Positions 1-64,000 of a stretch of 64,000 nt of DNA are shown here, piece by piece. The notes beneath the pieces are model-generated. The model ran no database searches. It saw only the letters and a list, made by a program, of their open reading frames with translations, and was not told where the DNA came from. Positions within the stretch are counted from its first letter, which is position 1. Each line of letters begins with the position of its first letter. The stretch covers positions 186,001 through 250,000 of the forward strand of contig JAGWTR010000005.1 of assembly GCA_028868855.1 (NCBI GenBank), given 5' to 3'. Source of the DNA: Burkholderiales bacterium. Lineage in GTDB: Bacteria; Pseudomonadota; Gammaproteobacteria; Burkholderiales; Burkholderiaceae_C. The position numbers and the translations under genes are program-made.

Positions 1-1168
1 TCTGGCCACCGCCAGGTCGACCCTTGCCGGCAGGCGTGGCGGCGCGCTTCTTGGCGTCATCAGCCCAGCTGGACGATAGTTTTTCAGACTTGACTGATTT
101 CTTATCGTCAGGCTTGGCAGCTCCAGGTGCGGCAGCGCCCGGAGTGCCCTTGGGCTTGTGAATGGTGCCCTTGATGGCTTCTGCCGGCTTGGGCTCCTCC
201 ACCTTCTTCGCGGCGGTCATGACCTTGCGAGGCGCGGACATCATCGCGCGAATCGCCGCGGCTTCATCTTCAGCGGCCTTGCGACGACGAGTCAGCTCGG
301 ACAAGCGCAGCTTTTCTTCCGCTTCAATCGTGGCGGCCTTGACCACCCGAACGCCGGACGGCTTGGCAGGCGCTTCAGCAGGCACTGGCGTCGCTGCTGA
401 AGGCGTTTCTACTGCGGCACTGGCAATAGCTTCAGCAGAGGTGGCCTGCGGCACAATCTCAGCAGACACAGGTGCGGCGGGGGTGTCAGCCAGTTCCGCA
501 ACCGGCGCAGCCAACTCGACGACGTCGGCCACAGTCTTTTTGCGACTCTTGGCTTTGGATGATGCCGTGAGAGCGGCAGATTCGGCACGTGTCGCAGCTT
601 CCTGTGCGGCCCGACGCTCCATTGACTCGCGCGCCGCTTGCGCAGCCTGGTCAACAACATGACTCTCGGACTCGGCTTTGGCACGCGCTTGCGCCTCCAC
701 GCGTTCAGCAAGTTCAATACGCTCTTGCTCTTCTCGCTGACGACGCTGTTCGGCCAGGGCCGCCTCCTCCTGCAAGCGCAAGGCTTCGACTTCTTGGCGC
801 GCTTCTTCCTCGCGACGCTGCAAGTCGACTTCGTCGACCTCAGGAGCGGTTTCTTCGCCGGCGGTCTCGTCCCGCTTGACGAACACCCGCTTCTTGCGCA
901 CCTCGACCTGGATCGTGCGGGCCTTGCCCGACGCGTCCGCCTGCTTGATCTCGGAGGTCGACTTGCGTGTCAGCGTGATCTTCTTGCGATCGGCCCCGGC
1001 CGAGCCGTGGGCATGGCGAAGATGGTCCAGCAGGCGCTCTTTGTCGGCCTCCGTAAGCACGTCGTCGTGCGAAGCTTTCGGCACGCCCGCTGAATGCAGC
1101 TGCTCCAGCAGTGTCGCAGCCGGGCGATTGAGCTCCGTGGCGAGTTGTGCGACGGTAGTCACGGCCAT
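1..1168 (-). CDS. infB: Translation initiation factor IF-2, N-terminal part (cut by window edge)
   Basis: IF-2 is the GTPase that brings initiator fMet-tRNA to the 30S subunit. Only about 389 N-terminal codons are present; the GTPase core lies beyond base 1. The reading starts [16 protein letters not shown], the IF2_N fold. A second IF2_N-like stretch (residues about 30-75, [13 protein letters not shown]) follows, then a long charged Ala/Glu/Arg-rich linker ([22 protein letters not shown] and on) typical of betaproteobacterial IF-2. The ATG lies at 1168, 52 bases after the nusA stop, in the usual rimP-nusA-infB operon. Identity is sure from context and the N-domain; the catalytic part cannot be inspected. 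Confidence 0.95.
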
Positions 1169-1220
1169 TGTGTTAATCCTTGCGTAAGCGTACTTGAATG
1201 AGATCGAAGGCGGCGGAAGT

Positions 1221-2696
1221 TCAGGCGAACCAGTGTTCCCGGGCCTTGAGGATCAGGGCACGCGCTTGTTCTTCACCCACGCCCGTTATGTCAGTCAGTT
1301 CGTCCATGGCCAAATCGGCCAGGTCGTCACGAGTGTGGATGCCGGCTTCCGCCAGCTTGGCAATCAACTCAGGGGTCAAGCCATCCAGACCCTTGAGATT
1401 TTCTGACAACATCTCGACTTCTTCTTCCCTGGCGATTTCCATGGTCAACAGTGAGTCTTTGGCTCGGGTGCGCAACTCGTTGACCGTGTCTTCGTCGAAG
1501 GATTCTATTTCCAGCATCTCCTGCAGCGGCACATAAGCCACTTCTTCGAGGCTGGTGAAACCTTCGGCGATCAGGATATCGGCCACCTCCTCGTCGACGT
1601 CGAGTTTGTCAACGAAAAGTTTGCGGATGACATCGGTTTCAACGGACTGCTTCTGAGCTGACTCTTCCGCCGTCATGATGTTGATGCGCCAACCCGTCAG
1701 GTCGGACGCCAGACGCACGTTCTGGCCGCCACGACCAATGGCGATGGCAAGGTTTTCCTCGTCCACGACCACGTCCATGGCGTGTTTTTCTTCGTCCACG
1801 AAAATGGACTGCACGTTGGCTGGCGCCAGGGCGCCAATCACGAACTGGGCCGGATCTTCGGACCACAGGACGATGTCGACGCGCTCACCCGCCAGCTCAT
1901 TGGTCACGGCGGTGACGCGCGAACCACGCACGCCAACACAGGTGCCAATCGGGTCGACGCGCTTGTCGTGCGACACCACAGCGATCTTGGCGCGCGATCC
2001 GGCATCACGGGCGCAACTCTTGATTTCGAGCAGCCCTTGCTCGATTTCGGGCACTTCCTGGCGGAAGAGCTCAATCATGAAATCAGGCGCGCTGCGCGAC
2101 AGCATGATCTGCGGGCCACGCACGGCGGAATCAATGCCCAAGATGTAGGCCCGCACGCGGTCGGCGGCGCGCAGGTTTTCCTTGGGAATCATTTCGCTGC
2201 GCTTGAGGCGACCTTCAACGCGACCGGACTCAACGATCACGTCGCCCTTGTCCATGCGCTTGACGGAGCCCACGAAAATCTTGTCGCCACGCGACAGGAA
2301 GTCGTTGAGGAGTTGCTCGCGTTCAGCATCACGGATCTTTTGCAGGATGACCTGCTTGGCAGCTTGCGCGCCAATGCGACCAATGGGCACCGATTCGATC
2401 GACTCTTCAATGTAGTCGTCAACCTCAATGTCCGGGATTTGTTCCTGGGCTTCAAACAACAGGATTTCAGCGTCGGGCAACTGCAGGCCCGCCTCGCTGG
2501 GGACAACGTGCCAGCGACGGAAGGTTTCGTAATTGCCATCTTCACGATCGACGGCGACACGGATGTCGACCTCGCCGCTGTACAGCTTTTTTGTGGCCGA
2601 GGCCAATGCTGACTCAACAGCACCAAAGACGATGTCCCGTTCCACGCTTTTTTCACGTGAAATGGCATCAACCAACACCAACAATTCGCGGTTCAT
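1221..2696 (-). CDS. nusA: Transcription termination/antitermination protein NusA
   Basis: NusA binds RNA polymerase and nascent RNA, modulating pausing, Rho-dependent and intrinsic termination, and rRNA antitermination. The 491-residue product matches the usual length of about 495. The N-terminal RNAP-binding domain starts [20 protein letters not shown]. It is followed by an S1 domain (about 135-200, [20 protein letters not shown]), two KH domains ([15 protein letters not shown] and [20 protein letters not shown]) and C-terminal acidic helix-hairpin-helix repeats (about 360-491) found in proteobacterial NusA. Its ATG overlaps the rimP stop as ATGA, so the two are translationally coupled. infB follows. 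Confidence 0.98.
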
Positions 2697-3286
2697 TTTT
2701 TCGGACCTCCGAGTTCTTGCGCCTCTTCCACGGCAACTTCATCGGCCACCGGGGTTGCCACCCGACGACCTCGCCCCTTGAAATCCACCACAGGCACGAG
2801 TCGTGCGTCGCGGACCTCATCGAGCGTGAAACCCAATGCTTGCTCTACAGCGTTTTTGCCTTCGCCTTGCTTGAAAATCAACTGCCAAGCCCCACCCTCT
2901 GGAGGGACCTCGCCTTCGGGCATCTCAACCGACTCAAGCACGCCAGAGTATTTTTTCCGCCCCTGAAAGGGCACCTTGAGCGAGATCTCGATTTCAACAC
3001 CGACAAAACGCTCGAAATGTGCAGGGGTCTTGAGCGGCCTGTCCAGACCTGGAGATGAAACTTCCAGTCGGCCGTAATCAACGTTCACGACTTCCAGCGC
3101 GTACTGCAGTTGGCGCGTGACCTTCTCACAGTCCTCGACGGTGACAAACTCACCGGGGAGGTCATAGACCCCATTGGGCAGTCGATCAATGTACACACGC
3201 AGCAATCCCTGCGGGCTGCGTTCACAGTCCACCAACTCGTAACCCAATCCGGTCACGGTGCTTTCAACAGCCTTAGCCCAACTCAT
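2693..3286 (-). CDS. rimP: Ribosome maturation factor RimP
   Basis: RimP assists 30S maturation. The 197-residue protein has the N-terminal alpha/beta domain ([19 protein letters not shown]), the conserved [12 protein letters not shown] motif (about residues 76-87) and a C-terminal SH3-like domain. It is longer than the roughly 150-residue E. coli protein because of inserts and a charged C-terminal tail ([20 protein letters not shown]), common in related betaproteobacteria. It is the first gene of the rimP-nusA-infB operon. The 216 bases upstream separate it from the divergent fabI and must carry both promoters; I could not place convincing -35/-10 boxes for either. Confidence 0.96.
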
Positions 3287-3443
3287 TCAACTAGGTACGC
3301 GATGTAGGACCGATTTATCATCGATCAAAAAGTGACAAGCAAAAAAAATGGGCTGGAACTTCCTGCCCACCCAACGTAATCAGCGAAGCCGGTATTCTAG
3401 CCTCAGGTGAGTCGATGAGCAAGACTGACACCCGCAAATTCCC

Positions 3444-3468
3444 ATTTTGTGTCGTGGCATGACAAAAT
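3444..3468. promoter_or_regulatory. Inverted repeat upstream of fabI
   Basis: Two perfect 7-base arms, ATTTTGT and ACAAAAT, are separated by 11 bases and end 34 bases before the fabI ATG. The position fits an operator or a short 5'-leader hairpin. There is no T-run on the fabI side that would make it a clear terminator. No known regulator motif is recognised. Confidence 0.3.
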
Positions 3469-3502
3469 CCCCCCCTGGTTTTGTACTGTCACTGGAGAAC
3501 TC

Positions 3503-4294
3503 ATGGGATTTCTTGCCGGCAAGCGCCTGCTGATCACTGGACTGCTGTCCAATCGTTCGATTGCCTACGGCATCGCCAAGGCCTGCAAGCGCGAAGGCGC
3601 CGAGCTGGCGTTCAGCTATGTGGGCGAACGTTTCAAGGACCGCACCGCCGAGTTCGCCAAGGAGTTTGAGACCGAGCTGATTTTTGACTGCGACGTCAGC
3701 AACGACGATCAGATCAACGCGATGTTTGCTGACTTGGCCAAGACGTGGCCAAAATTCGACGGCTTCGTGCACTCCATCGGCTTTGCACCGCGTGAGGCCA
3801 TTGCCGGTGATTTCCTGGAAGGCCTGTCGCGCGAAGGCTTCCGCATCGCGCATGACATCTCGGCCTACAGCTTCCCCGCCATGGCCAAAGCAGCCCTGCC
3901 CTACCTGAATAGCGATGCAGCGTTGCTCACCATGAGCTACCTGGGAGCCAACCGCATTGTCCCGTCCTACAACACCATGGGTCTGGCCAAGGCCTCGCTG
4001 GAAGCCAGCGTGCGCTACATGGCGGCCAGCCTGGGGCCCAAGGGTATCCGCGTCAATGGCATTTCAGCCGGGCCGATCAAGACCCTGGCCGCCGCCGGCA
4101 TCAAGGGGTTCACCAAAATTTTCGACCTGGTCGAATCCGGCGCCCCCCTGCGCCGCAACGTGACGATTGACGACGTGGGCAATGTGGCCGCTTTCATGCT
4201 GTCGAATCTGGCCGCCGGCGTCACGGCGGAAATCACCTATGTCGACGCTGGGTTCAGCCACGTCATGGGCGGCTCAACGGGCACCTTAGAGTGA
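3503..4294 (+). CDS. fabI: Enoyl-[acyl-carrier-protein] reductase (NADH) FabI
   Basis: FabI reduces trans-2-enoyl-ACP in the last step of each fatty acid elongation cycle. The 263-residue protein is an atypical short-chain dehydrogenase. It has the N-terminal Rossmann segment [20 protein letters not shown] and the FabI signature Tyr146, Tyr156 and Lys163 (Y-x6-K within SYNTMGLAK), with the usual GPIKTLAA loop after it. An upstream in-frame start at 3449 exists, but the ATG at 3503 has a GGAG ribosome site at 3494-3497 and gives the standard N-terminus MGFLAGKR. Its stop lies 6 bases from the stop of the convergent yejF gene, leaving no room for a separate terminator. Confidence 0.97.
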
Positions 4295-4300
4295 ACTGAC

Positions 4301-6208
4301 TCAGATCGGCCGCTTGGGCACCGCCGCCAACAAGGTGCGGGTGTAGTCGTGCTGCGGCGAGCCGAGGACCTGTGCGGCGGGGCCGCTTTCGACAAAGCAT
4401 CCGCCTTTCATCACCGCGATGTGGTGGGCGAGATACGCCACCACGCCCATGTTGTGGGTGATGAACAACAGCGACAACCCCAGCTCGCGCTGCAAGTCGC
4501 GCAGCAAGTTGAGGATCTGGGCCTGCACGGAGACATCCAGCGCCGAGATTGGCTCGTCACACACCAGCACCCTCGGCTCAACCGCCAGCGCCCGAGCAAT
4601 CGCGATGCGTTGACGCTGCCCGCCTGAAAACTCGTGCGGGAATCGGCCCAAGGCCTCGGGCCTCAGGCCCACCTGGTCAACCAGGTGGCGCGTACGCTGC
4701 TGGCGCTGACTGGCGCTCCAATGCGGCCTCAAGGAGCGCAGCCCTTCTTCCAGGATATCGGCGACACGCATGCGGGGGTTCAAGGACGCGTATGGGTCCT
4801 GGAACACCATCTGAACTGCACGACGGGCATCCAACAGGGCCTCGCCCTCCAGCGTGAACAAGTCGTTCGATGGTTGCTGAGTCGGGATCGCGTCCTGGGC
4901 GGACATCAACCAGGCCTGCCCCTGGACACGGACCTGCGGTTGGCGGCGCAGCAACTGCACGATGGCCCGGCCCGTGGTGGTCTTTCCGCAACCGGATTCG
5001 CCCACTAGGGCCAGAGTCTGCCCAAGCCCCACTTCAAAACTGATGCCATCGACGGCATTGAAGACGGTCTCGGGTCGGAACCATCCTCCGCTCTGGACAA
5101 ATTGAACCCGCAGGTCCCGCACTGACAGCACTGAAGCCCCAGTCACCGCATCGGGCGCCGCGTCCGCACCCCGCCGCGCCAACCGGCTAGGGGGCAAAGG
5201 TTCGGCCTCCATCAAGGGAAACCAACAACGCACCTTGGATGGCGTGCCAAGGGCCTCGCTGGTGGGGCCGGCCTGGGCCAGCGAGACTGCGCAGGGTCGA
5301 GCCAGGTCCGGCGCGTATTCACGACACCGACTCTGGACCCGGTCACAGCGGTCCGCAAAGCGACAGCCCTGGAAGGCCGTCCACAAGGGCGGCACGCTGC
5401 CAGCGATCGATGTCAAGGCCTGCCCACGACGCTGCGCGTCTGGCAGGGCTTGCAGCAGCATGTGCGCGTAGGGGTGATGTGGCTGGCTGAAGAACTCCGC
5501 CGCTGGCGCCTCTTCGACGATCTGACCGGCGTACATCAGGGCGACACGGTGAGCCATGTCGGCCACCACGGCCAGGTCGTGGGTGATGAGCAGGAGGCCC
5601 ACCTGGCGCTCAGTCTGCAATTGCTTGAGCAGGTCCAGCACCTGTTTCTGGATCGTCACGTCCAGGGCCGTGGTCGGCTCGTCCGCGATCAGAAAGTCGG
5701 GTTCGGCGGCCAGCGCCATGGCGATCATGACGCGCTGTTTCTGACCGCCACTGATCTCGAAGGGGTAGCGATCAACGTGCACCTCTGGCGATGGGATGCC
5801 CACGCGGGCCAGCCACTCGATGGCCTTGCGGCGTGCCTGGTCGCCACGCAAGGGGGTGTGCGCCTCGATCGCTTCGATGATCTGATCGCCCACCCGCATG
5901 ACAGGGTTCAGACTGGTCGCGGGCTCCTGAAAAATCATGCCGATGCGCCCGCCCCGCACGCTGCGCATGCTCGACTCTGGCAGGGCCAACAGATTGTCGC
6001 CCTTGAAGCGAATCGCGCCGCGCGAGATCTGGCCGTTCTCGGGCAGCAAGCGCATCAAGGCCAGTGCCGTCATACTCTTGCCACAGCCTGATTCACCCAC
6101 CAAGGCGTACGTTTCACCGCGCTGCATGGTGAGCGTCAAACCATCAAGCGCCCTGACCCATCCGGCATCAGAATCCAGCACCACTTGCACATCATCGAGT
6201 TGCAGCAT
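4301..6208 (-). CDS. yejF: Peptide/muropeptide ABC transporter, fused ATP-binding protein YejF
   Basis: This is the cytoplasmic ATPase of the YejABEF importer: two OppD/OppF-type nucleotide-binding domains in one 635-residue chain. The first domain has Walker [15 protein letters not shown], signature EISGGQKQR and Walker [13 protein letters not shown]. It ends with the peptide-transporter cysteine region ([15 protein letters not shown]). After a linker (about 310-345) the second domain has [20 protein letters not shown] and [12 protein letters not shown]. The chosen ATG at 6208 follows an AAGGA site; the longer in-frame extension would overlap yejE and has no homology. It is the last gene of yejA-B-E-F, 10 bases after yejE. 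Confidence 0.95.
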
Positions 6209-6218
6209 AGGGTGTCCT

Positions 6219-7694
6219 TCAGGTGGCTTGATCAGCCACTGGCGGCTTGAATAACCGAGGGCGTTGCACGCGAGCGCGCGGGTCAAACGCATCGCGCACG
6301 GCGTCTGCAAATAGATTGGCGGCCAGCACGATGCCCACCATGAACACAAAGGCCGCCATGAAGGACCACCACACCACGGGGTCGCGCGACATTTCGACAC
6401 GGGCCTGATTGATCATGCCTCCGAAGCTGTTCATGGACGGGTCGACGCCGACGCCGACGTAGGACAACACGGCCTCATAGAGGATCAGGCCCGAAAATTC
6501 AAGCACCGTGGTGATCAGCACCAGGTGCATGACATTGGGCATGATGTGGCGCAGCATGATGCGCCAGTGGCTCACACCAAAAGCGGTGGCGGCCTGCACG
6601 TATTCGAGTTCGCGCAGCTTCATGGTTTCGGCGCGCAGCAGGCGGCACAAGCCGGCCCAGCCGGTCACACCGAGGATGACGCACAGCAGGAAGATTTTGA
6701 GGTCGGCGCGCTCCAGGCCGGTTTCAAACAGTTCGGGATGCTTGTCCAGATAGACCTGCATCATCAGGACGCACGCGGCGATCAGCAGGATGTTGGGCAC
6801 CGAGGACAAGACGGTGTAGAGGTACTGGATGAGGTCGTCGGCCCAGCCCTTGAAGTAGCCCGCCGTGATGCCAAAGGCCATGGCCAGGGGCAAGGTGGCA
6901 ATCGTGGCCAGACTGCCGATGACAAAGGCCGTGCGCACGCTCTTGAGGGACTGATACAGCACGTCATTGCCAGTGCGGTCGGTGCCCAGCACGTGGTAAT
7001 GAGCGGACCACGCCACCGCCAAACCCGCCAGCGCCATGAAGATGGCCATCGTCACCAACGCCGCGCGCCAGGGCAGATCGGCGTTGCGCCGCATTTGCCG
7101 ACGGGTCAGCAACCAGAGAACGCCTGCGGATGCCAGGCCGCCAGCCAGACCTTGTGCGGCCAGGGACATGACATCGCCCAGCCAGTCCTTGTCGGTGTCC
7201 TTGAGGTTGGCTCCGCCGTGCTGGAGTCGTGGGAAGGCGCGCTTGGGCAGGGCTGCGGGCTGAGGTGTGGCTTGGGCTGCGGCCGCACTGGCAGCGGACT
7301 CAGCGGGCGCCTTGGATGCGGCATTGGCGGCCAAGGTTTCTTTGGCGAAACCATGCGTGGCCAGGGGCATGGAGTAACTGTTTTCGCGGCTGGCGGGCAG
7401 CCGGGCCACGAGCACGTCCAGCACCGATTCCGTGCGGGTGTCAAACCCCTGGGTGGCGCCCGCCCGATCCGGCAAGGCCCGCCGAAAGTGCAGGCTGTCG
7501 AGTGCCGCCACCGTCAACATGGCCAGCAGCACCACGGCGGACGCCATGGCTGCGGGGTTGGCGAACACGCGCCGCCAGGTGCCGCTCAAGGCCTCGTTGC
7601 GGCGCACGCTCCAGACGTACAGGGAGCCAATGGCGAACATGAGCCACAGGGTCACATCCGTCCACAGCCACACAATCTTGAATGACGCGTTCAT
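6219..7694 (-). CDS. yejE: ABC transporter permease YejE (unusually long)
   Basis: This is an inner-membrane permease of the YejABEF importer. The C-terminal two thirds (about residues 180-491) is the DppC-like BPD_transp_1 domain, including DRTGNDVLYQSLKSVRTAFVIGS, the EAA-type loop (MKLRELEYVQAATAFGVSHW) and several membrane helices. At 491 residues it is some 150 longer than E. coli YejE (341). The extra sequence is N-terminal: a first helix (about 7-30), a second (about 50-68), then an Ala/Pro-rich stretch (AANAASKAPAESAASAAAAQ) and a further helix before the permease core. The extension probably forms a periplasmic loop of unknown role. Its stop lies 10 bases before yejF, and it starts 12 bases after the yejB stop. 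Confidence 0.92.
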   Translation of the reverse strand: MNASFKIVWLWTDVTLWLMFAIGSLYVWSVRRNEALSGTWRRVFANPAAMASAVVLLAMLTVAALDSLHFRRALPDRAGATQGFDTRTESVLDVLVARLPASRENSYSMPLATHGFAKETLAANAASKAPAESAASAAAAQATPQPAALPKRAFPRLQHGGANLKDTDKDWLGDVMSLAAQGLAGGLASAGVLWLLTRRQMRRNADLPWRAALVTMAIFMALAGLAVAWSAHYHVLGTDRTGNDVLYQSLKSVRTAFVIGSLATIATLPLAMAFGITAGYFKGWADDLIQYLYTVLSSVPNILLIAACVLMMQVYLDKHPELFETGLERADLKIFLLCVILGVTGWAGLCRLLRAETMKLRELEYVQAATAFGVSHWRIMLRHIMPNVMHLVLITTVLEFSGLILYEAVLSYVGVGVDPSMNSFGGMINQARVEMSRDPVVWWSFMAAFVFMVGIVLAANLFADAVRDAFDPRARVQRPRLFKPPVADQAT

Positions 7695-7706
7695 GCCCTT
7701 CAGTCC

Positions 7707-8690
7707 TTATTGCAAGCGCACACGCGGATCGGCCCAGGTGTAGGCCACGTCGATCAGCATGTTGGACAGGATGTACAGAAGCGAACCCAGGAACACCATG
7801 ACGCGCACGATGGCGAAGTCCTGGCTGTTGATGGCGTCGATTGTGTAGGCCCCCAGGCCCGGTATGCCAAAGAAGCTTTCAGTGACCAACCCGCCCATGA
7901 ACAAATAGGGCAAGGACCCGCCGGAGCTGGTGATGATGGGCAGCATGGCATTGCGCAGCACATGTCGACCCAGCACCCGGCTTTCGCTCAGGCCCTTGGC
8001 TCGGGCTGTGCGCACATAGTCCTTGCCAACCTCTTCGAGAAACAGGGCCCGAAACAGGCGTGCGCTGCCACCCAGTTGGGCCAGTAAGGCCAAGGCAATG
8101 GGCAAGACCAAAAAGCGCAGCGCATCCAGGCCGGGTGCAAAACCGGAAATGGGCACCAACCTGGCCTGGCGCGAAAACAGGTACTGCCCCACGATGATGT
8201 AAAACAGACTGGAAATGGACAGCATGACGACGCAGAGCACGACGCCCCAAAAGTCGATGCGGGTGTTGCGAAACAAGACCAGCCACAGCGCAAACACCGT
8301 GCTGGACAGCAGGCCCAGGATGAAGATCGGCACGGTGAGTTGCAGGCTCACGCCCATGCGCTGCTTGATCTGGTGGCCGATGTCGCCAGCGCTGTCGTTG
8401 TCGGCACGGCCAAAGTCAAACAGGAACAGGGAGACGGAGCGGTCCCAGAAGACGGTGTTGGTCAGGCGCTCACCGCCTGGGGCCTTCTCATTCCAGAGCA
8501 TGGGTTTGTCGTAACCGCGCTCGACTTTCCACTTTTCAATTTGATCGGGCGTGACGCGCTTGCCGCCGATGTTCAGGCGCGCCATGTCGTCGGGCGTGTT
8601 GACGGTGAAGAACAGCACGAAGGTGATCAGGTTCACGCCGACCAGGATGACCAGGCCATAGGCCAGACGACGCAAGAGGTAGAGCAGCAT
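7707..8690 (-). CDS. yejB: ABC transporter permease YejB
   Basis: This is the partner inner-membrane permease (327 residues) of the Yej importer, DppB family. It starts MLLYLLRRLAYGLVILVGVNLITFVLFF, the standard first helix of this family. A periplasmic loop (about 35-110) follows, and the EAA loop RALFLEEVGKDYVRTARAKGLSE links the later helices. Its ATG overlaps the yejA stop (ATGA at 8690), so substrate-binding protein and permease synthesis are coupled. Confidence 0.95.
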   Translation of the reverse strand: MLLYLLRRLAYGLVILVGVNLITFVLFFTVNTPDDMARLNIGGKRVTPDQIEKWKVERGYDKPMLWNEKAPGGERLTNTVFWDRSVSLFLFDFGRADNDSAGDIGHQIKQRMGVSLQLTVPIFILGLLSSTVFALWLVLFRNTRIDFWGVVLCVVMLSISSLFYIIVGQYLFSRQARLVPISGFAPGLDALRFLVLPIALALLAQLGGSARLFRALFLEEVGKDYVRTARAKGLSESRVLGRHVLRNAMLPIITSSGGSLPYLFMGGLVTESFFGIPGLGAYTIDAINSQDFAIVRVMVFLGSLLYILSNMLIDVAYTWADPRVRLQ

Positions 8691-10942
8691 CAGGCCTCCT
8701 TGTGATCGCGTTGAGCAGCCTCATGCGATGCGGGCAGCGCCACCTGACGCTCGCGCACCTGAAAACTGCGCACGGCCAGCCATACCATGCCGATCAAGGC
8801 CGCCAGCAAGGCCGCCAGCGGCCAGTAGACGGGGCGGTTCCAGTTGCGCAGGGAGCGGCTGCGATCGGCGGTGTCGATGCGGTAGTACTGGGCCTGATCC
8901 CGCACCATGATGCTGGGCTTGCCGTTGTGCACCCAGCGCTGATAGGCGCCCGAGGCATACGGAAAGTATCCCCAGGACCAGGGCGCGTCTTCCTGCAGGA
9001 TGCGGACCATCTGGTCGATCACTTGCTGCTTCTCGGGACCATCATCCATGAAGCGCAGGCGAGCATAGAGCCGGTCGTAATCGGGGTTCTGATAATTGGC
9101 GGCGTTTTCTCCATCGTGCAGCGACTTGGCATTGGGTCCGTACAGCAGGAAAAGGAAATTCTCGGCGTCCGGGTAGTCGGCCAGCCAGCCCCAGCTGAAG
9201 ATCTGGTGCTTGCCGCGCCGCACCTTGTCCTGAAACTGGTTGTAGTCCGTGGCACGGATTTCCAGCTGAATGCCCAGCTTGGCGAACTGCTTGCTGGTCC
9301 AGTCCAGTGAGGCCTTGGCTTCGGGGGTGGCCGGCCTCCCGTAGTCGTAGTTTAAGACCAGGGGCTTGCCCGATAGCGCGTCGCGTCCGTCCGGATAGCC
9401 AGCCTCAGCCAGCAACTGGCGAGCCTCCTCAATACCGCGCCGAACGATTTGCCCGTTCACAATTTTGTGAGTGACGGGATTGAGACCTTGCAGGGAGCCA
9501 TGTCGAGAGCCGAACACGCCCCCAGGCAAGGGCCCTTGAGCGACTTCGCCGGCTGCCTTGGGGAAGATGCGGTTGAACTCATCCCAGTCGATGGCGATGG
9601 ACAAGGCCTGGCGCAATTTTCGGTTGCGCAGGCGCTGCTGCGGCGTGTCGCCCTGCCCGACCACCGGATCAAGCCAGTTGAAGCCCATGTAGCTGCTGGA
9701 CAGATCGACGTTGCGCGGCAACAAGATGCCCTTCTCGGTGAACTCCTTGTTCACCTTGGGGGAGTCTTCCATCTGGATCTTGTAGGCGGTGCCGTAGCTC
9801 ATCTGGTCCAGCTCGGGCACGTCCAGATAGCCCTGACGGAACTTGGCGTCTTGCGGCACCGCTTCTTTTTCCATGTTGAAGACCACGGTGTCGACAAAGG
9901 GCGTGGTCTTGCCACAGTCGGCCAGCAGGCCTGCCTCCTTGTCGCCCGGGTTGCCGTCGCAGGGATAGGGCGCGCCTCGATAGTTGGGGTTGCGCTTGAG
10001 GACGTGGCGGCGATCCTGCACCACCTCCCACATCATGTAAGGGCCCGTGCCCACAGGCCAGGTGTTCAGCGACAGGCCGTTGCCGGCCATGCCCGGCTGG
10101 GCATAGAAGGCATCGGCTTCCCAGGGAATGGGAGCCAGGAAGGTCATCGCCATCCAGTACTTCCATTGCGGGTACTTGCCCATGATGCGGATGCGCAGCG
10201 TGTATTTGTCCAGCGCCTGCACACCGGCCAATGGCCAGCGACGAAAGTCCAGGAAGGGCTTGTCGCGCTCGGTGGGGCTCAAATCGGCGCGCAGTTTTTT
10301 ATCTTCGATGCGGATTAGCTTGCCGTAGTCCGCCAGGCCGACCACGTACTCAGCAAAAATGCCGAACACCGGCGCGGCGGTGCGGGTGGTGGCGTGGCGT
10401 TTGATGGCGTAGACGTAATCGTCTGCGGTCAGTTCGCGGCTGCCTTGTTGAGCAAACTCGCGGGGGGAGCGCTTTTCACCAACCTGCTCTCGGCTCAGGT
10501 GGTGATAGACGTAATGCCCCTGAGCGTCCTGGGCAAACGCGGGATGCGGCGCAAACAAGATGCCGTGCTTGATGGGGATGTCGTAGACGCTTTCACTGAT
10601 CAGATCAGCCGACGCGTCGTCCGGCAAAGGGCGACCCGCCTTGTCAATAAAACGGGGCTTGACCACCGATTGAGCCGTCTTGGGAATCAGTTCATACGGG
10701 CGCTTGAGGTAGTGATAAGCATAGAGCGGCTCGTAGATTTGATAGGTGAAGGGCGTCTCGTTGCTGGAGTAGGACGAGGTTGGGTCCAGGTATCGCGGCG
10801 AGCGCTCATTGAAGGCTGTGTAGAGGGTGTTGGCGTCGGCCGCGCCGTCCGGGTATGGGCTGTTATTGCAGGCGCTCAAGACGAGAGCAAGCAGCGCGGC
10901 CAGAAAGCCCGCCACGCCACACCTCAAAGAAACACCGGACAT
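8690..10942 (-). CDS. yejA: Extracellular solute-binding protein YejA, lipoprotein with C-terminal membrane helix
   Basis: This is the periplasmic substrate-binding protein of the importer, SBP_bac_5 (oligopeptide/nickel) family, 750 residues. The N-terminus is a lipoprotein signal with lipobox LSAC, lipidated at Cys25. The binding domain runs from about 40 to 700. The C-terminus is unusual: RPVYWPLAALLAALIGMVWL is a clear membrane helix (about 706-725) with a charged tail, so the protein seems tethered at both ends. I chose the ATG at 10942 because a GAGG site sits 9 bases upstream; a GTG start at 10960 would overlap ldcA. The family transports di/oligopeptides, microcin C and, in alphaproteobacteria, muropeptides. 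Confidence 0.93.
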   Translation of the reverse strand: MSGVSLRCGVAGFLAALLALVLSACNNSPYPDGAADANTLYTAFNERSPRYLDPTSSYSSNETPFTYQIYEPLYAYHYLKRPYELIPKTAQSVVKPRFIDKAGRPLPDDASADLISESVYDIPIKHGILFAPHPAFAQDAQGHYVYHHLSREQVGEKRSPREFAQQGSRELTADDYVYAIKRHATTRTAAPVFGIFAEYVVGLADYGKLIRIEDKKLRADLSPTERDKPFLDFRRWPLAGVQALDKYTLRIRIMGKYPQWKYWMAMTFLAPIPWEADAFYAQPGMAGNGLSLNTWPVGTGPYMMWEVVQDRRHVLKRNPNYRGAPYPCDGNPGDKEAGLLADCGKTTPFVDTVVFNMEKEAVPQDAKFRQGYLDVPELDQMSYGTAYKIQMEDSPKVNKEFTEKGILLPRNVDLSSSYMGFNWLDPVVGQGDTPQQRLRNRKLRQALSIAIDWDEFNRIFPKAAGEVAQGPLPGGVFGSRHGSLQGLNPVTHKIVNGQIVRRGIEEARQLLAEAGYPDGRDALSGKPLVLNYDYGRPATPEAKASLDWTSKQFAKLGIQLEIRATDYNQFQDKVRRGKHQIFSWGWLADYPDAENFLFLLYGPNAKSLHDGENAANYQNPDYDRLYARLRFMDDGPEKQQVIDQMVRILQEDAPWSWGYFPYASGAYQRWVHNGKPSIMVRDQAQYYRIDTADRSRSLRNWNRPVYWPLAALLAALIGMVWLAVRSFQVRERQVALPASHEAAQRDHKEA

Positions 10943-10953
10943 GCGCACGCGCC

Positions 10954-11964
10954 TCACCACATCACGAACACATCACGACCCTGCACCAGCAGGTTCACCG
11001 TGCGCCCGACGGGCAGGCACAGTTTGGTGGGCACATGGCCAAACGGCAGGCCGGTCAGGATAGGGGTTTGGGTGAGGGAGCGCAGGTAGGCGATGACGGT
11101 CTTGAGCGTGTAGCCCCGGTCCAGCGGCGACTTGCGAAAATCGGTGAAGGCACCCAGAACGATGGCTTTTTGCTTGTCCAGCACGCCGGCTTGATGCAGT
11201 TGCAGCAAGGCGCGCTCAATGCGATAGGGGTGTTCGTTGACGTCTTCCAGGAACAGCACGCCGTCCTTGATCTTGGGGAAGTGCTCGGTGCCCAGCAGGC
11301 ACTGCGCCACCGTCAGGTTACCGCCCCACAGACGGCCCTTGACCTGCAGGCCGTCAAAACCCGCTTCGGTGCGAAAGCCGACGGCCTCAAGCACGCCGGT
11401 CACGGCCTCGACAAACACGTCCTGGGTGACGTCATCTCCACCTTCGGGCGAATCGTCACGACCAAAGTCATCGCAGGCCATGGGGCCAGCCCAGAAGCCC
11501 GCCGAGGCACCCTCATCCACTTTGGCGGGTCCGGTGGCCTTGTGGGCCAAAGCGGCCAGGTGCAAGGCAGTCATGTCGCTGTGGCCAACCCAGGCCGTGC
11601 CTTGTTCGACGCTGCGGGCCATCACGGCCCAGTCGATGCGGTCCAGCAGGCGGGTCAGTCCGTAGCCGCCGCGGGTGGCCAGGGCCACATGAGGGGCCGC
11701 CTCGGCAATTCGGTGCAATGCTTGCAGGCGGGTGTCATCGTCACCGGCAAAGCGCTGGTGTTTGGCCAGAGCGGTGTCATCGATGGTGGGAACGAAGCCC
11801 AGGGCTTTGAGCCGTTTGGCCGCGCGCTTGACCGTCGCAGGCACCGCGACCACGCCAGCCGGGCTGAAAATCGTCAGCGTGGGAGGCTCGGTCACGCCGC
11901 AGCAGGAACCATCGTTTTGATGGTCGGGGTGGTCGTTGAGGTGGTGAGAATGATGACGCGGCAT
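10954..11964 (-). CDS. ldcA: Muramoyltetrapeptide (LD-) carboxypeptidase, peptidase family S66
   Basis: The family removes the terminal D-Ala from cytoplasmic murein tetrapeptides during peptidoglycan recycling. The 336-residue protein has the S66 fold with the nucleophile in GHSDMTALHLA, the catalytic Glu in LFLEDVNEHPYRIERAL and the His in LPFGHVPTK. The N-terminus is odd: MPRHHSHHLNDHPDHQNDGS is His/Asp-rich and could bind metal. Homologous sequence begins only at about residue 24. No ribosome site precedes the ATG at 11964; instead a T-run and hairpin abut it, so translation may be leaderless or begin at a downstream GTG (11895). It lies just upstream of yejA, so import and trimming of muropeptides are probably linked. 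Confidence 0.88.
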   Translation of the reverse strand: MPRHHSHHLNDHPDHQNDGSCCGVTEPPTLTIFSPAGVVAVPATVKRAAKRLKALGFVPTIDDTALAKHQRFAGDDDTRLQALHRIAEAAPHVALATRGGYGLTRLLDRIDWAVMARSVEQGTAWVGHSDMTALHLAALAHKATGPAKVDEGASAGFWAGPMACDDFGRDDSPEGGDDVTQDVFVEAVTGVLEAVGFRTEAGFDGLQVKGRLWGGNLTVAQCLLGTEHFPKIKDGVLFLEDVNEHPYRIERALLQLHQAGVLDKQKAIVLGAFTDFRKSPLDRGYTLKTVIAYLRSLTQTPILTGLPFGHVPTKLCLPVGRTVNLLVQGRDVFVMW

Positions 11965-11994
11965 AAAAATAGTCGTGCAAGCAAAGCGCGACTA
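11965..11994 (-). terminator. Rho-independent terminator downstream of the PspC-domain gene
   Basis: On the minus strand a 9-bp stem (970-978 with 986-994, one T-G pair) has a 7-base loop and is followed directly by five T residues (965-969). It should end transcripts coming from the gene at 12044-12361. The T-run touches the ldcA start codon. Confidence 0.7.
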
Positions 11995-12043
11995 AGTGTA
12001 GGCCAAAGCGTTTGCGGCTCTGGGCCCGCGTCGGCTCCGGAGT

Positions 12044-12361
12044 TCATTCGTTGGGAACAAAGATCCACAGCAGGATGTACAGCAGCATGCCAGCCCCACC
12101 CCACAAAAAGAGCACGGTCATCAGCAGGCGCCAGACCCACGACTCGATGCCGGTGGAGCGCGCAAGACCGCCGCACACACCCGCCACCCAACGATCCGTG
12201 CGGCTGCGCCGCAAGGCGTTGATGGCCGCCATCGTCGGCGTGGTTTCAGCGAACAGTGCGCCCTCAAGCAGGCGTGTCTTGGCACGCGCGAACTCCTCAT
12301 CAGTGAGCACGCCACGTTGATTCAATTCAGCCAGCTTGATCAGTTCGTCACTCAGCGTCAT
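12044..12361 (-). CDS. SHOCT- and PspC-domain small membrane protein
   Basis: This 105-residue protein has two recognisable parts. Residues 1-35 (DELIKLAELNQRGVLTDEEF) form a SHOCT short C-terminal-type domain, here at the N-terminus. Residues about 50-105 are a PspC domain (SRTDRWVAGVCGGLARSTGI) with one membrane helix (LLMTVLFLWGGAGMLLYILL). PspC-domain proteins act in envelope stress responses; no other psp genes are nearby. Translation starts at an ATG with a strong GGAGG site (GGAGGTGCACC before the codon). The gene has its own terminator at 11965-11994. Confidence 0.85.
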   Translation of the reverse strand: MTLSDELIKLAELNQRGVLTDEEFARAKTRLLEGALFAETTPTMAAINALRRSRTDRWVAGVCGGLARSTGIESWVWRLLMTVLFLWGGAGMLLYILLWIFVPNE

Positions 12362-12465
12362 GGTGCACCTCCTTCAATCGGGCCGCGAGTCTCAAAGCGG
12401 CAGCATTGCCTCAGTATGGGTCACGCGGCGCCAGCCTTTGGCCAAGGTCATTCTGCGCATCATGC

Positions 12466-13089
12466 CTAAAAACGAGATGGAGTGCAGTCGCCCTGGCCAT
12501 GCGCAAGGGCAGGCTCGGACAACATCAAACGACGTGCCAGCGTGCCCAGCCAGACCAGGGCCACACCCACGGCCAAGCAGACCAGGCCAACGCCAAGGTT
12601 TTGCTGGTCGTCGAGCCGATAAGCGTTGCACAGGCGCAGCGTCGAGTCCTGATAGAGCAGCCCGACGATGGCCATCATGGGTAGGACGTTGCCCAAAAAA
12701 AAGCCTTGAACAACAATGCCCGCCGCTGACCAAGAGGACCTCAGGGTTGCCCCGGACAGGATCAGCGCCGCTAGTTTGAGGTGTTCGATGCGCTCATCGA
12801 CCAGCGCCAGGTCCAGGACCCGGGGGATCATCAAAACGGCCAGAACCAGCGCGCTGGCGAGCAAGCCGGTGATACCCAGTTCGTTCCAAATCCTCAGGCG
12901 CATGCGCCACTTGGTTGGGCATGCGGTGATCAGCAAGCCACCCGCCAGCATGACGCTCGGAAACTCAATCAGCATGTGCCGGGCCATGCTGGACTCAAGG
13001 GCGTGCCTCACGAATGGCACGACCAACAAGGTCAATAGCAGCAGGCCAAGAAGGCCCTGGTGCCTGACAAGGCCGTGCCGAAGGCTCAT
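12466..13089 (-). CDS. Integral membrane protein of unknown function, last gene of the nsrR-cco operon
   Basis: I do not recognise this family with confidence. The 207-residue protein has about six hydrophobic helices (around 12-30, 45-58, 72-90, 105-120, 126-145, 165-185), a short basic N-terminus and a hydrophilic tail. It contains His and Cys residues near helix ends (TACPTKWRMR, CNAYRLDD) but no clear metal motif. Its start overlaps the stop of the SCO-like gene (ATGA), so it is translationally coupled to the copper-delivery gene. By position it may help assemble or copper-load the oxidase. A CtaG/CtaA-like role is only a guess. Confidence 0.6.
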   Translation of the reverse strand: MSLRHGLVRHQGLLGLLLLTLLVVPFVRHALESSMARHMLIEFPSVMLAGGLLITACPTKWRMRLRIWNELGITGLLASALVLAVLMIPRVLDLALVDERIEHLKLAALILSGATLRSSWSAAGIVVQGFFLGNVLPMMAIVGLLYQDSTLRLCNAYRLDDQQNLGVGLVCLAVGVALVWLGTLARRLMLSEPALAHGQGDCTPSRF

Positions 13090-13727
13090 CGGTTTGACCC
13101 AGCTGGCAGCAATGACCGAGCAAAGGCCAGGGCCTCGTCTAACTCGCTGTAGTCAAAAATGCGCACCAATCGACCCTGAGCATCCATGACCAGCAAAGCG
13201 GCATTGTGTTCATACCCGCCCATCCCGTCCGGGATGACAAGAACCTGGAATCGATCCAGCAAGTGTTTCAATTCGACCGGGTCGGGAACTGCCGCAAAGC
13301 GCCACAGGCGGGCATCCGCGTGTTGGCGTTCTGCATAGCTTTGCAGCGCTGCACGGGTGTCGCGCCCCGCATCAAAACTGATCGACATCAGGCGCACCCT
13401 GCCCTGCTTGCCGACCAAGCCGTCATCCTTCAACCGGGATTGAAGCTGTTGAAAACCGGAACCCAACGCCGCACACACGCTCTGACAGTTGGTGTAGATC
13501 AGATCGACGATGGTGATGGTCTGGCCATCGGCCAACACCTTGTTCAACGGCAGGCCATCAAGGCCCGGTCCGACCAAGGCCGCAGAAGGCGCTGGCACCG
13601 GGTGCAATTCCACAGCCAGTCGGCGCGCACCTTCAGCGGTCCAGACCTGAAAATCGTGGGTCAGCCACTGGGCCGCACCATAGGCCAGGATTGCCAGGCC
13701 CATGCTGGCCAGTGCGGTGCGCAGCAT
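13086..13727 (-). CDS. SCO1/SenC-family copper chaperone/thiol-disulfide protein
   Basis: SCO proteins deliver copper to, or reduce, the copper site of haem-copper oxidases. The 213-residue protein has an N-terminal membrane anchor (about 4-22) and a thioredoxin fold with the metal-binding Cys pair C-x3-C at 81 and 85 (YTNCQSVCAAL) and the third ligand His174 (GGYEHNAALLVMD). It lies between nsrR and the membrane protein, overlapping both by 1 to 4 bases. The location supports a role in assembling the CuB site of the CcoN protein in the same operon. Confidence 0.88.
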   Translation of the reverse strand: MLRTALASMGLAILAYGAAQWLTHDFQVWTAEGARRLAVELHPVPAPSAALVGPGLDGLPLNKVLADGQTITIVDLIYTNCQSVCAALGSGFQQLQSRLKDDGLVGKQGRVRLMSISFDAGRDTRAALQSYAERQHADARLWRFAAVPDPVELKHLLDRFQVLVIPDGMGGYEHNAALLVMDAQGRLVRIFDYSELDEALAFARSLLPAGSNR

Positions 13728-14197
13728 CAGGACACCGGAGTGCGCTTGCGTCTGCTCACGGCCATCTTTGAGTCACCCACCGAAGTCATTGCGCAAGCAG
13801 GCGGAGGCAGCAGGTCCGCCAGTGTGTAGCCATCCAGGTGCAGCATGAACTTTTGCAGGGCCCCGGCAATGATGCCGGTCAAATTGCATTGCCCCGTCAA
13901 TGTGCAAGTGTTTCCGGTTGAAAAGCATTCGACCAATTCGAAATCGGTTTCGACGCTCCGCACTACATCGCCCAGCTTGATCTGGACGGGTTCGTGCGCC
14001 AGACGCATGCCGCCACCTTTGCCGCGCACCGTTTCGATCCAGCCTCCAAGGGCCAGTTGGTGCGTGATTTTCATCAAATGCGCCTCGGAAATGCGATAGG
14101 CCTGCGCGACCTCGGAGATCGTGCAAAGGCGCTCAGGCCGCTGTGCCACGTACATCAGCAAGCGCAGCGAATAGTCGGTCATCGTCGTCAGGCGCAT
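13727..14197 (-). CDS. nsrR: Rrf2-family nitric-oxide-sensing repressor NsrR
   Basis: NsrR is an iron-sulfur transcriptional repressor released from DNA when NO attacks its cluster. This 156-residue protein starts MRLTTMTDYSLRLLMYVAQR, the standard NsrR N-terminus. It has a winged-helix recognition region (ISEVAQAYRISEAHLMKI), the wing GKGGGMRLA, and three cluster cysteines Cys91, Cys98 and Cys104 (ECFSTGNTCTLTGQC). This spacing fits NsrR rather than IscR, which has a different Cys pattern. It sits inside the operon it probably controls: a candidate NsrR operator is found upstream of the first gene (17616-17638), giving autoregulation. The C-terminal tail (SKMAVSRRKRTPVS) is longer and more basic than usual. 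Confidence 0.92.
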   Translation of the reverse strand: MRLTTMTDYSLRLLMYVAQRPERLCTISEVAQAYRISEAHLMKITHQLALGGWIETVRGKGGGMRLAHEPVQIKLGDVVRSVETDFELVECFSTGNTCTLTGQCNLTGIIAGALQKFMLHLDGYTLADLLPPPACAMTSVGDSKMAVSRRKRTPVS

Positions 14198-14212
14198 CGG
14201 AATTTTCTCCAG

Positions 14213-14818
14213 TCAGGGCGAGTGTGCCGTCAAGGCCTTGAGCTCCTCGCCACCCGCGAAGGGTACCTTGCGTGCACTGCTCTTGCGCTCTTGGGCGAAT
14301 AGCTGCGCGTTCAGCGGGACAGCCTTGTTGGACCATGCTCCCCGCACATAGCTGACGATGGCCGCCAACTCGGCATCGCCCAGATGCTGGAACGAAGGCA
14401 TGGAACCCTTGTAAGTATTGCCGATCACGGCAATCTCACCATTGATCCCGTGCAAGAGAATGTTGACAACCGTGCGTTCATTGCCATTGACCCACTCCGA
14501 GCCATCCAGGGGTGGAAAGACCCCCGGCAAGCCCTTGCCGGTGGCTTGGTGACACGCGGCGCAGTTGGCGCTGAAAAGTGCCTTGCCATCCAGATTGCCG
14601 CCGGCCTGGGCGACAGGCCCGGACAGATCCGCCACGGTTCGGCGGTCGCCCAATTGGGCGTTGCCAAACGCCTCCGAATGGAGGAGGTATCCCACACCAA
14701 ACAGGACAAGCGCCAAGGTGATCGCCGCCACCGTGAGTGGCACCGGCTGATGGCGCTCGGACGGATCGGCTTGCTCACGCCGCTGGGCCAAAGGCGGCGA
14801 CTCTGATTCATTCAACAT
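14213..14818 (-). CDS. Membrane-anchored monohaem cytochrome c
   Basis: This 201-residue protein has a cytoplasmic N-terminus, a membrane helix (about 28-46) and a periplasmic class-I cytochrome c domain with the haem site CAACH (Cys86, Cys89, His90) and probable axial Met140 (KGSMPSF). It takes the place in the operon where a cbb3 oxidase would have diheme CcoP, but carries only one haem. It is therefore probably the electron-entry subunit of the CcoN-CcoO complex. It starts 20 bases after the ccoO stop; nsrR starts 15 bases after its own stop. Confidence 0.85.
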   Translation of the reverse strand: MLNESESPPLAQRREQADPSERHQPVPLTVAAITLALVLFGVGYLLHSEAFGNAQLGDRRTVADLSGPVAQAGGNLDGKALFSANCAACHQATGKGLPGVFPPLDGSEWVNGNERTVVNILLHGINGEIAVIGNTYKGSMPSFQHLGDAELAAIVSYVRGAWSNKAVPLNAQLFAQERKSSARKVPFAGGEELKALTAHSP

Positions 14819-14838
14819 CGACTGACCTCCTGCATTGC

Positions 14839-15429
14839 CTAAAGTTTGGAAGCGGGTGGGAGCACGGGATAGGTGTGATCCATCCCCTGCAGGTACTTGA
14901 CCAGATCGAGCACCTCTGGCGTGGCCACCACGACTTTGCCGACCGGCGTCTGTCCCGGTGGCAGCGACACCACCTGGTCACCCTCCTCTGCGGACTCCTT
15001 GACGGTGAACAGGAACGGATAGGACGGCATGATCGACCCCGGCACGTAGGCGCGCGGCTGATACAGGTGCCCCAGATGCCAGTCCTTGCTGGGCTGGCGA
15101 ACGCCAATGTTGAACAGGTCAGGCCCGGTGCGCATGCTGCCCAGGAGGTGGGGCTTGTCGTAGTAGTAGTCGGCCGGGACAGAGACACGGCCCCAGCCGC
15201 GCGCGAAATCGGGCCCTAGGTGGCGGTCGCGTGGTTGCTGGCTGTGGCAATAGACGCAGCCGTTGGCGATGTACACCGCGCGGCCGCGCAACTGTTGTTC
15301 CGTGTAAGGCTTGAGCCCGGGCAGGGGCTTGAGGTCCCGCACCTGGATGTAGGGCATGACGACCAGCGCTGCCGTGGCGACCCCCAGGGCCGCCATCGCA
15401 CCCGTGGCCAGCTTGATTTCATTGTGCAT
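14839..15429 (-). CDS. ccoO: cbb3-type cytochrome oxidase subunit II (CcoO-like monohaem cytochrome c)
   Basis: CcoO is the monohaem cytochrome c subunit passing electrons to CcoN. The 196-residue protein has an N-terminal membrane helix (about 10-26) and haem motif CVYCH (Cys58, Cys61, His62). The CcoO landmarks ADYYYDKPHLLGS, MRTGPDLFNIG and the axial-Met segment PGSIMPSYPFL follow. It is close to the usual length of about 200. Canonical CcoO has IRPFRDEVERYG after the haem; here this is replaced by QQPRDRHLGPDFARGWG, marking a divergent clade. The ATG at 15429 has a perfect GGAGG site and overlaps the ccoN end by 11 bases. A longer in-frame extension into ccoN lacks a ribosome site. Confidence 0.9.
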   Translation of the reverse strand: MHNEIKLATGAMAALGVATAALVVMPYIQVRDLKPLPGLKPYTEQQLRGRAVYIANGCVYCHSQQPRDRHLGPDFARGWGRVSVPADYYYDKPHLLGSMRTGPDLFNIGVRQPSKDWHLGHLYQPRAYVPGSIMPSYPFLFTVKESAEEGDQVVSLPPGQTPVGKVVVATPEVLDLVKYLQGMDHTYPVLPPASKL

Positions 15430-17071
15430 GAGCTGCCTCCGGTATTGGGTGCGCGAACAGTGCAGCGCCAGCACGGTTGGGGCCAAAGCGCAGCGCCATC
15501 GCCAAGAAATGACCCACGAACACAAAGTGCCCCACGGTCATCAATGCGCCGCCGAGGCTTCGGGCTTTCAGGTACGGCAAGGTCACTGCAACGGAATCCA
15601 TGAACGGCCGTGAGGCGTCGAGCATTGCCGTGCCCTGAAGCCAGCCCCCTGTGCTCAAGCCGATGAAGTAAATCGCGATGCCCACACCGACCAACCAGAA
15701 ATGCAAGGTGATCAATCGTGGATACGGCCACTCCCATTCCAGGACGCGCGGCACCATGAAATAGATGGCGCCAAACAGCACCATGGAGACAAATGCATAC
15801 ATGCCCAAGTGCGCATGCGCCACCGTGAAATGGGTGAAATGGGTGATGGCATTGACGCTTCGCAAGGCCTCCATCGATCCCTGCAATGAAGAGGCCATGT
15901 ACATCAAACCGCCAAACATCATGAACCGCAAGGTGGGGGAGTAACGTGCCAGGGACATCTGGCCTTGGAGTGTGCCCGCCATATTGATGGTGAAGGCCAT
16001 AACGGGGATGACCATCATCACGCTTTGCACGACCGACAAGGTGGTGAGCCAACCAGGGACGGGTCCGCCGATCAGGTGATGACCGCCAACCTGCCCGTAA
16101 AAGAACGCCAAGGTCCAAAAACCCAGCAAGGACAGGTTGTAAGAGCGCACGGGGCGCCCGATGATCTTGGGCAGGAAGTAATAGATGGCCCCAACGCTTA
16201 CCGGCGTGAACCACAGTCCCAAGGCATTGTGGCCGTACCACCAGTTGGTCGTCGCCTGTTGAACACCCGTGTGCACGCCCGGCAACTTGGCCACCAGAAA
16301 CAGCAGCGCGATCCACAACAGGGCCGAAACCATGTACCAGACACTGACATACAGGTGTTCGACCTTGCGGTTGACCAAGGTGAACAGAACCGCAACGATG
16401 ATCATGGCGAAGCCCGCCAGAATGAAGATGGCGATCTGCCAGGGAATCTCCAGGTACTCCATCCCATCGGTCCAGCCGATGGCGATCGCGCCGATGCCTG
16501 CGGCGATCCCCATATTGATGAGACTACCGCCCAGCATGACCCAGGGGGCGCCCATCAATCGGGTGCGCAGCAGCCTGGGTAGTAGCCAAACAATCACTGC
16601 CAGACACCCATTGGAGGCCCAGCCATAAATCACCGCGTTGAGGTGAATGGTTCTGAGCCGCCCAAAGGTCATCCAGGCTTCGCTGACCAGCCAATCTGGC
16701 TCATGCAATTTAAGGGATGACGCCAAGCCTGCCAAAGAGCCAATCAACAGCCAGAAGCAGGCAAACGCGATGAACATGAATACCGCAAAGGCGCTGGAGC
16801 GATCAGAGGCGATGCGGTCGTTCAACTCACCGGAATCGGCGCGTTGAACCGGCAAACGCCTTTCGTGCGCGGCAGCATCCTGCATTGAGATATGCGCCGA
16901 TTTGGCCAACGCAGGGTCGTCCACCTGACCGATTTCTCCGCGCGCAAAAATGACCGTCGCCCCAGTCGGATTTTCGACCAATAAACCTTGACGCATCGAC
17001 CAGATGAAAACAAACAGGCCAATGATCGACAGCACAAAGGCGCCCAGCAGGCTCAATAACGCACTGTCCAT
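15419..17071 (-). CDS. ccoN: Divergent cbb3-type haem-copper oxidase catalytic subunit I (CcoN-like) with CcoS-like N-terminal extension
   Basis: This 550-residue protein is the catalytic subunit. Numbering from the ATG at 17071, it keeps low-spin haem ligands His143 and His421, high-spin haem ligand His419 (HFTVAHAH), CuB ligands His281 (WWYGHNALG), His331 and His332, and the Tyr325 that lies six residues before the His pair, as the cross-linked Tyr of cbb3 oxidases does. It departs from canonical CcoN in other places: GHHLIGGPVP replaces PHHLHYTALP, and SSLQGSMEA replaces STFEGPM, losing that Glu. Residues 1-60 add a helix and a cytoplasmic segment resembling CcoS. It has 12 or more membrane helices after that. 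The GGGAGG site is 5 bases from this ATG; a GTG three bases upstream is possible. Oxygen reduction is likely; NO reduction is possible. Confidence 0.85.
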   Translation of the reverse strand: MDSALLSLLGAFVLSIIGLFVFIWSMRQGLLVENPTGATVIFARGEIGQVDDPALAKSAHISMQDAAAHERRLPVQRADSGELNDRIASDRSSAFAVFMFIAFACFWLLIGSLAGLASSLKLHEPDWLVSEAWMTFGRLRTIHLNAVIYGWASNGCLAVIVWLLPRLLRTRLMGAPWVMLGGSLINMGIAAGIGAIAIGWTDGMEYLEIPWQIAIFILAGFAMIIVAVLFTLVNRKVEHLYVSVWYMVSALLWIALLFLVAKLPGVHTGVQQATTNWWYGHNALGLWFTPVSVGAIYYFLPKIIGRPVRSYNLSLLGFWTLAFFYGQVGGHHLIGGPVPGWLTTLSVVQSVMMVIPVMAFTINMAGTLQGQMSLARYSPTLRFMMFGGLMYMASSLQGSMEALRSVNAITHFTHFTVAHAHLGMYAFVSMVLFGAIYFMVPRVLEWEWPYPRLITLHFWLVGVGIAIYFIGLSTGGWLQGTAMLDASRPFMDSVAVTLPYLKARSLGGALMTVGHFVFVGHFLAMALRFGPNRAGAALFAHPIPEAAHAQ

Positions 17072-17157
17072 CACAGCCTCCCGTGCAACACAGCCATGAC
17101 CACGTCTTGGCGACTCGATTCGCCATGGATATCGACTCTGATCTGCTCAACTTTCAT
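17071..17157 (-). CDS. Possible 28-residue leader peptide coupled to ccoN
   Basis: A short frame beginning MKVEQIRVDIHG fills the gap between the truncated haemoglobin gene and ccoN. Its ATG has a GAGGAA ribosome site six bases upstream and its stop overlaps the ccoN ATG as TGATG, the arrangement seen for translational coupling. It has no membrane segment and I recognise no family. It could be a real small protein or just a coupling leader. Confidence 0.4.
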   Translation of the reverse strand: MKVEQIRVDIHGESSRQDVVMAVLHGRL

Positions 17158-17171
17158 CGTCATTTCCTCGC

Positions 17172-17576
17172 TTACTCACAATCAATGCCCTGAGGGATCT
17201 GCACCGGTTGACGATGCAGCTGATAGCCGTACCACAAGCTCTCAGCGATGCGCTGCGCCAGAAGGTTGGCCCGAGCCTGCATGGGTGAATTACCCAAGGT
17301 TGCCGTGGTTTCACGAAACAGCTGCAACCAGTGCTGGAACATGCTGGCAGACACCCCAGGCAAGGCCGCATGCGTTGGCATGGGCGTGCCACGGAACCGT
17401 GCCGTCCCTCGCAACGCCGATGACCAGAAGTCGACCATCTTGAGTAAATGGGAATCCCAGTTCTTGACGTGGGCGTTGAAGAATGGCCCCAGTAAGGCGT
17501 CTTCACGCACCTTGTCGTAGAAGCTGTAAACCAGATTGGCGACTTCTTCTTCGGTGCAGAGGTCAAGGGTCGGCAT
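17172..17576 (-). CDS. Group III truncated haemoglobin
   Basis: Group III truncated haemoglobins bind O2 and NO; in Campylobacter a member is induced by nitrosative stress through another regulator. The 134-residue protein has the family features: B-helix VYSFYDKVREDALLGPFF, the E-helix region WDSHLLKMVDFWSSALRG, probable proximal His69 (PMPTHAAL) and the G-helix Trp (FQHWLQLF). It is the first gene of the nsrR-cco operon and directly follows the NsrR-type operator and promoter at 17616-17650. That placement suggests it scavenges NO or feeds it to a reaction beside the oxidase. The ATG is at 17576. Confidence 0.9.
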   Translation of the reverse strand: MPTLDLCTEEEVANLVYSFYDKVREDALLGPFFNAHVKNWDSHLLKMVDFWSSALRGTARFRGTPMPTHAALPGVSASMFQHWLQLFRETTATLGNSPMQARANLLAQRIAESLWYGYQLHRQPVQIPQGIDCE

Positions 17577-17615
17577 GATGGGGTCCTGGTCAGCTCAATG
17601 GCGCAGTCGGAGTAC

Positions 17616-17638
17616 AAGATATATTATACATAGATCTT
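17616..17638 (-). promoter_or_regulatory. Candidate NsrR operator
   Basis: This is a 23-bp dyad of the 11-1-11 form typical of NsrR sites. Its outer arms are AAGAT and ATCTT (17616-17620 and 17634-17638), with an AT-rich centre containing TATTATACATA. It covers the predicted -10 box of the operon promoter, the usual location for a repressor, and lies 40 bases before the haemoglobin start codon. The nsrR gene is in the same operon. Confidence 0.8.
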
Positions 17639-17650
17639 ATGCACCAACAA
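17623..17650 (-). promoter_or_regulatory. Promoter of the truncated haemoglobin-cco-nsrR operon
   Basis: Read on the minus strand, TTGTTG (17645-17650) and a consensus TATAAT (17623-17628) are separated by 16 bases. The -10 is inside the NsrR-type dyad, so repressor binding would block RNA polymerase directly. Confidence 0.65.
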
Positions 17651-17773
17651 GGGTCTGTTGACGAATGACTCACGGCTTGACACCATCAAGCTCCTCGCAA
17701 CGCAGGGAAGCTGGCGACCGCGAACGCCCTCACTGCCGACGTTTTCGAGGACCTCCAACCCACGAAGGAGCCG

Positions 17774-19216
17774 ATGATGAAAAAGCTAACCACGGCGGCA
17801 GGCACGCCGGTCGTCGACAACCAGAACACCATGACCGCCGGCCCGCGTGGCCCGGTACTGCTGCAAGACGTCTGGCATCTGGAAAAGCTCGCCCACTTTG
17901 CCCGCGAGGTGATTCCCGAGCGCCGCATGCACGCCAAGGGTTCGGGCGCGTTTGGCACCTTCTCCGTGACCCACGACATCACGCGCTACACCAAGGCCAA
18001 GATCTTCGCGACCATCGGCAAGAAGACGGACCTCTTCATGCGCTTTTCCACCGTGGCTGGCGAGCGTGGAGCGGCCGACGCTGAACGCGACATCCGTGGG
18101 TTCGCGATGAAGTTCTACACGGACGAAGGCAACTGGGACCTGGTGGGCAACAACACGCCGGTGTTCTTCTTTCGCGATCCGCTCAAATTCCCGGACCTCA
18201 ATCACGCGGTCAAACGGGATCCCAAGACCAATCTGCGCAGCGCACAGAACAACTGGGACTTCTGGACCTTGTTGCCCGAGGCACTGCACCAGATCACCAT
18301 CGTGATGAGCGATCGGGGCATCCCGAGTTCGTATCGACACATGCACGGCTTTGGCAGCCACACCTTCAGCTTCATCAATGCACAGAACGAGCGCTTCTGG
18401 GTGAAATTCCACCTGCCTACTCAGCAAGGCATTCAGAACCTGACGGATGCCCAAGCGGAGGCACTGGTCGGCCGCGATCGGGAAAGCGCTCAACGCGACC
18501 TGTTTGAGGCCATCGAACGCCAGGAATTCCCGCGCTGGAAGTTGTTCGTGCAGATCATGCCGGAGAAGGATGCGGCCACCTACCACCTCAACCCCTTCGA
18601 TCTGACCAAGGTCTGGCCTCATGGCGATTTCCCGCTGATTGAAGTGGGCGTGCTGGAGTTGAACCGCAACCCCGAGAACTACTTCGCCGATGTCGAGCAG
18701 GCGGCTTTCAGCCCGGCCAACGTGGTGCCGGGCATCAGTTTCTCGCCAGACCGGATGCTGCAATCGCGCCTGTTTTCCTATGGCGATGCGCAGCGCTACC
18801 GCTTGGGCGTGAATCACCACCAGATCCCGGTGAATGCGCCCAAGTGCCCCTTCCACAGCTATCACCGCGACGGTGCAACGCGGGTGGACGGCAACCACGG
18901 CGCGGCGACGTCTTATGAGCCCAACAGCACAGGCGAATGGCTGGAACAAGCCGATTTTTCAGAGCCGCCGCTGTCACTCGAAGGAGCGGCCGACCACTGG
19001 AACCACCGCGTCGATGAAGACTATTACTCGCAGCCGGGCAATCTATTTCGCCTGATGACGCCGACTCAACAGCAAGTGCTGTTCGACAACACAGCGCGCT
19101 CGGTCGGAGGTGCGTCCAAGGACGTTCAACAGCGCCACATCAGCCATTGCAGCAAGGCCGACCCGGCCTATGGGGCGGGTGTGGCCAACGCCCTGAAAAA
19201 ACTCGCCAAGGCGTGA
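17774..19216 (+). CDS. katA: Monofunctional haem catalase (small-subunit type)
   Basis: This enzyme disproportionates H2O2 to water and oxygen. The 480-residue protein is a typical small-subunit catalase: [15 protein letters not shown] at the N-terminus, active-site His53 ([15 protein letters not shown]), Asn126 ([13 protein letters not shown]) and the proximal haem ligand Tyr336 ([15 protein letters not shown]). It has no signal peptide, so it is cytoplasmic. Translation starts with two consecutive ATGs (17774 and 17777). GAAGGAG at 17764-17770 is better spaced for the second. The 197 bases upstream are shared with the divergent NsrR-controlled operon; I found no OxyR-like or FNR-like site of correct spacing there. 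Confidence 0.96.
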
Positions 19217-19268
19217 TGCGAGAGGCGGCACTCAAGCGTCGCCCCACGCAAGCTTGTCCAGACCTCGA

Positions 19269-20228
19269 TCACGGCACCTGAGCGGTCGGCTGGTTCGGGT
19301 GGTCCAGGTCGGGCCGCTTCCAGGGGTCGACATGGGTCATGAGATTGAGCACGCGGTGTCGTTGCAACACACGCTGCCTGGCCTCAACGGCGATGTCGTG
19401 GCCGGCCTCGACCGTGATCGATGCATCGACCTCAATGTGCGCGTCGACGACGATCATGTCACCCATCTTGCGTGTGCGCACGTCGTGAACATCGCTGACG
19501 CCGGGTGTTTCAAGCAATGTGCGGCGAATGGCCTGGACCTCTGCGTCGTCCACCGAGCGGTCCATCAGGTCATGCAACGCATCCCAGCCAAATTCCCAGC
19601 CCATCTTGGCCACCATGAAGCCGACGATCAGCGCGGCAATCGGGTCCAGGATCTGGTAGCCGGCCAGGTTGCCGATGATGCCGATGCCCACGACCAACGA
19701 AGACGCTGCATCCGATCGTGCATGCCAGGCGTTGGCCACCAACATGCCCGACTTGACGCTCTTGGCCACCGACAGCATGTAGCGGAACAGGAGCTCTTTG
19801 GCGACGAGGGCCCCGCCGGCCACCCACAAGGCAATGACATGGACCTGTTGAACGGTCTCGGGTGCTTGCAGCTTGAGGACGGCCGACCACAGCATGCCCA
19901 CACCAACGGCCAGCAGCAATGCACCCAGCACCAGCGAGGCGGCGGTTTCGAATCGTTGATGGCCATAGGGATGGTCCTCGTCGGCGTCTTTCTTGCTGTG
20001 GTGGCTGGCAAACAGCACCACGAAGTCAGCCACCAGGTCGGACAGCGAATGGATGCCGTCGGCCACCAGGCCTTGCGATTTGGACAGGACGCCGGCCGTG
20101 ATCTGGGCGATGGTCAACACAATGTTGACGGCGACGCTGACCCAGGTACTGCGGGATGCCGCCGCCGCGCGCTCGGCCGGGCTGTGTTGCGCGTGTTCTG
20201 GATCGTCGGCAAGTTCGGTGAAATTCAT
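19269..20228 (-). CDS. Cation diffusion facilitator (CDF) family metal exporter
   Basis: CDF proteins export Zn, Fe, Co, Cd or Mn by proton antiport at the inner membrane. The 319-residue protein has the six-helix membrane domain with metal-site motifs ADGIHSLSDLVAD (helix 2) and NAWHARSDAASS (helix 5), then a cytoplasmic ferredoxin-like domain (about 215-300, DALHDLMDRSVDDAEVQAI). A His/Asp-rich loop (HHSKKDADEDHPYGH) lies between helices 2 and 3. The substrate cannot be told from sequence alone. The ATG at 20228 was chosen over a TTG six bases upstream; neither has a clear ribosome site. Confidence 0.88.
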   Translation of the reverse strand: MNFTELADDPEHAQHSPAERAAAASRSTWVSVAVNIVLTIAQITAGVLSKSQGLVADGIHSLSDLVADFVVLFASHHSKKDADEDHPYGHQRFETAASLVLGALLLAVGVGMLWSAVLKLQAPETVQQVHVIALWVAGGALVAKELLFRYMLSVAKSVKSGMLVANAWHARSDAASSLVVGIGIIGNLAGYQILDPIAALIVGFMVAKMGWEFGWDALHDLMDRSVDDAEVQAIRRTLLETPGVSDVHDVRTRKMGDMIVVDAHIEVDASITVEAGHDIAVEARQRVLQRHRVLNLMTHVDPWKRPDLDHPNQPTAQVP

Positions 20229-20255
20229 GACCAAGTGGTGTATTGCAAAGAAAAC

Positions 20256-21431
20256 TCAGAGGCATCGCGTGGCGCAATGTGCCGCCACCCATTCCTCGTT
20301 GGTGGGTTCAACCCCGACCGTCACGCGGCTTGTTGGGGTGGAGATAGTGGGCGCGTGCTCGGCATTGGCGGAGTCGTCCAGCGCCACACCGAGGAAGGCC
20401 AATTGACGGCAGACGCGCTCGCGAATCTCGGCATTGTGCTCGCCAATGCCGGCGGTGAAAACCAGCAGCTCAAGCCCGCCCAGCACGGCGGCCAGTGCGC
20501 CGATTTCACGCACGATGCGCCGCACATACAGTGCCAGCGCGGCCTGCACGCGCTCATTGCCGGCCTCTTGTTCCAGCAGTTTGCGGGGGTCCGAGGACAC
20601 ACCTGACACGCCGAGCAAGCCCGACTCGTGGTACAGCAGATGGCCCACCTGATCGAGCGTGAGCTTTTCGATCTCCATCAGGTAGATCACGGCGCCGGGG
20701 TCAAGCGATCCGCAGCGCGTGCCCATCATCAGCCCATCCAACGCGGAAAAACCCATCGTGGTTGCGATGCTTTGCAGCCCTTGCATGGCGCACAGGCTGG
20801 CGCCACTGCCCAGGTGGGCCACGATGGTGCGCCCGCGCGCGGCCTCGCCGTGGCGTTCGGCCAGCGCAATCGACATGAACTCGTAAGACAAGCCATGAAA
20901 ACCGTAACGTCGGATGCCGCGCTCCCACACGGCATACGGCAATGGCAGCATCTGTTCGACCTGCGGCATGGTGTGGTGGAAGGCCGTGTCGAAACAAGCG
21001 ACTTGAGGCAGTTCTGGGTTTGACAAGAGGAGCGCCTCAATGGCTTCCAAGGCAAACGGTTGGTGCAACGGCGCCAGCGGGATGTAGTCCTTGAGATCAG
21101 CCAGCACCTTGGCGTCGAGGCGCACCGGATCGAAATATTTCGATCCACCATGCACCACGCGGTGCGCTACGGCGGCGATGCGGTGATCGCCCAGGCGCGC
21201 CAGCACGCGTTCGCGAATGTGCGCCAGCGCGGCGTGGTAGGGGCGCTCGCCCCCCAGCACGATCGGCCCAGGCACGGCGCCTGTTTCGCCAAAAGTAGGC
21301 GCGGGACCTGTGATGCCCTCAACCTTGCCGTTCCAAAGGGGCTTGCGCGGCAGAGGCTGGGTGCTGGCGTCGAACAAGGCGAACTTGATGCTTGAGGAAC
21401 CACAGTTGAGAACGAGGATGAGATCGCTCAT
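20256..21431 (-). CDS. ackA: Acetate/propionate kinase
   Basis: This enzyme interconverts acetyl phosphate and acetate with ATP formation. The 391-residue protein has the ASKHA-kinase motif VLNCGSSSIKFALFD at the N-terminus, AHRVVHGG around residue 90, the catalytic/phosphate region FDTAFHHTMP, and FTAGIGEHNAEIRE near the C-terminus. Its ATG overlaps the stop of the MaoC-phosphate acyltransferase gene (ATGA), so the two enzymes are made together and probably act in series from acyl-CoA to acyl phosphate to acid plus ATP. Butyrate or propionate are possible alternatives to acetate. Confidence 0.94.
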   Translation of the reverse strand: MSDLILVLNCGSSSIKFALFDASTQPLPRKPLWNGKVEGITGPAPTFGETGAVPGPIVLGGERPYHAALAHIRERVLARLGDHRIAAVAHRVVHGGSKYFDPVRLDAKVLADLKDYIPLAPLHQPFALEAIEALLLSNPELPQVACFDTAFHHTMPQVEQMLPLPYAVWERGIRRYGFHGLSYEFMSIALAERHGEAARGRTIVAHLGSGASLCAMQGLQSIATTMGFSALDGLMMGTRCGSLDPGAVIYLMEIEKLTLDQVGHLLYHESGLLGVSGVSSDPRKLLEQEAGNERVQAALALYVRRIVREIGALAAVLGGLELLVFTAGIGEHNAEIRERVCRQLAFLGVALDDSANAEHAPTISTPTSRVTVGVEPTNEEWVAAHCATRCL

Positions 21432-22879
21432 GGGGGCGCCATCCGATAGTGGTGGACCAGCAGGATCGCGACGGCACACGAGGCAATGCGGGACTCACGC
21501 GTGTCGGAGCGACTCGTCAGCACGATCGGCACCCTGGCGCCGAGCACGATGCCGGCGCTGGCCGCGCCACCTAGGTACTCAAGCTGCTTGGCGAGTATGT
21601 TGCCGCTTTCAAGATCAGGCACCACGAGCACGTCGGCCTGACCGGCCACCTCGGAGACGATGCCCTTGATGCGGGCGGCTGCGGCCGACACGGCGTTGTC
21701 AAAAGCCAGCGGACCGTCCAGCACACCACCGGTGATCTGACGACGGTCGGCCATCTTGCACAGCGCGGCCGCATCCAGGGTCGCGGGCATGTTCGCGTTG
21801 ACGGTTTCAACTGCCGCCAGGATGGCCACGCGCGGCTGATCGACGCCAATGGCGTGTGCAAGCTCTATCGCGTTGCGCACGATGTCGGCCTTGTCCTCCA
21901 GCGTGGGCGCGATGTTGATGGCCGCATCAGTGATGATGAAGGGACGCGGGTAGGCCGGCGTCTGCATCAGAAAGCAATGGCTGATGCGACGCTTGGTGCG
22001 CAGCCCGACGCCCGATGCCACCACCGCGCCCATCAATTCGTCGGTGTGCAGACTGCCCTTCATCAAGGCATCCACACTGCCTTGAGTTGCCAATTCGACG
22101 GCACGCGCGGCGGCGGCGTGGCTGTGCGGCACATCCTCAATGCGAATGCCAGAGATGTCGAGCCCCGCCTGGAGTGCCATGGCTTCGAGCTTGGCGCGCG
22201 GGGCAATGAGCACGGGCTCAATCAGACCGGCCGCCCGCGCATCAAGCGCCGCAGACAGGCTCAGGGCATCGCAGGGATGAACCACCGCCATGCGGATGGC
22301 CCCCATTGGGATCACATGGTCGAGCAGCCGGTGCAGCCCACCATCGCCGGCGGTGATGCGCACATCAGGCAGCGTGGTGCGCGGGCGTTCGACACGTTCG
22401 GTCGGAGCGATGACGTCGGCCTCGCCCGTGATGACGGTCACGCCATCCTGGTTGACACTGGCGCAGGCGAGCTTGACGCGCCCCTTGGCTTCGTCGCGTG
22501 CGGTCACGGTGACCCGGATGGTCAGCGTGTCGCCAATGCGCACGGGCGCCAGAAACTTGAGCGTCTGGCCCACATAGACCGTACCCGGCCCCGGCAGACG
22601 CATGCCGATCACGGCGGAGATCAGCGCTCCGCCCAGCATGCCGTGGGCGATAACGCCGTGAAAGCGCGTGGACGCGGCAAAGTCGGCGTCCAGATGCTGC
22701 GGGTTGGCGTCACCGGACAACACGGCAAAGAGCTGGAGGTCCTGGGCGGTCAGGGTGCGTTCAATCGAGGCCGTGTCGCCAATGGCGATCTCCTCGAAAG
22801 TGCGGTTGCGTACGGTGTGCAGATCGTCGTTGACGACGAGCGTGCGCGAGGGGGAAATGGAGGGGCTGGTGTCTGCCAT
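21428..22879 (-). CDS. Bifunctional MaoC-like (R)-enoyl-CoA hydratase / phosphate acyltransferase
   Basis: The 483-residue protein joins two domains. Residues about 20-165 form a MaoC hot-dog hydratase (FAVLSGDANPQHLDADFAAS, then FHGVIAHGMLGGALIS with the catalytic Asp and His). Residues about 185-483 form a phosphate acetyl/butyryltransferase domain (MKGSLHTDELMGAVV, FIITDAAINIAPTLEDKADI, VPDLESGNILAKQLEYLGGA). The second domain makes acyl phosphate for the coupled acetate kinase. Such fusions are widespread in beta- and alphaproteobacteria, yet the role of the hydratase half is unsettled. It may serve PHA or fatty-acid intermediates or simply bind acyl-CoA. Confidence 0.9.
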   Translation of the reverse strand: MADTSPSISPSRTLVVNDDLHTVRNRTFEEIAIGDTASIERTLTAQDLQLFAVLSGDANPQHLDADFAASTRFHGVIAHGMLGGALISAVIGMRLPGPGTVYVGQTLKFLAPVRIGDTLTIRVTVTARDEAKGRVKLACASVNQDGVTVITGEADVIAPTERVERPRTTLPDVRITAGDGGLHRLLDHVIPMGAIRMAVVHPCDALSLSAALDARAAGLIEPVLIAPRAKLEAMALQAGLDISGIRIEDVPHSHAAAARAVELATQGSVDALMKGSLHTDELMGAVVASGVGLRTKRRISHCFLMQTPAYPRPFIITDAAINIAPTLEDKADIVRNAIELAHAIGVDQPRVAILAAVETVNANMPATLDAAALCKMADRRQITGGVLDGPLAFDNAVSAAAARIKGIVSEVAGQADVLVVPDLESGNILAKQLEYLGGAASAGIVLGARVPIVLTSRSDTRESRIASCAVAILLVHHYRMAPP

Positions 22880-22917
22880 GGTCGCCTTCAGTGAACAGCG
22901 GAATCATGCCATCGAGT

Positions 22918-23613
22918 TCAGCGCTCCGGCCCCCCTGTGATCGCCAGCGTCTGCGTGCCGGTGACGATCATGCGAACCATCAGCGTCAATTGCTCGGTCA
23001 GGGCCGGCAGCTTGTCGGGTGGCAGGTCCATGGCGGTGGCACCCATGGCAAACACCAGGCGAGTGATCGCCTTGGCCGTCAGCGCCGGCTCGTACAAACC
23101 GGTCTTGTTGAGCTTGGCCAAGCGGATCAGGTCCAGCCGCAGCTCTTCTTCAAAGTAGTTCAACTGGCGGTCAACCGCCTGTTTGAACGCGTCGGATCCC
23201 ACAGTGCCCTCGCGCAGCAAGATGGGCAGCAATTGGTCATCGCTGCGCAGTTGCTCCATGAAGGCTTCGACCGAACCGCGCACCACGCTGCGATCGGTGC
23301 GGGCCCGCTTGCGCGCCTCACCAATGACCTCGCGCAGCGAACGGCCCGCCAGGTCAATCAAGGCCACCGCCAGCTCGTCCATGTCGCGGAACTGGCGGTA
23401 AAAACTATTGGGCGCAATCCCCGCCTCACGGGCGACCTCACGCAGGCTCAGGTTGGACACGCTGCGATGTGGCCCCACCAGCTTCAAGGCAGCGGCAACG
23501 ATGTCTTCACGAGAAATCACCGGCTTGCGCCCCATGACAGGCGCCGATGCGCGAGCATCGTCGGGGGAAACCAGGGTGGCCTTGGGGCTCAGCGAATTAC
23601 TCATGGATGTCAT
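22918..23613 (-). CDS. fabR: TetR-family repressor, FabR/DesT-like
   Basis: This is a predicted regulator of unsaturated fatty acid synthesis. The 231-residue protein has a TetR DNA-binding domain (SREDIVAAALKLVG, then SNLSLREVAREAGIAPNSFY, RQFRDMDELAVALIDL) with the FabR/DesT-type sequence, and an all-helical ligand domain. It is divergently placed from the ferredoxin reductase-desaturase pair, the same neighbourhood DesT has with desCB in Pseudomonas. The control region 23614-23719 contains dyads overlapping the desaturase promoter. The start may be the ATG at 23613 or at 23604. In the known family, acyl-CoA saturation state tunes DNA binding. Confidence 0.85.
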   Translation of the reverse strand: MTSMSNSLSPKATLVSPDDARASAPVMGRKPVISREDIVAAALKLVGPHRSVSNLSLREVAREAGIAPNSFYRQFRDMDELAVALIDLAGRSLREVIGEARKRARTDRSVVRGSVEAFMEQLRSDDQLLPILLREGTVGSDAFKQAVDRQLNYFEEELRLDLIRLAKLNKTGLYEPALTAKAITRLVFAMGATAMDLPPDKLPALTEQLTLMVRMIVTGTQTLAITGGPER

Positions 23614-23640
23614 TCAAGCGTGCCAACATGATATCGCCGC

Positions 23641-23687
23641 CACTTACTGTACAAGTGTATAGACAAATGTCTTCTCCTGCGTATAAT
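23641..23687 (+). promoter_or_regulatory. Promoter with candidate FabR/DesT operators for the reductase-desaturase pair
   Basis: A -35 TAGACA (23660-23665) and a consensus -10 TATAAT (23682-23687) are spaced by 16 bases. Two dyads overlap or flank the -35: CACTT-N7-AAGTG (23641-23657) and AGACA-AA-TGTCT (23661-23672). The location suits repression by the divergent TetR-type regulator; which dyad it uses is not known. Confidence 0.6.
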
Positions 23688-23719
23688 TCTCAGCATCCTA
23701 CAACCGGAGTCCTCCGCCT

Positions 23720-24844
23720 GTGTCTGTTTCTGTAGCGCCCGCCCGCGGCCCCGCCCCCTACTCTCCAGGCCTTCTCCGCCGGATCGTCACACCCTTTGTT
23801 GATCCTGGCGTGTTCGACTTCTGGGTCGGCAAGCTCAACCCTGCCTGGTCCTGGGACCGCCCGCTGGCCCGCGTGGTTGAGCGCCGCGTGGAGGCGCTGG
23901 ACACGGTGACCCTGGTCCTCAAGCCCAATGGCCATTGCACGGGTTTTGTGCCAGGTCAGCACCTGAATGTCACCGCCGAGGTCAATGGCCGGCGCACCAC
24001 GCGCAGCTACAGCCTGATCGACGTCCCTCGCCGCGACGGCCGCGTGGCCATCACCGTCAAGCGGGTGGCGCACGGCACGCTGAGTACTCACCTGTGCCAG
24101 CACCTTCGTGTCGGCGACGTGCTGGAACTGGGCCCCGCTTTTGGCGCGATGACGCTGCCGGCGCAGCCTCAAGGGCCGTGGTTATTTCTGGCGGCGGGCA
24201 GTGGCATCACCCCGCTGATGAGCCTGACGCGCAGCCTCGCCAAGCAAGGCATGCCGGTGGACCTGACCGTCATCTACTGGGCCAAGACCCGCGCCGAGTT
24301 GTGCTTTGCCCGCGAATTGCGACAGCTGGCCGTCAAGTTCCCGCGCTTCAAGCTGCAGTTCGTGTTGGAGAAAGAGGCGCAGTTGCTAGCCGGTGAGGAG
24401 GCTGGCCTGATCAGCCATGAGCAATTGGTCCGCATCGTGGGCGATCTGTCCAGCCAGCAGACTTATGCCTGTGGCCCGGCGGGTTTTGTCGATGCCGCCC
24501 GCGCGTTGACCGCAGGCAAGGTGCGCAGCTTCCTGGCCGAGGGTTTCACGCCATCGGCGCCCCTGAGCGTGGCCGATGCCGAGACGGCCACCGTGCATGT
24601 GCACCTTGCCCGCAGTGGGCGTGATCTGGAAATCCCCACCAATCTGTCGATCCTGGACGCCCTGGAGGCCCAGGGACTCAAGCCCAAAGTGGGTTGCCGC
24701 ATGGGCGTGTGCCACACCTGCGTGTGCACCCGCACCAGTGGCACCACGCTGGACATGCAAACGGGCGAACAAGACGCCCAGCCCGACATGGATGTGCGCA
24801 TCTGCATGAGCCGCGCCCGCACCGATCTCTCGCTTGATCTTTGA
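23720..24844 (+). CDS. Ferredoxin reductase-type electron donor for the desaturase (FNR domain plus 2Fe-2S ferredoxin)
   Basis: The 374-residue protein supplies electrons from NAD(P)H to the adjacent membrane desaturase. Residues about 45-150 bind FAD (TTRSYSLIDVP, the RxYS motif). Residues about 150-270 bind NAD(P)H (LFLAAGSGITPLMSL, TYACGPAGFVDAAR). Residues about 295-374 are a plant-type 2Fe-2S ferredoxin with cluster cysteines in VGCRMGVCHTCVC and a later Cys (DVRICMSRA). Translation begins at GTG (23720), 11 bases after a GGAG. The arrangement matches Pseudomonas DesC/DesB. The desaturase gene starts 13 bases downstream. Confidence 0.93.
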   Translation: MSVSVAPARGPAPYSPGLLRRIVTPFVDPGVFDFWVGKLNPAWSWDRPLARVVERRVEALDTVTLVLKPNGHCTGFVPGQHLNVTAEVNGRRTTRSYSLIDVPRRDGRVAITVKRVAHGTLSTHLCQHLRVGDVLELGPAFGAMTLPAQPQGPWLFLAAGSGITPLMSLTRSLAKQGMPVDLTVIYWAKTRAELCFARELRQLAVKFPRFKLQFVLEKEAQLLAGEEAGLISHEQLVRIVGDLSSQQTYACGPAGFVDAARALTAGKVRSFLAEGFTPSAPLSVADAETATVHVHLARSGRDLEIPTNLSILDALEAQGLKPKVGCRMGVCHTCVCTRTSGTTLDMQTGEQDAQPDMDVRICMSRARTDLSLDL

Positions 24845-24857
24845 AAGTAATGACCCC

Positions 24858-25973
24858 ATGAGCAAGCCTTTAAGCCGTACCCTAAGCTCCGATGAGGTGG
24901 AGCGTTTTGGCGCCGAAGTCGACGCCCTGCGTGCCCGCACGGTGGCCGACCTGGGCGCGCGCGATGCGCGCTACATCCGCAACATCCATGCGGCCGTTCG
25001 TTATTCTGAGGCGCTGGGCCGGATCATGCTGATGGCGGCCTTCTTCCTGCCTGAGGCCTGGGTGTTCCTGACAGCCGCCGCCGGGGCGGTGATCCTGGGC
25101 CTGTCCAAGATCCTGGACAACATGGAGTTGGGGCACAACGTGATCCACGGCCAGTACGAGTGGATGGGCGACCCACGCTTCAATGGCAAGAACTTCGAAT
25201 GGGACATCGCCGGCTCCAGCGAAAACTGGCGCAAGACGCACAACTTCCGTCATCACACCTACACCAACATCCACGGTATGGACGAGGATCTGGGCTATGG
25301 CGTGCTACGGCTGTTCCCCGAACAAAAGTGGCACCCCGCTCGCCTGGGTCAGCCGCTGTATGCGCTGATTTTTGCCCTCCTCTTCGAATGGGGCGTGGCC
25401 ATCCAGGAACTGCGTCTGGGACGCTGGCTCACCGGCCGCATCACCAGACAGGAAATGGGGCGCATCGCCCACCCCGCCCTGCTGAAAATCCGCCGTCAAG
25501 TCGTCAAGGACTACCTCGTTTTTCCGATCCTGGCAGGCCCTGGCTTCTTGACGGTGCTGGCCGGAAATGCCGTGGCCAACGTGATCCGCAGCCTGTGGAC
25601 CTACACGGTGATTTTCTGCGGCCACTTCACCACCGACGTGGTCACTTTTCCCAAGAGCGTGCTGAAGAACGACTCCCGTGCCGCCTGGTATGTGCGTCAG
25701 GTTGCCGCATCCTCCAATCTGAGCGGAGGATTCCTGCTGAATGTGCTGACGGGCAACCTGAGCCACCAGATCGAACACCACCTCTTTCCCGATGTGCCGG
25801 CCAACCGCTATGCCGAAATGGCGGTGCAGGTGCGCGAGATCTGCGCCCGCTACGGCCAGCACTACAACACGGGCTCGATGGTCAAGCAGTTCGGGCAGGT
25901 TCTGTGGCGCATCTTGCGGCACTCCTTCCCCAGCCAGCCAGCAACCATGCGGCGAAGCCTGCAAGCCAAGTAA
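24858..25973 (+). CDS. Membrane fatty acid desaturase
   Basis: This di-iron desaturase introduces a double bond into acyl chains, probably acyl-CoA or phospholipid acyl groups. The 371-residue protein carries three His boxes: GHNVIHGQYEW (H-x3-H), THNFRHHTYTN (H-x2-HH) and SHQIEHHLFPD (H-x2-HH). Hydrophobic membrane spans lie between them (about 58-85, 165-185, 225-250). The ATG at 24858 was preferred over an upstream start that overlaps the reductase gene. It is co-transcribed with the reductase and ends at a strong hairpin terminator. The divergent FabR/DesT-like repressor should set its level. Confidence 0.94.
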   Translation: MSKPLSRTLSSDEVERFGAEVDALRARTVADLGARDARYIRNIHAAVRYSEALGRIMLMAAFFLPEAWVFLTAAAGAVILGLSKILDNMELGHNVIHGQYEWMGDPRFNGKNFEWDIAGSSENWRKTHNFRHHTYTNIHGMDEDLGYGVLRLFPEQKWHPARLGQPLYALIFALLFEWGVAIQELRLGRWLTGRITRQEMGRIAHPALLKIRRQVVKDYLVFPILAGPGFLTVLAGNAVANVIRSLWTYTVIFCGHFTTDVVTFPKSVLKNDSRAAWYVRQVAASSNLSGGFLLNVLTGNLSHQIEHHLFPDVPANRYAEMAVQVREICARYGQHYNTGSMVKQFGQVLWRILRHSFPSQPATMRRSLQAK

Positions 25974-25977
25974 GCCA

Positions 25978-25999
25978 ACGCCCCGCAAGGGGCGTTTTT
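25978..25999 (+). terminator. Rho-independent terminator of the desaturase operon
   Basis: A 7-bp stem (ACGCCCC with GGGGCGT) has a 4-base loop and is followed by a run of T residues, starting 5 bases after the desaturase stop codon. Confidence 0.85.
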
Positions 26000-26011
26000 C
26001 ATGGCGCGCGC

Positions 26012-28540
26012 TCAAGCATCGCGCCGACCAAGCCCCCATTTGACACCCTCAAACCACAGCAGATTGACGAGGACGGCGCCTGCACCGGCCCACAGCATGA
26101 CAGGAGTTGGCCGCGCGAACGCGAACAGGCGACTCAGCTCTGGAATGCCCAACGCTGCCCCCAGCAAGGCGAGCGCCCCCAGGACAATCCAGCCGAAATA
26201 ACGATTGGAAGCCCACAGGCTGCGCCAGGATGTGCGGCCCCAGGACCGATTCACGTGGATCAGCCCCAGGCTGGACACCACCAGGACCATGAAGGTCAAG
26301 GCCCGTGCCAGGTCATCCGAGCTCATGGTGAGTCGCACCCCGACATACACCGCCAGCAGCATGGCCAGCAAGCCGCCCCCCTGCCAGGCGCCTCGAATGA
26401 GAACCTCGGCATTGAACAAATGCATGCCCGGGTCACGTGGCCTGGCCTTCATCGCGTCAGGCTCCAGGGCTTCGTCCTCGAAAACGACCGAACAGGCCGG
26501 GTCGATGACCAGTTGCAGGAACAGGATGTGCACCGGCATCAACAACATCGGCCAACCCAGCATCACCGGCATGATCGACAGCCCGACGATGGGTATGTGC
26601 ACGGCGACCAGAAAAACGATGGCCTTGCGCAGATTGGCAAACACCCGGCGCCCATAGCGCACCGCGGTCACCAGGGACGAGAAATCGTCGTTCAGCAACA
26701 CCAGAGCGGCCGCCTCGCGCGCCACGTCCGTACCCCGTGCGCCCATGGCCACGCCAATGTGCGCCGCTTTCAGGGCGGGTGCATCGTTGACGCCGTCGCC
26801 GGTCATGGCCACGATGTCGCCTCGGGCTCGAAAGGCCTGGACCAGGCGCAGTTTTTGTTCGGGCTGCACGCGACAGAAGATGTTGGTGTCGGCCAGCCGA
26901 GTGCACAGCTCATCGTCGCTCAAGGCGGGCAGCTCGACCCCTGTCACGAACTGTCCGTTGGTGGACAAGCCCGCCTGTCGCGCCACGGAAATCGCCGTCG
27001 CCGGGTGGTCGCCAGTGATCATCACCACCCGAATACCTGCCGCACGACATTCAGCAATGGCCTGCGGCACATCGGGCCGCACCGGGTCTTGCAGCGCCAC
27101 CAGGCCCATGAACTCGAACTCGAAGTCATGCTGGTTGCCCGGCAGCACATGGGCATCAAAGGTGGCCCGTGCCACGCCAAGAACACGCAGCCCGTCGCCA
27201 GCCATGGTCGCGACCTGCGCGGCGATCCTGGCGCTGTGCGCGGCGTCAAGGTGACACAGATCGACGATGGCTTCTGGCGCGCCCTTGGCCGCAATCATCC
27301 GCTCGCCCCGGTCCGGTGACTGCCAGACGCGCGACATGGCCAGCATCTCTGGTGACAAGGGGTAGTCATCGACCAGGGTCCAGTCGGCGTGCAGGTGCTC
27401 GGTATCGGCCAGCAGGCGCTGTCCGGCGTCGCCAATGGCCGTTTCCATCGGATCGAAGGCCTGCCGGTGACTGGCCAGCACGGCATATTCCAAGACCTCA
27501 TGCAGCGCCTCTTGCAGCGGGTTGGTGCCGGCCTGTACGCTGTCGTACATGGCTGACTCGGTCCACAGTCGGCGCACCGCCATGCGGTTGGCCGTCAGCG
27601 TTCCGGTTTTGTCGACGCACAACACCGTGGTGGCGCCCAGCAGTTCGATGGCCGGGGTGCTCCTGGCCAACACTTTCTCTCGGGCCAGGCGCCACGCGCC
27701 CAACCCCAGGAAGATCGTCAGCACAACCGGCAATTCTTCAGGCAGGATGCCCATCGCCAGCGTCAGGCCAGCAAGCAGCCCATGCAACCAGTCGCCTGTC
27801 GTCGCCCAGTAGGCCAGTGCCAGAACACTCGCCAGCGCAAGCCCTGCTACCGCGACCCGCTTCACGATGCGGGCGGTTTCTTGCTGAATGGGCGTGCTTT
27901 CACCGCCGATGCTGGCCAATGACTTGCCAATGCGCCCCAGTGCACTGCGCTCGCCGGTGGCCATGACGCAGCCGCGCGCCGTGCCTTGTGTGACGAGCGT
28001 TCCGGAGAACACCTTGGCAGGGTCGCCTGCACCCGGCACCGCGCCGGTCTGGTCCGGCATGGGGGCGGCCTGCTTGCTCACAGGCGCAGACTCGCCAGTC
28101 AGCAGAGATTCGTCCACGGCCAGATTCGAGGCTTCCACCAGATGCAGGTCAGCCGGGACGCGATCGCCCTCAGCCAGCAGCACGATGTCACCGCACACCA
28201 CCTCGCGCCCAGCGATGCGGCGGGGCTGCCCGTCGCGCATGACCAGCGCACGCGGACTGGACAGGTCGCGCAGAGCCTCCAGCGAGCGTTCGGTGCGGCG
28301 CTGCTGGACAAAGGTGATGCCCATGACGACAAAAACAAAGCCCAGCAGCATGAGTGCTTCGCTGCGATCGCCCAGCAGCATGTAGATGCCCCCGCAGGCC
28401 ACCAGCAGCAGGAACATGGGCTCCAGCACGATGTCGCGCAACAACCTCAGCACACCGCGCGGTAACGAGGTCGGCAGTTCGTTGGGCCCCTCTTGGGCCA
28501 GGCGCCGGCTCGCTTCGCTGTCACTCAGGCCGTCATGCAT
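26012..28540 (-). CDS. Cation-transporting P-type ATPase (P2-like)
   Basis: The 842-residue ATPase pumps a cation across the inner membrane. It has an N-terminal cation_ATPase_N segment (GLSDSEASRRLAQEGPNEL), an actuator domain with the dephosphorylation motif LTGESAPV and the helix-4 motif LPEELPVV. Next come the phosphorylation site VLCVDKTGTLTANRM, the nucleotide domain motif KGAPEAIV, the hinge MTGDGVNDAPALKAAHIG and C-terminal helices. PEELPVV replaces the PEGLPA common in Ca pumps, placing it in a bacterial subgroup of unsettled substrate (Ca, Mg or Mn are candidates). It faces the desaturase gene tail-to-tail and is divergent from the SHP operon. Confidence 0.9.
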   Translation of the reverse strand: MHDGLSDSEASRRLAQEGPNELPTSLPRGVLRLLRDIVLEPMFLLLVACGGIYMLLGDRSEALMLLGFVFVVMGITFVQQRRTERSLEALRDLSSPRALVMRDGQPRRIAGREVVCGDIVLLAEGDRVPADLHLVEASNLAVDESLLTGESAPVSKQAAPMPDQTGAVPGAGDPAKVFSGTLVTQGTARGCVMATGERSALGRIGKSLASIGGESTPIQQETARIVKRVAVAGLALASVLALAYWATTGDWLHGLLAGLTLAMGILPEELPVVLTIFLGLGAWRLAREKVLARSTPAIELLGATTVLCVDKTGTLTANRMAVRRLWTESAMYDSVQAGTNPLQEALHEVLEYAVLASHRQAFDPMETAIGDAGQRLLADTEHLHADWTLVDDYPLSPEMLAMSRVWQSPDRGERMIAAKGAPEAIVDLCHLDAAHSARIAAQVATMAGDGLRVLGVARATFDAHVLPGNQHDFEFEFMGLVALQDPVRPDVPQAIAECRAAGIRVVMITGDHPATAISVARQAGLSTNGQFVTGVELPALSDDELCTRLADTNIFCRVQPEQKLRLVQAFRARGDIVAMTGDGVNDAPALKAAHIGVAMGARGTDVAREAAALVLLNDDFSSLVTAVRYGRRVFANLRKAIVFLVAVHIPIVGLSIMPVMLGWPMLLMPVHILFLQLVIDPACSVVFEDEALEPDAMKARPRDPGMHLFNAEVLIRGAWQGGGLLAMLLAVYVGVRLTMSSDDLARALTFMVLVVSSLGLIHVNRSWGRTSWRSLWASNRYFGWIVLGALALLGAALGIPELSRLFAFARPTPVMLWAGAGAVLVNLLWFEGVKWGLGRRDA

Positions 28541-28616
28541 GGATCAATTCCCGGTGGTGAGTCATCGCTTTGAATCTTAGGGGCATTCACCGGTCCCCCT
28601 GCGTCCCGCCCTCTTG

Positions 28617-28633
28617 TTAAGGAATTCCTAAGG
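28617..28633 (+). promoter_or_regulatory. Candidate PmrA/QseB-type response-regulator box
   Basis: TTAAGG (28617-28622) and CTAAGG (28628-28633) are repeated with an 11-base period, the arrangement of OmpR/PmrA-family sites (CTTAAG-N5-CTTAAG type). It lies 34 bases upstream of the SHP gene, whose operon ends with a QseB/PmrA-like regulator. Autoregulation is inferred. Confidence 0.55.
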
Positions 28634-28666
28634 TCTGCGCAGCATCATGAAAACCAAGGAGTCGCC

Positions 28667-29089
28667 ATGCCCATCTCATCCATCCATCACTTTGCGCTTA
28701 GATCCCTGGCTGCGGCAGTCTGTCTAGCCGGTGCGGCCTTCGCCCCAGCAGCCTACGCAGCAACGCCGAAAGAGCTGCTGTCCGGTTACACCGCACAGAG
28801 CGGTCAACCTGCCGAGCCTGCCCGTGGTCAACAGTTTTTCACGAGCAAGCAAGGTGGGCAATGGAGTTGCGCCTCCTGCCACAACTCGGTGCCCACACAG
28901 GCCGGCAAGCACGCCTCCACCGGCAAGAAAATCGGTGCGCTGGCGCCTGCCTTCAATCCTGAACGTTTCACCGACCCGACCAAGGTCGAGAAATGGTTCC
29001 GCCGCAACTGCAACGATGTCGCGAGTCGCCAGTGCACCCCTGCCGAGAAGGCGGACGTGCTGAGTTGGTTGCTCACGCTCAAGCCTTGA
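28667..29089 (+). CDS. shp: SHP-type cytochrome c (DUF1924, sphaeroides haem protein)
   Basis: This is a periplasmic high-spin monohaem cytochrome that, in Rhodobacter and Shewanella relatives, binds O2, NO or oxyanions after an Asn ligand swings away. The 140-residue protein has a Sec signal ending near AAYAA (residue about 32), the haem motif CASCH (Cys68, Cys71, His72), and the family hallmark WFRRNCNDVASRQC. Asn114 there is the likely sixth ligand and Cys115/Cys123 the likely disulfide. It heads an operon with diheme cytochrome, cytochrome b561 and a two-component system. The ATG follows AAGGAG. Confidence 0.88.
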   Translation: MPISSIHHFALRSLAAAVCLAGAAFAPAAYAATPKELLSGYTAQSGQPAEPARGQQFFTSKQGGQWSCASCHNSVPTQAGKHASTGKKIGALAPAFNPERFTDPTKVEKWFRRNCNDVASRQCTPAEKADVLSWLLTLKP

Positions 29090-29127
29090 TGGCCCGTTTT
29101 TCGATCACTTGTTCCGGAGTACCGTCC

Positions 29128-29616
29128 ATGTCACATCAACCTCGCCTTCGCCTCCGCCAGGGCTTGTTCGGCCTGATGGCCGCCCTGCTCTTGACCCAAG
29201 CCTCCATGGCCGATGACGATGAACGCGCCACGCGCGCACCGCTGCTGCCCAAGTACCAGCAGGAATGCTCGTCGTGCCACTTGGCCTACCCGCCCGGCAT
29301 GTTGCCGGCCGCATCGTGGCAACGCTTGATGAACAACCTGCCCAAGCACTACGGTACTGACGCTTCGCTGGACCCAGCCACGGTCAAGCAACTGTCGACC
29401 TGGCTCACTGCAAACGCTGGCAACTACCGGCGCGTCCGCGAAGAGCCGCCACAAGATCGCATCACCCGGTCGGCGTGGTTCATCCACAAGCACGATGAGG
29501 TGCCGGCCTCCACGTGGAAGCGGCCCGCCATCAAGAGCGCAGCCAACTGCATGGCCTGCCACACCGGCGCCGAAAAAGGCGACTACGACGAAGACCGTGT
29601 CCGAATCCCCAGGTAA
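29128..29616 (+). CDS. dhc: Periplasmic diheme cytochrome c (DHC family)
   Basis: The 162-residue protein has a Sec signal (about 1-28) and two haem motifs, CSSCH (Cys47, Cys50, His51) and CMACH (Cys141, Cys144, His145). The middle segment WQRLMNNLPKHYGTDASLD is typical of the family. In shp operons it is the redox partner that transfers electrons between cytochrome b561 and SHP. The ATG at 29128 has a GGAG at a suitable distance. It starts 38 bases after shp and ends 7 bases before the b561 gene. Confidence 0.88.
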   Translation: MSHQPRLRLRQGLFGLMAALLLTQASMADDDERATRAPLLPKYQQECSSCHLAYPPGMLPAASWQRLMNNLPKHYGTDASLDPATVKQLSTWLTANAGNYRRVREEPPQDRITRSAWFIHKHDEVPASTWKRPAIKSAANCMACHTGAEKGDYDEDRVRIPR

Positions 29617-29623
29617 GAACGCC

Positions 29624-30373
29624 ATGACCAGCAATACCCTATCCCCTTCCCCTGCGCCCGCCGAGCAAATCCAGGCGACCACCCCCACTAGCCGCCGTGT
29701 GACCGATGCCACCACGCGCATGCTCCACTGGCTCATGGCAGTGAGCTTTACCGGCGCCTACCTGACCGCCGATGGCGAGCGCTGGCGCATGGTGCACGTC
29801 ACGCTGGGCTACACCCTGGCCGGCCTGATGGTGACCCGGGTGCTGTGGGGCCTGTTCGGGCCGCGCCAGGCCAGGCTGTCGGTGCTGATGCGCAAGTTGC
29901 AGGGTCTGCCAAGCTGGCTGAAATCACTCTCCTCGGTGCGCTCCCTGACCACCTTGCAACCGGCTTGGCGCTCGGGGCAGAACCTGTTGATGGCCTTGGC
30001 CGTGGCGCTCATCCTGAGCCTGGTCATTCCCTTGACGCTCAGCGGCTACGCCGTCTGGGACGAATGGGGCGGTGATTGGCTTGAAGAGGTGCATGAATTT
30101 TTCGGCAACACCATGCTCACGGTGGTGCTGGCGCACATCGGCCTGATTGCCCTGTTGAGCGTGCTGCGCCGTAAAAACCAGGCCTTACCCATGCTCACCG
30201 GCCGCACACAAGGCCCAGGACCGGACTTGGCCAAACGCAACCACGGCCTCCTCGCGGTGGCGGTGTTGGCCGGCGTTGTGGCATTTTGGGTCTGGCAGTG
30301 GAACGAGGCGCCCAATGCCCCACCTGCCGACGCCTCCGCCGTGAGTCAGAATCACCCCCATGATGACGATTAA
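29624..30373 (+). CDS. Cytochrome b561-family membrane protein
   Basis: This di-haem b membrane protein probably oxidises the quinol pool and reduces the diheme cytochrome. The 249-residue protein has four main helices with candidate haem-ligand His residues in TRMLHWLMA, RMVHVTLGY, EEVHEFFGN and LAHIGLIA. A fifth helix (GLLAVAVLAGVVAFWVWQW) and a hydrophilic His/Asp-rich tail follow. The start ATG at 29624 has a weak AGGTAAG site; upstream in-frame starts overlap the diheme cytochrome and are unlikely. Confidence 0.88.
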   Translation: MTSNTLSPSPAPAEQIQATTPTSRRVTDATTRMLHWLMAVSFTGAYLTADGERWRMVHVTLGYTLAGLMVTRVLWGLFGPRQARLSVLMRKLQGLPSWLKSLSSVRSLTTLQPAWRSGQNLLMALAVALILSLVIPLTLSGYAVWDEWGGDWLEEVHEFFGNTMLTVVLAHIGLIALLSVLRRKNQALPMLTGRTQGPGPDLAKRNHGLLAVAVLAGVVAFWVWQWNEAPNAPPADASAVSQNHPHDDD

Positions 30374-30384
30374 ACGCACTCGAT

Positions 30385-31056
30385 ATGCGCATCCTGCTCG
30401 CTGAAGACGATCCCCTGCTGGGGGACGGCCTGAAAGCCGGCCTGCGTCAGCTCGGTTTCCTGGTGGATTGGGTGCGCGACGGCCAAGCTGCCGAGCGCGA
30501 GTTGCGCGCCCAGCCATATGCCGCCGCGGTGCTTGACCTTGGCTTGCCGCTGAAAGATGGCATGAACGTCTTGGAGGCCATCCGCCGCGACGGCCTCTCC
30601 CTGCCTGTGCTGGTGCTGACCGCCCGCGATGCGGTGCCCGATCGAATCCGCGGGCTGGATGTGGGCGCCGACGACTATGTGATCAAGCCGGTCGACCTGA
30701 ACGAGCTCGCGGCGCGCCTGCGCGCCCTGGTGCGCCGCGCCCATGGGCAGCCGCAAGAATGCCTGACGGCCCAGGACGTGGTGCTCGACCCGGCGGCCCG
30801 TTCGGTGCAACAGTCGGGCGAGCCCGTCACGCTGTCCGCACGAGAGTTCGACCTGCTGCACGCACTGATGCTCAACGCAGGCCGCATCCTGTCGCGCGAA
30901 CAACTCGAACAGCATCTCTACAGCTGGGGTCAAGAGGTCGACAGCAACGCGGTCGAGGTGCACATCCACCACCTGCGCCGCAAGCTCGGCACAACGCTGA
31001 TCCAGACCGTGCGGGGCGTTGGCTACATGCTGCAAGCCAACACGTCAGACTCATGA
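30385..31056 (+). CDS. OmpR/PmrA/QseB-family response regulator
   Basis: The 223-residue protein has a receiver domain starting MRILLAEDDPLLGDGL with phospho-acceptor Asp51 (AVLDLGLPLKDG), signature Thr (LVLTARDAV) and Lys (YVIKPVD). A winged-helix output domain (about 130-220, LSAREFDLLHALMLNAG, VEVHIHHLRRKLG) follows. Its stop overlaps the kinase start (ATGA). The direct-repeat box upstream of shp matches the site type of this subfamily, so the operon probably regulates itself. Confidence 0.93.
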   Translation: MRILLAEDDPLLGDGLKAGLRQLGFLVDWVRDGQAAERELRAQPYAAAVLDLGLPLKDGMNVLEAIRRDGLSLPVLVLTARDAVPDRIRGLDVGADDYVIKPVDLNELAARLRALVRRAHGQPQECLTAQDVVLDPAARSVQQSGEPVTLSAREFDLLHALMLNAGRILSREQLEQHLYSWGQEVDSNAVEVHIHHLRRKLGTTLIQTVRGVGYMLQANTSDS

Positions 31057-32420
31057 TCAAGCTGCCACGATCATTGCAAGGTCGGCTGCTCGTGCTGGTG
31101 CTGGGGGTTGTGGCCTGCGTCTGGATGACCACGGCAGCGATGACCTGGTTTGATGCACGCCATGAACTCGAAGAATTGCTCGACAGCCACCTGGCGCAGG
31201 CTGCCGCTCTGCTGGTGGTGCAGCAACAGGGTGATTTTGAGGATGACCACCACGACACCGACGCCCCAACCTTCCACCGCTACGCCCCCAAGGTGGCGTA
31301 CCAAATTTTCCACAAGGGCCAACTGGCACTGCGTTCGGCCAACGCACCAAGCGTGCCCATGATCAAACCCGACAAACCATTTTGGAGGGGGTTCGAAACC
31401 GTTCAGATGGACGGGGTGGCCTGGCGGGTCTTCGCCACCCATGCCGCCGATCACGAAGTGCAGGTGTATGTGGGCGAGCAAACCAGCTCACGAACCGCCA
31501 TCCTGTGGGCGGTGCTGCGCAGCACCCTGTGGCCGATCGTCGTGGCATTGCCGCTGCTGGCGCTGGCGGTGTGGTGGGCGGTCTACCTGGGCGTGGCGCC
31601 CATGCGCCGACTGGGGCGCACATTGGCCGAGCGCCAACCGCAGGCACTGCACCCGATCGCCATTGAGGGCACCAGCTCGGAGATGGCGCCCATGGTCAAT
31701 GCGCTCAATGGGTTGTTCGAACGCATCGGCACACTGCTGGAGTCCGAACGCCGCTTCACGGCTGATGCCGCGCACGAGTTGCGCACGCCCATCGCGGCGA
31801 TCCGCGCCCAGGCGCAGGTGGCGATGGGTGAATCCGACCTCGCCTTGCGTCGGCACGCGCTGCAAAGCACCTTGGATGGCTGCGACCGCGCCACGAGATT
31901 GGTCGAGCAACTGTTGACCCTGTCCAGGCTGGAAGCCGTTGCGACACCGGCCATGCAGCGCGTCGATCTGAGCGCACTGACCAAGCAGGTCGTGGCCGAG
32001 GTGGCGCCCAAGGCCATTGGTAAGCATCAGACGCTCGAATTCGAGGCGACCGAAGCCGTTCACGTTCCGGGCAACGAGACGCTGCTGGCCGTGCTGGTGC
32101 GCAATCTGGTCGACAACGCAGTGCGGTACAGCCCGCCATCGGCGCGAGTGAACGTGGGCCTTCAGCGGCGTGACGGGCGCGTCGTACTCAGCGTCGAAGA
32201 CAGCGGTCCGGGCCTGACCGAAGCGGACCTTCTGCGGCTTGGCGAGCGATTTTTCAGAGTGCCGGGCAGCCCTGAGAGCGGCAGCGGACTGGGCTGGTCG
32301 ATCGTGCGACGCATTGCGGCCGTGCACGGCCTTGAGCTGCAGGTCGAACGTTCCCCGGCGCTGGGCGGCCTCGTCGTTCGAGTCGTCTCCAAGCCGGTGA
32401 TCGGCGACCCTGCAGAATGA
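31053..32420 (+). CDS. QseC/PmrB-type sensor histidine kinase
   Basis: The 455-residue sensor has an N-terminal helix (about 10-30) and a periplasmic domain of some 120 residues holding an acidic/His cluster (FEDDHHDTDAPTFHRY) that could bind metal or a redox signal. A second helix (about 155-180), a HAMP-like linker and a dimerisation domain with phospho-His241 (FTADAAHELRTPIAA) follow. The ATPase domain has N box LVDNAVRYSP and G boxes VEDSGPGLT and GSGLGWSIVRR. It is the last gene of the SHP operon; its signal is unknown but by context may be NO, an oxyanion or oxidative stress. Confidence 0.92.
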   Translation: MIKLPRSLQGRLLVLVLGVVACVWMTTAAMTWFDARHELEELLDSHLAQAAALLVVQQQGDFEDDHHDTDAPTFHRYAPKVAYQIFHKGQLALRSANAPSVPMIKPDKPFWRGFETVQMDGVAWRVFATHAADHEVQVYVGEQTSSRTAILWAVLRSTLWPIVVALPLLALAVWWAVYLGVAPMRRLGRTLAERQPQALHPIAIEGTSSEMAPMVNALNGLFERIGTLLESERRFTADAAHELRTPIAAIRAQAQVAMGESDLALRRHALQSTLDGCDRATRLVEQLLTLSRLEAVATPAMQRVDLSALTKQVVAEVAPKAIGKHQTLEFEATEAVHVPGNETLLAVLVRNLVDNAVRYSPPSARVNVGLQRRDGRVVLSVEDSGPGLTEADLLRLGERFFRVPGSPESGSGLGWSIVRRIAAVHGLELQVERSPALGGLVVRVVSKPVIGDPAE

Positions 32421-32472
32421 CGCGATGCACACGCCATCTGTTGTACCCTGAAAGAAGCACGCTCAACGCTGA

Positions 32473-32486
32473 TTGATCAAGCGCAA
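32473..32486 (+). promoter_or_regulatory. FNR/Anr-type box 1
   Basis: TTGATCAAGCGCAA: a perfect left half TTGAT, four spacer bases, and CGCAA on the right. It lies 49 bases before the small protein gene at 32536 and is one of five such boxes in the island. Confidence 0.45.
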
Positions 32487-32535
32487 ACAAGACACGTCGC
32501 GGCGGTGCCATCGTTGAGATTTGGAGGATGCTCTC

Positions 32536-32823
32536 ATGCCATCGACGACCCAGTACCTCAAGGACCACGTCTTTTGCCGATGCGGGCAGGCCGTCAGCCA
32601 GCTCGTCGAGAGTGGCTTGGTCGGCCGGCCAGAACTGATCAGCAGCGAGGTGGAAATCGGCGAATGGTGGCTCGTGTCAGCCGAACTTGCCGACACCTTG
32701 CGCGCCGCCGGCCTACCGATGCTGCAATTCGGAGAGCTGAACATGTGGGGCCGCTCAGCCGCCAAGACTCCCTTGAAGGACGACATCGACTTGATCAACG
32801 CGATCACCGCCAAACGCCCATGA
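32536..32823 (+). CDS. Small conserved-looking protein of unknown function
   Basis: I do not recognise this 95-residue protein. It has a C-x-C pair early (KDHVFCRCGQAVSQL), a central acidic stretch (ISSEVEIGEWWLVSAELAD), no signal peptide and no membrane segment. The ATG at 32536 has a strong GGAGG site eight bases upstream (32523-32527), which supports real translation. It lies between an FNR-type box and the PaaK-like gene, whose start is 25 bases downstream, so the two are probably co-transcribed. Confidence 0.65.
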   Translation: MPSTTQYLKDHVFCRCGQAVSQLVESGLVGRPELISSEVEIGEWWLVSAELADTLRAAGLPMLQFGELNMWGRSAAKTPLKDDIDLINAITAKRP

Positions 32824-32848
32824 AGCGCGCGCATTGAGCAGCCGCCCC

Positions 32849-34231
32849 ATGCTGCCGCCCTTTGACCAATGGCTTTCAAGTACCACTGCCTCTGACGTGG
32901 TCGTGGCCCGGCATGCCAGCGACGCCGGGCTGGCCCGACGCCGCAAGCAACGCCTGGCCGATCTACTGGCCACCGCCAAGCGGGGATCGCGCTTGTACCA
33001 GCCACTGCTGAAGGATCAGGACCCTGCCCAGGTGCGCCTGCAGGATCTGCCAATCATGCACAAGTCCGACCTAATGCACCGCTTCGGTGATTGGGTCACT
33101 GATCCAGAGATTCACCTTGATGAACTGCGCTCCTTCATGGCCGACCGCACGCGCATCGGTGATCCATTCCTGGGCCGCTATGTGGTCTGGGAGAGCTCAG
33201 GCAGCAGTGGTGAGCCCGGCATCTTCATCCAAGATGCACGGGCAATGGCCGTGTATGACGCGCTTGAGGCCATACGCCGACCGCCGCTGCGGCCGCTGCA
33301 GAGGTTGATCGACCCATTCTTCCTGTGGGAGCGCAGCGTCTTCGTCGGTGCAACTGGGGGCCACTTCGCCAGCACCGTGTCGGTTGAGCGACTACGACGC
33401 CTGAACCCCGTGTTGTCGCGAAACTTGCACAGCGTTTCCTTCCTGCAGCCCACTGACCAGTTGGTGGCCGAACTGAACGCACTGGCGCCTACCATCCTCA
33501 GCACCTATCCGAGCGCGGCGGTGCTGCTCGCCGAGGAGCACCTCGCAGGTCGCCTGCACATCGCACCGCAGGAAATATGGACCGGCGGCGAGACGCTTTC
33601 CCCGGTGATGCGCAACTTCGTTCAACAGACCTTCGGATGCCCGGTGAGCAACAGCTATGGCGCATCAGAATTCCTGGCAATGGCCTCCGAGTGCCGTTGC
33701 GGCATGCTGCACCTCAACAGCGACTGGGTGATCCTCGAACCCGTGGACGAGCATGGCGAACCAGTCCCGCTCGACCAACACGGCGCCACCACCTTGCTGA
33801 CCAACCTGGCAAACCATGTGCAGCCCTTGATCCGCTACGACCTGGGCGACAGCATTGCTGTGCAATCCCAGGCTTGCAAGTGTGGCTCCAGACTGCCTGT
33901 GATCGAAGTGCAGGGCCGCGCCGACGACACGCTGCGGCTCGGCCTGCCCGGTGCGCCATCCATCCGGGTGCTGCCGCTGGCCGTGACCACAGTGCTGGAA
34001 GATGACGCCGGGCTCTTTGACTTTCAACTCGTACAGCAAGGAGCGTGCGACTTGCTGCTGCGCACCAGCCTGTGTGGCGAGGCCGGCAACGCTGCCTTGC
34101 AACGCGCTCGCCAAGTGCTCGCCGCCTACCTTGAGCAGCAAGGTGTGACCGGCGTGAGCATCGAATGTCGCAACGCCGAGCCGTGCAGGCCAGAGCGCAG
34201 CGGCAAGATCCGGCGCGTGATCGCACTGTAG
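32849..34231 (+). CDS. Phenylacetate-CoA ligase-like adenylate-forming enzyme
   Basis: The 460-residue protein belongs to the PaaK/CapK-type adenylate-forming superfamily. It has the ATP-binding P-loop SSGSSGEPGIF (about residue 118), NSYGASEF in place of the A5 motif, LIRYDLGD (A7 region) and the C-terminal small domain ending with the SGKIRRV Lys motif. These parts suggest activation of a carboxylate, but the acid is unknown and no phenylacetate genes are nearby. It carries a Cys pair CRCG and CKCG that may bind zinc. The start could be a TTG 15 bases upstream; the ATG was chosen. It ends next to the phaB-like remnant. Confidence 0.75.
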   Translation: MLPPFDQWLSSTTASDVVVARHASDAGLARRRKQRLADLLATAKRGSRLYQPLLKDQDPAQVRLQDLPIMHKSDLMHRFGDWVTDPEIHLDELRSFMADRTRIGDPFLGRYVVWESSGSSGEPGIFIQDARAMAVYDALEAIRRPPLRPLQRLIDPFFLWERSVFVGATGGHFASTVSVERLRRLNPVLSRNLHSVSFLQPTDQLVAELNALAPTILSTYPSAAVLLAEEHLAGRLHIAPQEIWTGGETLSPVMRNFVQQTFGCPVSNSYGASEFLAMASECRCGMLHLNSDWVILEPVDEHGEPVPLDQHGATTLLTNLANHVQPLIRYDLGDSIAVQSQACKCGSRLPVIEVQGRADDTLRLGLPGAPSIRVLPLAVTTVLEDDAGLFDFQLVQQGACDLLLRTSLCGEAGNAALQRARQVLAAYLEQQGVTGVSIECRNAEPCRPERSGKIRRVIAL

Positions 34232-34242
34232 TCATTGGCCAT

Positions 34243-34293
34243 TTAGCCCATGTGCTGACCACCATCGATCGAGACGTTGGCGTCAGCTCCGCT
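34243..34293 (-). pseudogene. 3'-end remnant of an acetoacetyl-CoA reductase (phaB-like) gene
   Basis: Read on the minus strand this stretch encodes SGADANVSIDGGQHMG followed by a stop. That matches the C-terminal end of PhaB-type reductases (for example GADFSLNGGLHMG in Cupriavidus). Upstream the frame soon meets a stop, so only the last 16 codons remain. It sits between the PaaK-like gene and the phosphoribosyltransferase. I read it as the trace of a deleted polyhydroxybutyrate gene. Confidence 0.6.
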
Positions 34294-34313
34294 GATGCAT
34301 CGATTCATTCATT

Positions 34314-34958
34314 TCACGAATTCATCAGCGCGATCACCTCTTCGTCGGTCGTCTGATCGAAATTTCGGTAGTGCGCGCCAACCGCACCAAACGATTGCAG
34401 TTTCGCCAGACAGATCAACTCCCCCACTTCGTCACGCAAGAAGCGCTCCACCTCCTCAGCGGGCGCAACCGGCACCGCAACAATCACGCGGGCGGGCTGC
34501 CGTTGGCGCAGTGCACGAAGGGCGGCACGCATGGTGGTGCCGGTGGCAATGCCATCATCGACCAACACCACGGTCTTGCCCTTCACAGGCACGGGCGCCC
34601 TGCCCTTCAGATAAACGCGACGCCGGCGCTCAATTTCCTCAAGTTGCTGTGGCACCGCCCGCTGCACATCTTCAAGCGACGTCCCGGTCATGGTGAGTGT
34701 TGTCTCTTCCACCTCAATCACCGGCTCCTGCGCGTCGGCCACGGCGGCCACAGCGAGTTCGGGGTTGCCGCGCGCACCGATCTTGCGCACCAGCAACAAA
34801 TCAAGCGGTGCATTGAGCGCATGGGCAACCTCTACCGCCACCGGAACACCGCCGCGCGGCAAGGCCAGCACCACCGCGTCTTGAAGACCGCGCTCCCGCA
34901 GGACTGCAGCCAGCTTTTGGCCAGCATCCACTCGGTCCTCGAAAAGCTCATGCCTCAT
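34314..34958 (-). CDS. Phosphoribosyltransferase (PRTase type I)
   Basis: The 214-residue protein has a PRTase fold with the PRPP-binding loop VVLVDDGIATGTTM (about 130-143) and the N-terminal region VVLALPRGGVPVAVEVAHAL. It resembles the uncharacterised PRTases of stress islands that are often linked or fused to dienelactone-hydrolase-like proteins; such a hydrolase is encoded at 49475. No base specificity can be assigned. The ATG at 34958 follows a GGAG site. It is divergent from the APH-like gene across a region holding FNR-type box 2. Confidence 0.85.
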   Translation of the reverse strand: MRHELFEDRVDAGQKLAAVLRERGLQDAVVLALPRGGVPVAVEVAHALNAPLDLLLVRKIGARGNPELAVAAVADAQEPVIEVEETTLTMTGTSLEDVQRAVPQQLEEIERRRRVYLKGRAPVPVKGKTVVLVDDGIATGTTMRAALRALRQRQPARVIVAVPVAPAEEVERFLRDEVGELICLAKLQSFGAVGAHYRNFDQTTDEEVIALMNS

Positions 34959-35023
34959 GGGCCATCTCCGTCCATGCACCGCACCAGGAACGGACACGAT
35001 CAGGCCCAAGACCATCGACGCGG

Positions 35024-35037
35024 TTGAGAAATATCAA
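35024..35037. promoter_or_regulatory. FNR/Anr-type box 2
   Basis: TTGAGAAATATCAA matches the TTGAT-N4-ATCAA consensus at nine of ten positions. It lies between the divergent phosphoribosyltransferase (start 34958) and APH-like kinase (start 35132). Confidence 0.65.
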
Positions 35038-35131
35038 CGGCGCGCACTCAGCCGCTGCGAAGAATGAACGATCCGAGCCACCCTGTGTCCAGGGGCGACC
35101 GGTCGACATCAAGCACCCATCGGCACCACGC

Positions 35132-36175
35132 ATGGAACCTGACACACATGAGAAGGTGCTCTTTCTGGGTTCGCGCGCGGCCCATCCCGGCACCAGCGGC
35201 CCGATCGAGATGATCGAGACGCACATGTCCTGGGTGGTCCTGGCCGGCGATCGGGCGCTCAAGCTCAAGAAGCCGATGCGCACCGCCTGGTGCGATTTCT
35301 CGACCTTGAAGGCGCGCGAACTCAACGCCCGCGAGGAAGTGCGGCTGAACCGCCGACTCGCTCCCGACGTCTACCTGGGCCTGCTGGCGCTGCAATGGAC
35401 CAACGGCCACTTCGCGTTCGCACCCGACGCCGAGGCGATGCTTGGCGGTCACACCGTCGACTGGCTGGTGCTGATGCGACGCCTGCCCGCCGAGCGCATG
35501 CTCGACCGCATGATCGCTGCTGGAACGGTCACGTCAAGCCACATCGACGCTCTGATCCAGGTACTGGCGCGCTTCTACCAGGAGACACCCCGGGCGACAT
35601 TGAGCGCCGATGACTATGTGGCGCACTTTGCGAGCGAGCAGGTGCTCAATCGCGACGTACTACTGCGGCCAGACTTTGAGCTCACTGGCGCGATGGCGAC
35701 ACTCGACGCCTTCGACCAGGCCATTGCTGAACACGCTCAGTCCCTGCGAGAACGTGTGCTGCAGGGTCGACTGCTCGACGGCCATGGCGACCTGAGACCC
35801 GAGCATGTGTGCCTGTTGCCCAGGCCGGTCATCATCGATGCATTGGAGTTCAATGCGTCGCTGCGACAGGTCGATCCGCTCGACGAGCTGGTGTTTCTCG
35901 GTCTCGAATGCGAACTCGCCGGCGCGCCGTGGATTACCGCGCACTTGTTGTCGCGCTACGGCGCAGCGCTCAACGACCCGGCACCGGCTGCATTGGTGCG
36001 GTTTTACACCGCCAGCCGCGCGCTGCTGAGAGCCCGCCTGTGTGCAGCGCACCTGATCGACCCCGCCACCTGCATCCCCAGCAAATGGCTGCCTCGCGCC
36101 CAGCACTATCTCGATCGGACGCACCAAGCGCTGCAACATCCCCTCAGCGTCGCCATGCCCCATGGCTCTGCCTGA
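35132..36175 (+). CDS. Aminoglycoside phosphotransferase-like kinase domain protein
   Basis: The 347-residue protein has a kinase-like fold with the catalytic HGDLRPEHV (GHGDLR-x-E-H-V) motif and the downstream metal-binding segment IIDALEFNASLRQVD. It is homologous to the N-terminal half of the protein at 41935-43563, sharing the openings IEMIETHMSWVVL and KLKKPMRTAWCDFSTL with VELLQTHISHVLL and KIKKAADLGFVDF. Known APH enzymes phosphorylate antibiotics or small alcohols; substrates of this family are unknown. Start chosen at the ATG 35132; a TTG at 35024 would lie inside the FNR-type box. Its end overlaps the convergent PRPP-synthetase paralogue by 32 bases. Confidence 0.8.
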   Translation: MEPDTHEKVLFLGSRAAHPGTSGPIEMIETHMSWVVLAGDRALKLKKPMRTAWCDFSTLKARELNAREEVRLNRRLAPDVYLGLLALQWTNGHFAFAPDAEAMLGGHTVDWLVLMRRLPAERMLDRMIAAGTVTSSHIDALIQVLARFYQETPRATLSADDYVAHFASEQVLNRDVLLRPDFELTGAMATLDAFDQAIAEHAQSLRERVLQGRLLDGHGDLRPEHVCLLPRPVIIDALEFNASLRQVDPLDELVFLGLECELAGAPWITAHLLSRYGAALNDPAPAALVRFYTASRALLRARLCAAHLIDPATCIPSKWLPRAQHYLDRTHQALQHPLSVAMPHGSA

Positions 36176-37103
36176 GCGCATCTGCGAACAAGGGTGCGCT
36201 TGAGGCAACGTGCATTTTTTTGCGCAATCCGCTGCCATCGGGCACGCGAAACGGGGGCACCGAATCGCTGATCACCACCTGCGCAATGCGGTCGTCGAGC
36301 AGCACACTCGACGCCGGGTCGATGAACAAGCCATGCGCCGCGCAAGCGATCACGCTGCGTGCGCCCGCTTCATGCAAGGCCGTGGCGGCACGCAGCATGG
36401 TGTCCCCGCTGGCAATCAGGTCATCAAGCAACAGCACCGTTGCCCCCTCAACATCGCCCGCCACAAGGTTCATGCTGCTCAGTACGCCAGCGCTGCGCCG
36501 CTTGTCAACCATCGCGAATCCGACCGGGCGCGCCAACTGCTCTTCAAGAAACTCACGCCACAACTGGGCTCGCTTGACGCCACCGGGGTCTGGCGAGGCC
36601 ACGGCAATCGGCCCTTTCGCAGCAGCCTCCTTCGCCACCGCATGGAAAGCCCGATGCACAGGGATGTGTTGCGTCATGCAGCGAAACGCATTCTGAAAGG
36701 CCGCCACGTTGTGCACCTCCAGCACGATGACCTGGTCGGTGCCGACCGCCTCGAACATCTGCGCCACGTAGCGCAGGCTCACAGGGTCGTACGGCTTGGT
36801 CTGCCGATCCTTGCGCGCATAAGCCAGATAGGGCACCACGGCGGTCACCTGCCCGGTGCCGTGCTCTCGCAGCGTGGCAATGAACATCAGCAGGCTGCAC
36901 AACTTATCGTGGGGACTTTCAATCGAACCCCCATGCAGGCTTTGAATCACATAGACATCGGCGCCTCGCGGGTCGACCAACGGCCTGAGCTTGCGTTCAC
37001 CGTCGGGGAAAATTCTCTCCTCGTGCGGCGCGATGGGTTGGTCGAGTTCGGCGGACAGGGCCTGCGCGAAATCGGTATTCTGATCAAGCGAGAAGATCAG
37101 CAT
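36144..37103 (-). CDS. Ribose-phosphate pyrophosphokinase paralogue
   Basis: The enzyme family makes PRPP from ribose 5-phosphate and ATP. The 319-residue protein has the ATP-binding YLAYARKDRQTKP, the catalytic loop FAMVDKRRSAG and the ribose-phosphate loop VLLLDDLIASGDTM. The last differs from the housekeeping form VDDMVDTAGT, and the protein is only distantly related to the standard PrsA. It is probably a stress-island isoenzyme. The ATG has GGAGG nine bases upstream. It overlaps the DHH gene by seven bases and is the last gene of a five-gene operon starting at the flavodoxin gene (41360). Confidence 0.85.
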   Translation of the reverse strand: MLIFSLDQNTDFAQALSAELDQPIAPHEERIFPDGERKLRPLVDPRGADVYVIQSLHGGSIESPHDKLCSLLMFIATLREHGTGQVTAVVPYLAYARKDRQTKPYDPVSLRYVAQMFEAVGTDQVIVLEVHNVAAFQNAFRCMTQHIPVHRAFHAVAKEAAAKGPIAVASPDPGGVKRAQLWREFLEEQLARPVGFAMVDKRRSAGVLSSMNLVAGDVEGATVLLLDDLIASGDTMLRAATALHEAGARSVIACAAHGLFIDPASSVLLDDRIAQVVISDSVPPFRVPDGSGLRKKMHVASSAPLFADALRQSHGAWRR

Positions 37104-38089
37104 GATGGCGCACCTCCATGGTCCGGCGCACCCCAACACGTGGCGGCGAACGCTGTGACAAAGCGCGCCAGATCGGTGGCCTCCAGACGGTCGATGCCGC
37201 CAGCTCGTGCACGACCTCTCCCACCGAAGTGGCGGCACAAGCCATGGGTACCTGAAGGCATAGCGAGCGGCGCCCGAACGCTGACCACATAGCCCCCACT
37301 TCGGTGCGGCCTGAGCACGGCATGGGCAATTTTCGGATTGGCGTTGCTCAGCTCGTTCGCCAGACTACCGATAACCCGGCGGCTCCACGGCTCATCAGGC
37401 AGAACGTACACGCTGCCGCTGCCATCTTGCCAGTGCGGTGGATAGGCCAATGCCTGACGCAGGTCGGTGCGACGCTGCGCATCAATTTCATCGGCGATGC
37501 TGTCATGCGCCAGCATGTCTCTCGGATCCTGGTAGCGCGCCATGACGGCATACAAGCGCGCCGGGGCGATGCGAACGTCATGCTCGTCGTCACCATAGGC
37601 GTTGTAATTGATCGCCTCGCCAAGTCGGCGCAGTTCGGCACTGTCCTGAGCGCCAAAGCCCCAATCCATGGCCAACCGATCGGCAATGGGCGCGAGGTTG
37701 TCGCCATAGGCTCCGACCAGGGCCCATGCGTGAAAGGCCCCGCCGATTCGGCGATCGACGAGCAGACTCGTGCAGACATTGCCCGCGCAATCGACATGGG
37801 CTTCAAGCAAGGCATGAGACGGGATGTCACTCACCTCATGGTGATCAAAATAGCGCACATGCACGCCAGCCTGGATCAAATTCAAGAGGGCCGCACGATT
37901 GCGGTGCATGGACAAGTCGAACACATTGACCTCGTCGCCAGCGCTCGCCTGTACGCGCTCAAGCAACTCAATGTCGCGCTTCATCCCGGTCAGCAAAGTG
38001 GCTGGCGCTGGCTCGTACAGCCGCCACTGCAACGCAGCGCACAGGCCGTCCGCATCGCCATTGCAGACGTCAAATCGATGCGCCATCAT
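37097..38089 (-). CDS. DHH-family phosphoesterase
   Basis: The 330-residue protein has the DHH-superfamily metal motifs: NGDADGLCAAL at the N-terminus, VNVFDLSMH, and YFDHHEVSD carrying the eponymous Asp-His-His. A DHHA1-like C-terminal domain ends in HFGGRGRARAGGI. Relatives are nanoRNases, c-di-AMP phosphodiesterases or exopolyphosphatase-like enzymes; the substrate here is unknown. Two ATGs (38089, 38086) compete. The upstream gene's stop overlaps the start, and the downstream PRPP-synthetase paralogue overlaps the end, so the three are tightly coupled. Confidence 0.82.
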   Translation of the reverse strand: MMAHRFDVCNGDADGLCAALQWRLYEPAPATLLTGMKRDIELLERVQASAGDEVNVFDLSMHRNRAALLNLIQAGVHVRYFDHHEVSDIPSHALLEAHVDCAGNVCTSLLVDRRIGGAFHAWALVGAYGDNLAPIADRLAMDWGFGAQDSAELRRLGEAINYNAYGDDEHDVRIAPARLYAVMARYQDPRDMLAHDSIADEIDAQRRTDLRQALAYPPHWQDGSGSVYVLPDEPWSRRVIGSLANELSNANPKIAHAVLRPHRSGGYVVSVRAPLAMPSGTHGLCRHFGGRGRARAGGIDRLEATDLARFVTAFAATCWGAPDHGGAPSC

Positions 38090-38412
38090 TCTTCCTGGAG
38101 ATGTGGCGGCGATCCTCCCTCAGCAGGCTCGCCGGTTTCTGGGTCGATCCAGTCAGCAATGCCGATATCGCGCTCAGCCTCCTGCAGCTCCAGGCCGGGC
38201 GACAAAGCCTGCTCATTGGCAGCGTCCCGATCGACCTGAGCCAGCTCGTAGCTCTCAAAGGGGCCGAACTCCTGATTCCCATCGGTGTCCTGCCAATAGT
38301 AGCCATCAGGCCGCTCAAAGATCAGCGGCGAACTGATCTCAGACTCAGGCGCAACGCTGGGCGCCGGCTTCCTTGCCTTCTTCTTTTCTGCAGGTGTCGA
38401 TGGGTGCCTCAT
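38086..38412 (-). CDS. Small acidic protein of unknown function
   Basis: The 108-residue protein has a basic Lys-rich start (PSTPAEKKKARKPAPS) and a compact conserved-looking core (RPDGYYWQDTDGNQEFGPFE, then SYELAQVDRDAANEQ). An acidic tail (IDPETGEPAEGGSPP) ends it. The core resembles proteins seen beside stress-island genes in related bacteria, but I cannot name a domain. The ATG has AGGAG ten bases upstream. It follows lon by 28 bases and its stop overlaps the DHH gene start. Confidence 0.7.
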   Translation of the reverse strand: MRHPSTPAEKKKARKPAPSVAPESEISSPLIFERPDGYYWQDTDGNQEFGPFESYELAQVDRDAANEQALSPGLELQEAERDIGIADWIDPETGEPAEGGSPPHLQEE

Positions 38413-38440
38413 GACGATGTACTCCTGTTGAAAACCACAC

Positions 38441-40819
38441 TCACATGAGCCTGAAATCGGCGTGGGGATGCCGCTCCCCCACCTTGCCAAGCGCGGCCTG
38501 CACGGCTTCATCCACGGTCTTGATCCATTCAAAATGCAAGGCATCGCGCACGCTTTGCGGCACGTCACGCAGGTCTTTCTGATTGCGCGCGGGCAGCAGC
38601 ACGGTGTGTAATCCGGCGCGTTGCGCGGCCAGCACCTTGTCCTTGACACCGCCCACGGGCAGCACCAAGCCCCGCAGGCTGATCTCGCCAGTCATGGCCA
38701 CCTCGGGGCGCACCGCGCGGTGAGTGAACAGTGAAGCGAGCGCGACAAACATGGCCACACCGGCGCTCGGCCCATCCTTGGGGATTGCCCCTGCCGGCAC
38801 GTGCACATGCACATCAATGGCCTCGAACATCGCCGCAGCAATGCCCAGTTCGCTGGCACGGGACTTGACCAAGGTCAGCGCGGCTTGAGCACTCTCCTTC
38901 ATCACGTCGCCAAGCTGCCCAGTGAGGATCAAGCGGCCTGTGCCGGTCACGCGCGTCGCCTCGATGAACAGAATATCGCCGCCCACCGGCGTCCAGGCCA
39001 GCCCTGTGGCCACACCGGGCAGGCCGCTGCGCAAGGCCGTTTCGTGCTCGAAGCGCGCCGGACCCAGAATGGGCTCCAGGTCTGGCGCATCAACGCGCAC
39101 ATGGTTGCTGGTGCCTTCGGCGATCTGCATCGCTGAGTGGCGCATCACACGACCGATCTCGCGTTCAAGCTGCCGAACACCGGCTTCACGGGTGTGCTCG
39201 GCCACCATCACGCGCAAGGCATCCAGCGTCAATTCGCACTGGTCGTCGCGCAGGCCGTTGTGCTCAAGCTGGCGCTTCAGCAGGTAGCGCTGCGCAATCT
39301 GCAGCTTTTCTTCCTGCGTGTAGCCCGGCAATTCAATGACTTCCATGCGGTCACGCACCGGTGCCGGCACGTTGTCGATGACATTGGCGGTCGCGATGAA
39401 CACCACGCGGCTCAGGTCGAAGGGCACGCCAAGATAGTTGTCTCGGAAGGTCGCGTTCTGCTCCGGGTCCAGCACTTCCAGCAGCGCTGCGGAGGGGTCG
39501 CCGTGCGCGCTGGCCGAGACCTTGTCGACCTCGTCGAGCATCATCACGCAGTTGCGTGCGCCGGCCTTTCTGATCTGCTGCACGATCACGCCCGGCATGG
39601 CGCCGATGTAAGTGCGGCGATGCCCGCGGATCTCGGCCTCGTCATGCACGCCGCCCAGCGAGACGCGCACAAACGGCCGCTGCAGCGCCCTCGCGATGCT
39701 CTGCCCCAAGGAGGTCTTGCCAACGCCTGGCGGGCCGACGAAACACAGGATGGGCGCGCGGCCGTTTGGATTGAGCTTGCGCACCGCCAGGAACTCGACG
39801 ATGCGCTGTTTGATGCGCTCCAGCCCGAAGTGATCCGCTTCCAGGGTTTGTCGGGCGGCACTCAGGTCGATCGGCGCTTCCTCGGCCAGCGTCCAAGGCA
39901 GCTCGGTCATCCATTCAAGGTAGGTGCGCAGCATCGAATATTCACCCGACGCCTCCGCCATGTGCTGCAGGCGTTTAAGCCCCTTGCGCGTTTGCTCCTC
40001 AATGTCGACCGGCATGCCCGCTTCACTGATCGCCTCGTCCAGGCGCTCGACCTCCTGCGCGCTTTCGGCGTCCTCGCCAAGCTCTTTCTGGATGGCCTTG
40101 AGCTGCTCACGCAGCAGGTATTTTCGCTGGCGGTCGTCAAGCTGCTCCTTGGTGCGCTCACCAATCTCTCTGGACAAGCGCAGCACCTCAATGCGGTGCG
40201 AAACGATCTCCAGCAACTTCTGCAACCGCAGCTCGACATCCAGCGTTTCCAGCAACTGCTGCTTCTGCACGACTTCCGCATCGAGCAGGCTGGCAGCAAT
40301 GTCGGCCAGTTGTGCGGGGTCTTCCGTCACCTGCAGGGCATGGCCCAGTTCAGCCGGAACGCCGGGCAACATCGACAAAATCTCGGTGACACGCTCGCGC
40401 AACTGTACGGCCAGCGCTTCGGCCGGTGTTGACACGCGTTCCGACGCAGCGATGCGCTCGATGCGAGCGGCGAGGAAGGGATAGCCGTCCAGCAGCTCAA
40501 GGATGCGAAAGCGCTGCAAGCCCTGAACCACGGCATGGTCGACATTTTCGCCAGCGCCAATGTGGCGAACCACCTTGGACAGCGTCCCGATGTCGCACAA
40601 ATCCTCGCGCCCCGGGTCATCGGTTTCAGGATCCTTCTGAAGCACGATACCCAGAGGCGCCCTGGCCTGGATCGCGTACTTCAGCGCGGCCACCGACTTC
40701 AGGCGCCCGACGCTGATCGGCACCAGCACATGCGGAAAGAGCACCACATTGCGCATCGGTATCAGCGCGATGACGCCCTCGGGCAAGGCACCATTTGAAA
40801 CAGAGGTGTCGGGACTCAT
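38441..40819 (-). CDS. lon: ATP-dependent protease Lon (stress-island copy)
   Basis: Lon degrades misfolded and regulatory proteins. The 792-residue protein has the N-terminal LAN domain ([19 protein letters not shown]), coiled coils, an AAA+ domain (Walker [13 protein letters not shown], Walker [13 protein letters not shown]) and a protease domain with the catalytic Ser in [11 protein letters not shown] and a C-terminal Lys region ([16 protein letters not shown]). All catalytic parts are intact. Its neighbours are stress genes rather than clpX/hupB, so this is probably a second copy; the rest of the genome would have to confirm that. The ATG at 40819 lies 13 bases after the flavodoxin stop. 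Confidence 0.93.
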
Positions 40820-40832
40820 GGGGAAGGCCCAC

Positions 40833-41360
40833 TCAAGCGGCCCGAGGCGACCAGGTCGCCGGGCGCATGACCAGTGAGCTGTCCTCGGCGGTCTGAACCG
40901 CCTGGCCAAAGGCCTGCAGCCGACCGGCACAACTGCCGTCCTCGACCTCATGTGACGTGAACGCCGTGCTCATTAAGGGGGAGCGACCCAACAGGTGCCC
41001 GATTTCGGCCACCGCATTGGGCGCGCCGCTCCCCCCCATCACCGAAATCACCGCCACGTCCCTCAGTTGATCGCGATTCGAGGTCACAAAGGTTCGGATC
41101 GGCCCGGCCAGGCGATAGGCCCAAATCGGAGATATCAGCACGACGGCGTCGTATTCGCGCAAAGTCGGACCGATCTCGCTGATTGCCGGCCGGCGCCGAA
41201 AGAACGAGTCCATCAGACATCGCCACGTGCCCGTCCACCCGCTGCGCGGCTGGGATTCCCGCACCTCGGCCATCGGCCATGACTGCATGCCGCATAGCAT
41301 CTTCCCCAGGAGACGGGACGTTCCCGTGTAGGAATAAGTGACGACCAGGATCTTGCTCAT
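40833..41360 (-). CDS. Flavodoxin-family protein
   Basis: The 175-residue protein has a flavodoxin fold with the FMN phosphate loop SYTGTSRLL near the N-terminus and isoalloxazine-contact loops SPIWAYRLAGPIR and MGGSGAPNA. It may be a NAD(P)H:quinone reductase-type or electron-carrier flavodoxin; the partner is unknown. It is the first gene of a five-gene minus-strand operon (flavodoxin, lon, small protein, DHH, PRPP-synthetase paralogue) whose control region holds FNR-type box 3. Confidence 0.85.
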   Translation of the reverse strand: MSKILVVTYSYTGTSRLLGKMLCGMQSWPMAEVRESQPRSGWTGTWRCLMDSFFRRRPAISEIGPTLREYDAVVLISPIWAYRLAGPIRTFVTSNRDQLRDVAVISVMGGSGAPNAVAEIGHLLGRSPLMSTAFTSHEVEDGSCAGRLQAFGQAVQTAEDSSLVMRPATWSPRAA

Positions 41361-41415
41361 GGCTGACCTCCGTTAGTCATACGACCCGACTATAGGAAGT
41401 GACTCACACCGAGCA

Positions 41416-41429
41416 TTGCGCTGCGTCAA
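41416..41429. promoter_or_regulatory. FNR/Anr-type box 3 (weak)
   Basis: TTGCGCTGCGTCAA keeps the outer TTG and TCAA of an FNR-family site but departs in the inner left half. It lies between the divergent flavodoxin (41360) and CBS (41486) genes. It is credible mainly because four similar boxes lie in neighbouring control regions. Confidence 0.35.
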
Positions 41430-41485
41430 TCCAGGAAGGCCCACATGGCGCGAGGCTTACGCTGCTCGCTTCAAAGGAGATTGCC

Positions 41486-41938
41486 ATGAACCTGTTGTCC
41501 ATCGCCAACCGCACTGTGGCCATCGCCCTGCCCGAGACCCCGGTGAGCGCCGCCGCGCAGATGATGCGCGAACGGCACGTTGGCGCGCTGGTGCTGATGA
41601 GCTCGAAACGAGAAGATGCCATCCCAGTGGGGCTTGTCACCGACCGGGATCTCGTCGTCGAAATTTTGGCGCAGGAGGTGGACCCCGAAATGGTGACCAT
41701 TGGCGACATCACCCTAGGCCGGCTGGTGACCGCCCACATGGACGACACCTTGTTCGAGGGCATGGCTCAAATGAGCACGGAAGGCGTGAGGCGCCTGGTG
41801 ATTGTGGACGACTTAGGGGCGCTGGTCGGACTTGTCGCCATGGACGACATCATCGTGGCGCTGTCCGGGGCGCTGTCTGTGTTGGCCAAGGCCATTCAAA
41901 CCGAGATCGGCACCGAGCGCCGCGAGAGGTCCGCCTAA
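41486..41938 (+). CDS. Tandem CBS-domain protein
   Basis: The 150-residue protein consists of two CBS motifs (about 8-65: AAQMMRERHVGALVLMSS, GLVTDRDLVVEIL; about 75-135: LFEGMAQMSTEGVRRLVIV, GLVAMDDIIVAL). CBS pairs bind adenosine nucleotides or NAD and act as energy sensors. A short C-terminal helix follows. The ATG has AAAGGAG five bases upstream. Such stand-alone CBS proteins are typical of low-oxygen stress regulons. Its end overlaps the convergent APH-kinase fusion by four bases. Confidence 0.88.
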   Translation: MNLLSIANRTVAIALPETPVSAAAQMMRERHVGALVLMSSKREDAIPVGLVTDRDLVVEILAQEVDPEMVTIGDITLGRLVTAHMDDTLFEGMAQMSTEGVRRLVIVDDLGALVGLVAMDDIIVALSGALSVLAKAIQTEIGTERRERSA

Positions 41939-43563
41939 ACATCGGGCCAGCCATTGATCTTGTCAGCCAATGGCTGCCAGGCCTGCGGACAAGCCCAATG
42001 AGACAGCGGCAGTGACGCGTCGCAGAACATGGCCTGCGCACATTCGGTCGGCAACAAGGCTTCCTGCTCGGAAATTTGCCGATTCAACACGCGCAGGTCG
42101 GCATCGGAAGCGTCGTCCGCAGCAGCCCGGCGCAGCTCCATGCGTTCACGCAAGAGGGCCTCAGGCGCTTCGCAATGGACGATGGCAAACGGGATGTCGG
42201 CGCGATCTGCGACCTCCCTGAACCGCTCGCGTTGCGCGTGCTTGAGGAAGGTCGCGTCGACCACGGCGAAATAGCCCGCACGTGCAATGCCCTCGGCCAG
42301 CTTGGCCAGCTCGGCGTAGGTTTTCTCTGACGCCTCAGGCGCGTAAAGCTGGGCGACCCGGCTGGCGTCGGGCCGATCGAGTGCGCTCAAGCCATGCAGG
42401 CGCTTGCGCTCAACGTCCGATCGCAGGCGGATCGCCCCCCACTGCTCAATGAGGTGCTGCGTCAGCGCCGTCTTGCCGCTTGCGGCCAGACCATGCGAGA
42501 TGATGATGCCCCGCTTGAACGGTTTGGTCATTACTCGCAACAGGTCGACATAGCACCGTCCAGGGTCATCGCCCGGCGCGGCCCCGCCGCTCACTGCGTG
42601 GTCAGTCAGGCGCGCCACCTTCAGCCGCACGGCGGCGCGGTAGCCGACGTAATAGCGCAGCAAAGGCACGGCGGCGTAATCCCCGGTGGCCTCCAGATAG
42701 CGGTTCAGCACGCGCCAGGCCAACACCGAGGCTCCACGTGCGTGCAGATCCATGATCAGGAAAGCCAGGTCGTTGATCACGTCCACGCAGCGCAGATGGC
42801 GGTTGAATTCCAGGCAGTCAAACAAGGTGACCCGGCTGTCGACCAGGCAGACATTGGCCAGGTGCAAGTCGCCATGCCCGTCACGCACGAATCCACCATC
42901 ATGACGCGCCGAGAACAGCGCCCCCAGCCGCGCCTCCTCTCGGTCATTCCATTGCGAGTAACGCTGAATGACCGCGCGCTCGTCGGGGTCTCTGGCCAGG
43001 TTGATCAACTGCGCCACGTTTTCACCGCTGGCGCGACGCACGTCATCAGGCGTGCCAAAGCCCCCTTCCCTGACCACCGCAATGCGGGCGTGGAAATCCA
43101 CGATGGCATCTGCCAGCTCGTCCGCCAGCCCGGGCGTCAGGCGCCCGGCGGCCAGCAACTCGTCCAAGCGCGCACCGGGTGCGAAGCGCCGCATCCGAAC
43201 CGCATACTCCTTCGCTCTGGGTGCGCCATCGTGCTTGGGTTCCAGGGCCAATGGCAACAGTTGGCCCTCATCCCCGATGCCGACCACGTCCTGATAGAGT
43301 TGCGGCGCCGTGCGGCGGTTGAGCCGCAACTCTTCTTCGCAAGCCCATCGCCGCGAACTCAAGGCGCGGAAATCCACAAAACCGAGATCCGCCGCTTTCT
43401 TGATCTTGTAGGCATGGCGTGGAGTGAGCAACACATGGCTGATGTGGGTTTGCAGCAGTTCCACCGGACCGCCTTCGTCCGATTGCAAATGGCCCGCCAA
43501 GCGCCGAACCAGCGATTCCTGCACAGCCAGCAAAGCATCGGCCGGGTCATCCAGAACACCCAT
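41935..43563 (-). CDS. Fusion of aminoglycoside phosphotransferase-like domain and P-loop kinase
   Basis: The 542-residue protein has two parts. Residues about 1-340 are APH-like, with catalytic RDGHGDLHLANV and LFDCLEFNRHLRCVDVINDLAF. Residues about 350-542 are an AAA_33-type P-loop kinase: Walker A SHGLAASGKTALTQHL, then RLRSDVERKR and FAVVDATFLKHAQRERF. Its N-terminal half is a paralogue of the protein at 35132-36175. The substrate is unknown; a small metabolite or sugar phosphorylation is plausible. The ATG at 43563 follows AAGGGG; a GTG two codons upstream is possible. FNR-type box 4 is upstream. Confidence 0.83.
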   Translation of the reverse strand: MGVLDDPADALLAVQESLVRRLAGHLQSDEGGPVELLQTHISHVLLTPRHAYKIKKAADLGFVDFRALSSRRWACEEELRLNRRTAPQLYQDVVGIGDEGQLLPLALEPKHDGAPRAKEYAVRMRRFAPGARLDELLAAGRLTPGLADELADAIVDFHARIAVVREGGFGTPDDVRRASGENVAQLINLARDPDERAVIQRYSQWNDREEARLGALFSARHDGGFVRDGHGDLHLANVCLVDSRVTLFDCLEFNRHLRCVDVINDLAFLIMDLHARGASVLAWRVLNRYLEATGDYAAVPLLRYYVGYRAAVRLKVARLTDHAVSGGAAPGDDPGRCYVDLLRVMTKPFKRGIIISHGLAASGKTALTQHLIEQWGAIRLRSDVERKRLHGLSALDRPDASRVAQLYAPEASEKTYAELAKLAEGIARAGYFAVVDATFLKHAQRERFREVADRADIPFAIVHCEAPEALLRERMELRRAAADDASDADLRVLNRQISEQEALLPTECAQAMFCDASLPLSHWACPQAWQPLADKINGWPDV

Positions 43564-43626
43564 GGTCACCCCTTGCTGCTCGGAAAGCGAGCCCCTTCAT
43601 GGTTGCCCTCCACGGCGATTCTTGGG

Positions 43627-43640
43627 TTGACGAGCATCAA
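43627..43640. promoter_or_regulatory. FNR/Anr-type box 4
   Basis: TTGACGAGCATCAA matches TTGAT-N4-ATCAA at nine of ten positions. It lies midway between the divergent APH-kinase fusion (start 43563) and host-attachment-type gene (start 43706), so it could serve either. Confidence 0.65.
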
Positions 43641-43705
43641 TCCATCTCGTCCGTCTCAGCCGGACACTCGTTTGGCGGTCTTGCACCTCAACAAGGAAAC
43701 ACATC

Positions 43706-44164
43706 ATGAAAAAGGAATGGATCCTCATTGCCAACGCGTCCATGGCCCGGCTCTTCAGCCGCGAGTCGGACCACGACCCGCTGGTGCCGCTGAACACCTT
43801 CGAACACGTCGAAAGTCGGCTCAAGTCGAGTCAGCTGGGGGATGACCGTGTGGGCCATGGATCATCCGATACCCGCCCTGGCGGCGTGAGCTTTGAGCCG
43901 CGCATGAGCCCTCAACGCAAGCAACACCTGCAATTCGCACACACCCTGGCGCAACGCTTGGATGAAGGGCTCAACAACGGCGAGTGCAAGCAAGTCACAC
44001 TGTACGCGTCGAGCCCCTTCCTCGGCGAACTGAAGGGGCAGTTGAGCCCGGCAGCCAAGAAGGCCCTGCGCAGCGCCGTCGACATCGATCTGACCAGCTT
44101 CGGCTTACGCGAACTGGAAGAGCGCATTGCGCATGAACTGCAGGCGCATCATCCACAACCTTGA
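43706..44164 (+). CDS. Host-attachment-type protein (Host_attach family)
   Basis: The 152-residue protein belongs to the family named for a plant-attachment phenotype in Agrobacterium. Members are widespread in stress regulons and look like remnants of release-factor-type folds. It starts MKKEWILIANASMARLFS, the family's first strand, then SHGxG-like GHGSSDTRPGGVSFEP, FAHTLAQRLDEGL, and the C-terminal DLTSFGLRELEERIAHEL. There is no signal peptide. The molecular function is unknown. The ATG follows AAGGAAA. FNR-type box 4 is 66 bases upstream. Confidence 0.82.
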   Translation: MKKEWILIANASMARLFSRESDHDPLVPLNTFEHVESRLKSSQLGDDRVGHGSSDTRPGGVSFEPRMSPQRKQHLQFAHTLAQRLDEGLNNGECKQVTLYASSPFLGELKGQLSPAAKKALRSAVDIDLTSFGLRELEERIAHELQAHHPQP

Positions 44165-44176
44165 GCGCAGGTCAGG

Positions 44177-44995
44177 CTATGGCGCCCCGGCAACCTGCCG
44201 AATCGCCTGCACTGTTTCCCTGACGATGATGTCGATGCCCAAGCGACCCAGCTCAGGGCTGGCACGACGCGGGTCGCCGTATGCGCCCTCGGCCAAGGTG
44301 GGCTTGCTGGCGACATGAAGCCGCTCTGCGCGCACCAGATTTGGCGCCAGCGCCATAGAAAGAGAGGTGTCCAGCAACCCGGCATGGGTGCCTATTTCTT
44401 CACGCGTGTAGCCACGCCGCTGAAGTTCGGCGGCGAAATCCACCTGCGCGGCACGGTAATACGCCTCAATCGCATGAGCGCGCACCGACGTGGCAGCCCA
44501 CTGCCGGTTCAGTTTCGCCTCGACCCGCTTGAGCGACTGCTGGTAACCGCCGTGTTCGCCCAAAAAAACAATGCGCTTGAACCCATGTTGTTTGAAACCC
44601 TGAGCAGCCGACTCCAGCATCGCCTCGAACACCGGCTCAGGCACCGTGATCGTGCCAGGAAAACGCATGTGCGCCGTTGGCGGATCGATCCTGCCTTCCG
44701 GCACATAAGCCACCACCGGCGCCACCAGCGCATGCCCCAGTGTGCGGGCGATGCGTTCGGCCAAGAGGCGCGCACGAACGTTGTGCTTGCCCAGCGCCAT
44801 GTACGGCCCGTTTTGCTCCGTGCCACCGATCGGGACAAGGATGGTGGTCGAGCCGGTGCGCACCTGTTCGCGCAGTTCGGTCCAGGTCAGGTCTTCCAGG
44901 TTGACGCTGCCTGCGCCCATGGCATCTTGCGCATGCGCAGACACCACGGTTGCCAGTGCCATGGCACAAATCAACCAGCGTGCCCTAGTCCGCAT
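44177..44995 (-). CDS. Exported creatininase-family amidohydrolase-like protein
   Basis: The family includes creatinine amidohydrolase and the mycofactocin peptidase MftE, which are metal-dependent. This 272-residue protein has an N-terminal Sec signal (about 1-22, ending SAHAQ), so it acts in the periplasm. It keeps likely metal ligands: Glu in PIGGTEQNGPYM, His in GKHNVRA, Glu/His in LGEHGGYQ, and GTHAGLLDTS. The substrate is unknown. Its start overlaps the stop of the beta-propeller gene at 44995, so both exported proteins are co-made. Confidence 0.85.
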   Translation of the reverse strand: MRTRARWLICAMALATVVSAHAQDAMGAGSVNLEDLTWTELREQVRTGSTTILVPIGGTEQNGPYMALGKHNVRARLLAERIARTLGHALVAPVVAYVPEGRIDPPTAHMRFPGTITVPEPVFEAMLESAAQGFKQHGFKRIVFLGEHGGYQQSLKRVEAKLNRQWAATSVRAHAIEAYYRAAQVDFAAELQRRGYTREEIGTHAGLLDTSLSMALAPNLVRAERLHVASKPTLAEGAYGDPRRASPELGRLGIDIIVRETVQAIRQVAGAP

Positions 44996-46134
44996 CAGTG
45001 AGCCCCCGCGCTCTTGGGGCGCCAGTCGCGGTACACATCCAGGTCGAAACCATCGGGGTAGTTCAGATAGCCCTGAGCGTGGCCCTTCTTGTCAGTCTCG
45101 CCATACTGCCAAATGATCTGCTTGGTGGCCCGATCAATCACGATCACGCGCTCACGCAGGTCGTCGGCGACGATGATGTCGCCCGTGTCGGGCAACTCAC
45201 GCGCCAATGAGGACTTGGTGAGCATGCCCTCGCCGGACTTGACGCGGTACTCCCAGCTCACCTTGCCGGTGAGTGGGTCAAAAATCACCACGCCACCGGG
45301 CTCGGCAAAATCAGCCACGATCACCTGTCCGTCCTTGGTCATGAAAGCATCGGAGGGATAACTCACGCCCGGCGCCTGCACAGTCCACAGCAGCTTGCCT
45401 TCGCGCGTGATGCGCGAGATCCAGGAGCCGCGAATCTCGGACACCAGGATGTCACCATTGGGCAGCGGCGTAGCGCCATTGGGCGAATGGAGAGTGCGCG
45501 GAGGGTCGTGTCGACAATTACCGCTGCGGCCCCATTCGGTGGTGATCTTGCTGGTCTTGGGGTCGATGATCAGTACGCGACAGTTGCGGATGTCGGCCGT
45601 CAGGAAGCTCCCGTCCTCCATCAGGTGGGCGTCATCGGGGTAGTTCAGTCGCTGCCCCTTACCCGGCACATTGGGTTGACCAAAGGTCCACGTGATGGCG
45701 CGCGTGTAGTAATCGACGATGTGCACGTCGTAGTTGTCCTCTTCACTCACCGCCAGACGCGTGCCATCGTGCGAGAAGTTGACGTCCTCGTTGCCACGGT
45801 AAACATCCAGGTTCGGCGATGCGAACTCCCAGACGATGCGCTTGTCCGGCGTGACCTCAATGAGCCGGTTATTGCGCCGGTCGGCGATCACGATCGGGTA
45901 AGGCAGGGGCTTGCCCCAGGATGGCACGGGCTTGCGCCGATTGCCGGTCACTGGCGGCATGGGGGGCAGTGTCACGCCGCTCGACACGATGCCTGCGCCG
46001 AGCATGTCCTTGGTGACACGGACAGGCCTGTCCTCAGGCGCGGCCGCCTGGGTTGGCCATGACGCGCCAATGCAGGAAAGCAATGCCAGGACACCGATGG
46101 CACGGCGCAGAGGCTGGTTTTTCAATGTGGGCAT
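44995..46134 (-). CDS. Exported arylsulfotransferase-like beta-propeller protein
   Basis: The 379-residue protein has a Sec signal (ending near PTQAAA, residue about 31). Repeated propeller blades of the NHL/arylsulfotransferase type follow (YPIVIADRRNNRLIEVTPD, IVWEFASPNLDVYRGNEDVN, FLTADIRNCRVLIIDP, IIVADDLRERVIVIDRATKQI). These bind or recognise ligands, and some members transfer sulfate. I cannot see the key His residues of bona fide AssT with confidence, so catalysis is unsure. The ATG at 46134 was chosen to give a clean signal peptide. It shares one base with the creatininase gene end. Confidence 0.75.
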   Translation of the reverse strand: MPTLKNQPLRRAIGVLALLSCIGASWPTQAAAPEDRPVRVTKDMLGAGIVSSGVTLPPMPPVTGNRRKPVPSWGKPLPYPIVIADRRNNRLIEVTPDKRIVWEFASPNLDVYRGNEDVNFSHDGTRLAVSEEDNYDVHIVDYYTRAITWTFGQPNVPGKGQRLNYPDDAHLMEDGSFLTADIRNCRVLIIDPKTSKITTEWGRSGNCRHDPPRTLHSPNGATPLPNGDILVSEIRGSWISRITREGKLLWTVQAPGVSYPSDAFMTKDGQVIVADFAEPGGVVIFDPLTGKVSWEYRVKSGEGMLTKSSLARELPDTGDIIVADDLRERVIVIDRATKQIIWQYGETDKKGHAQGYLNYPDGFDLDVYRDWRPKSAGAH

Positions 46135-46225
46135 TCTCGATCTCTCACAGAGGTTTGAGGGTATGAATTCTCCAGCGCTGTCCAAGCCTCGGCACTGCGC
46201 CAGATCATGCTTTTGCGGGTATGCA

Positions 46226-46837
46226 TCAGCGTGACACCACAATCGTCTGCGCGTCGTCGGCGTGCTCAAGGAGCAGCGTGCGAACACGGCCTTGCCACAG
46301 AAACTGGCAGAGCGTCACGTCCTCGGCCGTGGCGGTGCCATCAAGGCAGCGCGGCATCAGCCCCGCAAGCCGTGGGTCGGCCGGCACGCGATCGATTCGG
46401 GCCGACACACTGACGGCCTGGGCTGTGTCGACCCGTGTGAAGCGAATCTGGGCTGGCATGTCCACGTCGAAGGCAATCAACCGACGCCGATCAAACCGGC
46501 CGCCGATGCCCTTGAAACCGGTGTCGTCGGCCGCGCCAGTCAGGAAGCTCACGACGTTGGCCACCACACCCGTCACCCCCTCAAGCCGGTCCTTGCGCAC
46601 CTCGACCCGAATGCCGCCACGCGCCGGCAGCGCATCGGGGTACAGCGCTGCCAGGGCTGCGCGCGTCATCAGGTAGGCCGACGCAACGGTCGGGCACGAA
46701 TGTCCCGCCAGCTTCACGACGTCGGCGTAGCAATATTCGATGATCCCGTCCGGCGGCGCACCAAGAAACGCGGCGAGTGGGTCACGCACAGTGATGCGAG
46801 GAGCGGCCTCGAAGAACTCGGGAAACTGCATGGTCAT
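46226..46837 (-). CDS. FmdE-like protein
   Basis: The 203-residue protein resembles the formylmethanofuran dehydrogenase subunit E region (FmdE family): YADVVKLAGHSCPTVASAYL, VVANVVSFLTGAADDTGFKG, and LIAFDVDMPAQIRF. The Gly-His-Ser-Cys motif is the family's likely metal/thiol site. No methanofuran pathway genes are present, and stand-alone FmdE proteins in bacteria are unassigned, sometimes linked to molybdenum or redox enzymes. Start ambiguous: ATG 46837, ATG 46831, or a GTG at 46882. It is divergent from the Nramp-like gene. Confidence 0.65.
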   Translation of the reverse strand: MTMQFPEFFEAAPRITVRDPLAAFLGAPPDGIIEYCYADVVKLAGHSCPTVASAYLMTRAALAALYPDALPARGGIRVEVRKDRLEGVTGVVANVVSFLTGAADDTGFKGIGGRFDRRRLIAFDVDMPAQIRFTRVDTAQAVSVSARIDRVPADPRLAGLMPRCLDGTATAEDVTLCQFLWQGRVRTLLLEHADDAQTIVVSR

Positions 46838-46941
46838 CTCATCCGAAGGTGGTTTACCGAGGTTATCACCAGGCAGCGCCACCTGCCTTTCAGGGTCTTA
46901 CGTGACGGACAATTATCCCCAGTGATTCGACAAGGGTGACC

Positions 46942-48192
46942 ATGCAAGACACATCGTGGATAAAGAGCCTTGGGCCTGGCTTGGTGACCGGCGCGGCCGA
47001 CGATGATCCCAGCGGCATCGCGGCTTATTCTCAGGCGGGCGCCCAGTTCGGTTTTTCGATGCTGTGGACCATCTGGCTAACCTACCCGCTGATGGTCGCG
47101 ATTCAGCTCATCAGCGCGCGCATCGGGCGCGTGAGCGGCCACGGCTTGTCCAGCAACATGCGCACGCATTACCCCGCGTGGCTGCTTTACGGGATTGTTG
47201 GCCTGCTGGTGTTGGCCAACACGATCAATATTGCGGCCGACATCGCCGCCATGGGAGAGGCGCTGCGCCTCATTGTCGGGGGCAACGCCCATGTGTACGT
47301 GATTTTCTTTGGCGTGTTCTCGGCTGCTCTGCAGGTGCTTGTTCCCTACACGCGCTATGTCCACATCCTCAAGTGGCTGACGCTGGCCCTGCTGGCCTAT
47401 GTCGGCACGGTGTTCGTGGTTCACGTCCCGTGGGCCGAGGTCTTGATGCAAACGTTCGCACCGCACTTGTCAATGAAGTCGGAATACATCACCACCGTTG
47501 TGGCCGTGTTCGGCACCACCATCAGCCCTTACCTGTTCTTCTGGCAGGCCTCTCAAGAGGTCGAGGAGCAGAGAACCCACCCGGGTGAGTTGCCCCTCAA
47601 GGGCGCGCTGGAGCAGGCCGATGCCGCATTGCATCGCATCAAGGTGGACACCTCCATCGGCATGGCCTTTTCCAATCTCGTGGCTTTCTTCATCGTGCTG
47701 ACCACGGCAGTCACGCTGAACTTGAACGGCATCACCGACATTCAGACCTCCGCGCAAGCGGCCAGTGCTTTGCGCCCGATCGCCGGCGAGTTTGCCTTCA
47801 TGCTGTTCAGCCTGGGCATCATTGGCACCGGCCTGTTGGCCGTGCCGGTACTCGCCGGTTCAGCGGCTTACGCCATGGCCGGCGCATTCAAATGGGAAAG
47901 TAGCCTCGAACTCAAGCCATCGGCCGCCAGGAAGTTCTACAGCGTCATCGTGCTGTCGACCCTCACCGGCGTGGCCATCGGCTTCACCCCCATCGACCCG
48001 ATCAAGGCCCTGTACTGGAGCGCGGTCATCAACGGCGTGATTTCGGTGCCAATCATGGTCGTCACCATGCTGATGGCGTCACGCTCGGACATCATGGGAC
48101 CGCTCGTGCTCAAACCCCGACTCAAGGCGGTGGGGTGGCTGTGCACCGGCACCATGGCGGTGGCCGTCGTGGCGATGTTCCTCACACTCTAA
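46942..48192 (+). CDS. Nramp-related divalent cation transporter (variant motifs)
   Basis: The 416-residue membrane protein belongs to the Nramp superfamily, with about 11 helices and the helix-1 motif TGAADDDPSGIAAYSQAG. Canonical Mn/Fe Nramp proteins have DPGN there and a metal-binding Met in helix 6; here Asn is replaced by Gly and helix 6 reads TTISPYLFFWQASQEVEE. It may therefore carry a different ion, such as Mg, or act otherwise. The ATG at 46942 has AAGGG six bases upstream. Confidence 0.8.
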   Translation: MQDTSWIKSLGPGLVTGAADDDPSGIAAYSQAGAQFGFSMLWTIWLTYPLMVAIQLISARIGRVSGHGLSSNMRTHYPAWLLYGIVGLLVLANTINIAADIAAMGEALRLIVGGNAHVYVIFFGVFSAALQVLVPYTRYVHILKWLTLALLAYVGTVFVVHVPWAEVLMQTFAPHLSMKSEYITTVVAVFGTTISPYLFFWQASQEVEEQRTHPGELPLKGALEQADAALHRIKVDTSIGMAFSNLVAFFIVLTTAVTLNLNGITDIQTSAQAASALRPIAGEFAFMLFSLGIIGTGLLAVPVLAGSAAYAMAGAFKWESSLELKPSAARKFYSVIVLSTLTGVAIGFTPIDPIKALYWSAVINGVISVPIMVVTMLMASRSDIMGPLVLKPRLKAVGWLCTGTMAVAVVAMFLTL

Positions 48193-48271
48193 ACGTCCGC
48201 ATGAAATACTTCTGCTAAACCACGAACGCCGCGGGGAATGGAGCGAAAAATATCGCCGGGGCGCTGGGTAA

Positions 48272-48808
48272 TCACTTCATCTTCGACGGCAACTTGATTG
48301 TCTCGCCAGCCACCATGAAAGCGCCCTTCCCCCGGTGATGAAGAGTGCGCGGGTCCTTGAAGGCCGGGTCGATCCACGCCTTGAGCACCTCAAGCACAAA
48401 GAAGTTGTAGCGGTTCACGAGGCGCCCGTCGACCACCCGGCATTCCAGGTTGGCGTGGCACTCAGCAATCAAGGGTGCCCCAACCAGGGCAGCTGGCACC
48501 GGCGTCAAACCACAAACTTTGAACTTGTCCACCCGCCGACCCGAAGTGTTGCCGCAACGGACGACCTGTGCCGCCAACTCCACCGTCGGAATGTTGAGCA
48601 CGCATTCGCGTGTCGCCTTGAGCGCATCGAAGCTGAAATCGCGACTACTGACGACACACCCCACCAGTGGCGGCTCGAACTCCATCATCGTGTGCCACGA
48701 CATGGTCATGACGTTGGCGTGGCCTTTATGCGCCGTCGAAAGCAGCACCACCGGTCCCGGCTCCAACAAACCGTAGACCTTGGACAAGGGCAAGGCGCGC
48801 TTGCTCAA
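48272..48808 (-). CDS. Flavin reductase-like FMN-binding protein
   Basis: The 178-residue protein has the flavin-reductase-like split-barrel fold: SKVYGLLEPGPVVLLST, MTMSWHTMMEFEPPLVGCVV, ECVLNIPTVELAAQV, and a His-containing C-terminus. It may reduce or bind FMN, but its partner is unknown. The gene most probably begins at a TTG (48808) that overlaps the stop of the PEBP gene by three bases, with an AAGGGG about eight bases upstream. The long in-frame extension upstream overlaps the PEBP gene and has no homology. Confidence 0.78.
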   Translation of the reverse strand: MSKRALPLSKVYGLLEPGPVVLLSTAHKGHANVMTMSWHTMMEFEPPLVGCVVSSRDFSFDALKATRECVLNIPTVELAAQVVRCGNTSGRRVDKFKVCGLTPVPAALVGAPLIAECHANLECRVVDGRLVNRYNFFVLEVLKAWIDPAFKDPRTLHHRGKGAFMVAGETIKLPSKMK

Positions 48809-49287
48809 TCCAACGCCCCTTTTTGCTGCGCCTTTTTGTACGTCCCCATCAGCTCCGCTGTGGCAAGCACGTGCTGCTTCATCGCGTGTTCCAGATCCGC
48901 CTTGGTCGGCATGTGGAGGTCCACCAGCGTGGTGTCCAGTGCGTACAGCTTGAAGAAGTAGCGGTGGCGGCCAATCGGGGGGCACGGACCGCCGTACCGG
49001 GTGCGATTCCAATCGTTCAGCCCCTCTCGCGTGCCAGTGGGGAGCGGCTGGCCGCCTTCGGCCAGTCCGGTGATGCCAGGGGGGATGTCGATCAGCACCC
49101 AGTGCACCCAGGTTGTTTTCGGCGCAGCCGGATCCGGCGCATCCGGGTCGTCGACGATCAAGGTCAGGCTCTTGGTGTGGGGCGGGACACCGCTCCAGCT
49201 CAATGGCGGCGAGATATCCTGGCCCTCGCAGGTGTAGCGCACCGGAATGTCACCGTGATGGGCAAAAACGGTCGAGGTCAGGTCCAT
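48805..49287 (-). CDS. YbhB/YbcL-type (PEBP/Raf kinase inhibitor-like) protein
   Basis: Bacterial PEBP-like proteins bind ligands through a conserved pocket; a metabolic role is not settled. The 160-residue protein has the family motifs YTCEGQDISPPLSWSGVP, LTLIVDDPDAPDP, WVHWVLIDIP and YGGPCPPIGRHRYFFKLYAL. No signal peptide is seen. It is followed by the flavin-reductase-like gene in the same unit. The upstream region holds the perfect FNR-type box 5. Confidence 0.9.
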   Translation of the reverse strand: MDLTSTVFAHHGDIPVRYTCEGQDISPPLSWSGVPPHTKSLTLIVDDPDAPDPAAPKTTWVHWVLIDIPPGITGLAEGGQPLPTGTREGLNDWNRTRYGGPCPPIGRHRYFFKLYALDTTLVDLHMPTKADLEHAMKQHVLATAELMGTYKKAQQKGALD

Positions 49288-49385
49288 GACTCATCTCCTT
49301 GCTCGCCATGCGCGAGCGCCAAAGCTGCACCCTGTCGGGCAGCCTAGCAGTTCATCGCCACGCAGCCAAGCGGCCGCTCGAAACC

Positions 49386-49399
49386 TTGCGTGAGCGCAA
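49386..49399. promoter_or_regulatory. FNR/NnrR-type box 5 (perfect palindrome)
   Basis: TTGCGTGAGCGCAA: two perfect five-base arms with a four-base spacer, extended to CTTGCG...CGCAAG at 49385-49400. TTG-N8-CAA with TTGCG arms fits FNR/DNR/NnrR-family sites. It lies between the divergent PEBP (49287) and hydrolase (49475) genes. Confidence 0.55.
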
Positions 49400-49474
49400 G
49401 CCCCAGACGGGCCCCGGTGCGAAGATTTTTCATCAAAAAGCACACCAGAACGTCGCGCAATGAAGGGAATCCTG

Positions 49475-50131
49475 ATGCTCCATGAACACATCACCATCGG
49501 ACCACTGGCACTAGCCGGTGAACTCATCCTGCCCGGCAATGCGTGTGGTCTTGTCATATTTGCCCACGGCAGTGGCAGCAGCCGTCTGAGCCCGCGCAAT
49601 CGTTTCGTGGCCCAGTCTTTACATTGGCGAAGGCTCGGCACCCTGCTGTTTGATCTGCTGACCGAGGCTGAAGCCGAGGATCGGACCAACGTTTTCAACA
49701 TCCCGCTGATGGCGCACCGACTCGCTCAGGCCATCGACTGGGCACGCCTGCAAGATGACCGGATCGCTGCGCTGCCAATCGGTCTGTTCGGCGCCAGCAC
49801 GGGAGCCGCAGCGGCACTCGTCACCGCCGCCGAACGGCCGAAAGATGTGTCTGCCGTGGTGTCGCGCGGCGGTCGACCCGACCTGGCCTCGACCGAACTT
49901 GAGCGTGTGCGCGCGCCCACCTTGCTGATTGTCGGGGGGGCCGATCCCGAAGTGCTTCGCTTGAACACGCAAGCGTATCGGCTGCTCAATTGCGAGAAGC
50001 GGCTGGAGGTGGTGCCACGGGCCACGCATTTGTTCGAGGAGGCCGGCACCTTGGAGCAAGTGGCCGAGGCCGCGCGCGACTGGTTCGCCAGCCACCTCAC
50101 CAGTCCGTCCGCGAGCAAGGCGCCGAATTGA
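49475..50131 (+). CDS. Alpha/beta-hydrolase, dienelactone-hydrolase-like
   Basis: The 218-residue protein has an alpha/beta hydrolase fold: LVIFAHGSGSSRLSPRN (oxyanion region), the nucleophile elbow GLFGASTGAAAAL, VGGADPEVL (Asp) and PRATHLFEE (His). The Ser-Asp-His triad is complete. Family members of this type lie beside or fused to phosphoribosyltransferases in stress islands; such a transferase is encoded at 34314. Substrate unknown. The ATG at 49475 has AAGGGA six bases upstream, so it is preferred to an ATG at 49460. Confidence 0.82.
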   Translation: MLHEHITIGPLALAGELILPGNACGLVIFAHGSGSSRLSPRNRFVAQSLHWRRLGTLLFDLLTEAEAEDRTNVFNIPLMAHRLAQAIDWARLQDDRIAALPIGLFGASTGAAAALVTAAERPKDVSAVVSRGGRPDLASTELERVRAPTLLIVGGADPEVLRLNTQAYRLLNCEKRLEVVPRATHLFEEAGTLEQVAEAARDWFASHLTSPSASKAPN

Positions 50132-50140
50132 CGTGGCTGG

Positions 50141-50353
50141 CTACTCAGGACGCAGGGAAGTTGCCGCCTCAGCCCGCTGCTGGCGCCAGGCCGCCGGATT
50201 GATGCCGGTCCATTCCCTGAAGGCGTGGCTGAATGAGCTTTGCTCTTGATATCCCAGCAGAAACGCGATCTCCGTCAGTGTCAGCGTGGCATTTTCTAGG
50301 TAGTGTTTGGCCAGTTCAATCCGGGTGGAATTGAGCACAGACTGAAAATTAGT
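50141..50353 (-). pseudogene. 3' remnant of an AraC-family regulator gene
   Basis: The minus strand encodes TNFQSVLNSTRIELAKHYLE followed by LTEIAFLLGYQEQSSFSHAF and a final REWTGINPAAWRQQ, the second half of an AraC-type DNA-binding domain ending in a normal stop at 50141. Upstream of about 50350 the frame loses all homology, so the ligand domain and first helix-turn-helix are missing. A GTG at 50338 could still start a 65-residue peptide. The break coincides with the edge of the FGGY-kinase remnant on the other strand. Confidence 0.75.
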
Positions 50354-50481
50354 GTCGGCATCCCCAGCACGCTCGCATCTATCAGGAACTCTACGACTGC
50401 GTGTATCAGCGCATGTACAAACAGCTCAAGCCGCTGTACCAAGAGATCGCACGCATCACCGGGTATCCCGCAGCACTGTGA
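50353..50481 (+). pseudogene. 3' remnant of an FGGY-type carbohydrate kinase gene
   Basis: The plus strand encodes HARIYQELYDCVYQRMYKQL then KPLYQEIARITGYPAAL and a stop, which matches the C-terminal helix of FGGY sugar kinases such as xylulokinase. An in-frame stop just upstream shows the rest of the gene is gone. Tail-to-tail fusion with the AraC remnant indicates one deletion that removed a sugar-utilisation locus. Confidence 0.65.
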
Positions 50482-50555
50482 GCCACGGGGGCCTGAGCGC
50501 ACCGCGTTATTCTTGCGTAGATCCATTTTCGTCAACCGAGATTGAGGAGCTCATC

Positions 50556-51560
50556 ATGCCGGTGAGAACAAACATGGCTTGCGTCACCCACGGAGCCGGC
50601 GGTCCGCCTTCCGTGCTGATGTTGAGCGAGTCAGCAGTGCCCCAATGCGGCCCTCAGGATGTCCTCATCCGCGTGGCATTCGCGGGTGTCAACCGACCCG
50701 ACATCGCGCAGCGGCAAGGCAGCTACCCCCCACCGGCGGGCGCCTCACCGCTTCTCGGACTTGAAGTCTCGGGCGAGGTTGCTGCAGTGGGTGAGCAGGT
50801 GACCCGGTGGCGCCTGGGCGACCGGGTGTGCGCGCTGACCAACGGCGGAGGCTATGCGCAATACGCCACCGCCCCGCAAGGCCAGGCGCTTCCAGTGCCC
50901 AAGGGCCTGTCGCTGCTGGAAGCCGCCGCCCTGCCCGAAAACCACTTCACCGTCTGGAGCAACGTATTCGAGCGCGGCGCTCTGCGAGCGGGCGAATCCT
51001 TGCTGGTGCATGGTGGCTCCTCCGGCATTGGACTGACCGCCATCCAGCTCGCACACGCCAGGGGGGCAACCATCTTCACCACCGTAGGCAATCAAGAAAA
51101 AGCCGATGCCTGTACGCGTCTCGGCGCCGATGCAGCCATCAATTACAAAGAAGAGGATTTCGTCGAACGCGTGGCGCAATTAAGCAACGGCCGAGGTGTC
51201 GACGTGATCCTGGACATGGTCGGTGGCGACTACGTGCCCCGCAATCTAGAGGCCTTGGCCGAAGACGGTCGACTGGTCCAGATTGCGTTTCTCCACGGCG
51301 TGAAGGCACAGATCAATTGCGCGACCCTGGTGATGAAGCGCCTGACCTTCACCGGCTCAACATTGCGCCCGCGCACCGCTGACGAGAAGGCACACATCGC
51401 GAGCCAATTGAGCCAACAGGTCTGGCCCCTGCTGGAGTCTGGGCAAGTCCGAACGGTGATTCATGAGGTCTTCGACCTGGCCGAAGTGGCCCAAGCGCAC
51501 GAACTGATGGAGTCGTCGCGGCACATCGGCAAAATCATGCTGAAGGTGGCCGGGGAGTAA
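50556..51560 (+). CDS. NAD(P)H quinone oxidoreductase, zeta-crystallin type
   Basis: The 334-residue medium-chain dehydrogenase/reductase has the GroES-like N-terminal domain (GVNRPDIAQRQGSYPPPAGA, LGLEVSGEVAAVG) and an NADPH-binding Rossmann domain (VHGGSSGIGLTAIQLA). Zinc ligands are absent, as in PIG3/QOR family members. It reduces quinones or other alpha,beta-unsaturated carbonyls; the real substrate is unknown. GAGGAG lies about seven bases before the ATG (50556). The upstream sugar-locus scar is unrelated. Confidence 0.9.
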   Translation: MPVRTNMACVTHGAGGPPSVLMLSESAVPQCGPQDVLIRVAFAGVNRPDIAQRQGSYPPPAGASPLLGLEVSGEVAAVGEQVTRWRLGDRVCALTNGGGYAQYATAPQGQALPVPKGLSLLEAAALPENHFTVWSNVFERGALRAGESLLVHGGSSGIGLTAIQLAHARGATIFTTVGNQEKADACTRLGADAAINYKEEDFVERVAQLSNGRGVDVILDMVGGDYVPRNLEALAEDGRLVQIAFLHGVKAQINCATLVMKRLTFTGSTLRPRTADEKAHIASQLSQQVWPLLESGQVRTVIHEVFDLAEVAQAHELMESSRHIGKIMLKVAGE

Positions 51561-51590
51561 TTGGCCAGTGGTTGCCATGCCCCAGAAATG

Positions 51591-51612
51591 AAAAACGGGG
51601 CACAAGGCCCCG
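51591..51612 (-). terminator. Rho-independent terminator after tRNA-Ser
   Basis: A perfect 6-bp stem CGGGGC/GCCCCG with a 5-base loop is followed on the minus strand by five T residues (51591-51595), 15 bases downstream of the tRNA 3' end. Confidence 0.8.
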
Positions 51613-51627
51613 CATTCACTAGCTTTT

Positions 51628-51718
51628 TGGCGGAGACGAAGGGATTCGAACCCTTGATGCGCTTTTGGCGCATACTCCCTTAGCAGGGGAGCACCTTCGG
51701 CCACTCGGTCACGTCTCC
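51628..51718 (-). tRNA. tRNA-Ser(GCT)
   Basis: The minus strand folds as a class II tRNA. The acceptor stem is GGAGACG with CGTCTCC (51632-51638 and 51712-51718). The anticodon loop CTGCTAA has anticodon GCT. A long variable arm (GTATGCGCC...GCGCATC) is present, as is the T-loop GGTTCGAATCC. The CCA end is encoded (51628-51630). It follows lysC on the same strand and is read into a terminator. Confidence 0.97.
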
Positions 51719-51787
51719 AGCACCAGCGAAGATTGTAGCGGCAAAACCGCCAAAACATCCCCACCGCGCTTAAAACAACGGTTGAAA

Positions 51788-53044
51788 TCAGCCGCGAGGC
51801 TCTTCCAGCCCGAACGCCTTGTGCAGGGCACGCACGGCCAGTTCCATGTACTTCTCGTCCAGCACCACCGAGGTCTTGATCTCGCTGGTCGTGATCATCT
51901 GGATGTTGATGTTTTCTTCAGCCAGGCAACGGAACATGGTGCTTGCGATACCCGAATGGCTGCGCATGCCAATGCCCACGATGGAAACCTTGCAGATCTT
52001 GGGGTCGCCCACGACCTTTTGCGCCCCCAGAGCGGGCACCACCTTGGCTTCCAGCAACTCAAGCGTGCGCGCATAGTCGTTGCGGTTCACGGTGAACGAG
52101 AAGTCGGTTTTGCCATCGTGAGACACGTTCTGAATGATCACGTCGATGTCAATGTTGGCCTCGGCCACCTTGCCCAGGATCTGGTAGGCAATGCCCGGGG
52201 TATCTGGCACACCGACCACGGTGATTTTGGCTTCATCGCGCGTGAAGGCGATGCCCGAGACAACGGCTTGTTCCATTTTTTCGTCTTCCTCAAAGCTGAT
52301 CAGGGTGCCCGACGAGGCTTCTTCGTCGAGTGGAATATCCCAGGGCGTGAAGCTGGAGAGCACGCGCAAAGGCACACGGTATTTGCCGGCGAACTCCACC
52401 GAACGGATCTGCAGCACCTTGGAGCCCAGGCTGGCCATTTCCAGCATTTCCTCAAAGCTGATGCTCTTAAGGCGCCGTGCATCGGGCACCACACGGGGAT
52501 CGGTGGTGTAGACGCCATCCACATCGGTGTAGATCAGGCATTCGGCCGCCTTCATGGCCGCCGCAATGGCCACCGCCGAGGTATCCGAGCCGCCTCGGCC
52601 CAGTGTCGTGATGTGACCTTCGGGGTCAACGCCCTGAAAACCGGTGACCACCACCACTTTGCCCGCAGCCAGATCGGCGCGCACACGGGCATCGTCAATG
52701 CTTTCGATGCGCGCTTTGGTAAAGGACGAATCGGTCTTGACCGGCACCTGCCACCCCGCATAGCTGACGGCCTCCAGGCCTTCGGCTTGCAAAGCGATGG
52801 ACAAGAGCCCCACCGACACCTGCTCGCCGGTCGAGGCGATCATGTCCAGTTCGCGGGGGCTGGGGCGCTCGGAGATTTCCTTGGCCAGGCCAAGCAGGCG
52901 GTTCGTGTCGCCGCTCATGGCCGAGGGCACGACCACCAGTTGGTGGCCGGCGCGCACCCACTTCGCCACGCGTTTGGCCACGTTGCGAATGCGCTCGGTC
53001 GAGCCCATCGACGTGCCGCCGTATTTGTGAACAATCAGTGCCAT
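51788..53044 (-). CDS. lysC: Aspartate kinase
   Basis: This enzyme phosphorylates aspartate, the first step to Lys, Thr, Met and diaminopimelate. The 418-residue protein has the N-terminal kinase motif VHKYGGTSMGSTERI, GFQGVDPEGHITTLGRGGSD (substrate loop) and two C-terminal ACT domains (about 265-400, ITVVGVPDTPGIAYQILG, SIVGIGMRSHSGIASTMF), indicating feedback control by Lys and/or Thr. It follows tilS and precedes tRNA-Ser, the order seen in Comamonadaceae. Confidence 0.97.
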   Translation of the reverse strand: MALIVHKYGGTSMGSTERIRNVAKRVAKWVRAGHQLVVVPSAMSGDTNRLLGLAKEISERPSPRELDMIASTGEQVSVGLLSIALQAEGLEAVSYAGWQVPVKTDSSFTKARIESIDDARVRADLAAGKVVVVTGFQGVDPEGHITTLGRGGSDTSAVAIAAAMKAAECLIYTDVDGVYTTDPRVVPDARRLKSISFEEMLEMASLGSKVLQIRSVEFAGKYRVPLRVLSSFTPWDIPLDEEASSGTLISFEEDEKMEQAVVSGIAFTRDEAKITVVGVPDTPGIAYQILGKVAEANIDIDVIIQNVSHDGKTDFSFTVNRNDYARTLELLEAKVVPALGAQKVVGDPKICKVSIVGIGMRSHSGIASTMFRCLAEENINIQMITTSEIKTSVVLDEKYMELAVRALHKAFGLEEPRG

Positions 53045-53137
53045 GTCAGATTTTGGAAGAAAAAAGGTCGCAGAACCAAACCCATGATTTTAGCCCGACC
53101 CACACTCGCCGCAAGCAAACACAGGCGTGAAGCGTGG

Positions 53138-54553
53138 CTAGATTGTCAGATCATCCACCCAAGTGAGGGTCACCAAGGGCTCATCGGAATGCCCCCACGC
53201 ACGCGCATCCAAGCCCAACCCCCGCACATAGATCAATCGGTCGCACGCAACGATGAGCGGGCCAGCACGCTCCCACTCCGGCACCGCCTCGGCCTGAAAC
53301 TGCTTTCTGAGCGAGCGCGCCGGACGCTTGGGTCCCAGCTGAAAGTTTTCGCCACCCTGGCGGGATCGCAGCGTGACCTGCCCCAGTTGCGACAAAGCCA
53401 CCCCGTCTGCGAGCACCGGCGACACCACCAAGGTGCCGCCCCATTCGGGCACAGGATAAACGCCAGTCGCTGTGATGCTCAACACCACGTCAAGCACCGG
53501 CGCCACCGCCAGACTTGCCGGACGCCAAGACAGCAGCCCCCGATACAGCCCCACGTCAAACGCACCACAACGCCATTGAATCGACCGGCCAGTATCGATC
53601 AGGGCCGGCATCTCCTGCGTCATGCGAGCCACCGAACTGGCCGGCAAGAAACGCCCCGTTTGCATCGTGAACCAATGCCGCAGCAACTCACGCTGGTGCG
53701 CCAGCGGTGTCCGCAGCAAGGCGTGTGCATCCAAGGCCCCGGCAGGCACATCGTCAGAATCGGTCGCATACAAGGGCACCAAGGACTGAGCCAGCCAATC
53801 GTCCAAACAGGATCGCGCATCGGCCGCCCGCCCCGCCGCTTGGGCCAGGGACGCCTCCGCCTGTTCAAACGCAGAGGCCAACGCCGGCCATACCGCCAGC
53901 CGCATTCGATTGCGGGCAAAACGCGGGTTGACGTTGCTGTCATCCTCGACAAACATCAAGCCGTGCTGGCGAACATAAGCCTCAATGGCCTCACGCGGGT
54001 GATGCAACCAAGGCCGCACCCAACGGATGCCATGGCGTTGCGCTTCCTGGGGCATGCCCGACAAACCGGCCACACCCGCACCGCGCAGGGCCTGCAGCAA
54101 AAACGTCTCAGCCTGATCGCGCCGATGGTGAGCCAGCAGCACCGTGTCAGCGCCAGCCTCATCGGCCATGGCCTTCAAGGCCTTGTAGCGTGCATCGCGC
54201 GCCACCGCTTCAACACTGTCACCCTCTTCAGGGGTGAGGCTGAGCTTGCGCCACGTCAGACTGACCGGCAGACCCTGGGCCGCCCAGGCCGCGCATTGCG
54301 CCTGCGCATGGGCCAGCCATTGATCAGCATGAGCGCTCAAGCCATGGTGAATATGCAATGCCACGACACTTGCGCCGGGCAAGGCCGCCGCCGCTACCGA
54401 CGTGGCATGCAAGAGCGCCGTTGAATCACGCCCGCCGCTGTAGGCCACGGCCAGGCAAGCGCCCGCGACAGGCGCACCCAGACCCGAGGCGTTATCCAGC
54501 AGCTCAATGCTCCTTGGTGTCGTTGTAACGGCCGTAGCTTTGCAAGCGGTCAT
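53138..54553 (-). CDS. tilS: tRNA(Ile)-lysidine synthase TilS
   Basis: TilS converts the wobble C34 of tRNA-Ile(CAU) to lysidine so that it reads AUA. The 471-residue frame has the PP-loop ATP motif [15 protein letters not shown] and the downstream [21 protein letters not shown] TilS substrate-binding domain (about 210-290) and a C-terminal domain with [17 protein letters not shown] follow. The ATG at 54553 would overlap accA by 50 bases and put about 30 residues before the PP-loop core; a later non-ATG start is possible, since AAGGAG occurs at the accA end. The gene lies between accA and lysC. Confidence 0.94.
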
Positions 54554-55475
54554 AGCGCTGCTGCAGCAAGTCCTTCACCTTCAGGTCGCTGACCTGACGG
54601 AAGGCATCATTGATCGCCCGCTTCAAATTGGCCGCTGCCTGTTTGTGATCACGGTGCGCACCACCCACGGGCTCGCTGATGATCTTGTCGATCAGACCCA
54701 GCGCCTTCAGACGATGGGCCGTGATCCCCAAAGCCTCGGCAGCATCAGACGCACGGTCAGACGTTTTCCACAGAATCGAGGCGCAGCCTTCCGGAGAAAT
54801 CACCGAGTAGACCGAGTACTGCATCATCAACACCTGATCGGCCACGCTGATGGCCAGGGCCCCGCCGGAACCACCCTCGCCGATGATCGTGGTGATGATG
54901 GGCACTTCCAGCCGCGCCATTTCAAAAATGTTGCGGCCAATCGCTTCAGACTGATTGCGCTCTTCGGCACCGATGCCTGGATAGGCGCCGGGCGTATCAA
55001 CGAAGGTGAACACGGGCAGGCCAAACTTCTCGGCCACCTTCATCAGGCGCAGGGCCTTGCGGTAGCCCTCGGGGCGCGACATGCCAAAGTTGCGCATGGC
55101 ACGCTCTTTGGTGTCCCGGCCTTTTTGATGGCCCAGCACCATACAGGCCTGACCATTGAAACGCGCCAGCCCACCCACAATGGACAGGTCATCGGCGTAA
55201 TGGCGGTCGCCATGCAATTCCTGGAAATCAGTGAACAGGTCGTTGACGTAATCCAAGGTATAGGGCCGCTGCGGATGCCGCGCAATTTGCGTGACCTGCC
55301 ACGGCGTCAGGTGCGAATAGACATCCTTGGTCAGCTGCAGGCTTTTCTTGCTCAGGCGGTCGATCTCTTCCGAGATGTCGACGGCCGATTCGCTTTGCAC
55401 ATAGCGCAGCTCTTCGATCTTGCTTTCGAGCTCAGAGATGGGCTGCTCGAATTCCAAAAAGTGTCGTTTGCTCAT
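54504..55475 (-). CDS. accA: Acetyl-CoA carboxylase carboxyltransferase subunit alpha
   Basis: AccA with AccD forms the carboxyltransferase that makes malonyl-CoA. The 323-residue protein has the standard layout: [19 protein letters not shown] at the N-terminus, [59 protein letters not shown] and the oxyanion-hole region [12 protein letters not shown]. Length matches E. coli AccA (319). It lies in the cysS-alkA-accA-tilS-lysC order. Confidence 0.98.
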
Positions 55476-55506
55476 GACAAGTCTTCCTCAGTCAGACAGC
55501 AGGCTG

Positions 55507-56208
55507 TCAGTATTCCACGGGCAGCGGCTCCAGGCTGCGCCACAGGTACCACGTACCCACCGTGCGGTAGGGTGCCCAAGCCTCGGCAATGTCGCGCGCC
55601 TCGGCACGCGACACCGGCTCACCACTGAAATAACTCATGCTGATCCCTTTGATCAGCCCTGCGTCGTCCAGCGGCAGCACATTGGGCCGCATCAGGTGAA
55701 AAATCAAAAACATTTCGGCCGTCCAACGGCCAATGCCACGAATGTCCACCAACTCTTCGATGATGGCCTCGTCATCCATGCGCGCCCAATGGTTCACATG
55801 AACGTGCCCATCCTCAAAATGCCGAGCCAAGTCTTGCAGGTATTCTGCCTTGCGCAAAGACAAGCCAGCCGTGCGCAACTGCTCCGGCTTCATGGACAAG
55901 ACCGTGGGCACCGCCAGAGGGCCGCGAAACTCGGCCTGATCGTGTCCCAGCAAGGCCATCAGGCGGTTCCATACCGACTGCGCCGCTTTGACCGAAATTT
56001 GTTGTCCCACAATGGATCGCGCCAGCGTCGTGAAAGCGTCGCCGCGACTTTGCAAGCAGGCATGACCATGACTGGCCACCAATTTACGCATCACTCGATC
56101 GCGCTTGGCCAGATGCTTGCATGCATCTTGCCAGTAAGCAGGCGTCACCAAGGCCACGACCGTCGCCCCCGCATCAACCCCGCTCGAAGAAGGTGTGGGC
56201 AACACCAT
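55507..56208 (-). CDS. alkA: DNA-3-methyladenine glycosylase II-like (HhH-GPD)
   Basis: This base-excision enzyme removes alkylated purines. The 233-residue protein has the HhH-GPD fold: LARSIVGQQISVKAAQSVW, LRKAEYLQDLARHF, the helix-hairpin-helix LVDIRGIGRWTAEMFLIF, and the catalytic Asp in VLPLDDAGLIKG. It lacks the Cys-rich Fe-S loop of endonuclease III. The chosen ATG at 56208 overlaps the cysS stop (TGATG); a GTG at 56223 is possible. The accA gene follows. Confidence 0.92.
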   Translation of the reverse strand: MVLPTPSSSGVDAGATVVALVTPAYWQDACKHLAKRDRVMRKLVASHGHACLQSRGDAFTTLARSIVGQQISVKAAQSVWNRLMALLGHDQAEFRGPLAVPTVLSMKPEQLRTAGLSLRKAEYLQDLARHFEDGHVHVNHWARMDDEAIIEELVDIRGIGRWTAEMFLIFHLMRPNVLPLDDAGLIKGISMSYFSGEPVSRAEARDIAEAWAPYRTVGTWYLWRSLEPLPVEY

Positions 56209-57596
56209 CAGGCCTTCACCCACGTGGTGCCCAGCGCACCGTCTTTCAAGACGATACCTTGCTTGGCCAACTCATCACGAATGCGGTCGGACTCGGCAAA
56301 ATTGCGCGCTTTCTTGGCCACCGAGCGCGCGTCGATGAGCGCCTCAATGGCGGCAACATCAACCTCAGCGTCCTGCGCGCCGCCAGCTTGCAAATAAGCC
56401 TTGGGTGATTGCTGCAGCAAACCCAGGATTCCCCCCAGGCTCTTGAGCAGACTCGCCGCCTCCAGAGACCCCGAACGATTCACCTCGGCGGCCAGGTCAA
56501 ACAAGACGGACACCGCGATCGGCGTGTTGAAGTCCTCGTCCATTGCCGCCTTAAAACGCGCCGCTTGCGGGTGCAACCAATTGACCGCCTGCGTCGCACC
56601 GACGTTCACGGTATCCAACGCGGTATACATGCGACGAAGGCCATGGCGAGCATCGTCCAGCCCTGCATCGCTGTAATTAAAAGGGCTTCGGTAGTGCGCA
56701 CGAAGCATGAAAAACCGCACGGTTTCGCCGTCGTAGCTTTTCAGTACGTCACGGATCGTGAAGAAGTTGCCCACCGACTTGGACATCTTCTCGTTGTCCA
56801 CGTTCAAGAAACCGTTGTGCATCCAGTAATTCACAAAAGGCTTGCCGCTCGCCCCTTCGCTTTGCGCGATCTCATTTTCATGGTGGGGAAACTGCAAGTC
56901 CAAACCGCCGCCATGAATGTCAAAGTGCTCGCCCAGCAAGGCGCAACTCATGGCAGAGCATTCAATGTGCCAGCCGGGACGCCCCACGCCAAAAACCGAC
57001 TCATACTTGGCGTCCGCCGGTTCTTCCAGCTTGGCAGCTTTCCACAAGACAAAATCGAGCGGATCGCGCTTGCCGTCATCCACAGCCACTCGCTCCCCGG
57101 CCCGCAATTGATCCAGCGACTTGCCGGACAACTTGCCATAGCCTTCAAACTTGCGCACGGCGTAGTTCACATCACCATTGGAGGCGCGATAAGCCAGGCC
57201 CCGCCCTTCCAGCCTGCCGATCATGTCCACCATCTGGGACACATAGTCGGTAGCCCTGGGCTCATGCGTGGGCAGTTCAATGCCCAACGCGGCGACGTCC
57301 TGATGCATCGCGGCGGTCATTTCATCGGTCAACTGGCGGATGGTGATGCCCCGCTCAACGGCTCGACGGATGATCTTGTCGTCGATGTCGGTGATGTTGC
57401 GCACATAGGTCACGTCAAACCCGGAGGCGCGCAGCCAGCGCTGCACCACATCAAACGACATCATCATGCGGGCGTGTCCGACATGGCACAGGTCGTAGAT
57501 GGTCATGCCGCACACATAGAGGCTGACTTTGCCGCGAACCAGCGGAACGAACGATTCGACCTGCCGTGACAGGCTATTGAATAGGCGCAAACTCAT
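56208..57596 (-). CDS. cysS: Cysteinyl-tRNA synthetase
   Basis: This class I aminoacyl-tRNA synthetase charges tRNA-Cys. The 462-residue protein has the HIGH-like [15 protein letters not shown] with its zinc Cys, [12 protein letters not shown], the zinc-binding [23 protein letters not shown] split across the chain, and the signature [16 protein letters not shown] (KMSKS). The ATG at 57596 gives the usual [11 protein letters not shown] start; the longer frame upstream lacks homology. The 272 bases upstream, before the TPR gene, hold no gene I can support. Confidence 0.97.
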
Positions 57597-57868
57597 GGGT
57601 AAAAATGTAGCGATCAACTGCCCAAGACCGCCTCCGGTGTCGAGCGACACGGGGTCGAGCGGCACTTGCGGCACAGCGACAAATACGGCGGGCGTGCATG
57701 CAGACCCATCAAACTCGAAGCGCTCAGATACAATCGATAGAGTATAGCGGCCCGCCTCGGAATAAGCATGCTTAACGGGTTTAATGAACCGTTGCTGGCT
57801 GGTATTCTCGGCGAAAATCGCAAGCTAACAAGCCTCACCAAACCACACTCAACGGATTGACATCACCC

Positions 57869-58939
57869 ATGCAAGTTGTTGCGCCGAAAGCTGGATTTCG
57901 TTTGACAGTTCTGGCCGCGAAGTGCCTCGCTGTCGCCGCCCTGACCATGACTACTCTGGCGGTGCGCGCCGATGAAGTCGGTGATGTCCAGAAGCTTCTG
58001 GCGGCCGGAAAGAACACCGAAGCCTTGCAAAAGGCCGATCAAGTCCTGGCCAGCAAACCCCGTGATCCCATGATGCGCTTCTTGCGCGCCATCAGCCTGT
58101 CTCAGGCCGGCCGCACCCCCGAAGCCATCACCGCATTCACCAAGCTGACCGAAGACTACCCGGAACTGCCGGAACCCTTCAATAATTTGGCCGTGCTCTA
58201 TGCCCAGCAGGGGCAATACGACAAGTCCCGCAATGCGCTGGAAATGGCCATCCGCACCAACCCAAGTTACGCCACCGCCTACGAAAACCTGGGCGATGTC
58301 TATGCCAAACTGGCCAGTCAGGCCTACTCCAAGGCATTGCAAATCGACACCCGCTCCGCCGTGGCCCCAAAGTTGGCGATGATCCGCGACTTGTTCCCCA
58401 AAGAGCGAAATAGCGTCGCCATGGCGAGCGCTGCACCCGCTCCTACCCCTGCGCCCACCCCGGTCGCCAAGCCACCCGTGCAAGCCCCCGCGCCAGCACC
58501 GACTCCGACACCCGCACCCAAGCCGGCAGCAACGCCAGCCCCGGCCTCGACGCCGACTCCCAATGCCGCACCAGCCTTGGCCGCGGCCGAAGCGAAACCC
58601 GAAGCCGGTGTGCGCGAAGTTGAGACGGCGCTGCACGCATGGGCAGCGGCCTGGAGCAAGAAAGATCTCAAGCGGTATTTCGAAGCCTACAGCACCGATT
58701 TTGACAGCGGCAAATCACGCAAGATCTGGGAGCAGGAGCGCCGAGACCGTATCATGGGCAAGCGCAACATCTCCGTCAAACTCTCCAATGTGAGCGTGAC
58801 CGTCAACGGCAACAAAGCCACAGCCCGCTTCCATCAGGACTACAAGGCTGACAGTCTGAGTATCAGTAGTGGCAAACGGGTTGACCTGGTGCATGTAGGT
58901 GGACAATGGGTGATCGTGAAGGAAAGTACTGGTTCGTGA
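57869..58939 (+). CDS. Exported TPR protein with C-terminal NTF2-like (Cds6-type) domain
   Basis: The 356-residue protein has a Sec signal (about 1-34, ending LAVRADE), three to four TPR-like helix pairs (about 38-180, LRAISLSQAGRTPEAITAFT, LPEPFNNLAVLYAQQGQYDK, ATAYENLGDVYAKLASQAYS), a flexible Ala/Pro-rich linker (about 195-245) and a C-terminal NTF2-like domain (about 255-356, HAWAAAWSKKDLKRYFEAYS). The C-terminal domain resembles that at the end of the next gene's L,D-transpeptidase, so the two proteins probably act together on peptidoglycan. Start chosen at ATG 57869. Its stop overlaps the transpeptidase start (TGATG). Confidence 0.82.
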   Translation: MQVVAPKAGFRLTVLAAKCLAVAALTMTTLAVRADEVGDVQKLLAAGKNTEALQKADQVLASKPRDPMMRFLRAISLSQAGRTPEAITAFTKLTEDYPELPEPFNNLAVLYAQQGQYDKSRNALEMAIRTNPSYATAYENLGDVYAKLASQAYSKALQIDTRSAVAPKLAMIRDLFPKERNSVAMASAAPAPTPAPTPVAKPPVQAPAPAPTPTPAPKPAATPAPASTPTPNAAPALAAAEAKPEAGVREVETALHAWAAAWSKKDLKRYFEAYSTDFDSGKSRKIWEQERRDRIMGKRNISVKLSNVSVTVNGNKATARFHQDYKADSLSISSGKRVDLVHVGGQWVIVKESTGS

Positions 58940-60219
58940 TGAATCGATTGATCAACCGCCCGCCACGAAACAAGACAGGTAGGCGGTGGCAGGCGACGGC
59001 CTGCGTGACAGTGTTCATCGGCATGGTCGCCTTGCAAGGTTCGGCTTGGGCCAAACGTCGCCCCGGGGCCCCCCCACCAGCCCCGGTTGCAACACCGAAC
59101 CAGCATCAAAGCATGTCTGCAGAAGTGCGCCTGCTGGAAATTTACCGCCTGATTGGCGCCGGCCAAGTCAAGCATGCGCTGGACAATGCGCACTCGCTGG
59201 TCCAAGACGTGCCCAACTTTCAGTTGGCGCAACTGGTCTATGGCGACCTGCTACTCTCCCAGGCGGCGCCCCTGAAGGTCATGGGCAGCGCACCAACCAA
59301 CTTGGCCAACCTCGCTCCGCAGCGACTGGACCAATTGCGCATGGAAGCCGAACGCCGACTGCACGCCTTGCGCGCGCCACCGCCCGAAAACACCATCCCC
59401 ACACAGTTCATAGAGCTTCCACCCACCACGAAAAATGCCATCGCGGTGGACGCCAGCCGCTCTCGCCTCTATCTGTTCGAAAACGGCCCCGCCGGACTGC
59501 ACATGGTGGCCAGTCATTACGTATCGATCGGGCGACTCGGTGCGGAAAAAACCGTCCAAGGCGACCAACGCACTCCGCTGGGCGTGTACTACATCACCAG
59601 CCGACTTGGCGCCAAGCAGTTGACAAACTTCTATGGCTCGGGCGCTCTGCCACTGAACTACCCCAACGAATATGACCGCCGCCTGGGCCGAACTGGCTCG
59701 GGCATCTGGCTTCACGGCGTCCCCAGCGACAGCTATGCCCGCAGCCCCAACAGCACGGATGGCTGCGTGGTCCTTGCCAACCCCGAGCTTGAGTCCATTC
59801 TGGAACAGGTGCAACCCCGCAGCACCCCAGTCGTCATTGCCAAGGCGCTGGAATGGGTCCCGACCAAATCGGTCGAATCCTCACGCCACAACATGCGCAA
59901 CCTCATTGAGGGCTGGCGTGTGGCACGTGCCAGCGGAGACCTTTCGCGCCTGATGTCGTTCTACTCGCCCCAGTTCGCCAACGGAGATCGCAACATCAAT
60001 CAATGGCGAGAGCTGTTGGAACGAGAAGTCAAAACGCAACGCGGTCGCTCGCTGCAACTCAAGGACATGGCCATCCTCGGTTGGCGTGACAAGGGCGATG
60101 TCCTGGTGGTGACCTTCGGCGAAGTCTCTGACGGTCAACGAACCGGGGCCGTCAAACGTCAATATTGGGGCAAGGAAAATGGCCTCTGGAAAATATTCTT
60201 CGAAGGAGTGATTGGATGA
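58939..60219 (+). CDS. L,D-transpeptidase (YkuD family) with C-terminal NTF2-like domain
   Basis: This enzyme should form or exchange L,D cross-links in peptidoglycan or attach lipoprotein in the periplasm. The 426-residue protein has a signal/anchor (about 20-38). Its YkuD domain (about 145-290) carries the catalytic His in [11 protein letters not shown] and Ser/Cys in [13 protein letters not shown] (H-x-n-S-x-GC). The C-terminal domain (about 315-426) resembles the NTF2-like domain of the preceding TPR protein. It overlaps the TPR stop by 3 bases and its own stop overlaps the ppiA-like start (ATGA). Confidence 0.88.
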
Positions 60220-60791
60220 TTCGCCTACCTAAATTCGTCAACGCCAGTCTGCTGGCTGCTGCCTTCACCCTGGCCCCGCTGAACCATGCCGTAGCCCAGA
60301 CCGTCAAATTCTCCACCAGCGAAGGTGACATCGTTGTCCAGCTCGACGCCGCCAAGGCGCCAAAAACAGTAGAGAACTTTGTTCAGTACGTCAAGGCGGG
60401 GCACTACAGCGGCACGGTGTTTCACCGCGTCATTGAGAACTTCATGATCCAGGGCGGCGGCATGACCCCAGACATGAAAGAAAAGCCCACGCGAGCGCCC
60501 ATTGGCCTGGAAAGTCATAACGGCTTGAGTAACACGCGCGGCACCGTCGCCATGGCCCGTACCAACGCGCCCGACTCAGCCACCGCTCAGTTCTTCATCA
60601 ACGTCAAGGACAATGCCTTCCTGGACGCCTCCAACTCACCGGATGGCAATGGCTATGCGGTATTTGGCAAGGTGGTTCAGGGCATGGACGTGGTCGACAA
60701 AATCCGCAAAGTTTCAACAACTCAGAAGGGGCCGTATGGCGATGTGCCCGTGCGCCCTGTCGTGATCAAACAAGCCACCTTGGAGAAATAA
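60216..60791 (+). CDS. ppiA: Periplasmic cyclophilin-type peptidyl-prolyl isomerase
   Basis: The protein isomerises X-Pro bonds during folding. The 191-residue product has a Sec signal (about 1-24, ending NHAVAQT) and a cyclophilin fold with catalytic Arg in [16 protein letters not shown] and the segment [12 protein letters not shown]. It is like E. coli PpiA. It starts within the transpeptidase stop (ATGA), with a GAAGGAG site. The cytoplasmic homologue follows two bases later, so the gene pair is a duplication. Confidence 0.92.
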
Positions 60792-60793
60792 AC

Positions 60794-61294
60794 ATGACCA
60801 AAACCGTCGAACTGCAAACCACCGCTGGTGTGATCCGTCTTGAACTGGACGACGCCAAGGCACCCGTCACCGTCGAAAATTTCCTGGGCTACGTGCGCAG
60901 CGGACACTACAACGGCACGGTGTTTCACCGCGTCATCAAGGGCTTCATGGTGCAAGGCGGCGGCTTTGAACCGGGCCTCAAGCAAAAACCAACATCGGCC
61001 GTCATCAAAAATGAAGCCAACAACGGCCTCAAGAACGAGCACTACACCGTGGCCATGGCCCGTACCAGCGACCCTCACTCGGCCAGTGCTCAGTTCTTCA
61101 TCAACACCACCAACAACGACTTCCTGAACTTCAAGTCGGAATCAGGCAGTGGCTGGGGCTATGCCGTGTTCGGAAAGGTCGTGGCCGGCACCGAGGTGGT
61201 GGACCAAATCGAAAAGGTCAAGACCGGCAACAAAGGCGGCCACGCTGACGTGCCCCTGGAAGACGTGCTCATCACCAGCGCTGTAGAAGTCTGA
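60794..61294 (+). CDS. ppiB: Cytoplasmic cyclophilin-type peptidyl-prolyl isomerase
   Basis: The 166-residue protein has no signal peptide and is the cytoplasmic counterpart of the preceding gene. It keeps the catalytic region [16 protein letters not shown] and [14 protein letters not shown], and the standard length of PpiB (164). It follows ppiA with a two-base gap, sharing its transcript. lpxH begins one base after its stop, the ppiB-lpxH order also found in gammaproteobacteria. Confidence 0.95.
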
Positions 61295-61295
61295 C

Positions 61296-62099
61296 GTGAC
61301 TGGGGGCACCCTCCCCTTTCCTGCTGCACAGACGCTCAATGCACCGCCCTCGTGGCGGTGCATTGATTTTGTCTCTGACCTGCACCTGCACGCGGGACTG
61401 CCGCGCACGGCGCAGGCCCTGGCCCGCTACCTGCGCGAAACACCGGCCGATGCCGTGCTGATTCTGGGCGATCTGTTCGAGGCATGGGTTGGCGACGACA
61501 TGCGCCACACAGGTTTCGAAGCCGACTGCACCGCAGCCCTTGCCGATGCAGGAAAGCGCCTTTACCTGGGAATCATGGTCGGCAACCGCGACTTTCTGCT
61601 TGGGCAAGAAATGGTCGGTGCCTGCCATGCCCATCTCTTGAACGATCCAACCATCCTGAACGCATTCGGCCATCGCACGCTGCTCATCCACGGCGATGAG
61701 TTGTGTTTGACTGATGAGGCGTACCTGCGCTTCCGAACTGAAGTGCGCCAGCCCTCCTGGCGCCAGACATTTCTGGCACAACCATTGCACAAGCGCTTGC
61801 TCGTGGCACGACAGATGCGCGAAGGCAGCGCAAAACATCAGCACCAGCAAGCTCCGGCCATATGGGCCGATGTGGACGAGGCAACGGCCGTGGCCTGGAT
61901 GAGAGCGGCCCAAGCCGATGTGCTCGTGCATGGACACACCCACCACCCCAAAAGCCATCCAATTGGCGCGCCAGAGGCACCAGCGGGCACACGGCACGTC
62001 TTGAGTGACTGGGATTTCGACTCCCCAACCCATCCGCGTGGCGAGGTGTTGCGCCTAAGCGCCCAGGGCGTAGCGCGTCTGCCCGTCTTTCCGCGTTAA
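61296..62099 (+). CDS. lpxH: UDP-2,3-diacylglucosamine diphosphatase LpxH
   Basis: LpxH splits UDP-diacylglucosamine to lipid X in lipid A synthesis. The 267-residue protein is a calcineurin-like metallophosphoesterase with all motifs: FVSDLHLHAG, LILGDLFEAWVGDD, GNRDFLLG, LLIHGDELCLTDEAYL and DVLVHGHTHHPKSH. Translation starts at GTG (61296), one base after the ppiB stop. It ends before a hairpin terminator shared with clpA. Confidence 0.95.
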   Translation: MTGGTLPFPAAQTLNAPPSWRCIDFVSDLHLHAGLPRTAQALARYLRETPADAVLILGDLFEAWVGDDMRHTGFEADCTAALADAGKRLYLGIMVGNRDFLLGQEMVGACHAHLLNDPTILNAFGHRTLLIHGDELCLTDEAYLRFRTEVRQPSWRQTFLAQPLHKRLLVARQMREGSAKHQHQQAPAIWADVDEATAVAWMRAAQADVLVHGHTHHPKSHPIGAPEAPAGTRHVLSDWDFDSPTHPRGEVLRLSAQGVARLPVFPR

Positions 62100-62111
62100 C
62101 ACCACTGAAGG

Positions 62112-62142
62112 AACAAGGGCCCAGCGAAGCTGAGCCCTTGTT
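62112..62142. terminator. Bidirectional terminator between lpxH and clpA
   Basis: An imperfect long stem (AACAAGGGC with GCCCTTGTT, inner AGC with GCT) has a 3-base loop and T/A-rich ends on both sides. It serves the convergent lpxH and clpA genes. Confidence 0.7.
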
Positions 62143-62178
62143 TGAATGGTGCGCCTTAGGCAAGGCCCGGAACCACTC

Positions 62179-64000
62179 TCACTCGGTCGTGGCAGCTTCC
62201 GTCTTGGGTCGATCGCTCTTCTTGGACGGGTGGATGTCCAGCTTGACTTCCGTCTCGCCTTCAGCATTTTCGACCACATCCACCGTCAGACGCCCACCAT
62301 CGACCAAGCGACCGAACAGCAACTCATCTGCCAAGGCACGACGGATCGTGTCCTGAATAAGTCTCTGCATCGGACGGGCGCCCATGAGCGGATCGAAACC
62401 CTTCTTGCCCAGGTGGTGCCGCAAGGCATCAGTGAAGGTGACCTCGACCTTCTTCTCAGCCAACTGGCTTTCGAGCTGCAGCAGGAACTTGTCAACCACA
62501 CGCAGGATAATTTCCTCGTCCAGCGGCTTGAAGCCCACGATGGCATCCAGGCGGTTACGGAACTCCGGCGTGAACAAACGCTTGATGTCGCCCATTTCGT
62601 CGCCCGCCTGGCGCTGCGTGGTGAATCCGATGGTCGACTTTTGCAGCGTCTCAGCACCTGCGTTGGTCGTCATGATGATCATCACGTTACGGAAGTCCGC
62701 CTTGCGCCCATTGCTGTCCGTCAAAGTGCCATGGTCCATCACCTGCAACAGTATGTTGAAAACATCGGGATGAGCCTTCTCAATTTCATCCAGCAGGAGC
62801 ACGCAATGCGGCTTCTTGGAGATGGCCTCGGTCAACAAACCACCCTGATCAAAACCAACATAGCCCGGAGGCGCCCCAATCAGGCGGCTGACCGCATGAC
62901 GCTCCATGTACTCGGACATGTCAAAGCGGATCAACTCAATCCCGAGGATGTAAGCCAGTTGTTTGGCCACCTCGGTTTTGCCCACCCCGGTTGGGCCGCT
63001 GAACAGGAATGAACCAATCGGCTTGTCAGGTCGACCCAAGCCGGAACGCGCCATTTTGATGGCCGCAGACAAGGCATCAATGGCCAAGTCCTGCCCGAAC
63101 ACCACACTCTTGAGGTCGCGGTCCAGGCTCTTGAGTTTGGAGCGGTCATCGTTGGACACGCTGGTGGACGGAACACGCGCGATTTTGGCCACGATCTCTT
63201 CAACCTCGGCACGCGTGATGGTCTTTTTCTGCTTGCTCTTGGGCAGGATGCGCTGCGCAGCACCCGCCTCGTCAATCACGTCGATGGCCTTGTCAGGCAG
63301 GTGCCGGTCATTGATGAATTTGGCCGACAATTCAGCCGCCGCTTGCAGAGCGCCCAATGCGTACTTGACGCTGTGATGCTCTTCGAAACGCGACTTCAGG
63401 CCTTTGAGAATTTCAATGGTCTGCTCGACGGAGGGCTCGACCACCTCGACCTTCTGGAATCGACGCGACAAGGCGGCATCCTTCTCGAAGATGCCACGGA
63501 ATTCGGCAAACGTGGTCGCGCCAATGCACTTGAGTTGCCCCGAACTGAGGGCCGGCTTGAGCAGGTTGCTGGCATCCAGCGTCCCCCCCGAAGCCGCGCC
63601 CGCACCAATCAGGGTGTGGATCTCATCGATGAACAAAATCGCGCCAGGCTGCTCCTTGAGTTGCTTGATGACGGCCTTGAGCCGTTGCTCGAAATCGCCG
63701 CGGTACTTGGTCCCGGCCAGCAAAGCGCCCATGTCAAGCGAATACACCTCGGCATCGGCCAGCACCTCGGGCACGTCCTTCTGCGTGATGCGCCAAGCCA
63801 AGCCCTCGGCAATCGCCGTCTTGCCAACGCCGGCTTCACCCACCAGCAACGGGTTGTTCTTGCGGCGGCGGCACAGCACCTGGATGACTCGCTCAACTTC
63901 CTGATCGCGCCCGATCAAGGGGTCGATCTTGCCGTCACGGGCCAGTTGATTGATGTTCTGCGTGTACTGCTCCAGTGGCGAGGCCTTGGGCTCGCTTTCC
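62179..64000 (-). CDS. clpA: ATP-dependent Clp protease ATP-binding subunit ClpA (5' end beyond window)
   Basis: ClpA is the AAA+ unfoldase that feeds N-end-rule and other substrates to ClpP. About 607 C-terminal codons are present. They hold the first AAA+ module (IGRDQEVERVIQVLCRR, Walker A LLVGEAGVGKTAIAEGLA, Walker B ILFIDEIHTLIGAGAA) and the second (GPTGVGKTEVAKQL, VLLLDEIEKAHPDVFN). A ClpP-contacting loop is expected in the C-terminal part, and a basic/acidic tail (SDRPKTEAATTE) ends the chain. The N-domain and start codon lie beyond base 64000, where clpS would be expected. It is convergent with lpxH. Confidence 0.96.
   Translation of the reverse strand, partial: ESEPKASPLEQYTQNINQLARDGKIDPLIGRDQEVERVIQVLCRRRKNNPLLVGEAGVGKTAIAEGLAWRITQKDVPEVLADAEVYSLDMGALLAGTKYRGDFEQRLKAVIKQLKEQPGAILFIDEIHTLIGAGAASGGTLDASNLLKPALSSGQLKCIGATTFAEFRGIFEKDAALSRRFQKVEVVEPSVEQTIEILKGLKSRFEEHHSVKYALGALQAAAELSAKFINDRHLPDKAIDVIDEAGAAQRILPKSKQKKTITRAEVEEIVAKIARVPSTSVSNDDRSKLKSLDRDLKSVVFGQDLAIDALSAAIKMARSGLGRPDKPIGSFLFSGPTGVGKTEVAKQLAYILGIELIRFDMSEYMERHAVSRLIGAPPGYVGFDQGGLLTEAISKKPHCVLLLDEIEKAHPDVFNILLQVMDHGTLTDSNGRKADFRNVMIIMTTNAGAETLQKSTIGFTTQRQAGDEMGDIKRLFTPEFRNRLDAIVGFKPLDEEIILRVVDKFLLQLESQLAEKKVEVTFTDALRHHLGKKGFDPLMGARPMQRLIQDTIRRALADELLFGRLVDGGRLTVDVVENAEGETEVKLDIHPSKKSDRPKTEAATTE

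Follow-up and report, generated by a model that had tools for sequence, protein, structure and literature searches.

The window, that is, the whole 64-kb stretch of DNA that was analysed, contains a seven-gene operon on the minus strand (17576-12466), in which the genes are tightly packed or overlapping. This layout had been described in the initial annotation and was confirmed by the open frames and by Pfam matches. The gene order is truncated globin, CcoN with a fused CcoS-like helix, CcoO, monohaem cytochrome c, NsrR-like Rrf2 regulator, SCO, and membrane protein, and a catalase gene is divergent from the operon. The features are as follows.

17616..17638, no strand: NsrR-type palindrome of 23 bp (11-1-11) over the likely operon promoter, 18/22 consensus positions
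17172..17576, minus: truncated haemoglobin, PF01152 (Bac_globin) 5.3e-05; probably group III, an assignment that we presume from its motif
15419..17071, minus: CcoN-like haem-copper subunit I, PF00115 (COX1) 3.4e-83
16937-17071, minus: N-terminal CcoS-like helix of CcoN (about residues 1-45), FixS-like match
14839..15429, minus: CcoO/FixO-like monohaem subunit, PF02433 (FixO) 1.4e-35, one CxxCH
14213..14818, minus: monohaem cytochrome c with a membrane anchor, replacing dihaem CcoP, PF00034 (Cytochrom_C) 9.9e-14, one CxxCH
13727..14197, minus: NsrR-like Rrf2 regulator, PF02082 2e-34, cysteines C-x6-C-x5-C
13086..13727, minus: SCO/SenC-like copper chaperone, PF02630 (SCO1-SenC) 4.5e-09
12466..13089, minus: membrane protein, sNOR orf1 family by profile A2 and gene neighbourhood

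The start codon of CcoN is the ATG at 17071. A 30-codon open frame between the globin gene and ccoN (17071-17163) was regarded as spurious and was not seen in ten loci compared by eye. None of CcoG, CcoH, CcoI, CcoQ, and CcoP is encoded within the operon. Their absence, as first annotated, holds for the operon; beyond the window, at a distance of about 56 kb, the genome has ccoS, ccoI, and an ordinary ccoN-ccoO-ccoP set. The same genome also has aa3 oxidase genes and norCB; for these genes and the ordinary set, names other than COX1 were read from the open frames. Judged from its sequence, this bacterium carries a distinctly different oxidase operon besides its ordinary low-oxygen oxidase; a count of gene families by FixO or COX1 would class it as ordinary cbb3.

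Catalytic subunits and the conserved cassette

Against the TIGR00780 model, the operon CcoN scored 279 bits and did not reach the cut-off of 583, while full-length canonical CcoN matches scored 556-801 bits. In a 72-row tree, in which CcoN and NorB were the only families offered, it fell in a separate clade (98/92 support) outside canonical CcoN and not in NorB, and thus the initial suggestion of a divergent CcoN was borne out. It belongs to the C family in the wide sense, since it groups with CcoN and a CcoO (FixO) partner is present, and its PDB matches were to CcoN (1.6e-60), with NorB at only 4.8e-04. The CcoS (FixS)-like helix of the window CcoN is under the Pfam cut-off (E 0.017), and in relative L157 it passes that cut-off; CcoS is therefore fused rather than missing. 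The cytochrome c scored only 48 bits against the ccoP model TIGR00782 (cut-off 180) and is not a dihaem CcoP.

The haem b, haem b3, and CuB histidines and the cross-link Tyr (H143, H281, Y325, H331, H332, H419, H421) are kept in 22/22 rows. Among the polar residues that we take to form the K-channel, Y223, S240, N289, and Y317 are kept, while H243 is G in 22/22 rows and E323 is Q in 21/22 (P. stutzeri numbering). Therefore, proton uptake may differ from that of a normal oxidase. The cross-link Tyr is replaced by Asn in NorY of nine sNOR loci and by I in two NorB rows, and a site without this Tyr, as in cNOR and qNOR, is not what the operon CcoN has. When the sequences were read by eye, the NorB glutamate adjoining the first metal histidine, presumably the FeB ligand, had no counterpart in the operon CcoN. 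Between an NO-tolerant oxidase and a new NO reductase, the retained Tyr favours the oxidase. Overall, the operon resembles canonical cbb3 ccoNOQP in the CcoN family, the ligands, the Tyr, and the monohaem CcoO; it differs in its fused CcoS, its monohaem cytochrome instead of dihaem CcoP, its own SCO and orf1, and a CcoN of a separate clade with altered H243 and E323.

The order CcoN-CcoO-cytochrome c-SCO-membrane protein is kept in 81/81 relatives with at least 3.5 kb of DNA downstream, 80 of which were found by script and one by eye (L033, missed solely since the script picked a second SCO; its first unit is complete). Therefore, the arrangement is not due to chance, and SCO accompanies the clade. 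For nsrR and the globin, co-occurrence was found only in part: an nsrR-like gene is nearby in 24/93 relatives (none in the other 69) and a similar globin is present in 21/93, and both are optional. Carriers of the cassette make up 21/150 genomes of the family sample, and Nitrosomonas eutropha also has it; the only further genome from the genus of the window lacks it. An NO-forming nitrite reductase is found in 18/21 carriers versus 36/129 non-carriers (p 6.5e-07). Canonical ccoN is present alongside the cassette in nine of the ten named genomes examined, and in one N. eutropha genome, that of strain Nm24, the cassette CcoN is the only C-type match.

SCO, orf1, and the link with sNOR

The last gene product of the operon was initially listed as an unknown membrane protein. 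It is indeed a membrane protein, but its neighbourhood places it in the orf1 family of sNOR. Outside its own genome, profile A2 found norS-norY-SCO-orf1 clusters in 6/6 other class genomes, and also those of two N. eutropha strains; N. eutropha is reported to carry norSY-senC-orf1 (PMC3764937), and its second orf1 copy closes the NorS-NorY-SCO cluster. On this sequence evidence the membrane protein is the orf1 of norSY-senC-orf1 clusters, and therefore the C-family unit and sNOR have the SCO-orf1 pair in common. The identity came from gene neighbourhood and not from fold or Pfam: a PDB fold search with its model (pLDDT 91.9) gave no match (best E 2.2), and the Pfam matches (DUF1404, VIT1) were weak and all under cut-off. 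The orf1-type protein is probably an assembly partner of SCO.

PMC3764937 lists sNOR as a heme-copper NO reductase. As in sNOR clusters, SCO and orf1 follow the catalytic genes of the operon, but these are CcoN and CcoO rather than NorY and NorS; NorY is B-type (PMC6967387) and lacks the cross-link Tyr that the operon CcoN has, and NorS is cupredoxin-like (COX2). C-family oxidases are thereby linked with sNOR via a common assembly pair, and the question of whether sNOR-type clusters reduce O2 or NO becomes testable in a second enzyme.

The chief rival to an oxidase is an enzyme dedicated to NO reduction, the C-family equivalent of sNOR, with NO -> N2O as its main physiological reaction and SCO-orf1 as its assembly pair, which we consider possible but unlikely. 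Besides the common pair, it is favoured by relative L033, in which the two units form a tandem accompanied by nnrS and an NsrR gene, and by the NsrR-type sites that precede norS in 6/6 class genomes examined and in L033. An nsrR-like gene is near the sNOR cluster in four of these six genomes; in two N. eutropha strains no NsrR-type site precedes norS, and the best sites (15 and 14) are elsewhere. The P. stutzeri cbb3 oxidase can reduce NO (PMC8780969), which would also suit this reading. Against it stand the Tyr kept in all 22 rows, the lack of a counterpart to the NorB glutamate, and the NorB already present in nine carriers, the own genome among them. No NorB match was found in 9/18 carriers with nitrite reductase, which agrees with an NO reductase; however, 14/36 non-carriers with nitrite reductase also lack NorB, and therefore its absence is not special to carriers. 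NorB-less nitrite reducers were dropped as evidence for an NO reductase in the cassette. A more specific scheme, rather unlikely in our estimate, is a new C-family NO reductase that keeps the oxidase Tyr, monohaem CcoO, and cytochrome c: an old CcoN lineage would have gained the sNOR-type SCO-orf1 pair and NsrR control, and would close the NO step in the NorB-less nitrite reducers. If the enzyme reduces NO, genome-based predictions of N2O release would change.

Regulator and predicted operator

The regulator has the Rrf2 family match and, as read from the sequence, the three cysteines expected of NsrR. It missed the cut-offs of both the NsrR model (117 bits versus 182) and the RirA model (122 versus 193); the regulators in relatives, and one that is linked to sNOR, likewise fall short of the NsrR cut-off (125-148 bits). 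Elsewhere in the genome the operon regulator has a single match, of 23% identity. The palindrome, AAGATCTATGTATAATATATCTT, is of NsrR-operator type (gATGyAT-N5-ATrCATc), the count of 18/22 being against a longer consensus. In place of the G of GATG, one half has C and the other A. The palindrome is the best such match in the window (runner-up 14/22), and 15 dinucleotide shuffles of the window reached a maximum of 17 of 22 positions. Across the 3.4-Mb genome, a strict form of the motif gave just two matches, this one and another that precedes sufB. A consensus promoter scan of 17550-17800 gave no site, and a TATAAT was read by eye inside the palindrome.

Upstream sites of at least 16/22 were found in 43/93 relatives, versus 17/1860 shuffles and 4/82 downstream stretches. 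Hydrogenophaga sp. IBVHS1, Ramlibacter alkalitolerans, and Acidovorax soli, which are culturable, each combine an NsrR-type site with an nsrR-like gene and a globin. A good site is missing in 50/93 relatives. Three N. eutropha loci show none (best 13/22), nor does the Polaromonas sp. JS666 locus L066 (13). The NsrR control initially proposed is thus supported by the palindrome at the promoter and by nearly half of the relatives, but not throughout the clade. With both nsrR and the globin optional, and no such site in N. eutropha, NsrR control does not define the enzyme.

Since RirA scores as well as NsrR and the second site lies at suf, the signal may be the iron or Fe-S status of the cell. 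The enzyme could then be an oxidase that serves when iron or Fe-S clusters are short, co-regulated with suf. In four loci a SufB gene lies no more than 8 kb from the cassette, and in four there is a SufS-like aminotransferase gene at that range (one of each confirmed by Pfam); one relative has a site before an iron-binding-protein-like gene (by eye), and the divergent catalase gene would also fit. However, genome-wide motif matches in relatives precede nirK, nnrS, and hemerythrin genes, which disfavours RirA or a SUF regulator as the identity of this protein. In addition, a haem-rich enzyme is a poor choice when iron is short, and nitrite reductase is enriched among carriers. The iron reading was retained as a rival, although an improbable one.

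It is also conceivable, but quite improbable, that the operon encodes a niche low-O2 paralogue of ordinary cbb3 and that the link with NO genes merely reflects denitrifiers living in low O2. Nitrite reductase enrichment would be expected for low-O2 specialists too, most relatives have no nearby nsrR-like gene, and N. eutropha, with no NsrR-type site and one genome in which the cassette is the sole C-type match, has a C-type oxidase named high-affinity cbb3 (PMC6967387). Against this, canonical ccoN is already present in nearly all of the named genomes, and the operator-type sites, with nnrS, globin, and NsrR genes nearby, speak for NO.

Proposed function

The apparent NO switch and the assembly genes common with an NO reductase suggest that the operon probably sustains respiration or clears NO when NO accumulates. 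On balance, and with somewhat better than even confidence, we favour a second haem-copper oxygen reductase of the C family that is induced by NO, tolerates it, and perhaps consumes it. For the oxidase we counted the five-gene linkage, the distinct clade, the ligands and Tyr, the NsrR-type sites, the nitrite reductase enrichment, the extra canonical ccoN, and the AOX precedent. Counted against it were the H243 and E323 changes, the SCO-orf1 pair common to sNOR, the relatives without a good site or a nearby nsrR-like gene, the RirA score, and the site at suf.

NO destroys the Fe-S cluster of NsrR. In the proposed scheme, NO would break that of the NsrR-like repressor and free the palindrome at 17616-17638, and the globin would then bind or oxidise cytoplasmic NO. 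CcoN and its fused CcoS helix may join CcoO and the monohaem cytochrome c in an oxidase fed from the cytochrome c pool, with CuB loaded by SCO and the orf1-type protein. This oxidase would sustain O2 respiration while NO hampers other oxidases, and it may remove some NO. The operon suggests a haem-copper oxidase specialised for conditions with NO.

No description of an NsrR-controlled cbb3-like operon was found by title or start of abstract in a literature set that left out most subscription papers, nor in the accessible parts of the near candidates PMC6769254 and PMC6080646. There are two partial precedents. AOX of Vibrio fischeri is a non-haem quinol oxidase and as a protein unrelated to the operon enzyme. 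It is an NsrR-controlled, NO-resistant terminal oxidase (PMC5156696), NsrR control of AOX having been predicted earlier (PMC1274295), and the operon would likewise be a terminal oxidase under NsrR. In Pseudomonas aeruginosa, ccoN4 is a cyanide-induced extra C-type subunit with the gene of its regulator, MpaR, adjacent (PMC10790758). The operon would similarly provide a poison-induced extra C-type subunit; unlike it, ccoN4 responds to cyanide rather than NO and is an orphan subunit of cbb3-type complexes.

Genes of the cassette and the CcoN clade

The cassette lies on one strand of the window:

17576 to 12466, minus strand: cassette of seven closely packed genes

In Pfam, its products belong to the Bac_globin, COX1, FixO, Cytochrom_C, Rrf2, and SCO1-SenC families, and the membrane protein (the orf1 family of the sNOR clusters norSY-senC-orf1) matches no family above the cut-off. 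CcoN starts at 17071 and its residues about 1-45 are CcoS-like (Pfam, E 0.017 in the window protein, below the cut-off); this N-terminus is above the Pfam cut-off in the relative L157. In the relatives L155 and L156, ccoN has no such N-terminal extension, and directly 5' of it there is a ccoS-like gene of its own (above the cut-off in L155, slightly below it in L156). No FixS match was seen with Pfam in another relative, L042. A 30-codon open frame at 17071-17163 occupies the globin-ccoN gap of the window and was not seen in the ten relatives' loci read by eye.

The genome that the window comes from is 3.4 Mb in size, and its GTDB family includes one Rhodoferax and one Ideonella genome. Besides the cassette CcoN it encodes three COX1 proteins. 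By reading of frames, one belongs to an aa3 oxidase, one is a canonical CcoN accompanied by CcoO, CcoP, CcoS, and CcoI, and one is NorB, accompanied by NorC; there are also four cytochrome d1 (NirS family) matches.

A CcoN tree was constructed from 72 rows: 22 of the cassette type, four and thirteen of two remoter groups, 31 canonical, and two NorB. In this tree, which covers CcoN-type and NorB rows only and in which the program flagged long branches, the cassette type forms a single clade (98/92 support) and canonical CcoN a separate one (99/99), which agrees with the initial annotation's naming of the oxidase as divergent. Across 185 genomes, the TIGR00780 scores of full-length matches separate into a canonical set at 556-801 bits and a divergent set at 220-279 bits.

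With P. stutzeri CcoN (3mk7) as reference, the haem and CuB ligands, Y251, E122, and E125 are all kept in the 22 cassette-type rows, the single exception being M at E122. H243 is replaced by G in 22/22 and E323 by Q in 21/22; we take both to be K-channel residues. The Q is also present in the two remoter groups, L155-158 and L159-171. The latter is a further divergent group, about 30% identical, and no SCO or orf1 neighbours were found there by blastp with the cassette's proteins.

Gene order and the probable assembly pair shared with sNOR

Cassette-type CcoN was found in 21 of 150 genomes searched in the family, own genome counted. A scan of named genomes with a 15-member alignment gave 350 relatives; the best 80 of these and 20 family-genome stretches, minus seven with identical CcoN ends, make up 93 distinct loci. 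All 81 loci having at least 3.5 kb downstream show the full series CcoN-CcoO-cytochrome c-SCO-membrane protein (80 scored by script, L033 being missed only as a second SCO was picked). An nsrR-like gene occurs in at least 24 of the 93 loci (13 of these within the operon, as in the window) and a globin gene in at least 21, with both together in at least 16. Neighbouring nnrS (at least 10/93) and NorB-like genes (at least 5/93) are also seen, all these counts being lower bounds because flank length varies between loci. An FdxA-like ferredoxin gene occurs in ten loci, the median offset placing it directly 5' of ccoN; that of L076 (7605-7949) carries Fer4 and DUF3470 domains.

A profile of the membrane protein at 1e-08 matched at least seven of 274 genomes of the class, own genome and six others, with at most 11 candidates scored per genome, so that misses are possible. 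In all six others it is the last gene of a NorS-NorY-SCO-membrane protein cluster, which by gene order is norSY-senC-orf1. Nitrosomonas eutropha is listed with this cluster as a heme-copper nitric oxide reductase in a part of one paper (PMC3764937), and a passage of another argues for an oxidase role of sNOR (PMC6967387). Two N. eutropha strains have two membrane-protein copies each, one in the cassette and one closing NorS-NorY-SCO. L033 has both kinds of unit in tandem at 7737-15292, one cbb3-like and one sNOR, each with SCO and orf1, after nnrS and an nsrR-like gene. NorY has Asn at the position of the own aa3 oxidase's cross-link Tyr in 9/9 sNOR loci (seven aligned, two read).

NsrR-type sites

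The published NsrR motif is gATGyAT-N5-ATrCATc, as given in PMC1274295. Sites were scored over 22 positions with a longer consensus form:

17616-17638: NsrR-type site, best in the 64-kb window at 18/22 (next best 14)
L190 6719-6741 (own genome, C1): second strict NsrR-type site, 5' of sufB

Fifteen shuffles of the window reached at most 17. A catalase-like gene (frame reading; 17774-19216, plus strand) is divergent from the cassette and has the intergenic region with the first site in common with it. Sites of at least 16/22 lie within 2.5 kb upstream in 43/93 relatives (controls: 17/1860 shuffles, 4/82 downstream stretches), a set that excludes four duplicate loci and three whose upstream DNA was short, and in which three near-duplicates remain; some of the 43 may belong to other upstream genes, e.g. 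nnrS. They occur in 19/25 relatives with an nsrR-like gene versus 24/68 without. Scored without shuffle control, sites of 16-18/22 stand directly 5' of norS in 6/6 class sNOR loci and one of 20/22 before norS in L033, and none was found at the sNOR loci of the two N. eutropha strains. An nsrR-like gene is near the sNOR cluster in 4/6 class genomes.

The strict form occurs at two places only in own genome, the cassette promoter region and about 50 bases before sufB, which is followed by sufCDS-like genes (by eye). The looser form has 15 occurrences over 14 genomes with a cassette-adjoining nsrR-like gene (present in 10/14), versus zero in the reversed control of the same genomes; nine are the cassette operon sites, as identified by identical letters. 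Of the other six, two lie 5' of hemerythrin genes, one each 5' of nirK, of nnrS, and of an iron-binding-protein-like gene (read by eye), and one is at an unclear place. The hemerythrin genes lie 3' of sites at about 1475 in L198 (Pfam-checked) and L203 (by eye). Own genome encodes no close NsrR relative other than the cassette regulator. With the NsrR model this regulator stays below the cut-off, and it matches the RirA model equally well.

Possible function and Nitrosomonas eutropha

Four family searches were taken as covering the same 150 genomes, which come from 141 genera and are not independent. A cytochrome d1 (NirS family, including NirF and NirN) or NirK match is present in 18/21 carriers versus 36/129 non-carriers (p 6.5e-07), NirK being counted at E 1e-20; with the curated cut-off the totals are 17/21 versus 33/129. 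For NorB the counts are 9/21 versus 26/129 (p 0.047). The simplest account, which we consider somewhat probable, is that the cassette enzyme reduces oxygen, is induced by NO and tolerates it, and has an assembly pair of its own, joined in some members by a globin; its role would then resemble that of the Vibrio fischeri AOX (PMC5156696). A dedicated NO reductase is a less probable alternative. Against a simple oxygen-reductase account, a good NsrR-type site was not found in 50/93 relatives, N. eutropha included; a review names nitrite, not NO, as what chiefly poisons haem-copper oxidases in vivo (PMC8780969); and, given the site before sufB, Fe-S damage could be the wider signal.

Canonical CcoN occurs besides the cassette type in 9/10 named genomes; in N. 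eutropha Nm24 the cassette type is the only C-type oxidase match. Since Nm24 CcoN is placed within the Comamonadaceae part of the 72-row tree, transfer of its cassette is suggested. Its sNOR cluster lies about 47 kb from the cassette on the same contig (L109 8001-12317 and L211 3321-6640). N. eutropha, in a strain other than Nm24, is credited with a 'high-affinity cbb3' in a section of PMC6967387; since Nm24 has the cassette type only, that oxidase is probably the cassette enzyme.
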